From NCBI GenBank assembly GCA_026710825.1, contig JAPOQH010000103.1:1-64000 (forward strand): a DNA stretch of 64,000 nt, given 5' to 3'. Made by a program: the position numbers and the translations under genes. Numbering within the stretch: the stretch's first letter is position 1; each line of letters begins with the position of its first letter. The notes under the pieces were generated by a model. That model saw only the letters and a program-made list of their open reading frames with translations, did not search any database and was not told where the DNA came from. The DNA is from Chloroflexota bacterium. GTDB taxonomy: Bacteria > Chloroflexota > Dehalococcoidia > Lucifugimonadales > UBA3495. Positions 1 through 64,000 of this stretch are shown here, piece by piece.

Positions 1-957
1 ACCGGCGATGGCTCATTGCGCACCCGGCCCATGGGGCGCATCGTGCAGCCTCTGCAGCAGATGGGCGCGTCCGTCATGGGAAGGAGCGGCGACACGCTGG
101 CTCCGCTTGCAATCCGGGGCGGCAGCCTGCGGTCAATCGAATACGAGATGCCGGTGGCCAGCGCGCAGGTCAAGTCATGCCTGATGCTGGCGGGACTTTC
201 GGCGGTGGGACCAACCGTGCTGCAGCAGCCCGCATTGTCGCGAGACCACACCGAGCGCATGATGGCAGCCATGGGTGTGCGGGTGGAAACGGATGGACTC
301 ACCCTGACGCTGCACCCGGCAGAACTGCAAGCGGTGAACGTGGCGGTGCCCGGCGATATTTCATCGGCGGCATTCTGGATGGTGGCCGGACTGATACATC
401 CCAACGCGCGCGTCACGATCACCGGGGTTGGCCTAAACCCCAGCCGCGCCGGCATCATCGATGCCCTGCAAATGATGGGCGCGGGCGATTCTCTCAAGTT
501 GGAAAACGAGCGCGTCGAAGGCGGCGAACCCGTAGCCGACGTAGTTGCATCTACCGCGAACCTAAAGGGGATCGAACTGGGCGGCGAAATAATCCCCATC
601 ATGATCGATGAGATCCCCGTGCTGGCGGTGGCGGCATGTTTCGCAGAAGGCGACACCGTAATCCGGGACGCCGCGGAACTAAAGGTGAAAGAATCCGACC
701 GGATCGCCACCACGGTGTCCGAGTTGGCGCGCCTGGGAGGGAAGCTGGAACCCCGGGACGACGGCATGGTGGTTCACGGAGTCGGCGCGCTGTCCGGAGC
801 GGACGTGGAGAGCCACGGGGACCACCGTATCGCGATGGCGATGGCGGTAGCCGGCCTTGCCGCGTCGGGCAACACGGTGATCCACGGGGCGGAAGACGCA
901 TCGGTGTCCTACCCGACGTTCTGGGAACACCTGGGATCATTGAACAACGGGATATGA
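1..957 (+). CDS. aroA: 3-phosphoshikimate 1-carboxyvinyltransferase (EPSP synthase), 5' truncated by window edge
   Basis: C-terminal three quarters of EPSP synthase, which joins shikimate-3-phosphate and phosphoenolpyruvate in the shikimate pathway (cytoplasm). The reading frame is open from base 1 and begins with the family motif TGDGSLRTRPMG. Further family signatures follow: SAQVKSCLMLAGL, GDISSAAFW, EIPVLAVAA, LKVKESDRI and GDHRIAMAMA. The N-terminal domain lies outside the window. The stop codon TGA overlaps the next gene's ATG (ATGA), so aroA and gmk are probably translationally coupled. Nothing looks broken in the visible part. Confidence 0.96.
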   Translation, partial: TGDGSLRTRPMGRIVQPLQQMGASVMGRSGDTLAPLAIRGGSLRSIEYEMPVASAQVKSCLMLAGLSAVGPTVLQQPALSRDHTERMMAAMGVRVETDGLTLTLHPAELQAVNVAVPGDISSAAFWMVAGLIHPNARVTITGVGLNPSRAGIIDALQMMGAGDSLKLENERVEGGEPVADVVASTANLKGIELGGEIIPIMIDEIPVLAVAACFAEGDTVIRDAAELKVKESDRIATTVSELARLGGKLEPRDDGMVVHGVGALSGADVESHGDHRIAMAMAVAGLAASGNTVIHGAEDASVSYPTFWEHLGSLNNGI

Positions 958-1583
958 CGGCCGCTGGCGAACTGCCCCAGGCCAGCCCGGCGCCCCCGCT
1001 GCTCGTAGTTCTGTCGGGACCATCGGCCTCTGGCAAAGGAACATTGGCAGGTGCGTTGCGGCATCTGGACCGCCCCTGGCACTTCGCGGTGACCGCCACC
1101 ACCCGGCCGATGCGAGCCGGCGAGGTGGACGGCGAAGACTACATATTCCTGGACCTGGAAACTTTCCTGCGCATGCGGGAACGGGACGAATTGCTGGAGT
1201 CCGCCCAGGTGTACGACCGCTGGTACGGGGTGCCTCGACAGCAGGTGCGGGATCCCCTGCTCGCGGGCCAGGATGTTATCCTTGAAATTGACGTCCAAGG
1301 GGCCGCGACGATCCGCAACATCGCGCCCGAAGCCCTGACCATCTTCATCATGCCGCCTAGCATTCATGAACTCAGAACCCGGTTGGCTGGACGCGGCACC
1401 GAGGATGCGGACGAGATGGACCGGCGCCTGCAGGAGGCATCCATCGAAATCGGAAGGATCAACGAATTCGACTACCGAGTGGTCAACCGCAACGGCGCCC
1501 TTGACGACGCCGTGCGGGAAATAGACGCCATCATCGCCGCCGAAAAGTGCCGGGTCAATCCGCGACTGGTTCAGATGCTGTGA
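954..1583 (+). CDS. gmk: Guanylate kinase
   Basis: 209 residues, normal for guanylate kinase, which converts GMP to GDP with ATP. The P-loop GPSASGKGT lies about 18-26 residues from the start, followed by the GMP-binding region (TTRPMRAGEVDGEDYIF), ILEIDVQGA and the lid arginine region (RLAGRGTED). I chose the ATG at 954 because it overlaps the aroA stop and places the P-loop at a usual position; the longer open frame upstream is an aroA shadow. It is followed 13 nt later by lipA, so the three genes probably form one transcript. Confidence 0.96.
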   Translation: MTAAGELPQASPAPPLLVVLSGPSASGKGTLAGALRHLDRPWHFAVTATTRPMRAGEVDGEDYIFLDLETFLRMRERDELLESAQVYDRWYGVPRQQVRDPLLAGQDVILEIDVQGAATIRNIAPEALTIFIMPPSIHELRTRLAGRGTEDADEMDRRLQEASIEIGRINEFDYRVVNRNGALDDAVREIDAIIAAEKCRVNPRLVQML

Positions 1584-1596
1584 CCGGAGACCGATA

Positions 1597-2541
1597 ATGA
1601 CATTACCCACCAACTCCAGCCCGGCGTTTACGGAACGCCAGGACGAGGCTCCAAGCGAGGGCGAACCCGCAATCCGGCCACGGTTGCCCGACTGGCTGAA
1701 GGTAAGGATGCCGGGCGGCCCGCGTTACATCGAACTCAAGCAGTTGATGCGGGACAGCCAGTTGCATACGGTATGCGAAGAAGCCCACTGCCCCAACATC
1801 GGAGAGTGCTGGGAACGCTCGGCTGCCACGTTCATGATCCTAGGGGACATCTGCACCCGTGCCTGCGCCTACTGCGCCGTGACCACCGGACGGCCGGGGA
1901 CGCTGGACCTGGGCGAGCCTTTCCGGTTGGCAGCCACTGTCAAGCGCATGGGCCTGAAATATTGCGTGATCACGTCGGTCAACCGCGACGACCTGCCTGA
2001 CGGAGGCGCGGGGATATTCGCCGCTTGCATCAAGCAGGTGCGCGCCGCTGTGCCCGGTTGCCGCGTCGAGGTTTTGATACCCGACTTTGACGGGAATCAA
2101 GAGGCGCTGGCGAAGGTGGTCGCGGCGCGCCCCGAAGTCCTGAACCACAACATCGAGTCGGTCGAGCGCGTGTTCCATAGGGTCCGGCCCAGGGGCGACT
2201 ACCGGCAGTCGCTGGAATTGATCCGGCAGATCAAGGAGATCGATCCATCGATGCCCACCAAGTCCGGGATCATCGTGGGCATGGGCGAAACCATGGATGA
2301 AGTGCGCCAGACCATGCGCGACCTGAGGGCCGTGAACTGCGACCTCCTTACCATCGGCCAATACCTGCGCCCTTCCATCAAGCACATCCGCATCGACCGT
2401 TTCTACACGCCGGCGGAGTTTGAGGAACTGCGGCAGGACGGCGAGGCGATGGGATTCAAGCACGTAGCGTCCGGCCCACTGGTCCGGTCGTCATACCACG
2501 CCGACGACCAGCATGCAGCAGCGGCGAACGACTTAGTTTAA
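1597..2541 (+). CDS. lipA: Lipoyl synthase (radical SAM)
   Basis: 314 residues. Inserts two sulfurs into octanoyl groups on lipoyl-dependent enzymes using two [4Fe-4S] clusters. The auxiliary cluster cysteines are C60, C65 and C71 (CEEAHCPNIGEC). The radical-SAM triad is C86, C90 and C93 (CTRACAYC). The C-terminal VRSSYHA carries the conserved serine that ligates the auxiliary cluster. Starts at ATG 1597, 13 nt after gmk. No lipB, which supplies octanoyl-protein, is visible nearby. All key residues are present. Confidence 0.97.
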   Translation: MTLPTNSSPAFTERQDEAPSEGEPAIRPRLPDWLKVRMPGGPRYIELKQLMRDSQLHTVCEEAHCPNIGECWERSAATFMILGDICTRACAYCAVTTGRPGTLDLGEPFRLAATVKRMGLKYCVITSVNRDDLPDGGAGIFAACIKQVRAAVPGCRVEVLIPDFDGNQEALAKVVAARPEVLNHNIESVERVFHRVRPRGDYRQSLELIRQIKEIDPSMPTKSGIIVGMGETMDEVRQTMRDLRAVNCDLLTIGQYLRPSIKHIRIDRFYTPAEFEELRQDGEAMGFKHVASGPLVRSSYHADDQHAAAANDLV

Positions 2542-2559
2542 TTCGGCTGCCTCCTGCCC

Positions 2560-2820
2560 TTGATCATAAAGCCGGTCCGCTTCCTGGAGAAAGCCCCGGA
2601 GCGTTCACGCGTGGAAGCGTTGGACCCGGATCGGTCGCCTCCCGACGAGTATTCCGTCATAGGGCGAGAAGTGTATCTCCATTGTCCCGATGGTTTCGCG
2701 CGCACCAAACTCACCAACGGCTGTTTTGAATCCCGGCTGCAAACCGCCGGCACGACGCGGAACTGGCGCACGGTTCTCATGCTCTTTGAAATGACTGAAA
2801 CCGACGCCCAGGAGAAGTAA
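2560..2820 (+). pseudogene. Truncated DUF1697-type protein (C-terminal fragment only)
   Basis: The frame contains EVYLHCPDGFARTKLTN, a short linker, then TTRNWRTVLMLFEM. This resembles the C-terminal signature of DUF1697 proteins, which are normally about 170-180 residues. Only the last ~60 residues of the family are recognisable, and the fragment begins 18 nt after the lipA stop with no ribosome-binding site, so the N-terminal two thirds is missing. I call it a gene remnant; a short expressed protein from TTG 2560 is less likely. It marks a deletion breakpoint just downstream of lipA. Confidence 0.6.
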
Positions 2821-2852
2821 TCCCGGGCAGGCGCCGCGTCCAGCCGCCGATG

Positions 2853-3761
2853 TTATGTGGACTGTTCCGGGTTGCGGAGCGACAGCGGAGCCACCGGGTT
2901 GGCTTGGTCCGGCAGTTGGGCGAGTTCGCGGGTGCGACCCCGCCATTGGTTGGCCATTGGCCAGTGCTGCGGCGGCAACGGGTCGGGTTCGCGGTATGTA
3001 ACGACATTGCCGGCGGGTAGCGCGTCCTGATCATCCTGGGGGTTATCGGCATCGGGTCGCCAAGGCCAGGGCAGGTGCCTGACCCACGGGTCCGAACCGA
3101 GAGCACCCCCCTCAGCGGCCACCGCCGCGAGCACCTGATGGGGTCGATGCAGGCGATAACCAGGATTTTGCTCCAGCGTCGCGTCCCGGTCGATAGCGGA
3201 CCACAGGGCGGCACCCGACGCCGCGCCAACGCTGCGGGCACAGGCTACGTCCTGCGGCCCATCTCCGATATACATCGCATCGCCGGGATCGATCCCGAGG
3301 CCATTGAGCACGGTATTCAACCCGTCCGGGGCGGGTTTGTACGGCCTGGCGTCGGTTTTGAAATCCGCGTACTCCACCAGATCAGCCAACCCTGATCGTT
3401 GCAACTCAGCGTGGCCGAATTGAGGGATCTTGTCGGACAGGATGCCAATACGGATGTCCCTGCGTTTCAGCGCTTCCAGGACGCTGGCAACGCCGGGGAA
3501 CAGGTAGTTGCGAAAGTTCAGGATGTCGTCGTATTGCGAGAGGTAGAGTGGCAGGATCGTCTCCAGCTCGTCCTCAGCGTCCGGCCGGCTCCCAAAGAAC
3601 CAGAGCAGATGCTGGCGAAAGGGGCGGTGAAACTGAGCGGCCACGGCCTCAGGGGACGGCGGCGGCGCCTGAAGCTCGTCTGCCGTATGCTCCATCAGGC
3701 GCAGGTGGATACCCCAGCTATCCCACAGGGTGAGGTCCCAATCGAATATGACGGCGCGCAT
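2853..3761 (-). CDS. HAD-superfamily hydrolase (phosphoglycolate phosphatase-like)
   Basis: 302 residues. The N-terminal FDWDLTLWD gives the two catalytic aspartates (D7, D9) of HAD phosphatases. A helical cap follows, then motif II (GILSDK), motif III lysine (KPAPDG) and motif IV (YIGDGPQDVACA). These are the core residues for hydrolysing a small phosphomonoester, but the substrate cannot be read from sequence. After residue ~225 there is an unusual ~75-residue Pro/Asp/Arg-rich tail with no recognised domain. It starts 4 nt after the stop of the metallo-beta-lactamase gene, so the two are probably co-transcribed. Confidence 0.8.
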   Translation of the reverse strand: MRAVIFDWDLTLWDSWGIHLRLMEHTADELQAPPPSPEAVAAQFHRPFRQHLLWFFGSRPDAEDELETILPLYLSQYDDILNFRNYLFPGVASVLEALKRRDIRIGILSDKIPQFGHAELQRSGLADLVEYADFKTDARPYKPAPDGLNTVLNGLGIDPGDAMYIGDGPQDVACARSVGAASGAALWSAIDRDATLEQNPGYRLHRPHQVLAAVAAEGGALGSDPWVRHLPWPWRPDADNPQDDQDALPAGNVVTYREPDPLPPQHWPMANQWRGRTRELAQLPDQANPVAPLSLRNPEQST

Positions 3762-3765
3762 GGTG

Positions 3766-4569
3766 TCAGCAATGGCCGGGGTGGTTGTGGCCGCCGCCCT
3801 GGTAATCGATGGCGCTGGGCATCACGGTGGTGCCGGGATGTTCGGCCCGGCCGATGTTGACGGTGAAGGCTCCGCTTGCGTAGTGGAGGACGCCGCTAAC
3901 CTCCAATATAGGAGAATCCGCGAGGTACGTGATCCCGCCATCGGCTTCGACACGGAAGGGCCGGTCGTGTCCCGGGTAGATAGTGTCGGCGGCGGCCACG
4001 ATTTTCTGGATGCTGGCGCGTGCGTCGGCCTCGCTCCAGAAAACGATAGCAGGAGCGCCCCGGCCGATTGCGCCGGCATCAGACATGGCGTCGCCGCCCA
4101 CGCAGACCGTGCCGCCGGCCGTTTCCACCACAACGCTGACGTGGCCCCGGGTATGCCCGGGGGTCTCGATGAGTCGGATGCCGGGCTCGAGTTCAGTTTC
4201 GCCGGTCACGGTGCGGACGTTTTGATCGAGCAGCGTGTTCGCGAAGTAGCGCGCGGTGGCGAGGTCACCCGGCCTGGGGTTGCGGCTGTACTCCAACTCG
4301 TCCTCGTGGATCACGATCTCGGCGTTGGGGAACAGATCCGTGTTCTGCGAGTGGTCCCAATGAGCGTGGGTCAGGATGACGCGGCCGATATCATCGGTGG
4401 ATATGCCGTTGGCTTCCAACTGGTCCACCAGCATGTTGCGCCGTCCGAAATGCGCCACATCCACGATGGACAGCACCTCTCCGCGGATCAGGGTAACGGT
4501 GCACAGGCCCAGCCGGGTCTGGTCGGTGTTGATCGAGTAACCGCCCAAGATGATTTCCAGTTCCGGCAT
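3766..4569 (-). CDS. Metallo-beta-lactamase fold hydrolase (lactonase/glyoxalase II-like)
   Basis: 267 residues with the di-metal signature THAHWDHS (H68, H70, D72, H73), a later metal His in ETPGHTRGHVSV, GGDAMSD for the bridging aspartate, and YPGHDRPF for the last His. Arrangement and length resemble N-acyl-homoserine lactonase-type and related cytosolic hydrolases, but the substrate is not determined. The start ATG has a strong AGGAGG site 5 nt upstream. It is first in a two-gene unit with the HAD phosphatase and is divergent from the amidohydrolase at 4674. Confidence 0.82.
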   Translation of the reverse strand: MPELEIILGGYSINTDQTRLGLCTVTLIRGEVLSIVDVAHFGRRNMLVDQLEANGISTDDIGRVILTHAHWDHSQNTDLFPNAEIVIHEDELEYSRNPRPGDLATARYFANTLLDQNVRTVTGETELEPGIRLIETPGHTRGHVSVVVETAGGTVCVGGDAMSDAGAIGRGAPAIVFWSEADARASIQKIVAAADTIYPGHDRPFRVEADGGITYLADSPILEVSGVLHYASGAFTVNIGRAEHPGTTVMPSAIDYQGGGHNHPGHC

Positions 4570-4673
4570 GGTTCCCTCCTAAATACGCTTGGCGATTGAT
4601 CTGCTAAATTGAGCGGGCCCGATTATAGCACCGGGCCCTATTGACGATTCCCAAACGGAGCGCCCAGACCGTA

Positions 4674-6173
4674 ATGCCAGCCGGTCCTGAAATCATCCTG
4701 ACGAACGCCAGGGTTCATGGCGCAGATACCGGTGTATCGGCCGTCGGAATCGCAAACGGCGTGATCACAGCGACGGGTCCGGATACTGAGATACTGCAGT
4801 ACCGAGGCGAGAACACCGAGATAATTGATTGCAAGGGTTGCGCCCTGATTCCTGGCATCGTCGACGATCACCTCCATCTGTTCGCGGCCGCGGCGGCCCG
4901 GATGGCGGCGGACTGCCGGCCTGCGGCGACCCCGGCGGTTGAATCCGTGTTGTCGGCCCTGCGGGAGTCTCAACCACGGCGAGACGGTTGGATCCGCGGG
5001 TACGGCTATGATGACTCTCCGTTGGGCCTGGGCCGCCACCTGACCCGACACGACCTCGACACCGTCGCGCGGGAGCGACCGGTGCGAGTCGAGCACCGGT
5101 CGGGTCATGCGTGCGTGATGAACGGCGCTGGCCTCGCGGCGGCCGGCATTGGCCGCGATACGCCCGACCCGCCTGGGGGCACCATCGCCCGCGACGCCCA
5201 TGGGGAACCAACCGGCCTGCTGCTGGACATGGAATCCTGGCTGCGGCAACGGATCGCGACACGCGTTGACGCCGGTGAGTTCCGCTCGGCCATTCGAGAC
5301 CTGGCGGATGCCTTGCTAAGCTACGGCATCACCGCCGTCACGGACGCGGGGGCCGACAACGGGATCGACCGGTGGCGAGCGTTTGAGGAACTGCTAGCCG
5401 AGGGCGCGATTCCCCTGCGGGTCAACATGATGGTCGGCGCGGGACAATTGGACGAGTTGCGCCGGGAGGGATTCAGATATGGCGACCTCAGTGCGGACGG
5501 ATTGCTGACCCTGGGTCCGGCCAAGATCATGTTGACCGTTTCGTCCGGCAGCATGCACCCGGATTTCGATACGTTGTGCCGGATCATCGCAGGGGCGCAC
5601 GACGTGGGATTTCCCGTCGCGATACACGCGGTGGAACGGGAGGCTGTCGTGGCATCAGCGCTGGCCCTCATGGATCACCCTGCGCCCATCGGCGACGACC
5701 GGATAGAACATTGTGGGGAGGGCCCGCCGGACGTGGGGGAACTGGTGGCCGCGTCGGGCGCACGGGTGGTGACGAATACCGGGTTCCTGCACTACGACGG
5801 CGAGCGTTATCGAAGAACGGTAGCCTCGGACTTGCTGCCCCATCTCTACGCCGCAGGCGCGCTGGATGCTCTCGGTGTCAGGGTGTCGCTCGGTTCAGAT
5901 GCGCCGGTGGTTGAGCCGAACCCGTGGGCAGCGATGGCGGCCGCTGTGGAACGACGAACGGCTGAGGGTCACGCGTTGGGCGGGGCCGGCTTGCCCTCCG
6001 TGCCCCACGCGTTGTCCAAGCACACCGGGAGTCACCGCATTGCGCTTGGGCAACCCGCGGATTTGGCTGTGGTGCAACCCGATCCGCTGTTCACCAAGCC
6101 CCGGTTGTTGCCGGAGATCCGGTCGGTGCTGACAGTAGTCGCCGGAAAAGTGGTGTGGCGGGACGGAGTCTAA
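4674..6173 (+). CDS. Amidohydrolase family 3 (YtcJ-like) metal-dependent hydrolase
   Basis: About 499 residues. Typical amidohydrolase-3 layout: beta-sandwich start (LTNARVHG), HxH metal motif in DDHLHLF, a TIM-barrel with metal His candidates in FPVAIHAVER and DRIEHCG, catalytic Asp in VSLGSDAPV, and a C-terminal return to the sandwich (GQPADLAVVQPDPL). Likely hydrolyses an amide or imine in a small molecule; substrate unknown. ATG 4674 is preferred; TTG 4641 in the same frame would add 11 residues. The 3' end overlaps the convergent prenyl synthase gene by 4 bases. Confidence 0.82.
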   Translation: MPAGPEIILTNARVHGADTGVSAVGIANGVITATGPDTEILQYRGENTEIIDCKGCALIPGIVDDHLHLFAAAAARMAADCRPAATPAVESVLSALRESQPRRDGWIRGYGYDDSPLGLGRHLTRHDLDTVARERPVRVEHRSGHACVMNGAGLAAAGIGRDTPDPPGGTIARDAHGEPTGLLLDMESWLRQRIATRVDAGEFRSAIRDLADALLSYGITAVTDAGADNGIDRWRAFEELLAEGAIPLRVNMMVGAGQLDELRREGFRYGDLSADGLLTLGPAKIMLTVSSGSMHPDFDTLCRIIAGAHDVGFPVAIHAVEREAVVASALALMDHPAPIGDDRIEHCGEGPPDVGELVAASGARVVTNTGFLHYDGERYRRTVASDLLPHLYAAGALDALGVRVSLGSDAPVVEPNPWAAMAAAVERRTAEGHALGGAGLPSVPHALSKHTGSHRIALGQPADLAVVQPDPLFTKPRLLPEIRSVLTVVAGKVVWRDGV

Positions 6174-7234
6174 CGCGAACGTTCGCGGATGTAGTCCACC
6201 ATCTGCAGGAGAGAACGGCGGGACGGACAATCGGGCAGTTCATCCAGAGCAGTGGCAGCGTTGGAACAGTAATTGCGGATGGTGGTGAAGCAGTCAGGGA
6301 TGATGTCTGAATCGTTGATCATCCCGAGGGACTTGCTGAGCAAGTCATCCACATCGCCTTCGCCGGTTTTGATGGCTCTGAACAGGGCTTCGATCGGTTG
6401 GTCGTCCGGGTAACGCTCCATAAGCATGATGCTGGGCAGAGTGAGTACGCCCTGTAGCAGGTCGTTGCCTACGGGTTTACCGATCTCCAAGGCATCGCCC
6501 TGCACATCGAGAAGGTCGTCGACGATTTGGAACGCCATCCCGATATTGTGACCGTACCTGCGCAGCGCCTCAACCTGATTTTCGGGGGCATTGCCCAATA
6601 TTGCGCCGGATTCTGCGGACGTGCAGAACAGCGACGCGGTCTTGCGATAGATGCGTTCGTCGTAAAGCCGTCTCGCTTTTTGGGAGTCGAACGTGGTGAA
6701 AAACTCGATCAACTGGCCGCTGGCGAGCTCCATAATGGTCTCGGAGAACCGGCGAATCACTCGGATTACGCCGGTTTCGCAAACGAAAGTGGCCGAAGTC
6801 GCGAACAGGTAGTCGCCCAGCAGGACTGCCACATGGTTCCCGTAGAGATTGTTGATGGTCGGTTTGCCGCGCCGCATGCCGGCGTTGTCCACGGTGTCAT
6901 CGTGGATCAACGTTGCCAGATGCAACAACTCCACCGCGGCGGCCATGATTTGAGACCGGCGACGCTCGTGGGGGTGGAACTCTGCCGCCAGCAGGGTGAG
7001 GGCGGGCCGGACACGCTTGCCGCCGGAACGCAGGGCGTAGTCCAGCAAAGGATCCAGGTCAGCGATGTCGGTTTGGCACAGTTCCCGGAGTTGATCCTCC
7101 ACCTGGGCCAAATGGTCCGCCACCGGAGCGTAGATGGAAACGGTTTTCAGGTCCAGCCCGGTGACCACGTCTACTGCTCGTCGGATGCCGCGATCAGGCG
7201 GGTACGCCCAGTTGCTCGGCTTCCTGCTCGGCAA
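6170..7234 (-). CDS. Polyprenyl diphosphate synthase (trans-type)
   Basis: Elongates allylic diphosphates with IPP to make the side chain of a quinone or a carrier lipid. Both aspartate-rich motifs are present: DDTVD (residues 112-116) and DDLLD (239-243), plus GGKRVRP for IPP binding and the KTASLF region. As annotated it has a ~35-residue lead-in that overlaps the 3' end of metG by 41 nt. A GTG start near 7168 would give a more usual ~330 residues. Chain length cannot be assigned. The gene follows metG on the same strand. Confidence 0.88.
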   Translation of the reverse strand: MPSRKPSNWAYPPDRGIRRAVDVVTGLDLKTVSIYAPVADHLAQVEDQLRELCQTDIADLDPLLDYALRSGGKRVRPALTLLAAEFHPHERRRSQIMAAAVELLHLATLIHDDTVDNAGMRRGKPTINNLYGNHVAVLLGDYLFATSATFVCETGVIRVIRRFSETIMELASGQLIEFFTTFDSQKARRLYDERIYRKTASLFCTSAESGAILGNAPENQVEALRRYGHNIGMAFQIVDDLLDVQGDALEIGKPVGNDLLQGVLTLPSIMLMERYPDDQPIEALFRAIKTGEGDVDDLLSKSLGMINDSDIIPDCFTTIRNYCSNAATALDELPDCPSRRSLLQMVDYIRERSR

Positions 7235-8879
7235 CCACCGTGTCCAGTTTGGTGTACAGCGCCGACGGGTTTCGCAATGGAGCGCCCGGTTTGATGTTGC
7301 CTACCAGCGCGTCAAAGTCCCATGGCTCCGAGGACACGTCGCCGTCGAATCCCAGGAACCCATGCAACTTCTGGCTGGTGAACGGAAGATACGGCGCGAG
7401 GACGACTTTGAGGCAGTTGAGCACCTGGATCGCGGTGCCCAGAGAACGGGCAGCGTCCGCGCGGTCGGTTTTGATGGCCTGCCACGGCGCCCGCGAATCC
7501 AGGTACCGGTTGGTTTCCTGGGCCAGGGCAAAAGCGCGGCTGATTCCGGCCCTGAACCGGGTGTGGGCGAGGCAATCGTCGACGTCGGCCATTGCCTGGC
7601 GGGTCGAGTCCAGCAGCGCGGCCTCGGCGTCCTCCGGCGGCGCGGCTTCCACGGGCACCTGACCGTCGAAGTTGCGGTAGGTGAACCGGAGAACGCGATT
7701 CACCAGATTGCCGTAGGTTGCGACCAGTTCATCGTTGTTGCGCCGGACGAATTCCGTCCAACTGAAATCGGTATCGCCGGTCTCCGGCATGTTGATTGAC
7801 AGTAGGTACCGCAACGGGTCGGGGTCGTACCGGTCGAGGTAGTCAGGGACCCAGACTGCCCAGTTCTGGCTGGTGGAAAACTTGCGACTCTCCAGGCTCA
7901 GGAATTCATTGGCGGGCACGTCGTAGGGAAGGTTGAGTCCGCCGTACGCCATGATCATGGCCGGCCAGATGATGCTGTGGAACGGGATATTGTCCTTGCC
8001 GATGAAATAGTAGGACCGGGCGTTGTCGCCTTTCCAGAAATCTTCCCAAGCCTCAGGTTTCCCGTTGAGTTCAGCCCATTCAACCGCCGCCGACAGGTAT
8101 CCGATAACGGCCTCGAACCAGACGTAAATCCGCTTTTCGTCGTAACCGTCCAGCGGCAGCGGGACGCCCCAGGTCAGGTCGCGAGTGATTGCCCGGTCCT
8201 TCAGGCCGCCCTGCAGGAATCCGCGGGTGGAATTGGCAACGTTGGGCCGCCAAAAGTCCTTGTCCCCGATCCAGTCCAGCAGTGGCTGCTCAAACGCCGA
8301 CAGTCTGAGGAAGAAATGCTCCGAGTCGCGGAAGTCGGGAGTCTCCCCGCAGATGCTGCATCGTGGCTCGACCAACTCGATGGGGTCCAGGGTATGGCCG
8401 CAGTTGTCGCACTGGTCGCCACGGGCACGCTCGTTACGGCAGTGGGGGCAGACGCCTTCCACGTAACGGTCGGGCAGGAAGCGCGTGCAACCGGCGCAGT
8501 GTGCCAACAGCATGGTATCTGGGTAGATGTAGTCCAGATCCTTGAGTCGCTGAAATATGTCCTGTACCACCCGCCGGTGATTGTCCGTGTGAGTGGTGGT
8601 GAACAGGTCGAAGGTGATGCCCAAACGGTCCCAGGTATCGAGGAACTGCGCGTGGTATCGCTCCAGGATCACGTCGGGTTCCACGCCTTCCTGGTCGGCC
8701 CGTATGGTGATCGGAGTGCCGTGGGCATCGGAACCGGACACCATCAGCACATCGTTGCCCTTCATGCGGTGGTAGCGGGCAAAAATATCGGCAGCCAAGT
8801 AGCAGCCGGCGATGTGTCCCATGTGCAAAGGGCCGTTGGCGTAGGGCCAAGCCACGCCAATGAAAATTCGCTCGGGCAA
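7194..8879 (-). CDS. metG: Methionyl-tRNA synthetase
   Basis: 561 residues, class I synthetase. HIGH-type motif HMGH (19-22), SGSDAHGTP substrate loop, and KFSTS (333-337) as the KMSKS equivalent. The connective insert has two CxxC-CxxC knuckles (C128/C131/C144/C147 and C157/C160/C174/C177), so it is the two-zinc form. The C-terminal tRNA-binding (EMAP-like) domain found in some MetRS is absent. TTG 8879 is the start because MPERIFIGVAWPYANG follows and a GAGGAGG site lies about 8 nt upstream. A TAGAAT -10 lies at 8921-8926. Confidence 0.96.
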   Translation of the reverse strand: MPERIFIGVAWPYANGPLHMGHIAGCYLAADIFARYHRMKGNDVLMVSGSDAHGTPITIRADQEGVEPDVILERYHAQFLDTWDRLGITFDLFTTTHTDNHRRVVQDIFQRLKDLDYIYPDTMLLAHCAGCTRFLPDRYVEGVCPHCRNERARGDQCDNCGHTLDPIELVEPRCSICGETPDFRDSEHFFLRLSAFEQPLLDWIGDKDFWRPNVANSTRGFLQGGLKDRAITRDLTWGVPLPLDGYDEKRIYVWFEAVIGYLSAAVEWAELNGKPEAWEDFWKGDNARSYYFIGKDNIPFHSIIWPAMIMAYGGLNLPYDVPANEFLSLESRKFSTSQNWAVWVPDYLDRYDPDPLRYLLSINMPETGDTDFSWTEFVRRNNDELVATYGNLVNRVLRFTYRNFDGQVPVEAAPPEDAEAALLDSTRQAMADVDDCLAHTRFRAGISRAFALAQETNRYLDSRAPWQAIKTDRADAARSLGTAIQVLNCLKVVLAPYLPFTSQKLHGFLGFDGDVSSEPWDFDALVGNIKPGAPLRNPSALYTKLDTVVAEQEAEQLGVPA

Positions 8880-8920
8880 GGTCTCCCCTCCTCAAACTCA
8901 CCGCATCCGATTCGCGAAAT

Positions 8921-8926
8921 ATTCTA
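8921..8926 (-). promoter_or_regulatory. Candidate extended -10 box for metG
   Basis: On the minus strand the sequence reads TGCTAGAAT, a TGn-extended -10 hexamer (TAGAAT), 42 nt upstream of the metG start codon. No good -35 box is visible at the matching distance, as is common for extended -10 promoters. Confidence 0.45.
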
Positions 8927-9079
8927 GCATAACCACGTCGTTACCGGGAGTAGCCGGGCCGGCGGCAAACGATCATTTCGCCCGATAATCGCGCTCGATT
9001 ACGACCCGATCGTACAAAGGGTCCTGCGCCCCGGTTACCTCTCAGGGCCATTCGATTATCGGTCTGAACCGGCCAAACC

Positions 9080-9187
9080 GTCATTCCCAAGAGCCGCACC
9101 CCGGCGCAGGTCGGAATCCAGAAGGCGCCGGCGTTACTGAATGTTGGCGGCAACATGACGTTCCTGGTTTCCGGATCAAGTCCGGAA
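9080..9187. repeat. Degenerate dispersed intergenic repeat with hairpin
   Basis: Contains GTCATTCCC (9080-9088), GGAATCCAGA (9113-9122) and the palindrome TTCCGGATCAAGTCCGGAA (9169-9187, 7-bp stem, 5-nt loop). This combination resembles the abundant intergenic repeat family of the form GTCATTCC...GGAATCC / TTCCGGATCAAGTCCGGAA known from many bacterial genomes. It fills the gap between metG and the small gene at 9207. Minus-strand open frames across it (such as 8941-9204) are repeat-derived and not called genes. Confidence 0.55.
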
Positions 9188-9206
9188 GGCGAGGTTGAGG
9201 GCATGG

Positions 9207-9539
9207 CTAGCGTGCCGGGGCGGGGAGGTCCCAGCGGAGGAGTTCGCAGTAGCGGTCTTTCCTGGCCCAGGGGAGGAGGCTGAGGACGATGGCGCCAGGA
9301 TCGGGGACGTCCCCCTGCCGTCGGGTGTCGTTGAGGTAGCGGGCGAGGCTGGCGAATGTGGGCAGGCGGCAGCCGGCTTTGGCGATGCGCCCGATGACGT
9401 CGGAGGGCTCGGGGGGTTGGTCAGGATTCCAGTGGTCGGCGACGGCCTCGGCGATGCGGCGGAGTTTGATGATGGTGAGTTCGGGGGCGAACCTATGCTT
9501 GAGGGCGTTGACCCGGCGGCGGATCTGGGAGATGGTCAT
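9207..9539 (-). CDS. Conserved-looking small hypothetical protein
   Basis: 110 residues, Arg/Leu/Pro-rich, beginning MTISQIRRRVNALKHRF and ending LLPWARKDRYCELLRW followed by a Pro/Ala tail. No domain recognised. Coding is supported by an ATG start with a GAGG site 7 nt upstream, balanced amino-acid use and alternating helix-like hydrophobicity; no membrane segment or metal motif is seen. It sits alone between two repeat-rich stretches, so it could be a mobile or lineage-specific gene. Function unknown. Confidence 0.5.
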   Translation of the reverse strand: MTISQIRRRVNALKHRFAPELTIIKLRRIAEAVADHWNPDQPPEPSDVIGRIAKAGCRLPTFASLARYLNDTRRQGDVPDPGAIVLSLLPWARKDRYCELLRWDLPAPAR

Positions 9540-10276
9540 GGGATTGCCTCGGCGGGGGAGAATTCACACGGATGAACGGGATGAACGGGATGAACAGGAT
9601 TAGGGATTGGACCAGGATGGCAGCGATTTTCTGGATATCCCACTCATTTCCGGTCATATCCGCTCATTTGAGCATGACGAGGAGCGGGTGACGGGGGTGG
9701 AATGGGGGCGGCGAGTGAGGTTTTGGGGGCGATATTGATGGTATTGGCGGGTTGGTGAGAGGGTTTGGCGGAGCGGGGTTGGGATGGTTCGTGGTTGTCA
9801 GAATGAGGACTAGCGAGGTTCGAGGATTTTCAGGATTGGGAATGCCGGTCGTTTGAGTTGGGCGCTGGGATGGAGTTGGGCGGTTTGGTGGTTGGATAGT
9901 TAAATGGTACGGATGTGTGGATGGCAGGGGCAAGGGGGAATTGTCACAGGGTCTTGCGATGGTCGCCAGACCAAGAAAATGTGTAGAGCCCAGCGCGGTT
10001 CTGAACACACCGTCCGCTCATGGTTCAATCCGCCAGAGGCGGACCGGCGGCTGCTCCCGCCACCGGGGAACGTTGCACCATGGGCGGATTGGGTCGGCGG
10101 CATGCAAATGATCCAAGGGCCTGGGTTACGTCTTGCCACGATTGACAACATGGCATATGCCGCGAAAGCTCGCGATCAGGGCTGTTGACATTGCCCGGGG
10201 CCATTGCACACAATTCCCCCGACCGGCCAGAGGCGCTGGCCGGCTCTCGCTTTCCGTTGCCTTGAGAGGTGCCACC
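9540..10276. other. Gene-poor region with short tandem repeat and strand-skewed sequence
   Basis: About 740 nt without a convincing gene. 9571-9597 is a 9-nt tandem repeat (GATGAACGG, GATGAACGG, GATGAACAG). From about 9660 to 9900 the plus strand is strikingly rich in G and T and poor in C, which makes the minus-strand frame at 9664-10008 almost entirely Pro, Thr, Asn and Ser; I do not call it coding. Overlapping plus-strand frames at 9904-10188 have no recognisable protein. No tRNA or riboswitch was recognised. Confidence 0.5.
9571..9597 (+). repeat. Three-copy 9-nt tandem repeat
   Basis: Unit GATGAACGG at 9571 and 9580, and GATGAACAG at 9589, followed by GAT. It lies upstream of the minus-strand gene at 9207. 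Confidence 0.85.
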
Positions 10277-10480
10277 ATGGTGGATTTGACTGACGCGGAC
10301 GTTTTGGCGATGGCCAAAGCTTCCAATATCGAAATACCCGACGACCTTCTCCCGGAGGTGCGCGAGTCATTGAACGGCCTGCTGGAGGCGTTGGCAGCCA
10401 TCCAGGAGCCGGACGTGGCGGGCATTGAACCGCTGCCGATCATCGTGTCTGGTACGGCGCGGAAACAGGAGGCCTCATAA
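10277..10480 (+). CDS. GatC/AtzG-like small amidase partner subunit
   Basis: 67 residues beginning MVDLTDADVLAMAKASNIEIP and continuing as a helical LPEVRESLNGLLEALAAI stretch. Length and pattern match small GatC-like proteins (DUF4089/AtzG type) encoded just upstream of amidase-signature enzymes, where they act as a stabilising or chaperone-like second subunit. ATG 10277 has a GAGAGG site 7 nt upstream. Its stop overlaps the amidase start (TAATG), so the two are tightly coupled. It does not look like a true tRNA-amidotransferase GatC because no gatA/gatB pair is present. Confidence 0.62.
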   Translation: MVDLTDADVLAMAKASNIEIPDDLLPEVRESLNGLLEALAAIQEPDVAGIEPLPIIVSGTARKQEAS

Positions 10481-11901
10481 TGGCTGACACCAACCTCTGC
10501 TACCTCTCGGCGACCGAACTGGGCGAGAAGATTGCCGCCGGCGAAATCTCGTCGCTGGAAGCCACGGAGGCTTACCTGGAACGCATCGGGCGACTCGACG
10601 GCAACTATTCTTCGTACATCACGGTCACGCCGGACCGCGCCCGGGAAGACGCTCGTCGGGCCGATGCGGAGATAGCCGCCGGCAATCGGCGTGGGCCGCT
10701 GCACGGGGTCCCGGTCGCCGTAAAGGACCAGTTCGACACCGCGGGCATCCCGACGACCAACGGCTCAACCATCCTGTCCGAGAATATTCCCGACACGGAC
10801 GCAACCATCATGACGCGTCTCCGGGAGGCTGGGACCGTGCTGCTGGGCAAGCTCAACATGAGTGAGTACGCCAGCGGCGACGCGTTCCGGCATCCCTACG
10901 GTCGACCGCGCAACCCCTGGGACGCCAGGCGAAATCCTGGGACCTCCAGCAGCGGATCGGGAGCGGCGACGGCGGCATTCCTCTGCGCGACGTCGCTGGG
11001 CGAGGACACGGGAGGCAGCATCCGCGGGCCGGCAGCGTTCTGCGGGCTGGTGGGAATCCGCCCGACTTTCGGCTTGGTTAGCCGGCACGGCGTTTTCGGA
11101 GCCAGCTGGTCGATGGATACTGCGGGCCCGATCTCGCGCACGGTCGTTGACTGCGCCAACACGCTGGAGACCATCGCGGGACATGATCCCAACGACCGCC
11201 AAACTTGGGATGTTACGGTTCCCAACTACGCGGCCTCCCTGGACGGGAACATACAGGGTCTGAAAATCGGAATCGTTACCGAGCGCGTGCATACGGACGC
11301 CAACGATCCTGAGGTGCGCGACGCCGTTATCGCGGCGACGGAGGTGCTGGGCGGTTTGGGAGCCGAGGTGCGCGAGGTCTCAATTCCACTGATCGTCAAT
11401 TCGTCCGAAATATCCTACGGCATCATCAGCAATGACGCAGCGATGCTGAACTGGGACATTATTTCTACCGAAAGACTGCGGGAACTGGACCACAATAACC
11501 AGGTCCGCCTGCTGATGGGGAGCGTGATTCCGGCGACTGCCTACCAGAAGTCGATGCGGTTGCGGGACGCCCTGCGTCGTCAAATCCTGACAGCGCTGGA
11601 TGACGTCGATGCATTGATCATGCCGGCGTCATCGGTGCCGGCCACCCTGATCCCGGAAACGACCGGTCTCGGAACCAAGGAGGACGTGATCGCCGGGTTC
11701 AAAGGGCGCCGCGGGTTCCCTGCGCCGTTCAACCTGGCTAATCTGCCCGCGCTTTCGATCAACTGCGGTTTTACGGCATCGGGCCTGCCGATCGGGCTGC
11801 AGATCGCGGGCAGGGCGTTTGACGAAACGACACTGTTCCGCCTCGCATACGCATATGAGCAGGCCACCGATTGGGGCGAGCGGCGACCGCCTGGCGTGTA
11901 G
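10480..11901 (+). CDS. Amidase-signature family hydrolase
   Basis: 473 residues. The Ser-cisSer-Lys triad is visible: K82 in VAVKDQ, the cis-Ser in GTSSSGSG (155-160) and the nucleophile S180 in DTGGSIRGPA. Such enzymes hydrolyse amides to acid and ammonia; the substrate cannot be inferred. Downstream features (GLVGIRPTFGLVSRHG, FNLANLPALS, GLPIGLQIAG) are typical of the family. The start ATG overlaps the stop of the small GatC/AtzG-like gene. Complete and unbroken. Confidence 0.92.
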   Translation: MADTNLCYLSATELGEKIAAGEISSLEATEAYLERIGRLDGNYSSYITVTPDRAREDARRADAEIAAGNRRGPLHGVPVAVKDQFDTAGIPTTNGSTILSENIPDTDATIMTRLREAGTVLLGKLNMSEYASGDAFRHPYGRPRNPWDARRNPGTSSSGSGAATAAFLCATSLGEDTGGSIRGPAAFCGLVGIRPTFGLVSRHGVFGASWSMDTAGPISRTVVDCANTLETIAGHDPNDRQTWDVTVPNYAASLDGNIQGLKIGIVTERVHTDANDPEVRDAVIAATEVLGGLGAEVREVSIPLIVNSSEISYGIISNDAAMLNWDIISTERLRELDHNNQVRLLMGSVIPATAYQKSMRLRDALRRQILTALDDVDALIMPASSVPATLIPETTGLGTKEDVIAGFKGRRGFPAPFNLANLPALSINCGFTASGLPIGLQIAGRAFDETTLFRLAYAYEQATDWGERRPPGV

Positions 11902-11922
11902 CCGTATGCCCGAGACGCACTG

Positions 11923-12555
11923 ATGACCAGAACTCGCGAATACATCCGAGTGGCCATCCAACTGGCGGTGGAAGCGTCGCTCTTCGCGACGGTGGGCAGC
12001 CTGTTCTGGATAGCCATCGGTAGGCAGGTCGTCCAGACGCAGGGGTCGACCGCCTGGAACTACGCCGGAGGCGGCGACGCCTTCTTCCATTTTTTCGTCG
12101 GCATCATCCAGCTTTACCTGCTGTATCGCCTTGTCCGATGGGCGGTCCCGTTCACCGCCAGGAGAACAGCGCAGACGGTGGATGGCAGTCTCAAGGACCT
12201 GGGATCCTACGGAGGCGTCCGGGAACGTATGTTGGCCGCATTCAGAGATCGGATGCCCTTACGAACTCCAAATGCCCACACCACCGACGCCGTCCAGCGC
12301 GGCGACCAAAACAGCGACGTGAGCGAACGACCGCGCCGGAAATTCTCCATGCCCGCTTTCTCCCTATCGCGACAAAAACTGACATCGCTGGTGGGCCTCG
12401 GCAATATCTGGGCGAATCTGCGCGGTCGCCTGCGGCTGCATTCTGAGACCACCGCTGACGCCTCCGGTGCGGTAGACTTGGGCGAAACGAGCGAATCTGT
12501 TGCACAATCGGCGCAGCCGACACCCGCGCGTCCAACGCAACCAAGGAGGCCAGCC
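11923..12555 (+). CDS. Two-TM membrane segment in frame with the downstream amidase (N-terminal extension or upstream ORF)
   Basis: An open frame from ATG 11923 runs without a stop into the amidase at 12556. The first ~75 residues contain two convincing membrane helices (AIQLAVEASLFATVGSLFWIAI and FFHFFVGIIQLYLLYRLVRW). A ~130-residue polar, Ser/Arg/Thr-rich linker without a recognised domain follows. The frame therefore encodes either a membrane-anchored amidase of 661 residues, or a leader stretch whose product is superseded by internal initiation at 12556, where a strong AAGGAGG site exists. There is no stop to make it an independent gene. Confidence 0.45.
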
Positions 12556-13908
12556 ATGATTCCCCAAGCTCTGGAAATGACTGCGGCGGAGGCCGCGCGA
12601 GCCATCGCCAAGCGGGAGATCACTGCCACCCGACTGGCAGAGGCATGCCTGGGGCGTATCGATTCCCTGGACGAACAATTGAAAGCATGGGTGTACGTGG
12701 ACCGGGAATCGGTTTTGGAAGCCGCCGCTGCCGCCGACAAAGCGGTCTTGGAGCGGCGCCCGCTTGGACCCCTGCACGGTGTCCCAATCGGCGTCAAGGA
12801 CATCTACTACACGGCCGGCATCCCCACGCGCGCCGGGAGCGAGGTCTACAAAGATTTCGTGCCGGATTACGACGCCGCGTCGTTGACCATGCTAAAGCGG
12901 GCCGGCGCGTTGATGCTGGGCAAGGCTGTAACCACCGAGTTCGCCTGTCTCGACCCCTCGCCAACGTTCAACCCGTGGAATCCCGCCCACACGCCCGGCG
13001 GCAGCAGCAGCGGATCTGCAGTTGCGGTGGCATCCCGGATGTGTCCCGCCGCGTTGGGATCGCAGACGGTGGGTTCGGTGTTGCGTCCGGCCGCGTACAA
13101 CGGAATAGTCGGTTTCAAGCCTACGTTCGGGCGGGTCAGCCGTTACGGCGTGGTACCGGTGAGCTGGAACCTGGACACGGTGGGTTGGCTGGTGCGATCG
13201 GTGGAGGACGCGGCGTTGCTGCTCCAGATCACCGCGGGTCCGGATTCGTCCGACCCGGTGTCCTCACGTGAACCCGTGGGCGACTACCTTTCGGCGGTGC
13301 ACGCCCCGTCCGCACCTCGCATCGGGCTGCTGCGCAGGTATTTCTACGAGAACGCCGACACGGAAACTCGCCGGCACCTTGACCAGGTGGCAGAGCAGTT
13401 GTCCAGGGCCGGCGCGGCCATCGAGGAACTGCCGATGCCTGACAGCATCGATACCGCTTTCGATGACCAGCGGCTTGTCATGGCAGTGGAGGCCGCCGCG
13501 TTTCACGAGCCCATGTACCGGACCCAGGCCGAGGACTACCAACCAAAATTGAGAGCGATGCTGGCCGATGGGTTGGCGACGGACGGCATAAACTATTCCC
13601 GCGCCCTGGAACGGAGGCGTCTGTTCACCGACGACATGAGGCAGTTGTCCGCTCGTTGCGATGTGATGCTCACCCCAGCCACTCCGGCGCCGTCTCAACC
13701 CGACCGGACCAATACCGGCGATCCGGCATTCCAGGGGCCGTGGACGTCGTGCGGATTGCCGGCGATCTCGTTGCCATCTGGTCTGGCGCAGTCCGGCCTG
13801 CCTATGGGGCTCCAGTTGGTGGCGTCGCCCTTCGCGGAATCCAGATTGTTATCGGCGGCGAGTTGGTGTGAGGGAGTCATGGGGTTCGATCAGAGGCCGC
13901 CGGTGTAA
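12556..13908 (+). CDS. Amidase-signature family hydrolase (second copy)
   Basis: 450 residues from ATG 12556, preceded by AAGGAGG 7 nt upstream. K81 (GVKD), the cis-Ser region GGSSSGS and the nucleophile region QTVGSVLRPAAYNG are present. The last departs from the usual DTGGSIR form but keeps the serine. It diverges strongly from the neighbouring amidase and so is not a recent duplicate. The same frame is open upstream to 11923 (see that entry), so a membrane-anchored longer form is possible. Substrate unknown. Confidence 0.88.
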   Translation: MIPQALEMTAAEAARAIAKREITATRLAEACLGRIDSLDEQLKAWVYVDRESVLEAAAAADKAVLERRPLGPLHGVPIGVKDIYYTAGIPTRAGSEVYKDFVPDYDAASLTMLKRAGALMLGKAVTTEFACLDPSPTFNPWNPAHTPGGSSSGSAVAVASRMCPAALGSQTVGSVLRPAAYNGIVGFKPTFGRVSRYGVVPVSWNLDTVGWLVRSVEDAALLLQITAGPDSSDPVSSREPVGDYLSAVHAPSAPRIGLLRRYFYENADTETRRHLDQVAEQLSRAGAAIEELPMPDSIDTAFDDQRLVMAVEAAAFHEPMYRTQAEDYQPKLRAMLADGLATDGINYSRALERRRLFTDDMRQLSARCDVMLTPATPAPSQPDRTNTGDPAFQGPWTSCGLPAISLPSGLAQSGLPMGLQLVASPFAESRLLSAASWCEGVMGFDQRPPV

Positions 13909-14070
13909 CGGCGACCGCGCCGTTTCTGCCGAAATGTTTTTTGTCCGGCAGCGTCGCCCTGCGTCCGACACGCGGAGCGGCGCTGTCGGCGTTGGTGTCC
14001 GCGATTCCCACGACGTGCTCGCGTACGCGTCTCGGCCGGGCACAGCAGGGATTGCGGCCGCATAATCAGT

Positions 14071-14100
14071 TTGGCCCGCAAGGGGTATTTGGTGTAGGAT
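14071..14100 (+). promoter_or_regulatory. Candidate sigma-70 promoter for the thiolase operon
   Basis: TTGGCC (14071-14076), an 18-nt spacer and TAGGAT (14095-14100), 36 nt upstream of the thiolase start. The stretch 13909-14070 before it holds a short CTGCCG/CGGCAG inverted repeat but no gene. Confidence 0.35.
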
Positions 14101-14136
14101 GGCGCATCGCATTTGAATACGAGGAGCTTACGAAAT

Positions 14137-15411
14137 ATGGCTACTACCCGTCCCCGCCGGTTGGCCCGGCAGGTTTCCATAGTCGGGGCAGGACTGTCGC
14201 AGTTCGGCGCGTACGCCGACAAATCGAGCCGGGATCTGTTCGTGGAAGCATTCCTGGACATGCAGGGCACCATCGATACCGGAATTTCGGCATCGGATAT
14301 CGAGGCTGGCTATCTGGGTAACTATTCGGCGGACCTGTTCGAGCACCAGGGCCACACCGCGCCCATCATGGCGGACTGGTTGGGAATGACTCCCACCCCG
14401 ATCACCCGCGTCGAAAACGCCTGCGCCAGCAGCGGTTCGGCGCTCAGGGAAGGCGTGATGGCCATTGCCAGCGGCATGTACGACGTTGTCCTGGTCGGCG
14501 GCGTGGAGAAGATGACATCCCTACCGACGGAAGGAGTAACCGACGTGCTGGCCTCCGCGGCCGACGGCCTGTACGAAGTGCCCGCGGGCCTGACGTTCCC
14601 GGGGATTTTCGGGGCCATCGCCAAGGCGCACATGGACCGCTACGAAACCAACCTGGACCATCTCCTCAAGGTTGGCATCAAGAACCATGAAAATGGCAAG
14701 CTGAACCCCAAAGCGCAGTTTCAGGTCACGATTCGCGACATGATGGACCGTCGCAAGGCCCGCTCCGAGCAACGGGGGGAACCTGTCCCCGACTGGTCAG
14801 ACGAGTTGGACTTCTTGAACGACGCGCGGGCCAATCCCTGGATCGCATGGCCGCTGCGGTTGTACGACTGCGCACCCATCACCGACGGCGCGTCCTGCGT
14901 GCTGCTGGTGGCCAGTGAAATCGCCGAACAGTTCACGGACAAACCGGTTCACGTCGCCGGCATCGGACAGGCCACGGGTCGGCCGCTGCACGACGCCGAC
15001 GAGCTCACGTCGCTTTCCGCAGCCAAAGTCGCATCGGCCCAGGCATACGAAATGGCAGGCATCGGTCCGGAACAAATCGCACTCGCCGAGGTGCACGACT
15101 GCTTCACCATCGCCGAGATCGTCGCCAGCGAGGACCTTGGCTTCTTCGCTCCAGGCGAGGGTCCTCATGCGGTTGATCAAGGGCGCACCGCCAGGACGGG
15201 CGACCGACCCATCAACACCAGCGGCGGGCTGAAAGCCAAGGGCCATCCGGTGGGGGCCAGCGGAGTGGCGCAAGTTATCGAGGTCTACAAGCAGCTGCGC
15301 GGCGAGGCCGGGGACCGTCAACTGGACAACCCCAACCTGGAGTTCGGTTTGACCCACAACGTCGGCGGCACCGGCGGCACCTGCGTGGTCAACGTGCTGC
15401 AAAGGGGTTAG
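14137..15411 (+). CDS. Thiolase / acetyl-CoA acetyltransferase (SCP-x type)
   Basis: 424 residues from ATG 14137, with a GAGGAG site ~10 nt upstream (TTG 14113 would add 8). Thiolase-fold residues: nucleophilic Cys in NACASSGSALREG, EVHDCFTIAE in the C-terminal half and GGLKAKGHPVGASG with the catalytic His. This is the SCP-x-like branch, which acts on acyl-CoA thioesters in side-chain or branched fatty acid degradation. Followed 11 nt later by the OB-fold partner, a conserved pairing in which both proteins form one complex. No dehydrogenase or hydratase is adjacent. Confidence 0.88.
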   Translation: MATTRPRRLARQVSIVGAGLSQFGAYADKSSRDLFVEAFLDMQGTIDTGISASDIEAGYLGNYSADLFEHQGHTAPIMADWLGMTPTPITRVENACASSGSALREGVMAIASGMYDVVLVGGVEKMTSLPTEGVTDVLASAADGLYEVPAGLTFPGIFGAIAKAHMDRYETNLDHLLKVGIKNHENGKLNPKAQFQVTIRDMMDRRKARSEQRGEPVPDWSDELDFLNDARANPWIAWPLRLYDCAPITDGASCVLLVASEIAEQFTDKPVHVAGIGQATGRPLHDADELTSLSAAKVASAQAYEMAGIGPEQIALAEVHDCFTIAEIVASEDLGFFAPGEGPHAVDQGRTARTGDRPINTSGGLKAKGHPVGASGVAQVIEVYKQLRGEAGDRQLDNPNLEFGLTHNVGGTGGTCVVNVLQRG

Positions 15412-15422
15412 GAGGTCGCGCT

Positions 15423-15842
15423 GTGAGTACAGACCAATCGGCCCGCCCATTCAACGCGGTGTCATTCTACGCGTTCCTCAAGGAAGGAAAGTTCATGGGC
15501 GTGCGTTGCCGTGAGAACGGCAACCTCTACGCCGAGGCTCGGCCCATCGACCCGGTCAGTCATAGCAACGACATGGAGTGGCACGAGCTGAGTGGGCGTG
15601 CGACGCTGAGCACGTTCACCTGCATCTCGGTCGCTCCGGCATCGCTGGAGGCCAAGGGGTTCGGCCGAAACAACCCCTACTGCACCGGCATCGTCACGCT
15701 GGAGGAGGGCCCACGCATATCGGCGAGGATAGCCGGAGTGGACGCGGCAAACCCCCAGAACATCCGAACCGGCATGGCATTGGAGCTGGACTTGGGAGAA
15801 ATCGATCCCGACGAGCCTGGGTTGGTGTTCCGGCCCGCGTGA
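15423..15842 (+). CDS. DUF35-type OB-fold protein, thiolase partner
   Basis: 139 residues, GTG start with AGGAGG 5 nt upstream. The order fits DUF35 proteins: an N-terminal region where a zinc ribbon normally sits (GVRCRENGNLYAEARPIDP), then an OB-fold strand set (SGRATLSTFTCISVAP, NPYCTGIVTLEEGPRISARIAG). In the family the ribbon usually has four cysteines; only the first is visible here, so zinc binding is probably lost. It likely helps present acyl-CoA to the thiolase. Confidence 0.75.
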   Translation: MSTDQSARPFNAVSFYAFLKEGKFMGVRCRENGNLYAEARPIDPVSHSNDMEWHELSGRATLSTFTCISVAPASLEAKGFGRNNPYCTGIVTLEEGPRISARIAGVDAANPQNIRTGMALELDLGEIDPDEPGLVFRPA

Positions 15843-15862
15843 GGCGACAACTTCCGACAGCA

Positions 15863-15892
15863 AAAAGGGCGGGTATTACAACCCGCCCTTTT
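15863..15892 (+). terminator. Intrinsic terminator of the amidase/thiolase region
   Basis: Perfect 12-bp stem AAAAGGGCGGGT / ACCCGCCCTTTT with loop ATTACA, followed by TTTTGTTGTG. Because the stem is A-tailed on the left as well, it can also act for transcripts arriving from the minus-strand gene at 15983, so it is probably bidirectional. Confidence 0.9.
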
Positions 15893-15982
15893 GTTGTGTA
15901 GGGACCATGTTAATCAATAGGCGTTCGCCGCACAGGCTCAGTGAGCAAACTGGTGCTGGCTGCGCTAAGAGTGCGACGCCGG

Positions 15983-16459
15983 CTACACCTTGCCGGACCG
16001 CCGGCATACGTGGCACGCGGTGTCATACCAAGCGTAGGACGTGTTGGATGACTGGTGAAGGTCGAACAAACCCACGTCCCGATATTTGCGGCACGAGAAG
16101 CAGAGTTGGGTTTGCTCCGGGTCGAGTTGCGCCGGCAGACCCTTTTCCGCGTTGATGAACACCTTGCGAACCTGAAGCCTGGAAAACGGCAGATGTTGCA
16201 GCACACGTTCCTGCAGCATCAGTTTGAAAGCATCGCCCCCGGACATGGGCCGGTAGAGGAGAAGCTGCTCGTCGTCCGGCTCCCGTTCGTACACGTAATC
16301 AATGTAGCGATCCACCGCTTCGTAGAGGGCGGACACCACATCTTCGTAGGAGTCTCCAATGGCTGGGAGGTCGATGTCGACGCAAAAGCCTTCCCAAGTT
16401 TCGGGATCCGATTGGATCTTCTTGATATAGCAGGTCAATTTCCGCGGTCGGACGTTCAT
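15983..16459 (-). CDS. HicB-like N-domain plus C-terminal zinc-ribbon protein, copy A
   Basis: 158 residues. The N-terminal ~60 residues (TCYIKK, WEGFCVDIDLPAIGDSYEDVVSALYEAVDRYI) follow the beta-beta-beta-alpha pattern of HicB-type domains. A charged helical middle section follows, then two CxxC pairs (C120/C123 and C149/C152) that should bind one zinc. No known family was identified for the whole chain. It is clearly paralogous to the next gene upstream, with which it shares long identical stretches such as GDSYE, YIDYVY and PDDEQ. No HicA-like toxin gene is adjacent, so an antitoxin role is not supported. Function unknown. Confidence 0.7.
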   Translation of the reverse strand: MNVRPRKLTCYIKKIQSDPETWEGFCVDIDLPAIGDSYEDVVSALYEAVDRYIDYVYEREPDDEQLLLYRPMSGGDAFKLMLQERVLQHLPFSRLQVRKVFINAEKGLPAQLDPEQTQLCFSCRKYRDVGLFDLHQSSNTSYAWYDTACHVCRRSGKV

Positions 16460-16519
16460 GGACCACTCCGATGCGGGTGAGGCGATTCGATTAAACCATC
16501 GCCGATTATCCCAGGAACG

Positions 16520-16993
16520 TCACGGATTCGCCTGCTTGCAGAGATTGCAAGTTTTGTCGTACCAGACGTATGCCGAATTGGGTTCGTGGAATACTTCAAA
16601 CTCGCCGATGCTGCGGTATTTCTTGCAGGTCAGGCAGAGTTCCGTGTAATGAGGATCCAACTGGATTGGGATCCCTTTCTCCGCACTCAGGAATATCTTT
16701 CGCACCTGTCGGTTGGAAAAGGGCAGGCGCTGCAAGAACCGCTCTTCAAACTGGAGCTTCCAGACATCGGCCCTTGGCATGGGCCTATAGAGCAACCGTT
16801 GCTCATCATCGGGCTGGTGTTGGTATACGTAGTCGATGTAATTGTCTACGGCCTGGTACATCATCGCCGCGACTTCTTCGTAGCTGTCTCCGACTGCAGG
16901 TATATCCAGTTCGACGCAGAAAGCTTCCCACATATCGGGATTGGAACGGGTTCTCTTGATGTAACAAGTCAGTTGCCGGGATTGATTATTCAC
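16520..16993 (-). CDS. HicB-like N-domain plus C-terminal zinc-ribbon protein, copy B
   Basis: 157 residues from GTG 16993, preceded by AAGGAG 5 nt upstream; this start matches copy A end to end (LTCYIK at residues 8-13 in both). Cysteines C120/C123 and C149/C152 coincide exactly with copy A. Copies A and B are separated by 60 nt and arose by tandem duplication, with roughly half of positions still identical by eye. The conserved core between them (WEAFCVELDIPAVGDSYEE, RQVRK, AEKG.P.QLDP) suggests both are under selection. DNA or RNA binding is possible but only inferred from the zinc ribbon. Confidence 0.7.
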   Translation of the reverse strand: MNNQSRQLTCYIKRTRSNPDMWEAFCVELDIPAVGDSYEEVAAMMYQAVDNYIDYVYQHQPDDEQRLLYRPMPRADVWKLQFEERFLQRLPFSNRQVRKIFLSAEKGIPIQLDPHYTELCLTCKKYRSIGEFEVFHEPNSAYVWYDKTCNLCKQANP

Positions 16994-17070
16994 GGCTGCT
17001 CCTTGGGCGATGCGCACGGCATCGCCCTGGTCAGTCTCTGCAGGTATGATGCGTGAGGGACTTTCGAGGC

Positions 17071-17496
17071 CTAGTCGAAGCCGCGAGTGCCAACCCAACC
17101 GGTTTCGGATACGTCGATCATCTCGCCGTTGGGGCCCTCGTACTTGGTCTCGACGTTCTGCGTGCGCGGACCGGACATCGCAGCGTGGAGCGCGTGGTTG
17201 ACCTCATCCATAGGCTTGGAATTGGCAGCCATGAGGCGCGCTTCGGTCTCTTCGAGGCTCTCTACCTCGAAACCGATGTGGTGAATGCCTTCCCAGTCCT
17301 TGCCCCGCTCACCGGCCACGGTGTCATTCTGGAAGTCCAAGATGGCCATGTTTACGTTGCCGTCACTGAGCATGTAGCCGTTGGCGTTGGCGCTCTCCAG
17401 CTTGGCTACTTCGCGCAGTCCAAACACTTCGGAGTAGAATTTTGCGGTCTTGGCGGCATCGTTGGTGGCGATGGCGATATGCTTAATCTGAGGCAT
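17071..17496 (-). CDS. VOC-family (glyoxalase/extradiol dioxygenase fold) protein
   Basis: 141 residues with paired beta-alpha-beta-beta-beta modules. Start IKHIAIATNDAAKTAKFYSEVFGL carries the first metal-type His; the second module has GIHHIGFEVESLEETEARL; the end GPNGEMIDVSE supplies the Glu-type ligand position. Function in this superfamily (lyase, isomerase, dioxygenase, resistance) cannot be assigned. ATG 17496 has GGAGGGAGAC immediately upstream. It follows the PIG-L deacetylase gene on the same strand; the 132-nt gap holds two small hairpins (near 17535-17575). Confidence 0.82.
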   Translation of the reverse strand: MPQIKHIAIATNDAAKTAKFYSEVFGLREVAKLESANANGYMLSDGNVNMAILDFQNDTVAGERGKDWEGIHHIGFEVESLEETEARLMAANSKPMDEVNHALHAAMSGPRTQNVETKYEGPNGEMIDVSETGWVGTRGFD

Positions 17497-17628
17497 GTCT
17501 CCCTCCTAGATATACGGCGCTTTCACAACCTGAATTCCACGAACCCGTGGCACAGGTTCCATGGTGGAACGATACCACTTTTGCGTCGGATGGGCTAGTG
17601 CGGTTGAGTCCGAGGTCGGTCAGAAAGG

Positions 17629-18345
17629 TCATCCCAACCGGAATTTTTTGAATACCTCGGCAAATTCAACGCCAATGCGTTTTCCGTCCCGCCGGCGCCA
17701 TTCCTTCAGATGATGGTCAGCCGATTCGGGATTCACCTGGCTGCGGTGGGCGCGCAACGCTTCGACGGCAGTTTCGATGTGGTCCGTCACGTCCACCACG
17801 TGGTCCGGCTCCGAACGTCCCATGATCCAGACCTCACGTACCTTGTGGGGTTCCAATCCCTCGTCGACCAACAACTCGGGGAAGGTCAGGCGATCGCGGG
17901 CCGCTGGATACACCGCGCCCATGGCGGCGTCTCCGGAGGCAAAATGATCGGGATGGTCGATGTAACCATTGCCGTCCAGATTGCGCACCGGATTCATGCA
18001 GATGAGAACGTCCGGACGGTGCGTCCGGATGGCGCGTGAGATGTCCTTGCGCAATTGCAGGGTGGATTCCAGATACGCGTCCGGATAACCCAGGAAGAAC
18101 ACATGGGACAAACCAAGGACGCTGGCGGCGTCCCGTTGTTCCTGTTCCCGCATTTCGATCAGTTGCTCAATGGTCATGTTCGGGTCATCGCTGCCCTTGC
18201 TGCCGTCGGTGCATATCACGTAGGCCACGTCCCAGCCCTCGGCGCACAGACGCGCCACCGTGCCAGCGCAGCCCCACTCCGCATCATCGGCGTGGGCCAC
18301 CACCACCATCGCGCGGTTGTAGTTTGTATCCATTTGACTCGACAT
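17629..18345 (-). CDS. PIG-L/LmbE-family deacetylase
   Basis: 238 residues. Zinc motif VVAHADDAEWGCAGT (AHxDD form, with Ala where Pro is usual) and the later His region GYIDHPDHFASGDA, both typical of GlcNAc-PI de-N-acetylase/LmbE enzymes that remove N-acetyl groups from sugar conjugates. The catalytic Asp and the His ligands are in place. AAGGA lies ~8 nt before ATG 18345. Substrate unknown; mycothiol-type and sugar-antibiotic-type enzymes share this fold. Its neighbour MFS gene starts upstream on the same strand, 39 nt away. Confidence 0.85.
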   Translation of the reverse strand: MSSQMDTNYNRAMVVVAHADDAEWGCAGTVARLCAEGWDVAYVICTDGSKGSDDPNMTIEQLIEMREQEQRDAASVLGLSHVFFLGYPDAYLESTLQLRKDISRAIRTHRPDVLICMNPVRNLDGNGYIDHPDHFASGDAAMGAVYPAARDRLTFPELLVDEGLEPHKVREVWIMGRSEPDHVVDVTDHIETAVEALRAHRSQVNPESADHHLKEWRRRDGKRIGVEFAEVFKKFRLG

Positions 18346-18384
18346 CCAAATTTTCCTTTAGCAAGAGATTTGTCGCACGGCATA

Positions 18385-19662
18385 CTAGCCGGCCAATTGT
18401 TTGTTGCGGCCTTTGAAATGCAGGGTGAAGCCCAGAGTTGCGCCCAACACCGCCACCGCTGCGGCCATTGCATAAGACCACTGCAGTGTCCCGGTCAAGT
18501 CGGCAATGGGTCCCGCGATGATGGGCGAGATGGTGCTTCCGATGCCGGCCCCCATACCCATCAGTCCGAAAGCCGCCGGCGCCATGTACACGGGCACATA
18601 GTCCCCGGCCGCCGCCGCGCAGATGGTATAGGTGGACCGCAGCGCGAACCCGGCCAGCACCGACGCGATGACAAAGTACGTCAACTCGGGCGCGAGCCAG
18701 AACAGGCTGTGACACGCCACTTCGATCAAAAAGGTCACGCCGAAAGCCATGCCGCGGCCGACGCGGTCCGAAAGAGCGCCGGATCCAACCCCGCTGGTGA
18801 TGCTGAGGATACCAATCGACATGAACAGCGCGCCCACGACCGCCACGTCGATGCCGTGCTCGATTTCCAGGTACGCGCCATAGCTGGACGTCAGAATTCC
18901 GTGGACAAACCCGGAGCAGAAGGCCATGCCGGTGATGAGCCATACGTACGGGTTGGTATATACTTGGACGGGCCAACTGGTCGGCGAACGCCCGGCGGGT
19001 CTGCGCTCGCTGGCGCCGGGCGTGGGCGCCACAGGCCGGGCAGCGGTCAACACCCCGGGCGGAGCCTCCCGGATGAAGCTCACGCAGACCATGCCGATTA
19101 CGACGCTGGTGCAAGCCAGGACATACCAGGTGTAGCGCCAGGCATCGTCGCCGAAAGCCTCGGTGAGCGGCGGTACGATGGCGCCGGTGAAAATTATTGC
19201 CAGGCTCCCTCCCGTGGCCGCGATGCCGGCAGCGACGCCTCGATCGGTGACCTGAAACCAGGGAGCGAGCATTCCCATCATCGGCGTCAGCGCCGCGCCC
19301 GACGATACTCCCACAACTACCATGGCGAGCAACGCGACCCAATAGTTTGGAGACCAACCCAACAGACCCATGGATATCGCCTGGGCGAATACGCTGACGG
19401 TTACCATCCACCTGCCGCCGTAACGGGAGGCCATCGCGCCGGACAGCAGGCCGGAGATAACTCGTGAGATGGACAGCGCCACCACGAGAACGAATACCGT
19501 GGTGTACGAAAGCCCAAAGCTCTCCTTCATCCCCGGGATGGTCAGGGCCTGAACGTACAGAGAGAAGCTGGTGATCAGGTTGACCGCCAGCGCCACAGCC
19601 AGCACAACGGCGGCGTAGGTCCTGATCCAATCTGGCTTGAGGGTGGCGGGGATGAATGCCAT
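18385..19662 (-). CDS. Major facilitator superfamily transporter
   Basis: 425 residues with about 12 hydrophobic segments in two halves joined by a polar loop near residues 205-230. The signature between TM2 and TM3 reads GAMASRYGGRWMV; TM4-5 has GVSSGAALTPMMGMLAPWF. The pattern resembles OFA-type (oxalate/formate antiporter) carriers, suggesting an organic anion substrate; this is an inference. Inner membrane. A strong minus-strand terminator hairpin (19673-19699) ends only 10 nt before its ATG, and no Shine-Dalgarno site is evident, so expression may be attenuated. Confidence 0.87.
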   Translation of the reverse strand: MAFIPATLKPDWIRTYAAVVLAVALAVNLITSFSLYVQALTIPGMKESFGLSYTTVFVLVVALSISRVISGLLSGAMASRYGGRWMVTVSVFAQAISMGLLGWSPNYWVALLAMVVVGVSSGAALTPMMGMLAPWFQVTDRGVAAGIAATGGSLAIIFTGAIVPPLTEAFGDDAWRYTWYVLACTSVVIGMVCVSFIREAPPGVLTAARPVAPTPGASERRPAGRSPTSWPVQVYTNPYVWLITGMAFCSGFVHGILTSSYGAYLEIEHGIDVAVVGALFMSIGILSITSGVGSGALSDRVGRGMAFGVTFLIEVACHSLFWLAPELTYFVIASVLAGFALRSTYTICAAAAGDYVPVYMAPAAFGLMGMGAGIGSTISPIIAGPIADLTGTLQWSYAMAAAVAVLGATLGFTLHFKGRNKQLAG

Positions 19663-19672
19663 ACCGGGCTAA

Positions 19673-19699
19673 CAAAAACGGGCAGCCGAGGGGCCGCCC
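19673..19699 (-). terminator. Intrinsic terminator-like hairpin just upstream of the MFS gene
   Basis: On the minus strand GGGCGGCC, loop CCTC, GGCTGCCC (8 bp with one G-U pair) is followed directly by GTTTTTG. It ends 10 nt before the MFS start codon. No minus-strand gene lies upstream to be terminated (the next gene, at 19893, is on the plus strand), so it is either an attenuator in the MFS leader or the end of a short unannotated transcript. Confidence 0.6.
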
Positions 19700-19782
19700 G
19701 CCAGCGTGCAGCGTCGCCATCATATCATACGGATTCGGCCCACATTTTCGGAGGTTCCGGTGGGACTCGCTGCCCCGTCTGC

Positions 19783-19788
19783 TATAAT
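19783..19788 (+). promoter_or_regulatory. Candidate -10 box for the small gene at 19893
   Basis: Consensus TATAAT at 19783-19788 in an otherwise AT-poor context, ~104 nt before the start at 19893. The -35 position (GTGGGA, 19760-19765) is weak. Confidence 0.4.
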
Positions 19789-19892
19789 AAACCGATAAAG
19801 TTTTTTGAAAAATACAAACGAGACGAAGCAAAAGCGGCGGTGGCGCACGCCGAATCTGCGGCGCGCCTGCCCTCATAAGGAGAGTAAGAGCA

Positions 19893-20156
19893 ATGGAAAG
19901 CAATAATTTTGTCGAACGCTTGCACCTTAAGCTGGAAAGAGTCACAAATCGGGACGTCCAACTGTCCGTGACCGACTCCGACCCCAATTTCCTGGAGGTC
20001 GACCTCGAGGCGGGAACCCCCAAGGTAGTAGTGGGCAGCAACGTGTACGAATACCCGGGATTCGCCCGTATGTGCCTGGAATACGCAGCGGCGTCCATAA
20101 ACAAGGGTCGCCATATTGGCGAGCTGGAATTCCATCTGCTGCTAGCCCGCAACTAA
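19893..20156 (+). CDS. Small hypothetical protein
   Basis: 87 residues, acidic, soluble, beginning MESNNFVERLHLKLERVTNRD and ending LEFHLLLARN. ATG 19893 is preceded by AAGGAGAGT about 9 nt upstream, so it is probably translated. No domain, signal peptide or metal site is recognised; the alternating strand-like segments (VQLSVTDSDPNFLEVDLE, TPKVVVGSNVYEYPGF) suggest a small alpha/beta protein. Together with the membrane protein 12 nt downstream it may form an operon. Confidence 0.6.
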   Translation: MESNNFVERLHLKLERVTNRDVQLSVTDSDPNFLEVDLEAGTPKVVVGSNVYEYPGFARMCLEYAAASINKGRHIGELEFHLLLARN

Positions 20157-20167
20157 CCAGCGTCGGG

Positions 20168-20752
20168 ATGCGTGATCCGAAAGGCAACGACGGCCGGCGG
20201 AGTGAATTGGCAGCTCCCGATGACGCCAACAGCCTGTCGTCGCCCCCAGAGCCCGCACCCGCTCCGCCTCCGGTGCCGCCGGATGCCCTCAAGCCCTGGT
20301 ACTACCAGGGATGGTTCATAGTTCCAACGTTCGTCTGGTGGCCGAGCAGCGCGGTGCTGTTCATACGGTCGCCCTGGCACAACGGCGTGGTGTCCGGAGC
20401 GCTTTCGTGGGCTTGGGTGATAGTCGGCGGCGGCTTTATATTCCTTCGCCTCAAAGATAACCTGGACGAGAGGGGCAACCCGTTTCTGGGGCTGATCAAC
20501 GGTGAGGTTCAGGCCGATCTGACGCTACTGGCTCTGGTCGCACCAGGGATCGTGTTGACCATCGTCACGCAGGCTTTGTGGCTCACCAGGGACCGACCGC
20601 GCATCAGACGCATCCGGTCCGCCGGAGGATTCGCCGCCTATGAGTCTGAAGAACCAGGTAACGGAACGCCCGGACAGACCCGAACGCCTGCGGAGACGCC
20701 GCGATCCAGATCAAACCGTGGCGGCGCTCGCCGCCGGCGTCGACGGCGTTAG
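20168..20752 (+). CDS. Three-TM membrane protein with Pro-rich N-terminus and Arg tail
   Basis: About 194 residues from ATG 20168. A Pro/Ala-rich stretch (PPEPAPAPPPVPPDALKPW) precedes three hydrophobic segments: GWFIVPTFVWWPSSAVLFI, GALSWAWVIVGGGFIFL and LTLLALVAPGIVLTIVTQALWL. It ends in a polar, Arg-rich tail with seven consecutive Arg. No family identified; the domain order suggests a small inner-membrane protein with cytoplasmic tails. The last 42 nt overlap the convergent surE gene, so the tail may be partly determined by antisense coding; a shorter protein is possible. Confidence 0.55.
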   Translation: MRDPKGNDGRRSELAAPDDANSLSSPPEPAPAPPPVPPDALKPWYYQGWFIVPTFVWWPSSAVLFIRSPWHNGVVSGALSWAWVIVGGGFIFLRLKDNLDERGNPFLGLINGEVQADLTLLALVAPGIVLTIVTQALWLTRDRPRIRRIRSAGGFAAYESEEPGNGTPGQTRTPAETPRSRSNRGGARRRRRRR

Positions 20753-21613
20753 AATCTCCGACGCATCCACCAATCCTTCAACCAACCTGATCCGCTCGTC
20801 GGTGGTGGAGAACGCGAGGCCCATCGGCGTGATGGTGATGTGGTTGTCCTTGTGTGCCGTGATGTCGGTGCCGTCGCCGCCGTTCAAGATGGCGCGGTTA
20901 CGCGAGATCCAGTACCGGCGGTGCCCGAACGATTCCTCGGTGCGCACGGACTCTCCATAAGCCCGTCCGCCCAGCCGCGTGATCTTGACGCCGGCGATTT
21001 TGTCCAACGGTTCGTTGGGGACATTGACGTTGAGGAAGTACGGCGGCGACACTTCGGGGGCGTTCGCCAGCCCTCTGGCCAGCGCGGCGACGACCTCGGA
21101 GGCAAGGTCGTACCGTGGAGACTGCACCGAACCAACCGAAATAGCGATGGTCGGATACCCACGGACGAATCCCTGCAGCGCGGCGCCAACGGTGCCGGAG
21201 ACAATAACGTCCCACCCCATGTTGGAGCCCCGATTGATCCCACTTACCACCAGATCGGGTTTGGGGCTGACCAACTGCTCCAGCGCCAGGATGCAGGAGT
21301 CCGCCGGTGTTCCCTGGACCGCCCACGCGCTGATCGGGTTCGGCAAGTCCGAAGCCCCATCGACCGAAGGTGCACGGACGGCGTCGGCGCTGCGCGGGGG
21401 CGTGTCCTCGCCGGGGGCGTACTGCAGCAGGTACTGCTCGGCCGGAACCTGGTGGACGAACAGGGGGGAGTGCAGCGTCATGGACGCCCCCACTCCGGAC
21501 TGCTCGCGGTCGGGAGCCACCACGGCCACCTCGCCCACAGCAGAAAGGCTGCGAGCGGCAGCCCACAGCCCAGCAGCGTGAATACCGTCGTCGTTGGTCA
21601 GAAGAATTTTCAA
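20711..21613 (-). CDS. surE: 5'/3'-nucleotidase SurE
   Basis: 300 residues. Starts MKILLTNDDGIHAAGL with the two metal aspartates of SurE (NDDG), followed by APDREQSGVGASMTL and SGINRGSNMG, the remaining metal and phosphate ligands. Dephosphorylates nucleoside monophosphates and possibly polyphosphate. It has a longer insert than usual between residues ~70 and 100 (Pro/Ala/Asp-rich). The start is TTG 21613, with GAGAGG about 8 nt upstream. A TATTAT -10 is visible at 21651-21656. Confidence 0.9.
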   Translation of the reverse strand: MKILLTNDDGIHAAGLWAAARSLSAVGEVAVVAPDREQSGVGASMTLHSPLFVHQVPAEQYLLQYAPGEDTPPRSADAVRAPSVDGASDLPNPISAWAVQGTPADSCILALEQLVSPKPDLVVSGINRGSNMGWDVIVSGTVGAALQGFVRGYPTIAISVGSVQSPRYDLASEVVAALARGLANAPEVSPPYFLNVNVPNEPLDKIAGVKITRLGGRAYGESVRTEESFGHRRYWISRNRAILNGGDGTDITAHKDNHITITPMGLAFSTTDERIRLVEGLVDASEILTPSTPAASAATV

Positions 21614-21658
21614 GGGATGGCCTCTCAGGTGATTTTGGGTCGGCGTTAAAATAATACA

Positions 21659-21690
21659 CCCCGCACAGCATCAAGGGACGCCGTGCGGGG
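21659..21690 (-). terminator. Terminator of the CoxS-CoxL-CoxM operon
   Basis: On the minus strand CCCCGCAC (21690-21683) pairs with GTGCGGGG (21666-21659), an 8-bp GC-rich stem. It is followed by TGTATTATTTT (21658-21648). It lies 22 nt after the CoxM stop codon and before surE. Confidence 0.75.
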
Positions 21691-21711
21691 CTCGATATGC
21701 CATGTGGGCAA

Positions 21712-22590
21712 TCAGTGGTGGGCCAGGTCGATGGCGTGGAGCAGGGCGTGCTTCACCTCCACCGGAGCAATCCTGGCACGGAAATCCGCCGAGGCGAACA
21801 CGTCGCCGATGACGTCCACACCGGCGGCGCTGATGTCATCACCGAGGCGCGAGGTTGCGTCGGCGATGCTGTCCATCGTCAGCGTCGTCCCGGACAGCGC
21901 CTGCTCGACCGAGGCGGCTTTCACCGGACGGGGAGTCAGACCGCCGACCGCCACAGAGGCTGCGGTGCATCGGTTGCCGTCCATGGTAACCACGACCGCG
22001 CCGCCCACGACAGCGTAGAAGCTGGCCGGATGGGACATCTTGGCGTACTCCGCGCGCTGGTTCGCGGCCAGAACGGGGACGCTCACCGTGGTGATGAGTT
22101 CGTCCTCTGCCAGCGCGGGCGCAAAGGCGTCCTCTATGAAGTCCCCAGCGGCAACCGAGCGGCTGCCCGAGGGTCCCTGTACCGAGATGGTGGCTCCCAA
22201 TGCGGTTAGCACGGTCGCCCAGTCGGATGCGGGGTCCGCATGCGCCAGGTTGCCACCGATGGTACCGCGGTTCCGTACGGCCGGGTCGCCGATGCCGCTG
22301 GCCGCTTCGGCCAGCAGCCCGTTCGCCCTTTGCACATCGGCGGACGCCGCGATCGTGGCGTGGGTGGTCAACGCTCCGATATTGATGGTGTCGCCGCTGA
22401 CGGTCACGCCACGCAGACCGTCCACGCCGCCGATGTCGATGAGGACCTCGGGGCGAGCCAGGCGAAACCGCATCAGGGGAATCAGGCTATGGCCTCCGGC
22501 CAGCAGCTTGGCTCCGGGATTTTCCGACAGCAGCCGCACCGCGTCAGCGATCGAGGATGCCTTTAGGTATTCAAAATTTGCAGGATACAT
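21712..22590 (-). CDS. CoxM-like FAD-binding subunit of molybdenum hydroxylase
   Basis: 292 residues, standard for the medium subunit. FAD-binding motifs GAKLLAGGHSLIPLMRFRL and TIGGNLAHADPASDW are intact, with the later VPVLAANQRAEYAKMSHPASFYAVVGGA and the C-terminal CO_deh_flav_C region. It passes electrons from the 2Fe-2S subunit via FAD to an acceptor. Last gene of the operon; 29 nt after the CoxL stop. Confidence 0.93.
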   Translation of the reverse strand: MYPANFEYLKASSIADAVRLLSENPGAKLLAGGHSLIPLMRFRLARPEVLIDIGGVDGLRGVTVSGDTINIGALTTHATIAASADVQRANGLLAEAASGIGDPAVRNRGTIGGNLAHADPASDWATVLTALGATISVQGPSGSRSVAAGDFIEDAFAPALAEDELITTVSVPVLAANQRAEYAKMSHPASFYAVVGGAVVVTMDGNRCTAASVAVGGLTPRPVKAASVEQALSGTTLTMDSIADATSRLGDDISAAGVDVIGDVFASADFRARIAPVEVKHALLHAIDLAHH

Positions 22591-22619
22591 TGCAGTCAGT
22601 CCTCCGTCGGTCGGTTCGG

Positions 22620-25031
22620 CTAATGGCCATGTCCATGACCGTGATCGTGGTCATGTCCGTGGCTGTGCCCGTGACCGTTCCCGGTATAGCCGGTGGCCTG
22701 GATGGCGCGCCAGACCCTTTCCGGTGTCAGAGGCATGTCGATGCTTTCGACGCCCAGCGGCTTGAGGGCGTCCATCACTGCGCTGTAAATGGCCGCGGTG
22801 GAAGCAATGGTGCCGGTCTCACCGATACCCTTGACGCCCAGCGGGTTGTGCGGCGACGGGGTGACTGTCGAGTGCACCTCGATATCCGGCACCAGGTGGG
22901 CGCGCGGAATTGCGTAGTCCATCATAGATCCGGTCAGGAGTTGACCATTATCGTCATAGACCGCGCCTTCCCACAGCGCTTGCCCCGCGCCCTGGACCAC
23001 GCCGCCGTGCACCTGGCCCTCGACCACCATGGGGTTGATCTGTGGGCCGCAGTCGTCGACCGCGACATACCGGTCAAGCGTGATGTGGCCGTTGTCAGGA
23101 TCAATGCTGACGATGGCCGCATGCGCGCCGAAGGGGTAACTGAAGTTGGGCGGGTCGTAGTAGGTGCTGGCCTCCATGCCCGGCTCGATGCCTTCCGGCA
23201 GGTTCCACGCGACGTTGGCCTGCAGAGCGACGTCCTGGATGCTCTGGGCGCGGTCGGGCGCGCCGCGTACGAAGAACTGGCCGTCGGCGTATTCGATGTC
23301 CGCCTCGTCAGCTTCCAGCAGGTGCGCCGCGATGACTTTCGCCTTGTCACGGAGCTTGCGCATGGTAAGGGCAACGGCCGCCCCGCCAACCACGGTGGTC
23401 CGGCTGCCGTAGGTTCCCCATCCCATGGGCGTTATGTCAGTGTCGCCGTGGATCACCTCCACGTCGTCAACGTCAACGCCGATCTCGTCGGCGACGATCT
23501 GGGCGAAAGTGGTTTCCTCACCCTGACCATGGGGCGACGTGCCGATGAACACATTCACCTTGCCGGTGGCGTAGATCCGCACGGTCGCGGATTCCCAGAG
23601 TCCTCCGCCGAAACCAACGGCGCCGGCCACCTGAGACGGGCCGAGGCCACAGATCTCACAGTAGCAAGCAACACCAACACCGCGAAGAGTTCCGTGTTCG
23701 CGTTCGTGCTCCTGGTCATGCCGGAACTGGTCGTAACCGATGTGGCCCAGCAGTTGGTCCAGCGCGTTGGAATAGTTGCCGCTGTCGTAGGTGATGCCGA
23801 TGGCGACGTCGCGGTTGTTGTCGAACGGCTCGATCAGGTTCCGGCGGCGTACTTCCACGCTGTCGATGCCAACGGCGTCGCCCACCTTGTCCATTAACCG
23901 TTCCAGCAGGAACGTCGCCTCGGGGCGTCCGGCACCGCGATACGCTTCGACCGGCGTGGAGTTGGTGAACACACCGTAAACGTCCGCCTTGATGTTGGCG
24001 ATGTCGTAGGGGCCGGAATACATCAGGCCGTGCAGAATGGTCGGGATGCCCGGGGCGGCCGTGGACAGGTATGCGCCCATGCCGGCGTACACCACGCTCC
24101 GCACGGCAGTCACCTTGCCGTCCGCGTTGGCTGCCATCTCCACATATTCGACATGGTCCCGGCCATGCGTGGTGGCAATGTAGTTTTCGGTGCGAGTCTC
24201 GGTCCACTTGACGGGCACGCCCAACTGCATGGAGCAGAAAGCCGTGATCATCTCCCAGGGATAGACGGCGATCTTGGCGCCGAAACCCCCGCCGACTTCC
24301 GGAGCGATGACACGAATCTTGTGCTCGCCCACTCCAGTGACCAGGCAGGTCACGAACCGCGCGATGTGCGGGTTCTGGGTGGTGTTCCACAGCGTCAACT
24401 CACCCATTGCCTGGGCCCAGGACGCGATGGCCGAACGGGTCTCCATGGGATTCGGGATCAGCTTCTGCTGCCTGATGGTCTCGCTGACCGTCACGGCGGC
24501 ATCGGCGAACGCTGCGTCCGTATCGCCGCCGGCGGCGACCCAGTGGAATGCCTGGTTATTGGGCGCATCCTCGTGAAGCTGGGGCACGCCATCGCCCAGG
24601 GCATCCTCGGGGTTGATGATGGCCGGCAACGGCGAGTAGTCGACGTCGATCAACTCGAGGGCATCCTCCGCCTGGTAGCGGTTTTCGGCGACGACCACCG
24701 CGACCGCGTCTCCCACGTACCGAACAACGTCGGACGCGATGGCGGGATATGCCACGGCTTTGAGGTCGGAGTCCGGAATTGCCCAGGCGCACGGGATCGG
24801 ATTCAGCACGCCCTCGATATCGGAGCCGGTGTAGACCGCCAGCACTCCGGCGGATCCCCTGGCTGCATCGGTGTTTATGCTGTTGATCCGAGCGTGGGCA
24901 TGAGGGCTGCGGAGAATGGCTGCGTGAACCATTCCGGTGAGCTTAATGTCATCGGTGTACGAGGCCTGCCCGGTGATGAGCCGGGGATCCTCCCGCCGGC
25001 GGATGCCGGAACCAAATATACGGGTAGTCAT
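22620..25031 (-). CDS. CoxL-like (form II) molybdopterin hydroxylase large subunit with His-rich C-terminus
   Basis: 803 residues from ATG 25031. Carries the molybdopterin-binding MoCo domains (EVGGGFGAKI, GSRTTVVGGAA, GVKGIGETGTIAS with the catalytic Glu). The active-site loop is AYRGAGR (363-369), characteristic of form II CoxL proteins, not the AYRCSFR of true CO dehydrogenase. It therefore probably hydroxylates an aldehyde, heterocycle or xanthine-like substrate. The C-terminus is unusual: the last 20 residues contain 10 His alternating with Gly, Asp or Ser. No maturation genes (coxDEF, xdhC) are beside it. Confidence 0.9.
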   Translation of the reverse strand: MTTRIFGSGIRRREDPRLITGQASYTDDIKLTGMVHAAILRSPHAHARINSINTDAARGSAGVLAVYTGSDIEGVLNPIPCAWAIPDSDLKAVAYPAIASDVVRYVGDAVAVVVAENRYQAEDALELIDVDYSPLPAIINPEDALGDGVPQLHEDAPNNQAFHWVAAGGDTDAAFADAAVTVSETIRQQKLIPNPMETRSAIASWAQAMGELTLWNTTQNPHIARFVTCLVTGVGEHKIRVIAPEVGGGFGAKIAVYPWEMITAFCSMQLGVPVKWTETRTENYIATTHGRDHVEYVEMAANADGKVTAVRSVVYAGMGAYLSTAAPGIPTILHGLMYSGPYDIANIKADVYGVFTNSTPVEAYRGAGRPEATFLLERLMDKVGDAVGIDSVEVRRRNLIEPFDNNRDVAIGITYDSGNYSNALDQLLGHIGYDQFRHDQEHEREHGTLRGVGVACYCEICGLGPSQVAGAVGFGGGLWESATVRIYATGKVNVFIGTSPHGQGEETTFAQIVADEIGVDVDDVEVIHGDTDITPMGWGTYGSRTTVVGGAAVALTMRKLRDKAKVIAAHLLEADEADIEYADGQFFVRGAPDRAQSIQDVALQANVAWNLPEGIEPGMEASTYYDPPNFSYPFGAHAAIVSIDPDNGHITLDRYVAVDDCGPQINPMVVEGQVHGGVVQGAGQALWEGAVYDDNGQLLTGSMMDYAIPRAHLVPDIEVHSTVTPSPHNPLGVKGIGETGTIASTAAIYSAVMDALKPLGVESIDMPLTPERVWRAIQATGYTGNGHGHSHGHDHDHGHGHGH

Positions 25032-25039
25032 GGCAGTCT

Positions 25040-25519
25040 TTAGCCTCCTTGCCGGGCAGCAGCGGCGGCCAAAGCGGCCTTGACGATGTTGTTGTAGCCG
25101 GTACAGCGGCACATGTTGCCCTCCAGACCGGCGCGCACTTCCTCGGCCGACGGGTTGGGGTTGCGCTCGATGATCTCGGTGACCGACATGATCATGCCGG
25201 CGGTGCAGTAGCCGCACTGGAGACCGTGATTGTTCCAGAAGGCTTCCTGAACGGCGGAGAGGTTGCCGTCCTGGGCCACCCCTTCTATGGTGGTGATGTC
25301 TGCGCCGTCAACCTGTACGGCGAATGCCGTGCATGCCTTGACGGTAACGCCGTTCATTCGAACGACGCAGGCCCCGCATTGGCTGGTGTCGCAGCCAATC
25401 TTGGTGCCGGTGAGATTCAGGGTTTCGCGCAGGAAGTGGACCAGCAGGGTGCGGGGTTCCACATTCGCCGAGTGGGACCGGCCATTCACGTTGACCGTGA
25501 TGGGTACTGTATTGGGCAA
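25040..25519 (-). CDS. CoxS-like 2Fe-2S subunit of molybdenum hydroxylase
   Basis: 159 residues from TTG 25519, with GAGGAGGTG six nt upstream; this start gives the usual CoxS length and begins [15 protein letters not shown]. Both 2Fe-2S sites are present: CDTSQCGAC (plus a following Cys) for the plant-type cluster, and CGYCTAGM / CRCTGYNNI for the helical cluster. Gene order here is S-L-M, different from the common M-S-L. The CoxL start lies 8 nt after the stop. Confidence 0.93.
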
Positions 25520-25544
25520 AATAACACCTCCTCTATACAGGACA

Positions 25545-25566
25545 CCGCGTCGATAATCGTACGCGG
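25545..25566. repeat. Near-perfect palindrome in the CoxS leader
   Basis: CCGCGT...ACGCGG arms with an inner CGA-TAA-TCG (one bulged T) at 25545-25566, about 25-45 nt before the CoxS start codon. It could be an operator or leader hairpin for the molybdenum hydroxylase operon. It was not compared with other genomes. Confidence 0.4.
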
Positions 25567-25682
25567 CGTGAGGTCCGCCAAAGGGAAAATATCGGGTGAA
25601 GCGGCGGCGGCCCAACCTCGCCGGCAGTATAGTCGGCAGCCCCGGGGCGGTCAAATTGGACGACGGTACACTGAAAAAGCTA

Positions 25683-26951
25683 TCAGCGCCGCCGGCGCAA
25701 CAATTCAGACAACTCCGCCATGGCCGGATGACTCGCAGACGCAGCGGTTGGCATTCGTTCCATCTGGTCCAACAAAACGGACTCCGAAAATTGTTGCGGC
25801 CAATCCAGATTTACAACAATTTCGTCACCTCGCACAGATATGGCCTGCAGGTGCATCAGGCCCAACAAATCCCTCACCACAGCTCTCTCTGGAAACCTCA
25901 AACCACTGTAATACGATGGCGGGTGGTCGATGAGATCGAATAACCGAGCGGGCCCGCCGTCCATCAGAGCGTCCAGGATGTGCAACTGGCGTTCACCGAT
26001 AACCCGACGACGAGAACTGCGCAATTGCCCAAACAGTGAACGGGCGAACTGACGGAACAATATTTGTCTTTGATTGTATGTGATGACTTCCGCGACAGCT
26101 TTACAACGGTCAGCAACCGCCCCCAACGCGAACTGCATAAAAGGAGTCAGGTCATGTTCACGTTGTCGGCATTCCTGGAGGGATGCTCGGTACTCATCCT
26201 GGTGCTCGTAGTAGTAGTTGGACAAGCTGACCATGACCAGATCGTTGACCCCGGCTCGGCGGAGCATGAAGGCTTCGAGGGCACGTGCAGTGCGCCCATT
26301 GCCGTCTTCGAATGGGTGCATGGCACCGATTTGATAATGCGATGCCAGCGCCTGCAATATAGCATCGTGTCGTCGGAATTCTCCGGCTATAGCATGGCAA
26401 AAGTTGCGGAACGCTAGGCGACAATCCTCGCCCCCTTCAACACCACGACATCGCGGCGATCCGAAAGTAACATTGGATCCGGGCGGTCTCAGGGCACCAG
26501 GTTCGCAGTGATCGTCGTCACAGCCAGTTACGATTCTGCGATGGATTTCCAATATGAACTCATCCGTAACGGGGCGGTCAGCCGGTTGCCCCCGGAGCCA
26601 GCGGTACGTAGCATCCGCGGCCCGAAGCTGACGTTGTGAGCGCGTTAAGGGACCGACCTGAGCCAGGGGCGACCAAGTCGCATCCACAGTCAGGTCCGGC
26701 TCGTGTACACGAGCCAAGGCTTGTTCTTGTTCTTGCTCGGTGAACTCGGCGCCTTCTATTCGAGACGTACCCACGGCTTCCAAGCGCAGTTGCTCTTCAT
26801 GAACTTGCTCAATCCATTGGCGCAGATGCGGCATTTCACCCAAGATTCCCGCTGCCGTTTTGGCTTCTACCAGTGGAGTTATAATGGCCGCCATGTCGTA
26901 GCGCATCCACGGTGCCGGAAGGTTGTAGCGGCTGATATTTCTGACAGTCAT
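25683..26951 (-). CDS. Fic-domain protein (AMPylation/nucleotide transfer), autoinhibited type with winged helix
   Basis: 422 residues. The N-terminal inhibitory helix motif TSRIEG fits (S/T)xxxE(G/N), as in class II Fic proteins. The Fic core is [12 protein letters not shown], with the catalytic His and the nucleotide-binding Asn/Arg. A C-terminal winged-helix segment ([39 protein letters not shown]) follows. It may transfer AMP or another nucleotide to a target protein and may bind its own promoter. Upstream lie three direct repeats flanking a TATAAT -10. No Fic-linked antitoxin gene is adjacent. Confidence 0.88.
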
Positions 26952-27054
26952 TTCCAGCTCGTTTCAATTTCGTTTCCAGCTCATTTCAATTATTTACACT
27001 CAGATTATACCGAAATACCCGATCCGTTTCCGGTTCATTTCCAGCTCGTTTCGA
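26948..27054. repeat. Three direct repeats in the fic promoter/leader (candidate operators)
   Basis: Copy 1 TCATTTCCAGCTCGTTTCAA (26948-26967) overlaps the fic start codon. Copy 2 TCGTTTCCAGCTCATTTCAA (26970-26989) follows 22 nt later. Copy 3 TCATTTCCAGCTCGTTTCGA (27035-27054) lies beyond the -10. A weaker partial copy (TTTCCGGTTCATTTCC) abuts copy 3. The unit is nearly identical over 20 nt, so chance is unlikely. Confidence 0.8.
27004..27009 (-). promoter_or_regulatory. Candidate -10 box of the fic gene
   Basis: Consensus TATAAT on the minus strand at 27004-27009, ~50 nt upstream of the fic start. Repeats 1 and 2 lie downstream of it and repeat 3 lies just upstream of the -35 area. A repressor binding the repeats would block this promoter. 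The -35 (CGGAAA) is poor. Confidence 0.5.
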
Positions 27055-27190
27055 CTTCGTTTGCGTTAGATTGACAGCTTCGGCGTTTGTGTCAGAGCCG
27101 ATGGATGAATCCCGACTGCATCCCACACGTCGATATGCTAAATTATCTGCGGCTTGATCCTCACACTCATCAGTCCGGAGCCAACGCACC

Positions 27191-28504
27191 ATGCTGCCCT
27201 CTCACCTAACCCACGTGTTCCCTGACACCACGAACACCAACGCCGCCGGCCATCTCACCGTCGGCGGTTGCGACGCCACCGAGTTGGTCGAGCAATATGG
27301 CACGCCGCTGTACGTGCTGGACGAAGCTACCCTGCGCTCTCGCTGCCAGCAATTCGCCCGTTCTTTCGCCGAGCGTTACTCCAACTCCCAGGCTGTGTAC
27401 GCGTCAAAAGCCTACATCAACCCTGCCCTGGCCCGAATATTCGCCGAGGAGGGTCTGGGACTGGACGTGGTTTCAGGAGGCGAACTGGCCGTGGCGCAGG
27501 CCGGGGACGTCCCGCTGGAGCATGTCTATTTCCACGGCAACAACAAAACGCCGGCGGAACTCGAGGAAGCAGTGTCAGCGGGCATCGGCAGGGTGGTGGT
27601 GGACAGCTTCCACGAACTCGATCTGCTGGAGCGTATCTGCGCTGATGCCGGGAAAACTCAGGACATACTGGTCCGCGTCTCCCCGGGAATCGACCCGCAT
27701 ACCCACGCTTACACCACCACCGGCATTATCGATTCGAAATTCGGATTCTCCATCCAGACCGGCGACGCCGAACGCGCCGTATTGCAGGCAATCTCGGCCC
27801 CGCACCTCAATCTAAAGGGCCTGCACTTCCACCTGGGATCGCCGATTTTCGAGCTGGAACCATACCAGGCCGCTACGGACCTCGTGCTGCGGTTCGCATC
27901 GGGACTTCGCGAGCAGGGATTGGAGCTTCAGGAGTTCAGCCCCGGTGGTGGGTTCGCCATCGCGTACACCCGGGATGACGCTCCCCCATCCGCGGCAGAC
28001 TACGCGGAGGCAATCGTCGGGACTCTCAAAGCTACCTGCTCCGAGCTGGGCATGGAACAACCAAACCTGGTGATCGAGCCGGGGCGCTCCATCATCGGAC
28101 CCGCCGGCGTCGCGCTCTACCGCATCGGAGCCATCAAGGATATCCCCGGTATTCGCACCTACGTGAGCGTGGACGGAGGCATGGGCGACAACATCCGACC
28201 CGCCCTGTACCAGGCGTCCTACGAGGTGTTGTCAGCGAACCGGCCCACGGCCGAACCCGATACCACCGTAACGATCGCCGGCAAATACTGCGAGTCTGGG
28301 GACGTCCTGGCGTCCGACATCCTGCTGCCCGCTCCGTCGGCAGGCGATGTGATCGCCATCCCCGCCGCCGGGGCCTACTGCCCGTCCATGGCCAGCAACT
28401 ACAATCTCAATCCTCGTCCTCCCATAGTCCTGGTGAAAGACGGGGAAAGCCGGCTAATCCGACGCCGCGAATCGTACGCAGACATGATGCTCTGCGACCT
28501 GTAA
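27191..28504 (+). CDS. lysA: Diaminopimelate decarboxylase
   Basis: 437 residues. PLP-lysine K73 in YASKAY, plus HFHLGSPI, SPGGGFAIAY, EPGRSIIGPAG, DGGMGDNIRPALY and C-terminal CESGDVLASD (substrate Cys/Glu). Removes CO2 from meso-diaminopimelate to give lysine. It is a single upstream gene followed 24 nt later by holB. asd, dapA and dapB lie 6-10 kb downstream on the other strand, so the pathway is not one operon. Confidence 0.95.
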   Translation: MLPSHLTHVFPDTTNTNAAGHLTVGGCDATELVEQYGTPLYVLDEATLRSRCQQFARSFAERYSNSQAVYASKAYINPALARIFAEEGLGLDVVSGGELAVAQAGDVPLEHVYFHGNNKTPAELEEAVSAGIGRVVVDSFHELDLLERICADAGKTQDILVRVSPGIDPHTHAYTTTGIIDSKFGFSIQTGDAERAVLQAISAPHLNLKGLHFHLGSPIFELEPYQAATDLVLRFASGLREQGLELQEFSPGGGFAIAYTRDDAPPSAADYAEAIVGTLKATCSELGMEQPNLVIEPGRSIIGPAGVALYRIGAIKDIPGIRTYVSVDGGMGDNIRPALYQASYEVLSANRPTAEPDTTVTIAGKYCESGDVLASDILLPAPSAGDVIAIPAAGAYCPSMASNYNLNPRPPIVLVKDGESRLIRRRESYADMMLCDL

Positions 28505-28528
28505 CGCCGCCCCGGCATCCTCGACAAC

Positions 28529-29545
28529 ATGTGGCGCACCTTCGGTCAGGACCGGTTGCTCGGGCAAATTTCGGGCAGCCTGCGGGCGGGACGCATCGGG
28601 CATGCCTACCTGCTGGTGGGTCCGCCGCACGTTGGTAAGATGACCCTGGCCCTGGATATGGCCGCTGCGGTCAACTGCCGTCAGCCCGCGGACACGCACG
28701 ATGGCCCTTGCGGGGATTGCGAAGCGTGCACCCGGATCCATCGCGGTGTGCATGCCGATTTGAACGTCCTGTCCATCGGCGGCGACCCTCAGACCCCCAC
28801 GCGCATCAGCATCAGGCAGGTGCGTGAAGCCGAGAATTTTCTGTCCATCACGCCGGTTGAGGGTGGTTGGAAGGTAATCATTCTCGACGGGGCGGAAACA
28901 CTGTCCGCTGGGCAGAGCGAATCGGCCAACGCGTTGCTGAAAACACTGGAGGAACCTCCTGAAAAGGCCCTGCTGCTGCTGTTGAGCAGCGCCGAAGAGG
29001 CGATCCTGCCCACCATCCGGTCGCGTTGCCGACTGCTTTCGCTGCGTCCCATGGCGGGCGATACGCTGGCGGACTACCTGGCGTCACGACATGGATCCGA
29101 ACCCGAACGAGCGCGTTGGCTGGCCCGGTTGGCTCGTGGATGCCCGGGCTGGGCAATCAACGCCCTGGAGGATCCATCGGTTCTGGAAAGCCGGTCGACC
29201 CAGTTGGACGGTATTGCCGAATCGGAAGGGACTGCCCTGGACCAGCGGTTTTCCTACGCCAACGCGCTGGCGGGCGGGTTCTCGGGCGATCGCGAGTCGG
29301 TGCGACAAACTCTATATCTGTGGCAGGGATGGTGGCGCGACCTGCTGCTGGTCAAAGAGGGTGTCGCCGATCACGTCCAGAACGGCGACCGGCGCTCTGA
29401 GTTGGAATCCATTGCCCCCAACACATCATCGGCCGCGATAGTCACTTTCCTCCGGCGCCTCCAGGAAACCCTGGTCGCGTTGGACGCCAACGCCAACCCC
29501 CGGCTTGCGTTGGAATCCTTGATGCTCGACGTGCCCGGCAAGTAG
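28529..29545 (+). CDS. holB: DNA polymerase III delta' subunit
   Basis: 338 residues, clamp-loader ATPase-fold subunit. Walker A-like GPPHVGKMT (31-39), zinc module with C50, C61, C64 and C67, EAETLSAGQSESANALLKTLEEPPE with the SRC-type arginine-finger neighbourhood (TIRSRC). The P-loop keeps the Lys, although delta' often does not hydrolyse ATP. The gene is closely linked to lysA on the same strand and converges with the Smr gene, 13 nt apart. Confidence 0.93.
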   Translation: MWRTFGQDRLLGQISGSLRAGRIGHAYLLVGPPHVGKMTLALDMAAAVNCRQPADTHDGPCGDCEACTRIHRGVHADLNVLSIGGDPQTPTRISIRQVREAENFLSITPVEGGWKVIILDGAETLSAGQSESANALLKTLEEPPEKALLLLLSSAEEAILPTIRSRCRLLSLRPMAGDTLADYLASRHGSEPERARWLARLARGCPGWAINALEDPSVLESRSTQLDGIAESEGTALDQRFSYANALAGGFSGDRESVRQTLYLWQGWWRDLLLVKEGVADHVQNGDRRSELESIAPNTSSAAIVTFLRRLQETLVALDANANPRLALESLMLDVPGK

Positions 29546-29558
29546 ATACACGATCTTA

Positions 29559-30017
29559 TTAGACGGCGAGGTATTCCTTGAGTCGGCCCTTGCTGAGCTG
29601 ACTCAGTCTGCCTTGTTTCTCCAGGGTGCGTATGGCCTGCTGGACCTGCGGGTCCCCGAATCGGCGAAAGCGCCCGGCAATTTTGCTGACCGTGCGCGGG
29701 TTCTCGCAGTATTCCCAGATGTGTTCGGCCAACAGTCCGCCGGTGTCCGGCAACTTCCTCAATGGCAACACCAACGTGTGCCCAGGGTTGCCGTCGACGT
29801 CCTCGCCGGGCTTGAACTCCAGGCACTGAGGATACTTGGCGAGGAACCCCCGTAACCGTTGGCGGAGCACGCCGCCGGATCCCGTCGAGCCGTAGCCATG
29901 GACAACGTCCAAAGATGACGCTGATGCGTCGGGCGTCCTGGCTACCCGGTTGTAAGAATCGAGAAATTCAGCAAGCGCCTCGGTCCACGTTTTGCCGTGC
30001 AAATCTATCGTGGACAT
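29559..30017 (-). CDS. Smr-domain protein with C-terminal winged helix
   Basis: 152 residues. N-terminal Smr domain has the IDLHG motif (residues 4-8) and VVHGYGSTGSGGVLR, both typical of MutS2-like Smr endonuclease modules that nick or cleave nucleic acid. After residue ~95 a winged-helix region follows (EHIWEYCENPRTVSKIAGRFRRFGDPQVQQAIRTLEKQGRL). This combination is unusual and could give sequence- or structure-specific binding. The HNH gene stop is 6 nt upstream, so the two form a nuclease pair. Confidence 0.72.
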   Translation of the reverse strand: MSTIDLHGKTWTEALAEFLDSYNRVARTPDASASSLDVVHGYGSTGSGGVLRQRLRGFLAKYPQCLEFKPGEDVDGNPGHTLVLPLRKLPDTGGLLAEHIWEYCENPRTVSKIAGRFRRFGDPQVQQAIRTLEKQGRLSQLSKGRLKEYLAV

Positions 30018-30023
30018 CGCCGG

Positions 30024-30761
30024 TTAGTCGGCCAGCGCCAGCGCGGCGGGTTCCTCATCACGCCGTCGACCGTTGGCTTGCCACGGAATATACTGCTGCC
30101 ACTCCTTGAGGATGGTGCGGTTCTCCAGGATGCGGTAGGGGTTCGGCTGCGGAGCGGTGGGCTCCTTCCGCAGTTTCATATTGGCTTCCTCAGGAGTCCG
30201 TCCCGCCTTGTCCAGGTTGCAGCGCCCACAGGCGGCAACGACGTTATCCCAGGTATGCGGGCCGTGCTGACGCCTGGGCACCACGTGGTCCAGAGTCAAA
30301 TGCTGGGAACGCATGCCACAGTATTGGCACGTATAGTGGTCGCGCAGGAACACCTCTTTCTTGGACAGCCGACGGGGGGCGAACGGCCTCTTGACCAGGT
30401 AAACCAGGCGGATGATGGATGGAGCGTCTAGGTAAGTGCTGTAGGTGCGGACCCTTGCTTCGTCGGAACGTTGTTCCAACAGTTCGGCCTTGCCCTTGGC
30501 CACCAACACGATGGCTCGCCGCACGGTGCACACGTTCACGGGCACGTAGTTGAGGTTGAGCACCAATACCGGAGCGGTCAGTCGACCCGGGATCGATACC
30601 CCGCTCTGTCGCCGTTTACCCTCCTCGTGGACAGGTTCAGACGACTTGGCGCCGTTTTTGCGTGACGAGTTTGACTGACGGCCACCCCCTTTGGCCGGTC
30701 GCCCCGTCGCCTTGCCCTTGGCGGCGCTCTTTCCCCGACTGGTTCGTCCGCGGCTTGCCAT
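30024..30761 (-). CDS. HNH endonuclease
   Basis: 245 residues. The first ~60 are Lys/Arg/Ser/Gly-rich and probably disordered. The HNH core (about residues 145-190) is YTCQYCG...LDHVVPRRQHGPHTWDNVVAACGRCNLDKAGR: two CxxC pairs, the metal/catalytic DHVVPR His and the W-N pair. Similar HNH proteins are common as stand-alone nucleases. Overlapping operon with the Smr-winged helix gene. Its biological target (phage, damaged or own DNA) is unknown. Confidence 0.88.
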   Translation of the reverse strand: MASRGRTSRGKSAAKGKATGRPAKGGGRQSNSSRKNGAKSSEPVHEEGKRRQSGVSIPGRLTAPVLVLNLNYVPVNVCTVRRAIVLVAKGKAELLEQRSDEARVRTYSTYLDAPSIIRLVYLVKRPFAPRRLSKKEVFLRDHYTCQYCGMRSQHLTLDHVVPRRQHGPHTWDNVVAACGRCNLDKAGRTPEEANMKLRKEPTAPQPNPYRILENRTILKEWQQYIPWQANGRRRDEEPAALALAD

Positions 30762-30901
30762 CTGCCAACCTCAACGCAGGTTACGCGTTTGCTGCCGTGT
30801 CTCGCTGGGTATGTTATGAAAACAAGTAAATCATGAATCATTATACTGTCAAACCGCAACTTTGGGCAGATGCAACGATTCGTTCGGCATGGTCGCCAAT
30901 C

Positions 30902-31249
30902 TTACAGCCAAATGGCCCAAACCAGCCCTCCGATCAGCAAACCCAAAAGCAAACCTCCGGCGTGGTTGATGCGCACGGTTTTGGACCCATCGCCCAATTT
31001 GGTCTCCAGGTGCCTGCCGAAGTAACCGATACTGATCACGCATATCACCCCGATGAACACCAACGGCCCGTACACGAGGGCCGGCGATTCGGCGTCGCGG
31101 AAAGCCCAGGCCAGAATCACCAGGAGACCGATCGCCCCGAGCGAAAGCGACATGCGCAGCAGCCCAATCCGAAATCCCCAACCCATCAAAAAACACCATC
31201 CCGCCAATCCCAACATGCGCCAGGGTGATTCAACTATCCAGTCAAACAT
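30902..31249 (-). CDS. Small four-TM membrane protein
   Basis: About 115 residues from ATG 31249 (an in-frame start at 31303 would add 18 residues without a good site). Hydrophobic segments MLGLAGWCFLMGWGFRIGLL, LGAIGLLVILAWAF, LVYGPLVFIGVICVISIGYF and AGGLLLGLLIGGLVWAIWL suggest four membrane spans. No family recognised. It is divergent from cmk and separated from the HNH gene by 140 nt, which holds no recognisable feature. Confidence 0.55.
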   Translation of the reverse strand: MFDWIVESPWRMLGLAGWCFLMGWGFRIGLLRMSLSLGAIGLLVILAWAFRDAESPALVYGPLVFIGVICVISIGYFGRHLETKLGDGSKTVRINHAGGLLLGLLIGGLVWAIWL

Positions 31250-31374
31250 GCGGCGATTGTCTGTGATACACGGGGTTATCGCAAGCCGACTCAGCGAGCG
31301 CACTGCTCACATCTCCATGCGGCGCAACCCGGTGCGGAACGCATACGCAGAGGGGGCGAACCAGGGCGCGATGC

Positions 31375-31380
31375 TATAAT
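31375..31380 (+). promoter_or_regulatory. Consensus -10 box 7 nt before the cmk start (predicted leaderless mRNA)
   Basis: Perfect TATAAT at 31375-31380. The cmk ATG begins at 31388, i.e. 7 nt after the box, where transcription would start. Upstream, around 31350, GAACCAGGGCG is a poor -35. No Shine-Dalgarno sequence is present, which agrees with leaderless translation. Confidence 0.6.
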
Positions 31381-31387
31381 CGGCGCC

Positions 31388-32119
31388 ATGGAAACCGCGA
31401 CCGAAAATGGCGGAACAACTGGCCCGGTGGTGGCTATTGACGGGCCTGTCGCTTCGGGCAAGACATCGGTGGGCCGGGCCGTGGCCGAACGAATGGGGTT
31501 CCGTTTTCTTGACACTGGGATCATGTACCGTGCAGTGACTTGGCTGGCGATCAAACTGAGCGTCAACATCGACGACTCCGATGCCGTTGGGCAGTTGGCC
31601 GAATCTTGTGAAATGTCGTTGGTTGGCGACGACCCCGCAGACCTCATTGTCGTGGACGGACATCCGTTGACGGCAGAGGATTTGGCATCAACCCAGGTTG
31701 ATCGGAACGTTTCTGCGGTGGCGGCGAGTTCTCCGGTGCGTCGCGCCCTCGTTGAGCAGCAGAGGGCAATAGCGTCAGCCGGTGGCATCGTTATGGTTGG
31801 GCGGGACATCGGGTCGGTGGTGCTCACGGACGCAGACGTGAAGCTGTATGTGGACGCTTCACCTGAGGAGAGGGCTCGCCGCCGATTTCGGCAGCAGAAG
31901 GAAAACGGGACAGACGCCGACTACGAGCAGGCCCTGGCGGACACCATCATGCGGGACCTGCTGGACAGCCAGCGAGCGGACTCTCCGTTGACGGTTCCGG
32001 ACGACGCCGTGGTCATCGACACGGAGCACATGGACTTTGAGCAATCGGTAGCGACCGTGATGTCCGAGATATCCACGGCGACCAGCGACATCACGAGTCC
32101 CGAAGTTACCCGGAGGTAA
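31388..32119 (+). CDS. cmk: Cytidylate kinase
   Basis: 243 residues. P-loop DGPVASGKTS (residues 19-26 for the core), FLDTGIMYRAVTWLA (CMP-binding), GRDIGSVVLTDADVKLYVDASPEERARRR and QQKENGTDADYEQALADTIMRDLLDSQRADSPL. Phosphorylates CMP/dCMP. A 20-residue C-terminal tail (STATSDITSPEVTRR) is extra. It begins with no ribosome-binding site and directly follows a TATAAT box, suggesting leaderless translation. plsC follows after 3 nt. Confidence 0.95.
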   Translation: METATENGGTTGPVVAIDGPVASGKTSVGRAVAERMGFRFLDTGIMYRAVTWLAIKLSVNIDDSDAVGQLAESCEMSLVGDDPADLIVVDGHPLTAEDLASTQVDRNVSAVAASSPVRRALVEQQRAIASAGGIVMVGRDIGSVVLTDADVKLYVDASPEERARRRFRQQKENGTDADYEQALADTIMRDLLDSQRADSPLTVPDDAVVIDTEHMDFEQSVATVMSEISTATSDITSPEVTRR

Positions 32120-32122
32120 ATC

Positions 32123-32830
32123 GTGGCCTGGCTGTATCAACCCAGTCGTCGTTTCGGGCAGATCGTCTGGTCGGTTACGGGCCGTCTGAAGATTACTGGT
32201 AAGGAAGCCATGCCGCCGTTTGGCCCGCTCCTGGTGGCGAGCAACCACCTGTCCCTGAACGACGCCGGCACCCTGGTGGTAGCATTGCCCCGGCCGATCG
32301 TATTCTTGGCCAAGAAAGAACTGTGGGAGTCGTCGATTGGCCGGTTTTACTGCAACGCGGTGGGTGCGGTGCCATTGGACCGCGAACGCGGCGGAGGCGA
32401 AGCATTGCGATACGCGTTGGACGCCCTGCAAAAAGATCAAGCCATCCTGATGTTTCCGGAGGGTGGAATCAGTCAAACCGGCCAGTTGCGCCAGGCGCGA
32501 ACGGGATTGGCCTGGCTCGCGTTGAAAACCCAAGCGCCCATCCTGCCCGTGGGGATTTCCGGCTCCGAGAAGTTCCCGTCCTGGCGGATGCCCGTACCCC
32601 TGTCGAGCTGGGAGGTGAATATCGGCACGCCATTCACACCACCCATGGTGGAAGGTCCGATCACCAAGCCCCTCCTGAACTCCGTAACCAACATGGTGAT
32701 GGAACGGATCGCCGCGTTGTTGCCCGAATCGTACCGTGGAGTTTACGCTGACGCGCTGCGGCCCCGACAGGCGCAGGGCCGACTGCTCGTGGACTCCCTG
32801 GGCTCCGATCGAGATCGGGAGAGTAGTTAG
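32123..32830 (+). CDS. plsC: 1-acyl-sn-glycerol-3-phosphate acyltransferase
   Basis: 235 residues from GTG 32123. HX4D motif is NHLSLNDAG (H42, D47); the second block is GAVPLDRERGG and the third is FPEGGIS; the fourth is PILPVGISGSE. Acylates lysophosphatidic acid in phospholipid synthesis, peripheral to the inner membrane. It is 3 nt downstream of cmk, so the pair is one operon (cmk-plsC adjacency is recurrent in bacteria). The last 4 nt overlap the convergent NYN gene. Confidence 0.9.
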   Translation: MAWLYQPSRRFGQIVWSVTGRLKITGKEAMPPFGPLLVASNHLSLNDAGTLVVALPRPIVFLAKKELWESSIGRFYCNAVGAVPLDRERGGGEALRYALDALQKDQAILMFPEGGISQTGQLRQARTGLAWLALKTQAPILPVGISGSEKFPSWRMPVPLSSWEVNIGTPFTPPMVEGPITKPLLNSVTNMVMERIAALLPESYRGVYADALRPRQAQGRLLVDSLGSDRDRESS

Positions 32831-33723
32831 CGCAGGACGGACTCCGGCTCGTGCCGGTACTGCAGGGGTTCCTCGTCCAGCATGCGTTCCAGTTCCGACG
32901 TCCGCACGTTGATGGTGTCCATGATGGCTGGAGGGATTCCAGCGTGTTCGTTCACGTAGTTGCTGAGCAATTCAAGCTCATCGAATCCCTGGAAACAGTC
33001 CACCACTCCGCGCAATGCGGAGGAGAAGAACTGGGTATCGTGGCCGACGCCCCGGCCGACCGAGAAGTGGTAAACGTATTTCAGGTTGTCTTTGAGATAG
33101 CGGACCACCGGGAAGAAATCGCTGTCGCCTGACACCAGCACCGCCGCGTCAAAGCTGTTCATCTTGGCGATCATATCGACGGCTATACCGATATCGACAC
33201 CCTTTTCCCCAACTTGTGTCCCCTGGAAGGTGATGTTGCCGTCGTAGTCGTAGTCGAGGCGGTAGGGCCGGAATGGTTGCACCACGTACTGCCCCACGTA
33301 CTTGAACTCCAGGAAGTTGGTGTTCTGCTGGATTTCCTCGAATACCGACTTGCGCAGTTGGTGGAACCGGCGAAATTCGTGCTCGTACCAGTCCTGGGCC
33401 TTGGCGATCACCAACTCCGGTGTCAGTTCCGGAATCCGACCTCCGTGCTCGTCCACAATGCGTTGCGCCCGCCACAGGTTTGGCGACCACGGCGTGATGC
33501 TCTCGGCGTAATACCAGTAAACGCGGACCAGCTGGTGATCCCAACCGGTTACATCGTCGAATTTTGCCAAGGCGTCCTGGAAGAATTCCTGCCAGCGGAA
33601 GTGCTTTTCATCCAGTCGGTACTCCGGATTATTAGGATGCGGAGGGTCGGACCGGAAGTGAAAATCCCGCAAATTGTGCCGGAAGTTTTGTCCGTCCACA
33701 AATATCACGGTTTTGAGCGACAT
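32827..33723 (-). CDS. NYN-domain (PIN-like, LabA/DUF88 type) protein
   Basis: 298 residues from ATG 33723, preceded by AGGAG 7 nt upstream; an upstream extension to 33807 exists but lacks a site. Catalytic-type residues: VIFVDGQNFRHNL (D10, N13), then KGVDIGIAVDMIAKM and LVSGDSDFFPVVRYL, the acidic quartet typical of NYN RNases. A C-terminal helix-rich tail follows. Probably an RNase acting on RNA turnover; no partner is next to it. Confidence 0.83.
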   Translation of the reverse strand: MSLKTVIFVDGQNFRHNLRDFHFRSDPPHPNNPEYRLDEKHFRWQEFFQDALAKFDDVTGWDHQLVRVYWYYAESITPWSPNLWRAQRIVDEHGGRIPELTPELVIAKAQDWYEHEFRRFHQLRKSVFEEIQQNTNFLEFKYVGQYVVQPFRPYRLDYDYDGNITFQGTQVGEKGVDIGIAVDMIAKMNSFDAAVLVSGDSDFFPVVRYLKDNLKYVYHFSVGRGVGHDTQFFSSALRGVVDCFQGFDELELLSNYVNEHAGIPPAIMDTINVRTSELERMLDEEPLQYRHEPESVLR

Positions 33724-33862
33724 GTGGTTGCTCCTGGTTTTATCGAGATTAATAATGATGCGGTGAAATGAGTTGGGACCGGCCGATGTGGAGCCATTTG
33801 GCAACACTTCCCCGGTCAGAAGAGTTAATGATAGGTGTATAACTAGCGGCGCCGATGAACCC

Positions 33863-34765
33863 TCAGTCCACCGGCGCGCTTATGTCTATATCGTAACGTT
33901 GGAGCAATTCATCCAACTGCGCTGCGGTGCGCTCGTCCGGAGGCACCAATGGCAATCGAGGATCCCCCACATCGAAACCGGATTTGTTGAGACCGTACTT
34001 CACGGGGATGGGATTTGAAACGATGAACAGGCCCTTGAACATGTCCAGTAGACGCAGGTGTTCCGCGCCGGCTGCTTCCACGTCGCCTTCCAGGGTCAGC
34101 CCGATCATGTGCTTGATCTGGTCTCCAACCAGGTGAGCGGCGACGCTGACCACGCCATAACCACCCATGGACATGATGCTGAAGGTCTCGTCGTCATTCC
34201 CCGACCAGACCCTGAAGTCGTCAGGAGTGTCCCTGATGACTTTTGCGATCTGCACCGGATCGCTGCTGGCTTCTTTTATGCCAATTATGTTTTCGATCTC
34301 AGCCAGGCGAACGGTGGTGTCGTTCGTCATGTTGAGGCTCGTCCGGCTGGGCACGTTGTACAGCATTCCGGGCAGGTTCGTGCATTCCGCCAACGCTCGG
34401 AAGTGCTGGTAAAGGCCTTCCTGCGGTGGCTTGTTGTATGCCGGCACGGTCAGGAGCAGAGCGTCGGCGCCGACTTGCTCGGCTTCGCGGCTCAGTTCGA
34501 TAGACGCCGTGGTGTTGTTGTCGCTGGTGCCGGCAATCACCGCGCCACGCGACCCAATCGCATCCTTGACCTCTCCGTAGAGGCGAGCTTTTTCCTCCAT
34601 GGACAGCGCCGGCCCCTCACCGGTCGTCCCAGTGACGACCAGCCCGTCAGTACCTGAGTCCAGCAACGCTACGGCGAGACGCTTAGCCTGTTCATAATCA
34701 ACCTGCCCCTCGGAATCAAACGGGGTAACCATAGCAGTGATCAATCGGCCAATCTCAGTAGCCAT
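33863..34765 (-). CDS. dapA: 4-hydroxy-tetrahydrodipicolinate synthase
   Basis: 300 residues. Schiff-base K164 in GIKEASS, Y136 and R141 in YNVPSRTSL, and the TGTTGEGP substrate loop (46-53). Condenses pyruvate with aspartate semialdehyde in lysine/DAP synthesis. RBS GAGGAGG about 10 nt before ATG. A TATAAT -10 is at 34852-34857. asd lies upstream on the same strand (stop at 34916), so a shared transcript is possible, but this internal promoter suggests separate expression. Confidence 0.96.
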   Translation of the reverse strand: MATEIGRLITAMVTPFDSEGQVDYEQAKRLAVALLDSGTDGLVVTGTTGEGPALSMEEKARLYGEVKDAIGSRGAVIAGTSDNNTTASIELSREAEQVGADALLLTVPAYNKPPQEGLYQHFRALAECTNLPGMLYNVPSRTSLNMTNDTTVRLAEIENIIGIKEASSDPVQIAKVIRDTPDDFRVWSGNDDETFSIMSMGGYGVVSVAAHLVGDQIKHMIGLTLEGDVEAAGAEHLRLLDMFKGLFIVSNPIPVKYGLNKSGFDVGDPRLPLVPPDERTAAQLDELLQRYDIDISAPVD

Positions 34766-34851
34766 AATGCGTCCCTCCTCGCCATTAACTACGTCGCATT
34801 TTGCGAACCGTTTAATTCAGCGCCAACTGTTTTACGGAGCGTATTCTGCGC

Positions 34852-34857
34852 ATTATA
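34852..34857 (-). promoter_or_regulatory. Candidate -10 box of dapA
   Basis: Consensus TATAAT on the minus strand in the 150-nt gap between asd and dapA, ~87 nt before the dapA ATG. No consensus -35 is evident. The remaining gap shows no terminator with a U-run on this strand. Confidence 0.5.
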
Positions 34858-34915
34858 CACATTTGAGCCACAGTGAGCGATAGATGTTTCGGAACTGTAC
34901 CTGACACGGTTCTTA

Positions 34916-35953
34916 TTACTGCTCACGTCGTCCATGCACTGCGCCTTTTTCCACCGCGTGTTCCGCTATCTGAAGAGCGTTGAGGGCCGCTCCTTTCACC
35001 AGGTTGTCGGTTACGATCCACATGGCCAGCCCGTTCTCGTGGGATGCGTCCTGCCTGATGCGGCCGACAAACACGTCGTCTCGGCCCGCCGCATCAACCG
35101 GCATTGGATAGACACTGTGCGTCGGGTCGTCCTGGACTGTCACACCGGGCATGTTGATCAGCAGTTCCCTGGCTTCACCCGGCGACACCGGTTGTTCAAA
35201 TTCCAGGTGCGCCGCCACGCTGTGCGAAACGAACACGGGGACGCGCACGCACGTCGCAGATACCGCCATCTGCGGTTCATGGAGAATCTTGCGGCTCTCG
35301 TTGATCATTTTCTCTTCTTCCCGCGTGTAGCCGGACGCCATGAATCCATCGATCTGCGGGACTACGTTGAACGCTATCGGCTTCGGCTGCACCTCGGCCT
35401 CGGCGGGACCCCCGTGCATTACGGTGCGGGTCTGGTCCCGCAGTTCGTCCATCGCAGCGCCGCCGGCTCCGGACACGGACTGGTAAGTGTCGGCGACGAT
35501 CCGACGGATCGGGCTGGCCTGACGCAGCGGGTGCGCGACCATGACCAGGGGAGTGGTGGAACAGTTCGGGATTGCGACTATGCCGTCATGCCAGTCCAGG
35601 TCATCGCCATTCACCTCGGGCACCACCAGCGGCACCTCCGGGTCCATCCTGAAGGCGCTGGAGTCGTCGATCACCATCGCTCCGGCCTGCGCAGCTATAG
35701 GGCCGAAATGCCGCGACGCCTCGGTGCTGACCGAGATGAATGCGATATCGACGTCGTCGAACGATTCATCCGTGGCTTCGGACACCGTGAAAGTCGCTCC
35801 GTTGACGTCGATCTTGCGGCCGGCGGAGCGCTTGGACGCCAGGAGTTTCAGGTTTTTGTGCTGCGGATATCTTTCCTCGATCAGGCGCAGCGTTTCCTGG
35901 CCGACCGCTCCGGTGGCTCCGACGACGGCGAGTTTTAGTCCCTGTAAGTCCAT
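34916..35953 (-). CDS. asd: Aspartate-semialdehyde dehydrogenase
   Basis: 345 residues from ATG 35953 (AGGAG 4 nt upstream; the 15-residue upstream extension is not used). NADP motif GATGAVGQE (12-20), active-site C131 in VAIPNCSTTPLV, and the later GAGGAAMDELRDQ and TCVRVPVFVSHS regions. Makes aspartate semialdehyde, precursor for DapA. Complete and typical. Confidence 0.95.
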   Translation of the reverse strand: MDLQGLKLAVVGATGAVGQETLRLIEERYPQHKNLKLLASKRSAGRKIDVNGATFTVSEATDESFDDVDIAFISVSTEASRHFGPIAAQAGAMVIDDSSAFRMDPEVPLVVPEVNGDDLDWHDGIVAIPNCSTTPLVMVAHPLRQASPIRRIVADTYQSVSGAGGAAMDELRDQTRTVMHGGPAEAEVQPKPIAFNVVPQIDGFMASGYTREEEKMINESRKILHEPQMAVSATCVRVPVFVSHSVAAHLEFEQPVSPGEARELLINMPGVTVQDDPTHSVYPMPVDAAGRDDVFVGRIRQDASHENGLAMWIVTDNLVKGAALNALQIAEHAVEKGAVHGRREQ

Positions 35954-36229
35954 CACGCTCCTGGTCGCCACGGGGTGCAAGTGATATTCCCGTAGCACAT
36001 TGTTCGCAGAAGTTATCTGCTGGAATCTACGGTTTCACGTTCGCCCCGGTTCTATGCACCACACATGTATCGTACTAATGACGGTGGCGGGAGTTGCCAG
36101 GGCCTTCAATGAGGTCAAATGGGCCCGGACATGATTCCTTGCAGTATGCGTGGAAAACGGAAACGCACTATTTCAGGTTACACCCGACTCCTGTGCGCGT
36201 CCATACGGGGCAGTGGTAATTCCCCGAGA

Positions 36230-37039
36230 TCAGAGCCCCAGCACCGTTTCCAAGCCAACAGTGAGGCCGGGCCGGTTCACCACTTCCCTGACACACCGGA
36301 GGACGCCGGGCATGTAACAATCCCGTCCCAGGGTGTCATGCCGAATGCTCAGCGTCTGGCCGGCGGCTCCGAAGATCACCTCGTGGTGTGCGCTGCGCCC
36401 CGGCAAACGGAGGCTATGGATGCTGGCGCCACCGATGTCGCCGCCTCGGGTTTCGGGCAGGTGATGCACGGTGGTATCGTTGCGTTGGAAATCCGATTCC
36501 CGTTGTTCCCGCATGCCGCGCGCGATAGCCATCGAGAACCCGGATGGCGCATCGATTTTCATCTCGTGGTGCGCCTCGACCACATCCACATAATCGAAAA
36601 ATGCCGCAGCCTGTTCGGCCAGCTTCTTGAGCACGACGGCGCCCAGCGCGAAGTTCGGTGCCACGATGATGCCGATTCCATGTTCCCGGCTCATGGTGTC
36701 CAGCGTCTGAAGTTGCTCGGCGTTCAGGCCGCTGGCGCCCAGCACCATGTGGATGCCGCGGTCGGCCGTCAGGGGCGCGGCTTCCATGCATGCGTCGGCG
36801 TGAGTAAATTCGACCATCACCGCTGGGCTGGTGGAATCCAGCATGGACACCAGGTCGGTGGACAACGGCACCTCGCCGACGGGAGTGGGCAGAACATCTC
36901 CCCGTGGGGTGTTACAGGTGGCTCCCACCAGCACAATGTCATCAGCCGCGGATATCGCCCGAACCGTTTCGGAGCCCATACGCCCGGTGGCTCCGTGTAT
37001 CACTACCGGTATTGCGCCGTTCTGCATCGGGGTGGTCAT
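36230..37039 (-). CDS. dapB: 4-hydroxy-tetrahydrodipicolinate reductase
   Basis: 269 residues from ATG 37039 (AGGAG 8 nt upstream). NAD(P) motif GATGRMGSE (16-24), then VEFTHADACM and the catalytic EAHHEMKIDAPSGFS, where KxDAPSG binds substrate. The C-terminal half is typical. It completes the window's asd-dapA-dapB set on the minus strand, but the 276-nt gap to asd indicates separate promoters. Confidence 0.94.
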   Translation of the reverse strand: MTTPMQNGAIPVVIHGATGRMGSETVRAISAADDIVLVGATCNTPRGDVLPTPVGEVPLSTDLVSMLDSTSPAVMVEFTHADACMEAAPLTADRGIHMVLGASGLNAEQLQTLDTMSREHGIGIIVAPNFALGAVVLKKLAEQAAAFFDYVDVVEAHHEMKIDAPSGFSMAIARGMREQRESDFQRNDTTVHHLPETRGGDIGGASIHSLRLPGRSAHHEVIFGAAGQTLSIRHDTLGRDCYMPGVLRCVREVVNRPGLTVGLETVLGL

Positions 37040-37235
37040 GATCGAATACTCCTGTGTTGGGTGGCGCACGTTTTCAGCGTAGCAACTGCCCGCTGTGGGC
37101 AAGCATACCGTTCTACAAGCGACGGTACCTATAACGGATGCGCGGATTTAAACAGACCTACCGACTGTCGATAATCGGATTGGTAACGATGTAAATGGTT
37201 ACACCAACGACATTATGGATACAGGCGTCCCCGCC

Positions 37236-39167
37236 CTATGTTGCCGACACGGCGCAGTCATACCGCTCGAGGCAGGAACCGACAACCAGATCTACGTCCT
37301 CCGATAGAAGGTACCCGTCCGACGCCAGTTTGATCGCCGCCGCCTTGACCAACTCGCCGTATGATTCACGGCTGGAGTAGCGTTCCTCAATCGACAGGCG
37401 CGGATCACCGGTTTCATCTCGCTGCTCAACGGTGGCGGGGAACCAATGGGACGATCCCTGCATGGACATCAACTGCTCGGGCGCGCCGGTGTCTGCGTGT
37501 CTCAGGTTCCAGCCGGTATGTGTACCCACCGGCACCGTAAGGTCGGGCAACCGTATTCCGGCAAGGTCGTTGCCATCCCAGTCAGCCGCAGGAACCAGGT
37601 GTGGATACTCACGACCCTCGCGCACCGGGTACGACGCTACGCCACGGTCAGCGTCCGGTCCAACCTCCAATTTTCGCACGCGCCAAATGCGGTCCAGATC
37701 CGGACGGTTTCGGGTTGGGATGGAGGGCACCGCGCCCAGGTAATGTGCCTGCGCTACTGCGGTGCCGTCGTCCAGACGAGGGTGCTGGCTCGGCGGCGGT
37801 TCGACGCCCTCCGTTACCCAACGGTCGAGATTGAACAGCGCGGCACGCAGCAGCGGAATGTAGTCCACCGCGTTGTACGGATACGCTCCGGAAGACCCGT
37901 CGGGTCCCTGCCCAACCATCAACTCCGGTGCGCCCGGCAAATGCTGGGTGCCCGCGAAAAGGTAGCGCCTGGTTTCGGATGCGGGCTCCAGGTCGTCAGT
38001 CCCCGACGTGTCGATATGGGCGAGACAGGCGTCGCCACGCCAGTATTCCGCCGCAGAATCGGTGTAGATGATCTTGGGCACGGCGTCGAGTGCACGGAGA
38101 CGGTTCAGCAACCCGTCGGTCTTTTCGGTCAGCGTGTCGGTGAGGTTGTTATCAGAGAAGGGGAATTGGTGGCCGAACCCAGGATTCGACTGGCATGAGG
38201 GCTGCGCGAACCGGTGGTTGAACTCGCCCATCCGGCCGCCGGCGACATGGGGGAGCAACCCGTCGAATACCCGTCCGCCGTCCTCATCAACGTTCAGCCC
38301 GAGGTAGGCCATGTGCCGCAACAAACGTCCACACTGGGACACCCCATGCGCGTACACCCTCTCATACCGTGGCGATACCTCGTTGGTTCTGCGGGCCCAG
38401 GTCGCCACATCGCGCACCGCCAGCATGCCGCAGCCCACCACGACAGGCCGGGAAGCGGCGTAAATCACATAGTAGATCTTGCCGGGCTGAAAGCCTGAAT
38501 CCAGGGTGATGTGCTCCGGATCCGGAAAGCGCCATTCCGAACGGGGGATGACGGTATCTGGCCCATCCTCCCAATCCCGCACCAGCATCATGGCGTTGGT
38601 GTCATCAAGATCGGCTACGGGATAAGGCCGATGCTCCCGGTTGGCCAGCAATCTGGTCGTCTCGGCAACATTGGGACGCATCTCGACGCACGCCTGACCG
38701 ACTACAGGTTGGCCGTCGATGACAATCTCCGGAGCGTCCAGACCCAACAGCGCATCGCTCCGGTACACGTCCCATTGCCAGCCAATGGACAGGACGGAAT
38801 AGCCGTGGTTCAGGAGGAAACCATCGCCCTCCGGCACTTCCGCAGACGTGATCGGAGGAGTCGGGGCACGGTTGAAAAACGCCACCGTGCGTCGACGCCC
38901 GCGGTTCACCACCTCAACGATCAGCCTGCGGTTGCCGGCCGAGGAATCCTTGGGCGCGACCAGGGTGAAATCAGATTCAAACCGGACGCGTCCATCAGCA
39001 TCAACGGGAGAGTACTCCAAATCAACGATGGATCCGTTCGCGGGATTGTTGGGATCAACCGCGTAGGTGAGCGTCCCCTCAACCCGCTCGTAGGAGCCAT
39101 GATCGCCGAATGCTTTTCCACCGGCGTAAGGTTTTCGGCTCTTGATTTTCGCTGATATGACTGGCAT
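37236..39167 (-). CDS. Alpha/beta hydrolase domain protein (PF20091-like)
   Basis: 643 residues. The central part has the nucleophile-elbow region YAHGVSQCGRLLRH (Ser in GVSQCGR) and a long N-terminal beta-sandwich-like segment (VEGTLTYAVDPNNPANGSIVDLEYSP). Layout and length match large bacterial alpha/beta hydrolases of this type, of unknown substrate. No signal peptide is obvious (starts MPVISAKIKSRKPYAGG). Its stop is 196 nt from dapB, which contains nothing recognisable. Confidence 0.68.
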   Translation of the reverse strand: MPVISAKIKSRKPYAGGKAFGDHGSYERVEGTLTYAVDPNNPANGSIVDLEYSPVDADGRVRFESDFTLVAPKDSSAGNRRLIVEVVNRGRRRTVAFFNRAPTPPITSAEVPEGDGFLLNHGYSVLSIGWQWDVYRSDALLGLDAPEIVIDGQPVVGQACVEMRPNVAETTRLLANREHRPYPVADLDDTNAMMLVRDWEDGPDTVIPRSEWRFPDPEHITLDSGFQPGKIYYVIYAASRPVVVGCGMLAVRDVATWARRTNEVSPRYERVYAHGVSQCGRLLRHMAYLGLNVDEDGGRVFDGLLPHVAGGRMGEFNHRFAQPSCQSNPGFGHQFPFSDNNLTDTLTEKTDGLLNRLRALDAVPKIIYTDSAAEYWRGDACLAHIDTSGTDDLEPASETRRYLFAGTQHLPGAPELMVGQGPDGSSGAYPYNAVDYIPLLRAALFNLDRWVTEGVEPPPSQHPRLDDGTAVAQAHYLGAVPSIPTRNRPDLDRIWRVRKLEVGPDADRGVASYPVREGREYPHLVPAADWDGNDLAGIRLPDLTVPVGTHTGWNLRHADTGAPEQLMSMQGSSHWFPATVEQRDETGDPRLSIEERYSSRESYGELVKAAAIKLASDGYLLSEDVDLVVGSCLERYDCAVSAT

Positions 39168-39363
39168 GGCGCACTCCGGTGCTTAGGGGGTTTCGTCGCG
39201 ATGGTAGCAACCGCGCAAAGATGGGTCAAACCAAGCCACCAGGCAACGAATATGCCTAGTGGCCGTCGCTCCCATTGTCGACGAGCCAGTGGGATACGCC
39301 GATGTCGGTATGCCCCGGCGGGATCAAGTCATTGGGGGATGCAGTCGCTGCGATCTCCGTAGG

Positions 39364-40188
39364 CTACGGCGCTTGCAGCATGGGCCAGAACGTCGCGGCG
39401 GCGCCACCCATCATCCATTCCCGATCCTCGGTGGACAGCCACGCCAGCGCAGTCTGACCCAGGCGCACCTGTCCGATGAAACCTCCCTCGCGCGACGATG
39501 GGAAGTTGGACCCCCACATCATGCGTCGCGGTGTAAAGGCCTCGATCACCCGGCGGAACATATCCTGGCCGTCCGCGTCCAGGTCGGCGTACGGCCCCAG
39601 GCTGGTGCTGGAATAGCGCAGGTGAGCGTTCGGCAGCGTGGCCAATTCCTCCAGCGCGGCGGTCATGCCAGGCTTGTCGCCGGACCCGCTCCAGCCGGCG
39701 AAATGGTCGGGCGCGAACAGAACGTTAGGGTGGCGCGCACCGATGTTGCGCATGCGATTGACCCGGTCGGCCGTGCCGCCACCGCCGATCGAGATCGGGA
39801 CACCAAGGGATTCAGCGCGCTCCCACAGGGCATCGCACCGGGAATCGTCGGGTTCGGCCTGGCTCTGCAGGCGCACGCCCCACATGCCACGCTCGTTCGT
39901 CCAGTAGGAAAGCTTGTCCGCCGCGTCGGACGCGGCCGGATCCAGGATGCCGACGGCCACGGTGCGCGGGGCGTATTGCAGCGCGCTGTCGCATTGGTAG
40001 GAGTTGTCGAGTCCGTAGGTGCCGTTCGGTTGCACCAGGGTCGCGCACTCCACACCGGCGGCGTCCATCTCCGCGATCAGGTCCTCGACGTTGTTGCTTA
40101 CCTGTGTGGACCATCCGGAGGCGTCGGGATGGAGCGGGTGCGTCGTTTTGTCGCTACTGACTACGTGGGTATGAGTGTCAATGATCAT
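39364..40188 (-). CDS. Amidohydrolase family 2 (TIM-barrel) metal-dependent hydrolase
   Basis: 274 residues from ATG 40188 (GAGGAG 8 nt upstream). MIIDTHTHVV has the HxH motif; further metal/barrel residues occur in LFAPDHFAGW and MMWGSNFPSSREGG (the Asp position reads Asn here). The family includes decarboxylases (ACMSD-like), gamma-resorcylate-type enzymes and lactonases. A role in aromatic or lactone breakdown fits nearby catabolic genes, but the replacement of the usual Asp by Asn is worth noting. Substrate unknown. Confidence 0.78.
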   Translation of the reverse strand: MIIDTHTHVVSSDKTTHPLHPDASGWSTQVSNNVEDLIAEMDAAGVECATLVQPNGTYGLDNSYQCDSALQYAPRTVAVGILDPAASDAADKLSYWTNERGMWGVRLQSQAEPDDSRCDALWERAESLGVPISIGGGGTADRVNRMRNIGARHPNVLFAPDHFAGWSGSGDKPGMTAALEELATLPNAHLRYSSTSLGPYADLDADGQDMFRRVIEAFTPRRMMWGSNFPSSREGGFIGQVRLGQTALAWLSTEDREWMMGGAAATFWPMLQAP

Positions 40189-40330
40189 TTGCGCAACTCC
40201 TCGGGATCGATTTGAACCGTCGTCCGCCATTCTACGACATCTGCCTCTCCATACGAGGCCAATTGGTCGACACTATCGTTGAGCATGGGCACGAACCTTG
40301 CCGAACGGGGATCCTCTGGCTGGTTGGGCA

Positions 40331-43300
40331 TCAGCCCGCTTGCGCAGCCATTTGTGATCGAGCCGCCTCCAGTGCGTCGGTCATGGCCGACGAGAGGTCC
40401 TCCAAGGGATCCTCGCGATCGCGTTGCAGGTAGAGAAAAATCATCTCTTTCACCGGCTTTCCAGTGATCCTGCCGATCGCCGCCGCGTACGCTCCTCCCT
40501 GCAGCCGGTAACGCGCCGTAGCGTCCGACAGCCCTGATTCACTCACCGCGTCGGTCTTATAGTCCACCACCACCAGGCCATCATCCTCCTCGAATAGCAG
40601 ATCGATGAATCCGTGCAGTGATCCGTTTTCCAACGGCGCCGCCACGGGCACTTCCCGCCAAATTCGCCCGGACGCTACGGCGCGCTTTACCACCGCGCTG
40701 TTCACGGCCACCCGTGCCAACCGAATTATCTCGTCCTCGCGGTCCGGCACGCCCTCGGCTACTGCTTGCGCCCGCGCGCGGAATTCGATTCCGTCGCCCG
40801 TGGCGAGGTCTATCGATTGCAGGACGGCGTGCACCGCCCGGCCGACGGACGTTCCCGCCCGCCCACGGCGCCAGGGTTCGGGTTCTGTTGGCTCCGGCTT
40901 GTCGTCCTCGCCGTGCGAGGATAACGCAGTGGCGGCCACGAACGATGGCCGGCCGAGTGCTGCCATCATGTCGCCGCGCTCCGCTTTCCACCGGTCGAAA
41001 GCCTGGGTGGAGTGATCGACTTCCGGAAAAGGAGCCTCGTTTTCACCGGGGAGCGGACCGTCGGCCAACTGCTTGAGTTCGAGCGGTTTCCAGAGCGCAG
41101 TGTCTTCGTCCATGTATTCCGCGATCACATCGGCAACGGTCTTGCCGCCGCGTTGGGGCCGGCGCATGCTCAACACCAGGTGATCTCGGGCGCGTGTGGT
41201 GGCGACGTACATCAGTCTCACCTGCTCGGCGTCCGACAGGAGGTTATCCAGTTGCAAAAGCTCCTCATAACCGGGGGTAGCAATGCGATTGTCCCGAGAT
41301 CCCACGCCGATTTCAACGCGCCCGCGTCGACGATCAAACAGGACCGGTTCGGGTCTCCGGGATGGCGTCGAGTTGATGCCGGTCAGCACGACCACCGGAA
41401 ACTCCAGGCCCTTGGAGCCATGAATGGTCATCACGCGCACGGCTTCCTCGTCGGATTCGGGTACTGGGTTGTCTGATACCCGCGCCCGACCCTGGATCTG
41501 GTCGTCCACCCATTCCAGGAATTTCGCCAGCGGCCCACCGCCCGCGCTGGTAAAACGCGCGGCCTGCTCCACCATGAATCGGTAACGACGCCACTGTTCG
41601 CGCATCCTGGGGTGACCGGTCGCGGCCTCCATCAACTGCCGGGCGCGGATGAACCGGTCAACCAGCAGTTGGGTGCTTTCCCAGATTCGCGCCTCATGGA
41701 ACTGGTGGAGGACCTTCATCCCGTGCGCTACCGGTCCCTCCATGTTCGGGGGCGGATCATCCAGATAATCGAATGTCCCGCCTCGCTCGCGGTGCAGCGC
41801 CAGGTCAACATCGCTGCACGCGAACGCTTGAGACCGGAGCGCGGCCACGGTGGCCACCTGATCAGCAGGGTTGTCTATGGATTTAAGGCAATTGAGAAGA
41901 TCGCGAATTTCTTGGGTTTCGAAAACCAGCGATGCGCTCTCGAGCCGGTAGGGTATGTCCTGGTCCTCCAACCCTCGCTCCAGTTCCGCGAGTCCGGTGC
42001 GGGTCGGCATGAGGATGCAGATATCCGAATAACGGGCCGGACGGTACGTCTCCTGTCCAGAGTCCCGAGAGGCCTCCGGATCCAGGACATCCCACGGTTC
42101 GCTGACGATCTGCCTCAGCAATGTGCCGATGTCCTCCGCTTCCTGCTGCCGGATGGCGCCAATGGTCTCGGCAACCGCCTCGTTCCCAAGGGTCCAGACG
42201 GCCGGGGGATAATCCCCGGTGCAGTTGGCCTGCCACACGGCCGACATGGAATCGTACTCGGCCTGGGCGTGATCCCCGCCTACCGATGGATCCTGTTCGG
42301 TTGCCAGCCACTGTTCGAACAGCGAGTTGACCCACTCGATCACCGGTGCCTGCGACCTGAAATTCTGCTTCAGCCGTATCGTCCTGCCGCCGGCATCCTC
42401 AAGCCGACGCTGCAATGCCATCATCTGCTGCACATCTGCCCGGCGGAAGCGGTAGATGGACTGCTTCGGATCCCCCACCACGAAGAGCTTGCCAGTCTGG
42501 GGCGAGATGTCGGTCCAGTCCGAAGTGCGCTGCCCAACGGGGTTGTCGTCCAAAACGGATTCAGCCAGCAGCACCGCGATTTCAGCCTGTATGGGATCGG
42601 TGTCCTGAGCCTCGTCAATCAACAGGTGAGAGTATTCGCTACGGAAGTGATCCCGCACTTCCACATTGTTTCGGAGCAGGTCGCGCGCCCATATCAACAG
42701 GTCGTGGAACTCGGCGCGGCCTTCGGTACGGCGCCGCTCGGCGTAATCAATCACAAAGACCCGGAGGCTCTCGATGATCGGTACCAGGCAGGCATCGCGC
42801 ATCTGCTTGATCTCGTTCGCGGCTGCCTGGTCCAAATCTGACAACAACGCCTTCAACACGGTGCACGCGTTGCCGCCGGTTTCCGGATCGGTTTGCCAGT
42901 CCCCCTGCCTCCCCCTGCTTTGCCTGATGGGCAGCAGGTCCTGGAGCAGCCGGTATGACGCCGGAGACCCCGCCGGTGTTTCAGACAGCCGCCGCAACGT
43001 TCCCAGTTTCCCCTGCACATGATCGTATAAGGGATCCCCAACGCCGATCGCGGAGTGCGGGCAGAGCCTCTCCATCTCTGCCCGCGCATCGGACAGATCG
43101 GCGGCCACGGTCGGGTCAGGAAACGGAACCGGTTCGAAGCTCGTTCCGAAAAGATCGCCATAGTTGGCATGGAAACCCTGGGCGATATCTTTCATGTTGG
43201 TCGGATACAGGCCAAAGGTGAGAGCCAACGCCAGGTGCGGCGCAAGATCGGTATCGCCATCGAGATGGAGATTCAGCCAGGCATCCCATTCCTCGTTGAA

Positions 43301-43723
43301 TCGGATGCCCGCCACTATCTCATCGCTGGTCTCAAAAGTGGGGGGCAGACCTGCCTCCAAAGGGCGTTCGCGGAGAATGCCGCCGGCGAAAGAGTGCAAC
43401 GTGCTGATATCCGCCTGATCGAGATCGGTGACACCCTGGCGGCAGCGGATGCGCTCCTCTTCGTCCAGTTCAGGATCCGCCGAAGCACGCTCCAACCGGG
43501 CTCGGACCCGGTCGCGCAATTCGGCGGCGGCGGCCTCGGTAAATGTGATTGCCGCAACCTGGTTCAACCGGGTGCGGCCCGTAGACACCAGGTTCGCCAC
43601 CCGATCTACCAGGCTGGTCGTCTTGCCCGTGCCGGCGCTGGCCTCCACGAACAACGTCGCGCCCAAATCCTCGCTGATGACCCGCCGCTCCTCTGCGTCC
43701 ACGGGAGTGAAACTAAGTGTCAT
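40331..43723 (-). CDS. addA: UvrD-type helicase-nuclease subunit (AddA/RecB-like)
   Basis: 1130 residues. Helicase motif I ASAGTGKTT (28-36), motif II LLIDEAQDTDPIQ, motif III GDPKQSIYRFR, motif VI MYVATTRARDHLVLS. At the C-terminus a RecB-type nuclease domain has GFIDLLFEEDDGLVVVDYKTD, the metal-binding D...D-Y-K arrangement. With the gene upstream it would make an ATP-dependent double-strand end-processing enzyme that feeds homologous recombination. Starts 11 nt after the AddB stop. Confidence 0.88.
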   Translation of the reverse strand: MTLSFTPVDAEERRVISEDLGATLFVEASAGTGKTTSLVDRVANLVSTGRTRLNQVAAITFTEAAAAELRDRVRARLERASADPELDEEERIRCRQGVTDLDQADISTLHSFAGGILRERPLEAGLPPTFETSDEIVAGIRFNEEWDAWLNLHLDGDTDLAPHLALALTFGLYPTNMKDIAQGFHANYGDLFGTSFEPVPFPDPTVAADLSDARAEMERLCPHSAIGVGDPLYDHVQGKLGTLRRLSETPAGSPASYRLLQDLLPIRQSRGRQGDWQTDPETGGNACTVLKALLSDLDQAAANEIKQMRDACLVPIIESLRVFVIDYAERRRTEGRAEFHDLLIWARDLLRNNVEVRDHFRSEYSHLLIDEAQDTDPIQAEIAVLLAESVLDDNPVGQRTSDWTDISPQTGKLFVVGDPKQSIYRFRRADVQQMMALQRRLEDAGGRTIRLKQNFRSQAPVIEWVNSLFEQWLATEQDPSVGGDHAQAEYDSMSAVWQANCTGDYPPAVWTLGNEAVAETIGAIRQQEAEDIGTLLRQIVSEPWDVLDPEASRDSGQETYRPARYSDICILMPTRTGLAELERGLEDQDIPYRLESASLVFETQEIRDLLNCLKSIDNPADQVATVAALRSQAFACSDVDLALHRERGGTFDYLDDPPPNMEGPVAHGMKVLHQFHEARIWESTQLLVDRFIRARQLMEAATGHPRMREQWRRYRFMVEQAARFTSAGGGPLAKFLEWVDDQIQGRARVSDNPVPESDEEAVRVMTIHGSKGLEFPVVVLTGINSTPSRRPEPVLFDRRRGRVEIGVGSRDNRIATPGYEELLQLDNLLSDAEQVRLMYVATTRARDHLVLSMRRPQRGGKTVADVIAEYMDEDTALWKPLELKQLADGPLPGENEAPFPEVDHSTQAFDRWKAERGDMMAALGRPSFVAATALSSHGEDDKPEPTEPEPWRRGRAGTSVGRAVHAVLQSIDLATGDGIEFRARAQAVAEGVPDREDEIIRLARVAVNSAVVKRAVASGRIWREVPVAAPLENGSLHGFIDLLFEEDDGLVVVDYKTDAVSESGLSDATARYRLQGGAYAAAIGRITGKPVKEMIFLYLQRDREDPLEDLSSAMTDALEAARSQMAAQAG

Positions 43724-43734
43724 CGGTTGCCGCT

Positions 43735-46700
43735 TCAGGCCTCACCGGCCAGTTCCAGGTAGTCGGATACCAGGGCATCGGATTTCTTGAGGTTCCAAAG
43801 CTCCCGTCGTCGGGCAGGGCACACGCTGTCGAAATCGCAGTACCGGCAGTTGGCAGGTGTCCCTCGATCCAACGGGCCGGGATTGGTGGGGAATACGCCA
43901 GAGTTTATGCCGGACACGATGCTGGTGACCCCATCCCTGAAACGCTGCGCGGTGTCGTCGTCGTTGATGTCGAATCTCTGGCTGGGAGCGAAAGCGAAAC
44001 CGCCCCGGTTGGTGTTGAACCAATAAGCGGCCTTGATCCTGGTGGCGCCTGGGAACAGCGCCCGGACCGCCAGCGAGTAGACCCCCAATTGCAGATGCCG
44101 GCCGCCATCGATCACGTCGTCCTCCATCCCCGCGTAGGGTCTGGCGCTACCGGTCTTGTAATCGATCACCAGGATGGATTCGCCATCGCCGCCCACGTCC
44201 ACACGGTCGATCAACCCGCGGAACCGGATCCCGGTTTCAGGATCAATGACCTCGACCGTCTCACCGCCGAACCCGAAAGCCGCTTCGACTTCCACGCGGG
44301 CGGTTCCGTGGTCGGACCGCGATTTGGCGTCCTCCTCCAGGAATGTCTCCAGGTCAGCGACGATGGTTGCCTTGTCCATATCCCACAGCAATCGTTTGCC
44401 CGTGGCGCCCCGCGCTTCAGTGTTTTCAAATAGCTCGTTGGCAATTCCCATCAAACGGTCATGGTCAGCCGGACCCCAGGTATCGCCGGCCCGGGGCAAC
44501 AATCCATTTTCGACACTCTCCCGGATGAACCGCTCGAGAACCTCGTGTATCAGCGCGCCGCGATCCAGGGCATTGATGGACACCGTTTCCTCCGGCGTCT
44601 CCAACGCCCGCAAGCCCAGCACGCTGCCGAGGAAATAGCGATACGGACAGGCCGCCCACGACTCCAACCCGGTCGATGAAATGGGAGCGCGCCGTAAACC
44701 CACGCTGAAGCGGTCGTCATCGGATATCGACGAAAGGTTCCCGTCGAACTCGGTCAATCGGGCGTTCACACGACTGCGCGACAAACGCATGGCCGCCGCC
44801 AATGGATCGTTCGCCGCAAAAGGATGCTCCCACAATTGCTTATCCGACTGTCTCCACCGCAGCAGGCGATGCAGGCGATAATCGTGCTCGTCCGCCACGG
44901 AGTTTCCCGCAACATCACGCAGCGCGGCAGCAGCAGAGCTGTCGATGGTCAGCCATTCCCGGTCGTGCAGGCCGGGGAGATCGTCGGTGTAAACCGCTCG
45001 GTCCTCCAGCACCGAAGCCTGCTCGAGGAACCAGCGGGATGGGTAGGCTTGCCGTTGCGACGCGGCGTGGGCGTGAGGGTAGGACAATGCCAGACGCGAC
45101 GCGGAGTTCGCCACCGCAAAATATTGGTTCCGTTCGTCGGACATGCGTTGTCGGAACCGGTCGCTGCCGCCGGCCGCCACCCAGTGCGGTTCCGGCAGTA
45201 ACGGGTCGGAGACACCGGGCGGCGGCACCGATCCTTCCACCATTCCAACCACCCACACCGCATCGAAAGTCATCCCTGCGGCGCCGGCGAACGAGGACAC
45301 GAACACGCCCAGGCCGGTTGGGCCGAGGTGCCCGAAGGGAGCGCGCAGGCCTTCCTCCACCATCTCTCGGAAGGAATGAGCGTCCGCAGTGTCGCCCATG
45401 GCGTCGGCGGTGTTGAATTCGTCCAGCATGCGGCGGATCCGGCGCAGCGCATCGTCATCCGAACCATCGCTGTTGGCGGCCAGGTATTTGTCCAGCAGAC
45501 CGCCGGCCCACTCTGCTAACGCAGACCACTTGCTGCCCGGCGGAGGCAGTTCCAGGTGCTTCGCCAAAGCCTCGACGAACGCCAGCAGGCTGCGGGCGGA
45601 ATTTGCCTCGGCCCTCATGCCGCGCGCACGAGCCGCGCTGATCTCGCCGGCTGCCTCCCGACGGTCGGCCTCAGCGGACAACAGCGTGGCATGGGAATCC
45701 AACCGGGCGCGCCATTGCTCAAGCCCTCCAACGATGCTCGCTTTCCTCGAGATCGCATCCCATTGGCTCGGGTTGAACTCCCTGGCATTTTGACCTCGGG
45801 GACGCACCGGGCAACCGCTCAGCCAAGCCATCAACTCAGTCCGCTGGTAGCCTCCGCGCGACAGATGAAGTGCGCCGCGAAGCGTACGGCCCGCGGGAGT
45901 GTTGCCGAGTGTTTCGGCATCCGGCCCGGCCATGGGGATGCCGGCCAAGCGCAATTCATCGCGAATTAAAGTCGCGTAGGGATCGGCCGCGCGGTACAGG
46001 ATGGCCATGCGGTGCAGCGGTGTCTGGTTCACCTCCGCTTCCTCGACCAGTTGCCGGATCACACCCCGCAATTCCTCGTGCGCGTTGGGCGTGATGTGCA
46101 GTCTCACAGAACCCGGCAGGACGGGCATTTGGCCGTCAGGTACACCGGCGTGCTCCGGAGAACCCATCATCGCCTCCAGCCGGTCGGCCAATTCCCGGCT
46201 GGCCTCATCCGCCAACTCGTCCCCGGTGATTCCAAGAACCATCGCAGTACGGCCCCGTTGCGCCAGTGAATCCATGAGCTTCGCCTGAGCCGGCGAGGTT
46301 CGGCGCGGCAGGTAAAACACGATCAGACCGAGGTCGTCCAAACCCGGCGCCTCACCGGCTAGCACTTCTTCCGACGCAGCTTCGGCGAGGTCTTCCTGGT
46401 CATACCAGTCATGCCGTACCAACTCGCGGAACCGGTCGTGCATCCGCGCCACGACTCCGGACAGATCGTCGCGGGCGGCAAGTTTCGCACGCACATCCTC
46501 GCCAGCGTTGCGCAACTGTTCAAAGACGCGCCGCAGGCTGAACAGAGTGCTGGGATGCTCGCGTACCTGCGCCAACGGCCCTGTGGATTCCTGCAACAAC
46601 CGCCGCAACGTCATCGTTTCCACCACGTTGGTGAGCGGTCTCCTGCCTTGGCGTTCCAGGGCCGCGCCGCCCAGCAGTTCCGCCAGCATGGGCAACATCA

Positions 46701-46911
46701 TGAACCGGACGTTGACGAAACCCTCGCGTCCCAGTTCCTGGCGCAGGCTCAAACCCGCATACCTGGTCGGCGCAACTATCGTCACCGGCGCCAGCACGTC
46801 GTGCCGTTTGGCGTCTGCAACCAGCCGCCATAGGGCTTGCGGCAAATCGGGCGATAACCGGCCCAATATCAGGCGGTTCTCGACGCCCGTGTGTGTCTTC
46901 GTATCGCTCAT
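43735..46911 (-). CDS. addB: PD-(D/E)XK helicase-nuclease partner subunit (AddB-like)
   Basis: 1058 residues from ATG 46911 (an upstream in-frame start at 47058 has no better site). C-terminal nuclease: LVIDYKTGSARPY (D-Y-K), preceded by FRGLIDRVD. Four cysteines expected for the 4Fe-4S cluster are visible: C in WAACPYRYF and C in CRYCDFDSVC. The N-terminal ~700 residues are a degenerate helicase-like arm. Co-directional and adjacent to addA, as for the AddAB complex. Directly upstream is a nested inverted repeat (46952-46994). Confidence 0.8.
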   Translation of the reverse strand: MSDTKTHTGVENRLILGRLSPDLPQALWRLVADAKRHDVLAPVTIVAPTRYAGLSLRQELGREGFVNVRFMMLPMLAELLGGAALERQGRRPLTNVVETMTLRRLLQESTGPLAQVREHPSTLFSLRRVFEQLRNAGEDVRAKLAARDDLSGVVARMHDRFRELVRHDWYDQEDLAEAASEEVLAGEAPGLDDLGLIVFYLPRRTSPAQAKLMDSLAQRGRTAMVLGITGDELADEASRELADRLEAMMGSPEHAGVPDGQMPVLPGSVRLHITPNAHEELRGVIRQLVEEAEVNQTPLHRMAILYRAADPYATLIRDELRLAGIPMAGPDAETLGNTPAGRTLRGALHLSRGGYQRTELMAWLSGCPVRPRGQNAREFNPSQWDAISRKASIVGGLEQWRARLDSHATLLSAEADRREAAGEISAARARGMRAEANSARSLLAFVEALAKHLELPPPGSKWSALAEWAGGLLDKYLAANSDGSDDDALRRIRRMLDEFNTADAMGDTADAHSFREMVEEGLRAPFGHLGPTGLGVFVSSFAGAAGMTFDAVWVVGMVEGSVPPPGVSDPLLPEPHWVAAGGSDRFRQRMSDERNQYFAVANSASRLALSYPHAHAASQRQAYPSRWFLEQASVLEDRAVYTDDLPGLHDREWLTIDSSAAAALRDVAGNSVADEHDYRLHRLLRWRQSDKQLWEHPFAANDPLAAAMRLSRSRVNARLTEFDGNLSSISDDDRFSVGLRRAPISSTGLESWAACPYRYFLGSVLGLRALETPEETVSINALDRGALIHEVLERFIRESVENGLLPRAGDTWGPADHDRLMGIANELFENTEARGATGKRLLWDMDKATIVADLETFLEEDAKSRSDHGTARVEVEAAFGFGGETVEVIDPETGIRFRGLIDRVDVGGDGESILVIDYKTGSARPYAGMEDDVIDGGRHLQLGVYSLAVRALFPGATRIKAAYWFNTNRGGFAFAPSQRFDINDDDTAQRFRDGVTSIVSGINSGVFPTNPGPLDRGTPANCRYCDFDSVCPARRRELWNLKKSDALVSDYLELAGEA

Positions 46912-46951
46912 GGGTACATCTGGATATGCCGGATAAAACCAAACACCAAAA

Positions 46952-46994
46952 TGGTCCGTGTTTTCGTTACCATCGTAACAAATGGCACGGACCA
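46952..46994 (-). repeat. Nested inverted repeat 40 nt upstream of the addB start
   Basis: Outer arms TGGTCCGTG (46952-46960) and CACGGACCA (46986-46994), 9 bp; inner arms GTTAC (46966-46970) and GTAAC (46975-46979) with a CATC loop. On the minus strand this is a two-tier hairpin in the leader of addB. It has no U-run, so it is probably not a terminator; it could be an operator or RNA structure. The rest of the gap up to 47191 contains no recognisable gene. Confidence 0.6.
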
Positions 46995-47191
46995 GCGCTG
47001 CCTCGAATATGTCAGTGTTTTTGCGAGGCGGGCCGAAATTCGGGATGGGCGGACTCAACCAAACAAAGCGCCACCCGGGCGGGTCGGACGCGTTAGGCCC
47101 ATGCCGCCCAAGTGGCTATGTTTCACCAGGCGTTGTGGGTCGTGAGCCGGGGAGTTCTGGCTGACCGCCGCAGTCTCCCGGCCCAACGACT

Positions 47192-47671
47192 TCAGTCGTC
47201 AGCCGCTACGGCGGGCTCACGCAATTTCAGCGGGAAAGTGCCGCCGAATAGTCCTTTCTCGGGGTGGCGCTCCCACTTCTCGCTGGGCATCTCGTAGTAG
47301 ACCTCGATCTCGTTGTCGTCGGGGTCCAGCAGGTACACGCCCAGCGAAACGCCGTGGTCGCTGACCCGCTGGATGCGTACGTTGTTCTCCAGCATGCGAT
47401 CATACAGTTCCTGCAGGTCGTCGAAGGTCTCCATCTGCCAGGCCATGTGCGCCTGCCCGACGATGCTATGGTTCGGGCCGCCGGCATCCATACCTATGGC
47501 GCGTATCGCCAGTTCGTGGGATTTTTCGGTGTTGGCAGACATGAACACCGTCCCGCTGGGGGAACGCTCCATGATGGTCAAGCCCATCACACGCGTGTAG
47601 AAATCCAGCGAGCGTTCCATGTCCCGCACTCGCATAACCAGATGGCCCAGATGTTTCGGCGTGTACGACAT
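47192..47671 (-). CDS. VOC / extradiol dioxygenase-like protein
   Basis: 159 residues with two beta-alpha-beta modules. HLGHLVMRVRDMERSLDFYTRVMGL contains a candidate iron His; VGQAHMAWQMETFDDL a second His; NEIEVYYEMPSE the Glu ligand. The His-His-Glu order is that of type I extradiol dioxygenases, acting on catechol-type substrates, but glyoxalase-type members share it. AAGGGAGG 8 nt before ATG 47671. The next gene upstream is the HpaB-type monooxygenase, 32 nt away, so joint aromatic degradation is likely. Confidence 0.8.
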   Translation of the reverse strand: MSYTPKHLGHLVMRVRDMERSLDFYTRVMGLTIMERSPSGTVFMSANTEKSHELAIRAIGMDAGGPNHSIVGQAHMAWQMETFDDLQELYDRMLENNVRIQRVSDHGVSLGVYLLDPDDNEIEVYYEMPSEKWERHPEKGLFGGTFPLKLREPAVAADD

Positions 47672-47703
47672 TTTCTTTCCTCCCTTGGGTGTGATTCGTC
47701 AGA

Positions 47704-49158
47704 TCAGTCGTCCATGTCCAGGAACTCTCGCACCCTCTGGCGGAAGGGTTCCTTGTCGTAGTTGGTGAACAGCATCATGGCGTTGCGGACGGGGTTGCCG
47801 CCAAACATCCGCTCGTACAACACCTGCCGTCCGCTGAACGAACTGCACGACACGTCCCACGCCAGATGGAACAGCCTGGCACGGTCCCACGCGTCGGTGG
47901 TGTCGGTAGCGAGATAACGGTTAATTTCCGGCGCGATGCCCGTGTCAAAGTCCGCCTCGGCGGGCAGCGCCATCAGGCTGCTGGTGCCGAGCATCTGCAC
48001 AATCTCGACCATGCGCGGGTAGACAGTTCTGCCGAACAGGGTGCGGCCGGCCTGGATCGGCCCCATGGCAGGACACATCATGCCCCACTGGTTGGGCCTG
48101 GCGTCGGCTTCGCCGGCGCGGATGCACGCGCGGAGCATATCCCGGTAGGTGATCAGCTCGGCCACCTGCTCCTGTACGTGCGGGATGGTCCCGGACCCCA
48201 GGGTTTCCACCATCAAGTCGGACAATCCCAGCACGAATTCTGCCTTGACCAGGCAGCGGTTCAACACCTGGTAGCCGGTATGGGCATTCGACATGGTACC
48301 CGTGCCGTAGCCGTTGCAAAGCTCCACGTTGCCAAGCAGGAAAACACGCTCCCACGGCACGAGCACGTCGTCGAAGAACACCACAGTGTCCATCTCCTCG
48401 AAACGTGAACCCAGAGGGTGGTCGAAGTGGGAACGGCCGACGTCGAAACTCTCCCGGCATAGAAACTTCACGCCCGGAGTGTCGCACGGAATTGAGAACG
48501 AGAATGAGTGCTTCCAGTCGTCATCGGCGAGTCGATGAGCGGCGACAGGATAGATGGCTATTTCGTCCGAGATCGGGCCAAGGGTCGCCAGCACCCGGCT
48601 GCCCCGTACCACGAGGCCGGCGTCGGTCTGCTTGATGGCGGTGAGAGCGATATTCTCGGTGAGGTTGGCCGCCGCCGCGGGGGTACGGCTACGCTGCAGG
48701 TTGACCAGCGCGTGGGTGAGGGTTACGTCGTTTTCACGCAGGAATTCGTGGTAGTCCAGCACGTTCTGCTTGAACTCCGGCCGGTCCTGCGCGAAGTAGT
48801 CTGCCGACCCGGCCCATGCGGTGAATATGGAGTTCATGAAATCCGGCGAACGCCCCATCATCCCGCAACTGGCCCACGCCCACCGCGACATCATCTCCCG
48901 CTTGCGCTGCAGGTCCTCTATGGTTTGGGGGATCTGGAAGGACAACCCCACCGGGTCGCCCGTGGTCGGGGACGCGAAGGTCATCTCTTCGCGCAGCGCA
49001 GCGTCGTGCTGCATGTCGTACAGGGCGGCCACGGCCTTGACCCCGTTCCGGAGGCCGGGATGCGCGGTTACATCCTCAACCCGCTCGCCTTCAATCCAGA
49101 CCTCCCGGGGTCGGTCTCTGAGGCCGGCGATGTATTCCTGTCCCGTGCGGGCTGGCAT
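47704..49158 (-). CDS. HpaB-type (4-hydroxyphenylacetate 3-monooxygenase family) flavin-dependent oxygenase
   Basis: 484 residues. Sequences typical of the HpaB/AbfD-like fold include ASCGMMGRSPDFMN, PRTPAAAANLTENIAL-like region, SFSIPCDTPGVKFLCRESFD, FDDVLVPWERVFLLG and the C-terminal KEPFRQRVREFLDMD. It uses FADH2 supplied by a separate reductase (not visible here) to hydroxylate a phenolic ring. The GAGGAGGTG site is ~8 nt before ATG 49158. Substrate specificity cannot be told. Confidence 0.87.
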   Translation of the reverse strand: MPARTGQEYIAGLRDRPREVWIEGERVEDVTAHPGLRNGVKAVAALYDMQHDAALREEMTFASPTTGDPVGLSFQIPQTIEDLQRKREMMSRWAWASCGMMGRSPDFMNSIFTAWAGSADYFAQDRPEFKQNVLDYHEFLRENDVTLTHALVNLQRSRTPAAAANLTENIALTAIKQTDAGLVVRGSRVLATLGPISDEIAIYPVAAHRLADDDWKHSFSFSIPCDTPGVKFLCRESFDVGRSHFDHPLGSRFEEMDTVVFFDDVLVPWERVFLLGNVELCNGYGTGTMSNAHTGYQVLNRCLVKAEFVLGLSDLMVETLGSGTIPHVQEQVAELITYRDMLRACIRAGEADARPNQWGMMCPAMGPIQAGRTLFGRTVYPRMVEIVQMLGTSSLMALPAEADFDTGIAPEINRYLATDTTDAWDRARLFHLAWDVSCSSFSGRQVLYERMFGGNPVRNAMMLFTNYDKEPFRQRVREFLDMDD

Positions 49159-49217
49159 GATGCTTCACCTCCTCCGAGGAGACCGGAATCCGTCCGAAAT
49201 GTGGAAGCGTGTCCAGG

Positions 49218-50270
49218 TCACTTGAAAGCGGGCATCACTTCCTCGGTCAAGAGTTTCAGGCTGCGGTGCACTGCTTCCTTGGGCAGGAAGCCGCCCGGAT
49301 TCAACTCCGCCGTGATGCCGGATACACCCAGCGTCTCCTTGAATTCATGGATGCGGTCAATGACCTGCTCGGGGCTGCCGAACACCACGCGGGTCTGCAA
49401 CAAGTCCTCGTAGGTCGAGTTCCTCAGCTTCTCGTAACGCTCCCGGCGCCTTTCGGGAGCCGCCACTCCGGCGCGGCCCAGCGAGTATTCGAACAATTCC
49501 CTCTGCCGGTTGAAAAACGCCTCGATGCTGTCCTTGGGTTCCTCGATGGCCTCGGATTCGCTGGGCGCGATGTACATCGGGAACCGCACGTTGATGTCGC
49601 CCCCGTCTTCGGAATGGCCCGCCGCGATCCACTCTGCCTTGTAGTCCTCAAGGTTGTTTTTGAGGTCTTCGACGTCCATTGCGCGCAGGCCCAGGAATAT
49701 GGGATGGCCCAGGCGTCCGATGCGTGCGAAACTGTCGTCGCTGCTGGCGGCGATGCGGATCTTGGGATGGGGCTGCTGGTAAGGCGTTGGCGACAGCGTT
49801 GCATTGGTGATCGTGTTGTATTTGCCCTCGTACGAGAACGTCTCGCCCGACCACGCCATGAGGATGATGTCCAGCGCTTCCTGGAAACGCTCCCTGCTCT
49901 CAGAGTAGTCGATGCCCATGATGTCGTAAGCGCGCACGTTGCCGCTGCGACCGATGCCGAACTCGAACCGGCCCTCGCTGAGTTGATCCACCGTGGCCGC
50001 TTCCTCGGCGATGCGCAACGGGTGGATCAACGGCAGCACCTGGACCGCCATGCCGACCCGAAGATGCTTGGTGCGCGTGACGATCGAACTGGCGATTACG
50101 ATGGGGGCAGACAGAACGGACCGGTTGGGGTTGAAGTGCATTTCGCCCAGCCAGACCGTGTCCAGACCCATCTCCTCCGCCAGGTCCACCTCTTCCATTG
50201 CTGACTGCAAAGCCGAGGCATGCGAGGGATGACTCCCAATGGTGAAGTCTGCGTTGATCCCGAAGTCCAT
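49218..50270 (-). CDS. LLM class flavin-dependent monooxygenase
   Basis: 350 residues from ATG 50270, with AGGAG 6 nt upstream; the ATG 50324 alternative has no site. Luciferase-like TIM-barrel signatures: MDFGINADFTIG, GLDTVWLGEMHFNP, TKHLRVGMAVQVLPLIHPLRIAEEAATVDQLSEGRFEFGIGRSG. Uses reduced flavin and O2. It lies 60 nt upstream (transcription-wise) of the HpaB gene, so together with HpaB and VOC it forms a catabolic operon. Confidence 0.87.
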   Translation of the reverse strand: MDFGINADFTIGSHPSHASALQSAMEEVDLAEEMGLDTVWLGEMHFNPNRSVLSAPIVIASSIVTRTKHLRVGMAVQVLPLIHPLRIAEEAATVDQLSEGRFEFGIGRSGNVRAYDIMGIDYSESRERFQEALDIILMAWSGETFSYEGKYNTITNATLSPTPYQQPHPKIRIAASSDDSFARIGRLGHPIFLGLRAMDVEDLKNNLEDYKAEWIAAGHSEDGGDINVRFPMYIAPSESEAIEEPKDSIEAFFNRQRELFEYSLGRAGVAAPERRRERYEKLRNSTYEDLLQTRVVFGSPEQVIDRIHEFKETLGVSGITAELNPGGFLPKEAVHRSLKLLTEEVMPAFK

Positions 50271-50360
50271 GAGTACTCCTATGCCGCGTGGGGCCGCCGA
50301 CTCGGCTCTCCAGCCAAATCCCACGCCGATGCTGATAAACGGACGTTACAGCACATGGCC

Positions 50361-50398
50361 GTTTCCGGTCAATGCGGGCGTCCCGGTTTCCGGTTAAT
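50361..50398 (+). repeat. Paired TTTCCGGT motif in the 50271-50569 intergenic region
   Basis: GTTTCCGGTCAAT (50361-50373) and GTTTCCGGTTAAT (50386-50398), two copies 25 nt apart, followed by CATAAT (50404-50409). They lie between the divergent LLM and VOC genes. Similar TTTCCGGT-containing words occur at 9647 and 27027. Otherwise the 299-nt region shows nothing recognisable. Confidence 0.5.
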
Positions 50399-50569
50399 TC
50401 CCATCATAATAAACCCTTGTCGCGACGATCAAACGCCAGTATTCACACGCCGGTTTACGACATTGCCACAACCCAACCGCTGTGCCAAACTGCAATCGGA
50501 AGTTCGAGCTCAGATCGCGCTCAGCCTTGATCCAATCAACCCGAACCCGGCATCGGTTAGGAGGGCAAC

Positions 50570-51007
50570 ATGGCAATCTTGAATGTGGAAGGGGTGACCC
50601 ACTGGTCGATTCCCGTCAACAACCTGGCAGAGGCGGAGGAATTTTACGGCGAACTGTTGGGCCTGACTCCCGTCGGTAGGTTGGGCAACAACGTTATGTC
50701 TTGTTTCAATGTCGGGGACCACAACATCTTGCTGTGCGAAAGCCCCAGCGCGGGGGAAGAGCGTGGGAAAGACGACTCGGGCGCGCATCACTCCTTCACC
50801 GTTTCTCCGGAAACCTTCGAGTTGGCCTGCAAGGTATTCCATCAGCGGAACATCCGGATCGAACATCTCACGTACCGCGCCAGGGGCGTATTCACCGGCC
50901 GGGAATTGTACTTCTACGACCCCAGCGGGAACCGGCTGGAACTCCGGGATCCCACCTGGGTTGAGGGTATGCCCGAACCGCCGTATGAGGAACTGACCGG
51001 TGCTTAG
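50570..51007 (+). CDS. VOC-family protein
   Basis: 145 residues; GVTHWSIPVNNLAEAEEFYGELLGL and GAHHSFTVSPETFELACKVFHQRNIRIEHL form the two modules. FYDPSGNRLELRDP gives the Glu ligand, with His in THWSI and in GAHHSF. The strong TAGGAGG site lies 6 nt before ATG 50570. It is alone on the plus strand. It may act on a product of the neighbouring oxygenases, but this is only inferred from position. Confidence 0.8.
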   Translation: MAILNVEGVTHWSIPVNNLAEAEEFYGELLGLTPVGRLGNNVMSCFNVGDHNILLCESPSAGEERGKDDSGAHHSFTVSPETFELACKVFHQRNIRIEHLTYRARGVFTGRELYFYDPSGNRLELRDPTWVEGMPEPPYEELTGA

Positions 51008-51099
51008 TGGCAGTGATCCACCGGCACCGGCCGCCAGAGACACAACATGCAGGGGCGAAAGCATATTCGCCCCTGCTGTTTATCGTTTGAGCTGGAGAG

Positions 51100-52137
51100 C
51101 TATAACGGCAGGTAAACGGCCTGGCCAGTCGTGACGCTCCGGTGCACGGCCTCCGTCCACTCCATGTAGTGGACCCCGGTTTCGAAGGCGACCATATCCA
51201 CGTTTTCGGTGCCGCGAATCGCATTGGTGAACTGCTCCTCAACACGGTACTTGGCCTGGGTTTCGGGCGGATTCGGCACTTCCGTCAGTTCCGTGTCACC
51301 CCGCTTGCCGGCCCAGACCTTGCGTTGGGAATCCACGTGGATCGTCCCGTCGGTGCCGAACATCCAGATTTGGCTGCCCCGATTCAGGCCGGACGTCGCG
51401 CTCATTTGCATGTGGACCTGGGCGCCATTGGCCAGTTCGTACATGATGTCGATGTGGTCCGGAATCGCCACGGAGGCGAGGTGCCCGTTAGCGTCAGGCC
51501 GGTACGGCACATGAACCTTGCCCATGGCCATCACCCTATTGCCGCGACCAAGCCAGCGCATCATGGATTCGTAAGATGCTCCGATGTTCAGCGTGTTGTA
51601 TCCGCTGAGCGCCCGGTCATGCCGCCAGTGCAAGGGGCCGCCCAAATCGGCAAAGTTGTTCTGCAGCGACGTGAAATCGACCGACAGCAACTCGCCCAAA
51701 TACCCCTCGTCGACCATTCGTTTGATGACGTTGTCGATCGTGTAACTGGTGGAGGTAGGCGTAAGTTGGCACACCAGGTGCGGATGCGCCCTGGACGCGT
51801 TCAACATGTCGCGGGCCTCCGCGGCGTCGTTGGCCATCCGCGCCTCGGTGAGCACGTGTTTGCCAGCCTCCAGGGCCGCCAGCGTCATCGTCCGGTGCAT
51901 GTAGGGCCAGGTGCCGATGCACACGGCGTTGACCTCGTCATCCTCAAGCAACTCCTTCCAGTGGGAATACACCTTCGGGATGTTGAACTGGTCCGCCACC
52001 ACGCGGCCCGATTGGATTGTCCGGTTGGCGACGCCCACTATCTCGCAGTCGTCCGCTCCCTGGAACCCGGGGATGTGGCGATTGCGCACGTTGCCGCCCG
52101 CTCCGATCAGTCCCACTCGTATCGGTTCTTCAGCCAT
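51100..52137 (-). CDS. Gfo/Idh/MocA family NAD(P)-dependent oxidoreductase
   Basis: 345 residues. N-terminal Rossmann motif GLIGAGGNVRNRHIPGF; the typical EAGKHVLTEARMA (the usual EKP is changed to EAR); CQLTPTSTSYTID and the C-terminal alpha/beta sheet domain with LSVDFTSLQN. Dehydrogenates sugars, inositols or related substrates. The Lys of the canonical EKP motif is replaced by Arg or absent in EARMAND, which may lower or alter activity. AAGGAG site 8 nt before ATG 52137. Confidence 0.83.
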   Translation of the reverse strand: MAEEPIRVGLIGAGGNVRNRHIPGFQGADDCEIVGVANRTIQSGRVVADQFNIPKVYSHWKELLEDDEVNAVCIGTWPYMHRTMTLAALEAGKHVLTEARMANDAAEARDMLNASRAHPHLVCQLTPTSTSYTIDNVIKRMVDEGYLGELLSVDFTSLQNNFADLGGPLHWRHDRALSGYNTLNIGASYESMMRWLGRGNRVMAMGKVHVPYRPDANGHLASVAIPDHIDIMYELANGAQVHMQMSATSGLNRGSQIWMFGTDGTIHVDSQRKVWAGKRGDTELTEVPNPPETQAKYRVEEQFTNAIRGTENVDMVAFETGVHYMEWTEAVHRSVTTGQAVYLPL

Positions 52138-52429
52138 GATCTATCTCCTTTGTTGCATATTCTGCACAGCGGGCTGTTGGCCAGCGCTGTAGTTTCCGCA
52201 GAATCCTACATCATCAACGGGGCGCGGTCGCAGGCCTCTGCGCATCGTTCCGTGGGCGGTGCCTCCGGGGCAGCGCTTGACGGCCGGAGAAAACCCGGAT
52301 TCGCGGCAGCGTTGAACGCTGGTGTTTGGGCGGATTTCAAGATAGGATGCGTCGCAATCTCGCTCACCGCCTCAGTAGACGTGCATAATAGGCAAGACAA
52401 ATGAGACTGTTTGGGACACGACCGCAGCC

Positions 52430-53131
52430 ATGACCGAAGCCGATACCCTCCGCCGCACGGCGTTGATCCTGGTAACCGTCGGCTTGGTCTGGAACCTGGC
52501 CGAGGCTGCGGTGGCCTTCTGGGCCGGCACCCGCGCCGCGAGCGTGGTGCTGCTTGCATTTGGCGCCGACAGCATCATCGAACTGTTCGCCGGGGGAGTG
52601 TTGGTGTGGCGACTGACCAGAGAGCAGGGTGGGCACGACGACGAGGACGCCGAATCCAAGGCGCGGCGCTTGGTGGGCCTGACTTTCTTCCTGTTGGCGG
52701 GTTACGTGGCGGTACACTCTGTGGCGAGCCTGGTGGGTTGGCTGCCGCGGCCGGAGCCCAGCCTGATGGGAGTGGGCATCGCCGTAGCCAGCGCAGTAGT
52801 CATGAGCGTCCTGTACGTGGCGAAGATGCGCATAGCCGCGCGCATGCAGTCCCGTGCGCTGAGGGCGGAGGCGGTGGAAAGCCTGTTTTGCGACCTGCAG
52901 GACCTGGCGGTGCTGGTGGGCCTGGGGTTCAACGTTCTACTCTCTTGGTGGTGGGCAGACCCGGTGGCATCATTGGCCCTGATCCCGTTTTTCATCAAGG
53001 AAGGACTGGAGAATTTCGGCGGGGACCATGACGACGAAGAGGAGCACGTCGGCGAGGTGTTACGGGTGTGCTTCTGCAGCATTTGCTTCTTTGGAATCAG
53101 GGCATGCAGGTGCCTTGTCTGCCGAACTTAA
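52430..53131 (+). CDS. Cation diffusion facilitator-like membrane transporter
   Basis: 233 residues with about six hydrophobic segments. Candidate metal positions are D in AFGADSIIEL (TM2) and D/C in SLFCDLQDLAV (TM5), at positions where CDF proteins carry HxxxD and DxxxD pairs. The cytosolic C-terminal domain is truncated. The end (CFCSICFFGIRACRCLVC) is unexpectedly Cys-rich and may be extended into non-native sequence next to the IS element that begins ~150 nt further on. Metal specificity unknown. Confidence 0.62.
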   Translation: MTEADTLRRTALILVTVGLVWNLAEAAVAFWAGTRAASVVLLAFGADSIIELFAGGVLVWRLTREQGGHDDEDAESKARRLVGLTFFLLAGYVAVHSVASLVGWLPRPEPSLMGVGIAVASAVVMSVLYVAKMRIAARMQSRALRAEAVESLFCDLQDLAVLVGLGFNVLLSWWWADPVASLALIPFFIKEGLENFGGDHDDEEEHVGEVLRVCFCSICFFGIRACRCLVCRT

Positions 53132-53284
53132 TCCCGGACGGCAGCCTTCCTGCGGGTGAAATCGTCCTTGCCACGCTTGCGTTGTTTCCATAGTCGGGTT
53201 CCCAAGCCCTAGCTAAAGTGCGAATTAACGTGCCCTTCGACCCCGCTGGCTTCGGCTTCTTACGTCGCCCCAAGGTGGGCGTCC

Positions 53285-54515
53285 CGGGGCAATCGCATTT
53301 CATTGTGATAGGACTTTGAGCAGGTAATCGAATCCCCAGCCGGCTTTTTTGCGTTTGGCCTTGATGCCGAATTTGGCGCTGCGTTCCCGCTTGAGCAGGT
53401 TCAGCGCCAAGTGCCTGATCACTGCCAGATTCTGGTCGGCGTGGCCGTTTCTCATTCGACTGTCGTCCTCGTCGAAGGCCACGTCCAACACCCAGTGCAG
53501 GCTGTTCTCGATGCTCCAGTGGCTTCTGGCCGATGCCAGCAGGGTGGCCGCGTCCGCCGGATAGCCGCAGATGTAGTAGTGGGTATCGGTTGGGGCATCG
53601 GTGGTAGCGTCCCGTCGGTAGCTGACCCGGGCCACGGCGCCCAGGTTGGCCCATTGGCGTTGGGGGTCCACGTAGGCCAGTTCCTCCGGGTCAGTGATCA
53701 CCCAGCCCTGTCGGCGTTCCAGCCGGCCGTGGTCTTTCCCAACCTGTTCATGGTGGCTGTAAGCCACACCGTTCAATCCCACACCCTCACAGCAGGCGGA
53801 CAGGTCCTTGATGTTCTGGTGCAACTCTCCCTGGTTGGCCTTCACCGCCAGCAGATAGTCAGCGCCCCCTGCACCACCTGTCGAGCGATGTTCCTCTGGC
53901 AGCATGGCATCTATCGTTACCAAACCAAACACCCTTCAATTCCAACACCTTGAGCAGTTCCGGTATCGCCGTGATCTCATTGGAATGGGCGTCAGTGCGG
54001 GTCCGTCCCAACACCATCCGGTTCTCGCTGGCCCACGCGCTGACCATGTGCAGCGCACCTCGGCCGTTGGCACGGTCGTAACAACCCCGCAGAGTCTTGC
54101 CATCTATCGCCACCACCTCGCCCTGAGCCAGGTCACTCACCGAGCGCACCCAGTCCATGAAACAGGTCGAAAACTGCTCCGGGTCCAGCAGACCAAACAC
54201 CCTCCCGAAGGTGTCGTGGGACGGTATGCCGTTGGGCAATTTCAAGAAGCGGCGGAACCAATCCTCCTTGGCTTTGCCGAACTCCTCAATCTCCACCCAG
54301 TTGTCGGCGCCACAGATCACCCCGCAAAGAGTGATGACGATAATGTCCGGCAACTCATGCCTTTTGGCAGGTCCGATTCTCGGGTTTTCAGTATCCCAAA
54401 CCGTTCCACAATCGAAAGCGCTACATTGTCCATCGCCACCACGCACCTCAATCAACCAAATCTCAGGGGTCAGTTTGGCCTGATTTATAGGATGATCTGA
54501 AATACGATTGCCCTG
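53285..54515 (-). mobile_element. Decayed ISAs1-type insertion sequence
   Basis: Terminal inverted repeats: CGGGGCAATCGCATTTC (53285-53301) and, at the other end, GAAATACGATTGCCCTG (54499-54515). These match at 15 of 17 positions when read inward (CxGGGCAATCGxATTTC). Between them is a transposase with the ISAs1 order of motifs, broken by frameshifts. Length 1231 bp. No clean target-site duplication was found beside the ends. It is inserted between the CDF-like gene and the CBS gene. Confidence 0.78.
53300..54455 (-). pseudogene. ISAs1-family transposase, frameshifted
   Basis: N-terminal half (53859-54455) reads well: NPRIGPAKRHELPDIIVITLCGVICGADNW, FLKLPNGIPSHDTFGRVF, VVAIDGKTLRG (catalytic Asp region). 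The C-terminal half (53300-53932) has DYLLAVKANQGELH, HWSIENSLHWVLDVAFDEDD and RHLALNLLKRE. The two are in different frames. Near 53895-53940 the family sequence has to be read as LELKG (frame 1), LVTIDAM (frame 2), CQRNIARQVVQG (frame 3), then GADYLL (frame 2), so there are at least three small indels. Inactive. Confidence 0.85.
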
Positions 54516-54555
54516 GTGGCTTCAGGGGGCGACGCACTGCCGGGCCACGGGGTGG

Positions 54556-54948
54556 CTAGCGTCCGATCACCAAGTCGCGCAGGGTAACGAACCCGATGGG
54601 GTTCCGGTCGCGGTCAACTACGATGGAGCGCGAGACCTGGAACCGCACCAGCAACCGCACCGCGTAACGCGTGAGCATCTCGGGACGCAGAGTCAGCACC
54701 GGCTTGGACATGATCTCGTACACGTTGACCCGTTCCGGCGAACGGTTGCGGGCAATCACCTCGCGGGCCACGTCAGAGGCCAGCACCAACCCCACTTCGT
54801 CGGTTTCGTCGCGCCGGTTGACCACCAACGCGTCATCGCCGTTCCCCCTCATTATCTCCATGGCGTCGGCCACCGTCGCCACTCCGTCAATGCTGTGGAG
54901 TTCCGGTGTCATCACGTCGCCTACCCTGACCGGACCTTGCGCGTTCAT
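54556..54948 (-). CDS. CBS-domain protein
   Basis: 130 residues, two CBS repeats: VGDVMTPELHSIDGVATVADAMEIMRGNGDDALVV and VYEIMSKPVLTLRPEMLTRYAVRLLVRFQVSRSIVV with the GFVTLRDLV end. Such pairs sense adenosyl nucleotides and regulate partner enzymes or transporters. The start ATG overlaps the PII-gene stop (ATGA). It is the last gene of the DUF1538-DUF1538-PII-CBS operon. Confidence 0.85.
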   Translation of the reverse strand: MNAQGPVRVGDVMTPELHSIDGVATVADAMEIMRGNGDDALVVNRRDETDEVGLVLASDVAREVIARNRSPERVNVYEIMSKPVLTLRPEMLTRYAVRLLVRFQVSRSIVVDRDRNPIGFVTLRDLVIGR

Positions 54949-55295
54949 AGGTCGTATTCCAACTCCTCCAGGATGGCGGGCAACTGGGTACCTAGGCCAA
55001 CCGCGTCTTCGATGTCCACTTGGAACGCAATGCCGGCGCCGTGCTCAGAATCGAACCGCGCCGCCTCGTGAATGCGCTCCAGGATGGCCCGGGCACGGGT
55101 TTCCAGCACCAAAAACAGCGCCATATCCCGCTTCCCCTCCAGGTTCAGACCGAAGAAGGTTTTCCCCGGCCGCAGGCCCTCACCCCGCACGCTGGTTATG
55201 ATGGTGGCCCCCGTGGCGCCGCCGGTTCGCGCGGCGTTCACCACTAAATCGGTTTTGTCATCGCTTACCAGTGCGACAATCAGCTTCAGCCTCAT
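54945..55295 (-). CDS. PII-like signalling protein
   Basis: 116 residues from ATG 55295 (AAGGGG 8 nt upstream). The PII fold is suggested by MRLKLIVALVSDDKTDLVVNAARTGGATGATIITSVRGEGL, and a ferredoxin-like second half ending LEELEYDL. The T-loop region does not show the classical PII uridylylation tyrosine, so it is a divergent PII-like member. Encoded between two membrane-protein genes and a CBS gene; its stop overlaps the CBS start and its start overlaps the DUF1538 stop. It probably binds nucleotide or bicarbonate-like effector and controls the transporter. Confidence 0.7.
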   Translation of the reverse strand: MRLKLIVALVSDDKTDLVVNAARTGGATGATIITSVRGEGLRPGKTFFGLNLEGKRDMALFLVLETRARAILERIHEAARFDSEHGAGIAFQVDIEDAVGLGTQLPAILEELEYDL

Positions 55296-56086
55296 GGCTC
55301 TGCCCCTTCCCGTCCGCTGGCGGCTTTCCTGTTGCCCCACCAGGATGCCACGATCGCGTAACCCAGTACGGTCATTATAGGAAATACACTGGCGAAGGCA
55401 ATCAGTCCAAATCCGTCAATGAGTGGATTGCGTCCCGGAATGCTGGAAGCGAGACCCAGGCCCAGGGCGGCGACCACCGGCACCGTGACGGTTGAGGTGG
55501 TCACCCCACCGCTGTCGTAGGCCAGGGGTATGATGGTCCGGCTGGACCTGAAGGTCTGCACTATAACGATGACGTACGCGACGATGATGTACCACGGCAG
55601 GGGAGTGCCCGTGACAATACGGAAGCACCCCAGTGACACGCCGACGGCCACGCCCACCGCCACCGCAATCCGCAATCCCCAGGCGTTGACCGTTCCTCCG
55701 GACACTTCCTCGGCCTTGATCGCCACGGCGATCAGCGAGGGTTCGGCTACGGTGGTCGCAAAGCCTATGGCCGCGCCAAAGAGATACACCATCAGGTAAT
55801 CGCGCCAGTCCACCGCCCCGGCGGCTTCCTGCGCGCCGGCCGCCGCATGCGCGGTGAGCTGGTAGGCCATGGTCTCGCCGATTGGGAATAGCGCGTTCTC
55901 CAGTCCCACCAGGAACAGGGCCAGCCCCAGCAGCACGCACACCAGGCCGGCCACGGTCCGACGCAGGTTGGGGAGCGGGCGACGCAGCACGAAGACCTGG
56001 AACAGGGTCAGGACCGCCACGATCGGGGCCACGTCAAGCAGCGTGGAAAGCAGTGCGGACGGCAGAGTGTTCAGAAAACTCAGCAT
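55292..56086 (-). CDS. DUF1538 membrane protein, second subunit
   Basis: 264 residues from ATG 56086 (a longer frame upstream is a shadow). Several TM segments (LLDVAPIVAVLTLFQVFVL, TVAGLVCVLLGLALFLVGLEN, YLMVYLFGAAIGFATTVAEPSLIAVAI) and the family block [26 protein letters not shown] followed by [21 protein letters not shown]. Paralogous to the next gene. The start overlaps the previous stop by one base. Putative transporter; substrate unknown. Confidence 0.78.
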   Translation of the reverse strand: MLSFLNTLPSALLSTLLDVAPIVAVLTLFQVFVLRRPLPNLRRTVAGLVCVLLGLALFLVGLENALFPIGETMAYQLTAHAAAGAQEAAGAVDWRDYLMVYLFGAAIGFATTVAEPSLIAVAIKAEEVSGGTVNAWGLRIAVAVGVAVGVSLGCFRIVTGTPLPWYIIVAYVIVIVQTFRSSRTIIPLAYDSGGVTTSTVTVPVVAALGLGLASSIPGRNPLIDGFGLIAFASVFPIMTVLGYAIVASWWGNRKAASGREGAEP

Positions 56087-56829
56087 CAGGTCACCATGCC
56101 GTAGGCCATCACACAGATCATGGGCGTCAGGCTGGCGAAGGCAATCAGCCCGAACCCGTCCACCATTGGATTGCGCCCGCGAATCGACGTGGCAAGCCCC
56201 ACACCCAGCGCCGTAACCAGCGGAACCGTTATCGTGCTGGTGGTCACGCCTCCGGAATCGTAGGCCACGCCTATGATCTCCGGGGGAGCGAAGATCGTCA
56301 TCACGGTCACGAGCACATAACCGCTGATGATCAGGTAGTGGAGGGGCCAGCCTTTCAGGATGCGCATCACACCCAGCAGAATGGCCAGTCCCACCGACGC
56401 GGCCACCACCAGGCGCAGCTCGAGAGCGTAGGAACCGCGCGCCCCATCGCTGTCGGGGATGGCTCCAGTTTCCGACGCCACCTCGGCAGCCTCGGCCGCG
56501 ACGGCGATCAGGGCCGGCTCGGCGACGGTTGCGCCGAATCCCAGGCAGAAGGCAAAGGCCAAGAGCGCCAACAGGCTGCCCTTGTGGGCGAAACCACGCG
56601 CCAGCACCTCGCCGAGGGGGAACAGCCCGCTCTCCAGGCCCTGGACGAAAAGCCCGAGCCCGACGCACACGCAGAGCAGGCCGACGATCACGCTCCCAAG
56701 GTTGGGAAACGGCTGCTGCAGCACCACAAGCTGGAAGAACGCGATTACTACGATGATCGGAGCCAGGTCCCGTACCGTATCGACGGCCCGCCGCAGCACT
56801 GGTGACAGGAGCCGGGCGGAGTCTTTCAT
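56086..56829 (-). CDS. DUF1538 membrane protein, first subunit
   Basis: 247 residues from ATG 56829; upstream starts to 57030 exist but look untranslated. Same block as the sister gene: [69 protein letters not shown] is shared with TVAEPSLIAVAIKAEEVSGGT. In other genomes two DUF1538 units are often fused; here they are split into two overlapping genes. The translational coupling implies a 1:1 complex. Confidence 0.78.
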
Positions 56830-57465
56830 GCGAACTGCGCTCAGCAGCCGGGCGATGCGGAAATCTGGAGGGGGCAGGACAGCAATGGAAACCTCACTCG
56901 TATCCGATTTGCCGCCGAACCGACAGGTCTGCCTGCCGTTGCTTCCCGCGTTGGCGCTGGGACGGGCGCCCGGGCACCCAATTCGTGGCTCATGTAGTGT
57001 CGTTTGCGCATATTCGGCTGGAGTTCGCACGCCGTCCGTTGGGATTCTGGTTACGAGTGCGCGATTGCCATATCATTTATCACGACGGCCCGCGGGCGCA
57101 GAAGGTGGTCTCCGCCCCCCTGCCCGGTCTTTCCGAGGCGAGGGACTGCATCCTGCCGCCTCGGGTTCTGAGGTTGCCGAATACAGTGAAACCGAAAACG
57201 CCTTGCCACCTGGATTGCGGACCCACCAATACCACGGTGCGCTTGCTCCCAGTTTCGGTCGGTCCCGTGCAATACGGCGTGGGGCCCGCAAAGCCTATCC
57301 GCAGAATATGGGCAGGTCAAGGGAATGGCCACTGCCTTCAGCACCAAATGCGATTTCCCTGGTGGGCGACCCTTTCAAATTGACAGCGTCGCGCGCGAAT
57401 ACCTACAATCGGGCAATTTGAAGACACCGCACGATGACGACCTGCCCGGCAGACAGGAGGGCGAG
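56830..57465. other. Intergenic region without a convincing gene
   Basis: About 640 nt between the DUF1538 operon and the LigB gene. An inverted repeat CCGAGGC/GCCTCGG (57133-57139 and 57158-57164) and the palindrome GGGCGCCC near 56975 are visible. Open frames on both strands (e.g. 57051-57347 minus) show no recognisable domain. A strong promoter for the plus-strand LigB gene lies at its right end. Confidence 0.5.
57380..57409 (+). promoter_or_regulatory. Strong sigma-70 type promoter for the ring-cleavage dioxygenase gene
   Basis: TTGACA at 57380-57385, an 18-nt spacer, TACAAT at 57404-57409. Transcription would start near 57416, giving a ~50-nt leader before the ATG at 57466. Confidence 0.7.
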
Positions 57466-58437
57466 ATGGCTGAATTACTGGGATTGGGATGCTCTCATGG
57501 TCCAATTATTCTCACCCCGCCCGAGGTCTGGGCCACCGGGAGGGAGCGCGTCTTCGCCCGAGTGCCTGGCTACGAACCCCCCGCCGAACTCCTCGAGGCA
57601 TTGGGCGACGATAACGGACTCAGCCGCGACATCAGCGACCAGAAGAAGGTCATCGAATCGTTCGAAATCATGCGCGACCGTCTCCATGCGTGGGAACCCG
57701 ACGTCGTCATGGTGATCGGCGATGACCAGGCGGAGAATTTCCTGCAGGACAACCTGCCCCCGTTCTGCCTGTACACGGGAGCCGAGGTTGAGGGGTTCCC
57801 CTTCCAGCGGGGAGCCGCCCGCACCAACCTCTGGAACGCCGAACCGGAGACCAAGTTCACCTTCCAATGCCCCAAGGATTTTTCCAGGGACATGCGAAAC
57901 TTCCTGATTCGGGACGGGTTCGACATGGCATCTTCCAGCGCGCTCAGGGGCTGGGATTGGGGCTTGGCCCACGCCATCATCAACCCGCTGGTGTTCCTGG
58001 ACCCCGACGGAAAGTTCCCGCTGCTGCCCCTCTTCGTCAACTGCTACGGGGAGGAGGCCGGGCCTGACTACCCGCCGCGTCCGACGCCCAGGCGGTGTTA
58101 CCAACTGGGACAGGGCATTCGGCGTTTCCTCGACACCCGCGACGAGCGAGTCGCCGTGGTCGCGTCATCCAGTTGGTCCCACAGCTTCCTGGCGCATAAG
58201 TTCCAGTGCCGGGCCATCGACGTCGAGACCGACCGGCGCAACCTGGAGTGGGTGAGATCAGGCAAGGGTAGCAAGTTGGCCGAACTGACTCCCGAGGAAA
58301 TCCAGGACTCGGGCGACCACGAGATCCTGAACTGGATCATCGCTCTCGGGATCCTGGGCGACGTGCCCGCAGACATCGTCGACGTACGGGAATCCAACAC
58401 CCAATTGGCGTACCGCGTAGCCGCTATCTGGGGCTGA
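57466..58437 (+). CDS. Class III extradiol ring-cleavage dioxygenase (LigB-like)
   Basis: 323 residues from ATG 57466 (AGGAGG 6 nt upstream). N-terminal GLGCSHGPIILTPPEVW contributes the first iron His; further family landmarks are VVMVIGDDQAENF and SSWSHSFLAHKF, with a late-region Glu/His. Opens catechol- or protocatechuate-type rings using Fe(II). It is transcribed from its own strong promoter, away from the other ring-processing genes on the minus strand. Confidence 0.78.
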   Translation: MAELLGLGCSHGPIILTPPEVWATGRERVFARVPGYEPPAELLEALGDDNGLSRDISDQKKVIESFEIMRDRLHAWEPDVVMVIGDDQAENFLQDNLPPFCLYTGAEVEGFPFQRGAARTNLWNAEPETKFTFQCPKDFSRDMRNFLIRDGFDMASSSALRGWDWGLAHAIINPLVFLDPDGKFPLLPLFVNCYGEEAGPDYPPRPTPRRCYQLGQGIRRFLDTRDERVAVVASSSWSHSFLAHKFQCRAIDVETDRRNLEWVRSGKGSKLAELTPEEIQDSGDHEILNWIIALGILGDVPADIVDVRESNTQLAYRVAAIWG

Positions 58438-58470
58438 ATCGGTAGCGCGACCCCCTGACCATTCACGGAG

Positions 58471-58500
58471 GCCGCATCGGCAACATCTCTCCGGTGCGGC
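58471..58500 (+). repeat. Stem-loop after the LigB-like gene
   Basis: GCCGCATCGG (58471-58480), loop CAACATCTCT, CCGGTGCGGC (58491-58500): 10-bp stem with one U-G pair, no T-tract. Possibly a weak terminator or processing signal between the LigB gene and the Cys-rich gene. Confidence 0.55.
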
Positions 58501-58537
58501 AGTCCGCTATCAACGACCCGAAGGAACAACATCGACC

Positions 58538-58801
58538 ATGGTCACAGTCCTCGAACCGCGTACCCAGGCCGGCAGCGGCACCGGCCACCGGAGTTGCGAC
58601 GGCTGTCCCCGTTGCGAGCGGCCGGACGGCCCGATGTGCAACATCCCTCACCCTAAATTCGCCAACCGCCATCCGGTGTGCAAGGTGTGCGGCCATTGCG
58701 TGTTGCGCGGGCAGCATCAGGACGACGCATCGGACCTGGACGGTCACCCGGGTTTCAGCGGCGGCGGGCCCGAATCCGCGGGTCGACCCAGCCTGAATTA
58801 A
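58538..58801 (+). CDS. Cys-rich mini-protein (two CxxCxxC motifs)
   Basis: 87 residues. CDGCPRC (C20, C23, C26), a single Cys near residue 34, and CKVCGHC (C48, C51, C54) around His; the ~35 residues between suggest two zinc or Fe-S sites. ATG 58538 has a poor ribosome-binding site (GAAGGAAC, ~12 nt upstream). No known family recognised. A ferredoxin-like or zinc-knuckle protein are both possible. It is next to the beta-helix gene on the same strand, 88 nt away. Confidence 0.55.
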   Translation: MVTVLEPRTQAGSGTGHRSCDGCPRCERPDGPMCNIPHPKFANRHPVCKVCGHCVLRGQHQDDASDLDGHPGFSGGGPESAGRPSLN

Positions 58802-58889
58802 CTCCGCTGTTGCCCGACCCCAGCGCAGTACCCAACGCGCAATCGGTCGGGCGCACTGTTTGTCGGGACCCGTTGCGAGGTGCTCAAAA

Positions 58890-60044
58890 GTGCCCAACGT
58901 CAGCATTCGTCCCGACCGGTACACCAGGGAGACATTCCAACCGTCCCAATACATTGGGCTCAAGGCGCCGTCCGCACCGGGCGTCATCATTGAAATCTGC
59001 ACTGATGGTGTAGCGGTTGACCTTTCGGGCGTCGTCCTCGACGGAGAGGGACACGGCGGCGTTGGCATCTGGGTCCACGATTGCGCCGACGTGTCCATCA
59101 CCCGCGGCGTGGTGATGCGGTTCCATTATGGGATCCGCGCTGAAAACGTCCGCAACCTGAACCTTCGAGACTGCGTAGTGTCGGACAACACCAACCCGCT
59201 GGATGCTTGCTGGCTGTCCGACATCGAAACGCCCGTTGAGGAAGGTTTCGGTGGCGGGATCTACCTCCGAGCGGTCCGCGACAGCACGGTGGAAAACAAT
59301 CTGGTCCCCAACAATTTCAATGGCATCAGCCTGGTCCGGTGCGACCGAAACGTGATCACGGGCAACAATGCGTCCTATTGCGGCAACGTCGGGATTTACC
59401 TGCTGACATCCTGCGATAACGAGGTCTCGGACAATTCTGCGGAACATTGCATCCGCTACACCGACCGCTTCTGGTGCGACACCGCTGACTCCGCCGGGAT
59501 CCTCCTGGAGCACGGTTCACACCGCAACCGTATAGTCGGCAACAGCCTGCGCTACAGCGGAGATGGATTCTTCATCCGAGCGCACAACCGGGAACCCTCA
59601 AATAACAACCTGGTCTCCCGCAATGATGGTAGTTATTCGCCGAACAACGCATTTGAGGCGGTATTTTCCTCGGGCAACAAGTTCGAGGACAACATCGCCA
59701 GCTACTCCAACTACGGATTCTGGCTGGGTTATTCGACCAACACCACAGTCAGAGGCAACGAAATCAGTTCGAACCGATTCGACGGGATCGCCATCGAGCA
59801 CGGACGGGACAACCGCATCGAGAATAACCGGATCGCCTCGAACCGCAACGGCATCCGCCTGTGGAGCGGGCCCGTGCTGGCAGGTTACGAGATACCGGAG
59901 TCGCCTCCGCGTTACTCGATCTCGGGCAATGCCATCGAGGATTCTCGCGACTGCGCAATATCAGTCACTGAGGACCACGAAGCCAAACTCAGCGACAACG
60001 CTCTCCACCGCAACCCGCAGGACTACGTGCGCCAACCCATCTAA
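58890..60044 (+). CDS. Right-handed parallel beta-helix (NosD/PbH1-type) protein
   Basis: 384 residues from GTG 58890 (GAGG ~9 nt upstream; the ten residues from TTG 58860 are less likely). Repeated ~23-residue rungs rich in GI/NxI/SxN: STVENNLVPNNFNGISL, NVITGNNASYCGNVGIYL, NRIVGNSLRYSGDGFFI, TTVRGNEISSNRFDGIAI, NRIENNRIASNRNGIRL. This pattern is that of PbH1/NosD-like beta-helix folds in polysaccharide lyases and periplasmic copper insertion proteins. No signal peptide is evident, so localisation is unclear. Function undetermined. Confidence 0.8.
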   Translation: MPNVSIRPDRYTRETFQPSQYIGLKAPSAPGVIIEICTDGVAVDLSGVVLDGEGHGGVGIWVHDCADVSITRGVVMRFHYGIRAENVRNLNLRDCVVSDNTNPLDACWLSDIETPVEEGFGGGIYLRAVRDSTVENNLVPNNFNGISLVRCDRNVITGNNASYCGNVGIYLLTSCDNEVSDNSAEHCIRYTDRFWCDTADSAGILLEHGSHRNRIVGNSLRYSGDGFFIRAHNREPSNNNLVSRNDGSYSPNNAFEAVFSSGNKFEDNIASYSNYGFWLGYSTNTTVRGNEISSNRFDGIAIEHGRDNRIENNRIASNRNGIRLWSGPVLAGYEIPESPPRYSISGNAIEDSRDCAISVTEDHEAKLSDNALHRNPQDYVRQPI

Positions 60045-60158
60045 CCTGCCGCCGGTCCCGATCTCCCCACGTAACCGGTTGCGGACACCGGGCGCGGCGG
60101 CGATACTAAGGCACATCCAGACAGAAGCAAACTGGGCCCGGACGGGCCGGAGTTGATC

Positions 60159-61031
60159 ATGGCATTTGCGCATCCCGAGTTCTTGGTTTCCACCGATTGG
60201 CTGGCCGAACACCAGGCCAATGACGACGTGCGTGTTTTCGAGACCACCGTCTTCCTCCACCGTGGCGGGGGCACAGTCCGCGCCGAGTCTGGGAGGGTAC
60301 AGTACGAAACGGGACACATACCCGGCGCGGGTTTCCTTGACCTGCAGGCCGATTTCTCCGACAACGACCAACCCTACCGATTTATGATGCCTTCGCCGGA
60401 GGCGTTCGCTGAGGCGGCCGGGCGGCACGGCATTTCGGAATCGTCAAAGCTGGTGCTCTACGACCGCCTGGGATCTCAGTGGGCGGCTCGTTTCTGGTGG
60501 ATGTTCCGCTCCATGGGTTGCACCGGCGCCGTCGTGCTGGACGGTGGTTGGACCCGCTGGAGTGGCGAGGGACGCGCAGTATCAACCGAACCCGCGACCT
60601 ACCCGCCGGCGACCTTCAGCCCTACCCCCGACCCGGCGCGCTTCGCAGACCTGACCGAGGTCAAGGCGTTTATGGAGTCTGGCGGCGGCAGTTGCCTGAT
60701 CAACGCGCTGGGTCGTGATCAGCACTCGGGGGCAGACGGCGGTCAGGGTTACGGGCGGGCCGGACATATCCCCGGCGCAACTAACGTGCCCTCGGGCGAA
60801 CTCACCGATCCCGACACGGGTCTTTTCCGACCGGCTGAGGAACTGGCCGCGCTCTTCGCTGACGCCGGCGCCAACCCCTCACAACGGGTCGTGACCTACT
60901 GTGGCGGAGGCATCGCCGCATCCAACGACGCCTTCATCCTGGCGATGCTGGGTTACCAGAACGTCGCTGTGTACGACGCGTCGATGTCGGAGTACACCGC
61001 CGATCCGTCGCTGCCGCTGGTGGCAGACTGA
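60159..61031 (+). CDS. Tandem-rhodanese sulfurtransferase (thiosulfate/3-mercaptopyruvate type)
   Basis: 290 residues from ATG 60159 (GGAG ~8 nt upstream). Two rhodanese domains: domain 1 GHIPGAGFLDL, LVLYDRLGSQWAARFWW (Asp at the loop where the active Cys would be); domain 2 GHIPGATNVPSGE and VVTYCGGGIAAS with the catalytic Cys. This Cys-only-in-domain-2 arrangement is standard for TST/MST enzymes. Moves sulfur to cyanide or thiols. It is 32 nt upstream of the LLM gene. Confidence 0.9.
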   Translation: MAFAHPEFLVSTDWLAEHQANDDVRVFETTVFLHRGGGTVRAESGRVQYETGHIPGAGFLDLQADFSDNDQPYRFMMPSPEAFAEAAGRHGISESSKLVLYDRLGSQWAARFWWMFRSMGCTGAVVLDGGWTRWSGEGRAVSTEPATYPPATFSPTPDPARFADLTEVKAFMESGGGSCLINALGRDQHSGADGGQGYGRAGHIPGATNVPSGELTDPDTGLFRPAEELAALFADAGANPSQRVVTYCGGGIAASNDAFILAMLGYQNVAVYDASMSEYTADPSLPLVAD

Positions 61032-61063
61032 GGACGCATGCACGGTTAGGACGGGAGGACGCC

Positions 61064-62122
61064 ATGACACAGGCCAACGCTCTTGACGCCACCCTCGACT
61101 TCGGCCTCTTCGACTGGATCGAGTGGGACAAGTCTGCGCCCAGCGAGATTTTCGAGAACCGGCTGAGGATGCTGGAGTACGCCGACCGGAGCGGTTTCTA
61201 CAGCTACCACCTGGCAGAACACCACATCACTCCGCTGAGCGTATCCCCCTCGCCGGCAGTTTTCCTGGCTGCGGCGGCACAGCGGACGACGAATCTGCGC
61301 CTCGGCCCGCTGGTGTTCCTGCTCCCCTTCTACAATCCCATCCGGCTGTACCATGAGATCTGCATGCTGGACAACCTGAGCAACGGGCGGCTGGACCTGG
61401 GCGTCGGCCGTGGGGTGTCGCCGGTGGAGGCTGCGGAGTTCGGCGTCGACCTGGACATCAGCTGGGAGATGTTCAACGAGCAGATGGACATGTTCGTCCG
61501 CGGGTTCACCACGGGCAAACTCGAACACAAGGGCAAGCACTACACCTACGACGATATCGAGTTGTGGATCCCGCCTCACCAGAAACCCTACCCGCCGCTC
61601 TGGTACGCGAGCAATAACATAGAGACCGTGCCGTGGATGGCTCAGCACGGCTTCAACACCCGCACCGTGTTTGCCGACAACGCCGGCGTGAAGGCCCACT
61701 ACGACCTGTACAAGCAGGTCTGGAACGCCGACCGGCTGGCCGACGGTATGAACAGCCATGTGGACGCGCCCAAGCTGGGGCTGGTGCGCCACATGTACAT
61801 CGCCGATACCGACGAGCAGGCCCGGGCCGAAGCGAAAGCAGCCTATCGGACGTGGTTCCACAACATCGACTACCTGTGGGCAAAGAACGGCCTCGACCGC
61901 CTGGGCGCGATGCGGGATTTCGACTCACTGGAAGCCAGGGACATCGTGATCGTGGGCAATCCCGAGACGGTGCGGGAAAGGGTGCAGCGGGCAATCGGCG
62001 AGACCGGCATCAACTACTTCTGCCCCATATTTGCGTGGGGCGACCTGACCCCCGACCAGGTGATGCGCTGCATGGGCCTGTTCGTCAATGAGGTGATGCC
62101 GAACCTCAAACCCTACGGATAG
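61064..62122 (+). CDS. LLM class flavin-dependent monooxygenase (second)
   Basis: 352 residues, luciferase-like fold. FDWIEWDKSAPSEIFENRLRMLEYADRSGFYSYHLAEHHI, NLRLGPLVFLLPFYNPIRLYHEICMLDNLSNGRLDLGVGRGVSP and the C-terminal GNPETVRERVQRA are typical. GGGAGGACGCC precedes the ATG. Uses FMNH2 and O2 on an unknown substrate, plausibly an alkane, sulfonate or aromatic compound. Followed 77 nt later by the LUD gene, so possibly co-transcribed with it. Confidence 0.88.
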   Translation: MTQANALDATLDFGLFDWIEWDKSAPSEIFENRLRMLEYADRSGFYSYHLAEHHITPLSVSPSPAVFLAAAAQRTTNLRLGPLVFLLPFYNPIRLYHEICMLDNLSNGRLDLGVGRGVSPVEAAEFGVDLDISWEMFNEQMDMFVRGFTTGKLEHKGKHYTYDDIELWIPPHQKPYPPLWYASNNIETVPWMAQHGFNTRTVFADNAGVKAHYDLYKQVWNADRLADGMNSHVDAPKLGLVRHMYIADTDEQARAEAKAAYRTWFHNIDYLWAKNGLDRLGAMRDFDSLEARDIVIVGNPETVRERVQRAIGETGINYFCPIFAWGDLTPDQVMRCMGLFVNEVMPNLKPYG

Positions 62123-62199
62123 GTCATTCCATACCGCCCGGATATTATGCTCGCCACTGACCGCCACCCGCCCGCGAGCCACATCCAGGAGACACGGCA

Positions 62200-62817
62200 A
62201 TGACTTCGTCCGCGACCAATGCTCCCGCCACCGTAGAGTCCATCAACCGCACCATTGAGGCCCTTGCGGACCGCAACGTGGACGCCGTGCTGGTGGAGAG
62301 CCGGGAGGCAGCGCTGGCCAAGCTACTGGAGTTGGTCCCGGAGGGCTGCGAGGTTTTCGTCAGCACGTCGGAGACGCTGGACACCATCGGCTACACCGAG
62401 TACATGCACGGCAATGACCGCTACATCAACCTCCACGACCAGATGCTGGCGCAACCTGACGCGGCGTCGCAGCGGGAATTTCGCCGCACTACCACCACCG
62501 CGGACTACTTCGTGGGCAGCGTGCAGGCCATCGCCGAGACCGGCGAGATAGTCGTCGCCAGCGGATCCGGCAGCCAGATCGGCGCGTTCGCCTATGGCGC
62601 GCGGCGCGTTATCATGGTAGCCGGCACGCAAAAAATCTGCCCGACGCTGGCCGAAGCCGAAGCCCGCACCCGCGGTTACACCCTGGAACTCCACGACCGC
62701 TGGTTGGAGGGCAGGGGATCAGGCCCGGCTCCGATCGGGAAGTTCCTGGTAATGGAACATGAGCCGGTGGTCGGGCGGATCACGATGATCCTGATACCCG
62801 AAAGCTTGGGCTGGTAG
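62200..62817 (+). CDS. LUD-domain protein (LutC/YkgG-like)
   Basis: 205 residues. NRTIEALADRNVDAVLVESREAALAKLLELVPEG, then DYFVGSVQAIAETGEIVVASGSGSQIGAFAYGARRVIMVAGTQKI are the signature of the LUD domain. LutC acts with LutA/LutB in lactate oxidation, but neither is next to it, so a stand-alone CoA-transferase-like or lactate-related role is only suggested. AGGAG is 8 nt before ATG 62200. Confidence 0.85.
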   Translation: MTSSATNAPATVESINRTIEALADRNVDAVLVESREAALAKLLELVPEGCEVFVSTSETLDTIGYTEYMHGNDRYINLHDQMLAQPDAASQREFRRTTTTADYFVGSVQAIAETGEIVVASGSGSQIGAFAYGARRVIMVAGTQKICPTLAEAEARTRGYTLELHDRWLEGRGSGPAPIGKFLVMEHEPVVGRITMILIPESLGW

Positions 62818-62842
62818 GGATCCTCGGGCGTATCAACGACCG

Positions 62843-63370
62843 TCAGTCGAAGAAAATCGGCTCCCCGTTCAGCGTAGATTTGTCCTCAAACGGCGTGGGG
62901 TTGGCAACCGCCGCCCGCACCCAGCAGCCGTTGCGCGCGTTGCGCAGCACTGCCGCAACCCGCTCCGGGTCATCGGGCGACTCGATCTCGTAGTTGGTTT
63001 CGACCTTGGGCGCGCTGGCCTGGATGGTTCCCTGCAGGACGGATCCTTCCAGCCCGAAATGCACCGCGATATGCGCCCGGACGCCGGTGATGTCCACTTT
63101 CATCATTCGAGAGTACCTCTCGATCTGGGTCATCTCTCAAAACGCGATGGAGGCCGCGAAGTAGCTCAGCGGCGCCGGCGCCGTGTGATTGCCGCCAACA
63201 TTGGGCCCCTCGTCGCAGTAGATGGTGAACTTCACATCGCGGCCCACGAAGGCGCGGCGCAGCATGTTGCCCATATCCTCCACGTCCACTTCGGTCACCG
63301 TAGCGCGGCGACTCTGTCCCGGCGGGAAGGGATCATAATTCGGTTCTGGTCTCTCAGTCGCTCCTGCCAT
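62843..63370 (-). CDS. OsmC-like redox protein, candidate selenoprotein (in-frame TGA = Sec78)
   Basis: A continuous 175-residue frame if TGA at 63139-63137 is read through. Part 1 (63370-63140) begins MAGATERPEPNYDPF and includes the OsmC hallmark GGNHTAPAPLSYFAASIAF. TGA falls exactly where OsmC-type proteins have their first redox cysteine (AASxAFC). Part 2 continues in the same frame (EMTQIERYSRMMKVDI) through the OsmC C-terminal half, with the partner Cys149 (RNGCWVR). GGAGG lies 4 nt before ATG. A 7-bp hairpin begins 13 nt after TGA. A nonsense mutation is the alternative. Confidence 0.72.
63107..63123 (-). promoter_or_regulatory. Candidate bacterial SECIS hairpin
   Basis: On the minus strand TCGAGAG, loop GTA, CTCTCGA: a perfect 7-bp stem with a loop beginning with G. 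The loop lies 20 nt after the TGA codon, within the spacing seen for bacterial SECIS elements (apical loop with a G roughly 16-37 nt after UGA). It also falls inside coding sequence, as bacterial SECIS elements do. Confidence 0.6.
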
Positions 63371-63534
63371 TTATCCTCCGTATCGTCCAATTGCGCCAAC
63401 CCTACCACGCGGAGTTGGGAGGGACAACCGGCCTTGGAACAGCGCTCAGCGCCATAGCCCGGCGATCAATGACGGGTCAATGGTATTGAGCATGTTATAT
63501 TGGCGTACGACATACCGAACCGCGAGTATTATTC

Positions 63535-64000
63535 ATGACTATCAACACCGTAGCGATTCTGAGCCCGGGCGACATGGGCCACGCCGTGGGGCAGCGACTC
63601 CGCGAACACGAACTGGACGTGGTCACCTGCCTGGACGGACGCTCCGACCGCACGCGGGAACTAGCGTCCAAGGCTGGCATCCGCGACGTGCCCACCATGC
63701 GGGAACTCGTCGAACAGTCGGACCTGATTATGTCAATGACGGTATCGGCGGCGGTTCCCGGACTGTGCCGACAGGTGGCCGACGCTATATCGGTCACCGG
63801 CGCAGACGTCCTGTTCGCCGAGTGCAATGCCATCGCTCCGCAACTGGCAGAAGAACTGGAACCGGTCATCACCGGCGCCGGCGGACGGTTTGTGGACGTG
63901 TCGATCATCGGAGGGCCGCCCAGGCCGGGCTATAGTCCACACTTCTATGCCTCAGGCGGAAACGCGGCAGAGTTTGACCGGCTCAACGACTACGGGCTGA
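63535..64000 (+). CDS. NAD(P)-binding 6-phosphogluconate dehydrogenase-like / DUF1932 protein, 3' truncated
   Basis: Starts ATG 63535 and is open to the window end (155 codons). N-terminal Rossmann motif VAILSPGDMGHAVGQRL; SDLIMSMTVSAAVPGL and ADVLFAECNAIAPQLAEEL match the hydroxyacid dehydrogenase pattern. DVSIIGGPPRPGYSPHFYASGG is typical of the DUF1932 C-terminal region start. Likely a short-chain hydroxy acid or aromatic acid-related dehydrogenase. No good ribosome-binding site is seen just upstream; a TTATAT lies ~40 nt before the start. Confidence 0.75.
   Translation, partial: MTINTVAILSPGDMGHAVGQRLREHELDVVTCLDGRSDRTRELASKAGIRDVPTMRELVEQSDLIMSMTVSAAVPGLCRQVADAISVTGADVLFAECNAIAPQLAEELEPVITGAGGRFVDVSIIGGPPRPGYSPHFYASGGNAAEFDRLNDYGL

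Follow-up and report, generated by a model that had tools for sequence, protein, structure and literature searches.

What does an in-frame TGA mean in the middle of a gene that otherwise reads as intact? The gene in question encodes an OsmC-like protein and lies in the window (i.e., the whole stretch of 64,000 nucleotides that was analysed), which belongs to contig C80 in a 3.86-Mb draft genome (91.67% complete). Four lines of computed support, namely the gene itself, the conservation of the codon, the covariation of a downstream hairpin, and the presence of the decoding machinery, indicate that UGA at codon 78 is very probably decoded as selenocysteine (Sec), with a probability of roughly 95%.

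On the minus strand, the frame that runs from the ATG at 63370 to the stop at 62843-62845 contains a single internal TGA, at codon 78 (Table 1). The earlier note described this frame as OsmC-like on both sides of the TGA, and in a Pfam profile search PF02566 (OsmC) indeed spans the codon (E 3.3e-12); one small correction concerns the motif quoted upstream of the TGA, whose actual reading is HTAPAPLSYFAASIAF. When the piece after the TGA is searched alone, its match to PF02566 drops to 1.2e-4, below the Pfam cut-off, and the 77 residues before the TGA give no Pfam match at E 1. The GGAGG that precedes the start codon is the probable ribosome-binding site of the gene. In public data, the gene's nearest relatives come from metagenome-assembled genomes labelled Dehalococcoidia, SAR202 cluster, Chloroflexi, or Chloroflexota.

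Table 1. Positions of the OsmC-like gene, its elements and its neighbours in the window, and of a second OsmC-like gene of the same genome
Feature	Position	Strand	Details
OsmC-like gene, predicted selenoprotein	62843..63370	minus	175 residues, Sec at 78; based on reading frame, PF02566 and NF041052
In-frame TGA, candidate selenocysteine residue 78	63137..63139	minus	first conserved Cys site, motif U-E-M-T
Cys149 codon, second conserved redox site	62924..62926	minus	Cys at this site in homologues
Terminal stop TGA	62843..62845	minus	TAA or TAG at the same end in several homologues
GGAGG just 5' of ATG 63370	63375..63379	minus	sequence upstream of the start
Predicted SECIS hairpin	63107..63123	minus	7 bp stem, loop GUA; based on fold, compensatory changes and synonymous minimum
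LUD-domain gene	62200-62817	plus	convergent with the OsmC-like gene
Rhodanese gene (two matched stretches), then luciferase-like monooxygenase gene	60153-62122	plus	
Second OsmC-like gene, Cys at site 1, TGA at site 2 (outside the window)	G000:C15:56413-56859 = L055:1384-1833, L119:1501-1947	plus	same genome

The predicted protein scores 164.4 bits (cut-off 95) against the NCBIfam model NF041052, 'OsmC-related (seleno)protein' (OsmC_like_Se); the match covers positions 2-144 of 144, and the model has Sec at the first Cys site within a UxxT motif (here UEMT). All 51 sequences of alignment A2, which was drawn from 77 candidates with the window included, match NF041052 at E 0.001; the 77 candidates omit 12 of the 88 loci found in the order (nine with TGA and three with TGC). 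An OsmC-like selenoprotein with UxxT has been reported since 2005, when three sequences from the Sargasso Sea were described (PMC1088965); the GOS survey contributed five more such sequences to the literature (PMC2398784), and OsmC-like selenoproteins also figure in two reviews, from 2022 and 2026 (PMC9312934, PMC13188914). The statement in the earlier note that Sec-containing OsmC-like proteins occur in marine metagenomes is thus borne out by the available parts of these reports, so that the window gene belongs to a family already known. The NF041052 match and the U-E-M-T motif, taken together, identify it as a predicted selenoprotein of this already described kind. Like the marine UxxT proteins (PMC1088965, PMC2398784), it has a hairpin after the UGA, and nothing essential differs as far as the available text of those two papers describes them. 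However, the accessible accounts of the early surveys concern a few marine metagenome sequences, whereas here the gene resides in a SAR202-like genome and 78 of the 250 order genomes carry the TGA form.

If Sec is inserted, Sec78 would be the attacking (peroxidatic) residue of a small thiol/selenol redox protein, and Cys149, which is likely its partner, would resolve it as a selenenylsulfide. A lipoyl or thioredoxin system might supply such a protein with electrons for the reduction of organic hydroperoxides or a comparable oxidant. This proposal follows the Ohr/OsmC scheme, in which a peroxidatic and a resolving residue cooperate and lipoyl systems supply the electrons (PMC8945050). The Ohr/OsmC/YhfA thiol peroxidases (PF02566) share with the window protein the domain and the two redox sites in the same order (here Sec78 and Cys149), but they carry Cys at the first site, where the window protein has Sec. 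By analogy with these enzymes, a peroxidase role can be predicted with evenly balanced odds. The activity is not assured because YhfA-type relatives, according to the same source, lack the Arg and Glu of the Ohr/OsmC peroxidases (PMC8945050). Within alignment A2, E54 and R85, candidates for such a pair, are invariant; R85 is, however, coded inside the hairpin, so that a constraint on the RNA could be what holds it. The possibility that the protein is a selenoprotein but not a peroxidase, i.e., that it acts as a selenol/thiol redox or binding protein with an OsmC fold and another substrate, falls only a little short of an even chance. It would fit the names given to the nearest PDB relative (3cje, just an OsmC-like protein) and to the family model (OsmC-related), and it is countered by the conservation of both redox sites, as in Ohr/OsmC peroxidases.

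The reading of codon 78 as Sec draws much of its strength from relatives. A search of the order gave a match in 79 of 250 genomes, and all 88 loci other than that of the window were read: codon 78 is TGA in 85 and TGC in three. The TGC loci are distant, and since two of them are second copies in genomes that also have the TGA form, this form is present in 78 genomes. The 11 nearest GTDB relatives, 70-95% identical and included among the 88 loci, all have TGA at codon 78, which makes 12 of 12 with the window. Across the phylum, 47 of 400 genomes match the window form at 1e-12. In the best 30 of the 48 matches, a set in which the window gene and two of the order loci counted above recur, site 1 is TGA in 26 and TGC or TGT in four (one close, at 121 bits, and three distant, at 63-69 bits). 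The 18 weakest matches stand outside the codon count; 16 of them have no stop and two have one TGA. The closest solved relative by sequence profile, the OsmC-like protein PDB 3cje (chain 3cje_A, E 3e-19), aligns at both sites and has Cys at each, CVMTQ lying opposite the TGA motif and KKGCF opposite Cys149. The TGA therefore occupies the family's first Cys site, as had been proposed, with Cys there in homologues from the order, the phylum, and 3cje_A; the replacement of Cys by Sec that the earlier note envisaged at this codon agrees with homologues that carry either TGA or Cys. The second site, said in the same note to be kept, is Cys in 30/30 phylum loci (again the best 30 of 48 matches) and in 85/86 TGA-bearing sequences, window included. 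Three relatives are damaged or miscalled: L039 has a second TGA directly 3' of the Cys149 codon, L105 has Ser in place of Cys149 together with an early TGA, and L114 has a deletion 3' of the Sec codon.

A bacterial Sec codon should be followed by a SECIS element, for which a figure legend in a recent review gives a model with 16-37 nt between UGA and loop, a stem of 4-16 bp, a loop of 3-9 nt with G in its first two bases, and an MFE of at most -7.5 (PMC13188914). The predicted hairpin of the window, with 20 nt between UGA and loop and a fold of -9.4 kcal/mol (45 nt from the TGA), agrees with this model on all four criteria as they appear in that text. Its energy alone is unexceptional (z -1.67, with 8 of 200 shuffles equally good), and the same applies to the relative L041, folded with its flanks (z -1.61; 15/200). 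Covariation is more informative. It was scored on an alignment of 77 distinct sequences from which L114 was left out on account of its deletion, and the cell counts include related sequences: pairing holds in 85.3% of the 539 cells (64.6 on average in the shuffles), double-sided changes occur in 92 cells (26.7 on average), and the covariation score is 0.466 (shuffled 0.158), none of these values being reached in any of 500 shuffles. The percentage paired is favoured because the structure is the window's own fold. When the partner was moved by one to three columns, the slid controls gave at most 49.2% paired, 32 cells, and a score of 0.145. The other two measures are at the level of the shuffles, namely the number of pairs with a double-sided change (5 vs. 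4.9; 459/500 shuffles as high) and of further pair types (13 vs. 12.2; 204/500 as high), so that three of the five measures exceed all 500 shuffles and two do not. The 14.7% of unpaired cells stem in part from rows with a shifted loop. Stem variants such as GAGAG/CUCUC, GAGCG/CGCUC, GUCCG/CGGAC, GCGCG/CGCGC, and GGCA/UGCC illustrate how the two arms vary. No SECIS model in Rfam matched near the gene, and across the whole window no Rfam match passed the threshold; the one lncRNA match returned close to the OsmC-like gene was sub-threshold and was taken as chance.

Among the explanations that dispense with Sec, the best placed is that two proteins are made, translation stopping at the TGA and restarting at the ATG at 63133, the second codon after it. 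This ATG is shared by 41 of the 85 aligned sequences, including the window and its close kin; nonetheless, it is absent from the other 44, in which TGA and hairpin persist, and in 40 of the 85 there is no ATG, GTG, or TTG within the first four codons after the TGA. The split would, moreover, fall at the first redox site and so break the OsmC domain in two. Restart is therefore very unlikely.

Selection on the gene bears on a further alternative, i.e., that the TGA is a mutated or miscalled TGC/TGT in a decaying gene. In 12 close sequences, the pooled dN/dS is 0.129 for codons 10-77 vs. 0.073 for codons 89-175; the protein after the TGA is under purifying selection, and this selection is stronger than that on the part before it. 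Of 147 ten-codon windows, the one with the least synonymous change is formed by codons 79-88, which lie under the hairpin (pS 0.14; median 0.51), and the two longest stretches of invariant bases in the gene across these 12 sequences (14 and 13 bases) are found at the TGA and in the hairpin. The low dN/dS after the TGA and the synonymous minimum argue against a dying or truncated gene, which would be expected to show neither. The earlier note had called for a measurement of purifying selection downstream of the TGA and had taken the conservation of this part to speak against decay; both the pooled values and the recurrence of TGA in 85/88 order loci support that view. Damage or miscalling in a few relatives (L114, L039, L105) is what decay or sequencing error might lead one to expect, but with the same TGA at nearly all order loci, the constraint on the downstream codons, and a covarying hairpin, this explanation can be given almost no weight for the window gene. 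Equally negligible is the idea that this genome recodes TGA throughout, as Trp or Gly, a reading to which the frame open across the TGA would lend itself: of six window genes inspected, TGA ends osmC, the rhodanese gene, and the LigB gene, the osmC genes of close relatives stop at the same place with TAA or TAG, so that TGA keeps its stop meaning here, and the internal TGA aligns with Cys rather than with Trp or Gly.

Decoding of codon 78 as Sec would require dedicated machinery, and a search for selA, selB, selC (tRNA-Sec), and selD, which had been recommended at the outset, found all of them in the genome. The tRNA-Sec scores 66.4 bits in Rfam (cut-off 47) and is identified by ARAGORN as tRNA-SeC with anticodon tca. 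SelA (451 bits) and the C-terminal wing domain of SelB (80.8 bits) are over their family cut-offs, and SelD reaches 376.8 bits against a cut-off of 125 (L057, G000:C87:44310-45233). The selD gene also contains an in-frame TGA, flanked as HCAG[TGA]AAK; because this TGA falls within CAG[TGA], the usual place of Sec in SelD, selD is probably a selenoprotein gene itself. A second tRNA-Sec match, at 47.9 bits just above the cut-off, is read by ARAGORN as tRNA-Ser. In 14 named control genomes, SelA was found in E. coli and Methanocaldococcus jannaschii and the SelB wing in E. coli only, and the tRNA-Sec and SelD models gave weak matches in all 14, over the cut-off in five and two, respectively. Within the order, SelA was found in 71/78 TGA-bearing genomes vs. 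130/172 others (Fisher p 0.0036, ignoring kinship). It was not found in 7 of the 78; SelB is present in four of these seven (one partial), and the other three genomes are 55-78% complete. At the level of the phylum, SelA is present in 62 of 64 matched genomes tested and does not separate holders of Sec from holders of Cys. In the window's genome, UGA at codon 78 would be decoded by tRNA-Sec and SelB, guided by the hairpin that starts 13 nt 3' of the UGA.

The neighbourhood of the gene is partly conserved in the 11 GTDB relatives. The LUD-domain gene is kept beside it in eight of them, with a partial match in a ninth; the luciferase-like gene is near it in seven, with one partial match at a contig end; and the rhodanese and luciferase-like genes are both near it in five, one rhodanese match being partial. 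This conserved neighbourhood in the 11 relatives gave no functional hint. Elsewhere in the same genome there is a third OsmC-like gene (G000:C10, L053:1294-1827), which by eye has Cys at site 1 and has no internal stop; an overlapping frame 3' of it has, again by eye, a rhodanese-like translation.

The second OsmC-like gene of this genome, on contig C15, carries the two residues in the reverse arrangement. In the PF02566 search of its own genome it reached 25.1 bits (cut-off 27.5), with a TGA; read through this codon, it yields 149 residues and 32.7 bits, over the cut-off, so that the window form and the paralogue both match PF02566. Its first site is Cys53; its second, residue 120, is the TGA, with the surrounding sequence WKKR[TGA]PLYGSVAVATP. 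The paralogue occurs in 56 of 250 order genomes, each of the 56 listed matches having one TGA; 30 of these matches were read, its own included, and site 2 is TGA in 30/30. Phylum-wide, it was found in 28 of 400 genomes, site 2 being TGA in 24 of 28 loci and Cys in four (own locus included), and site 1 is Cys in all 27 phylum loci that cover the site. Two phylum members of this second-site family, L152 and L166, have a TAG in addition to the TGA inside the matched frame. Both forms are found together in 36 order genomes, the window form only in 42, and the paralogue only in 20.

The paralogue also has a hairpin within 45 nt after its TGA, with a 6-bp stem in which 168/168 cells are paired across 28 distinct sequences. 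Double changes number 8 against a shuffled mean of 1.8 (0/500 shuffles as high), and pairs with a double change 2 vs. 0.9 (18/500 as high); four of the six pairs are invariant, further pair types are not above the shuffles, and the energy alone is unremarkable (z -0.67). The paralogue scores 20.4 against NF041052, far below the cut-off of 95, and no other NCBIfam model matches at E 0.001 among 30 aligned members. For the paralogue, a search by sequence among solved structures yielded a single weak hit (9wo1, E 0.0015). The two OsmC families likewise match each other weakly when their profiles are compared (probability 14%, E 0.002), yet both redox sites align. Those parts of the open-access literature that the search covered contained no description of an OsmC protein whose second site is Sec. 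Judged from its sequence, the C15 paralogue probably represents an undescribed selenoprotein family. That these Chloroflexota have two mirror-image OsmC selenoproteins, of which the site-2 Sec paralogue has its own SECIS and belongs to an undescribed family, is probable, if less secure than the decoding of codon 78. If true, a single cell would have selenium in two versions of one fold, placed at the attacking site in the one and at the resolving site in the other.

The C15 paralogue is the more novel result; taken alone, the window gene is a modest one, to which the mirror-image pair adds interest. Nonetheless, through the window gene a family originally known from marine metagenomes is now located in SAR202-like genomes, where it is widespread and strongly constrained. 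Such genes would be split or overlooked by an annotation that treats TGA as a stop. Finally, the gain that selenium brings at the attacking as opposed to the resolving position has otherwise been approached with mutants; together, the window gene and its paralogue offer a natural comparison of the two within the same enzyme fold.
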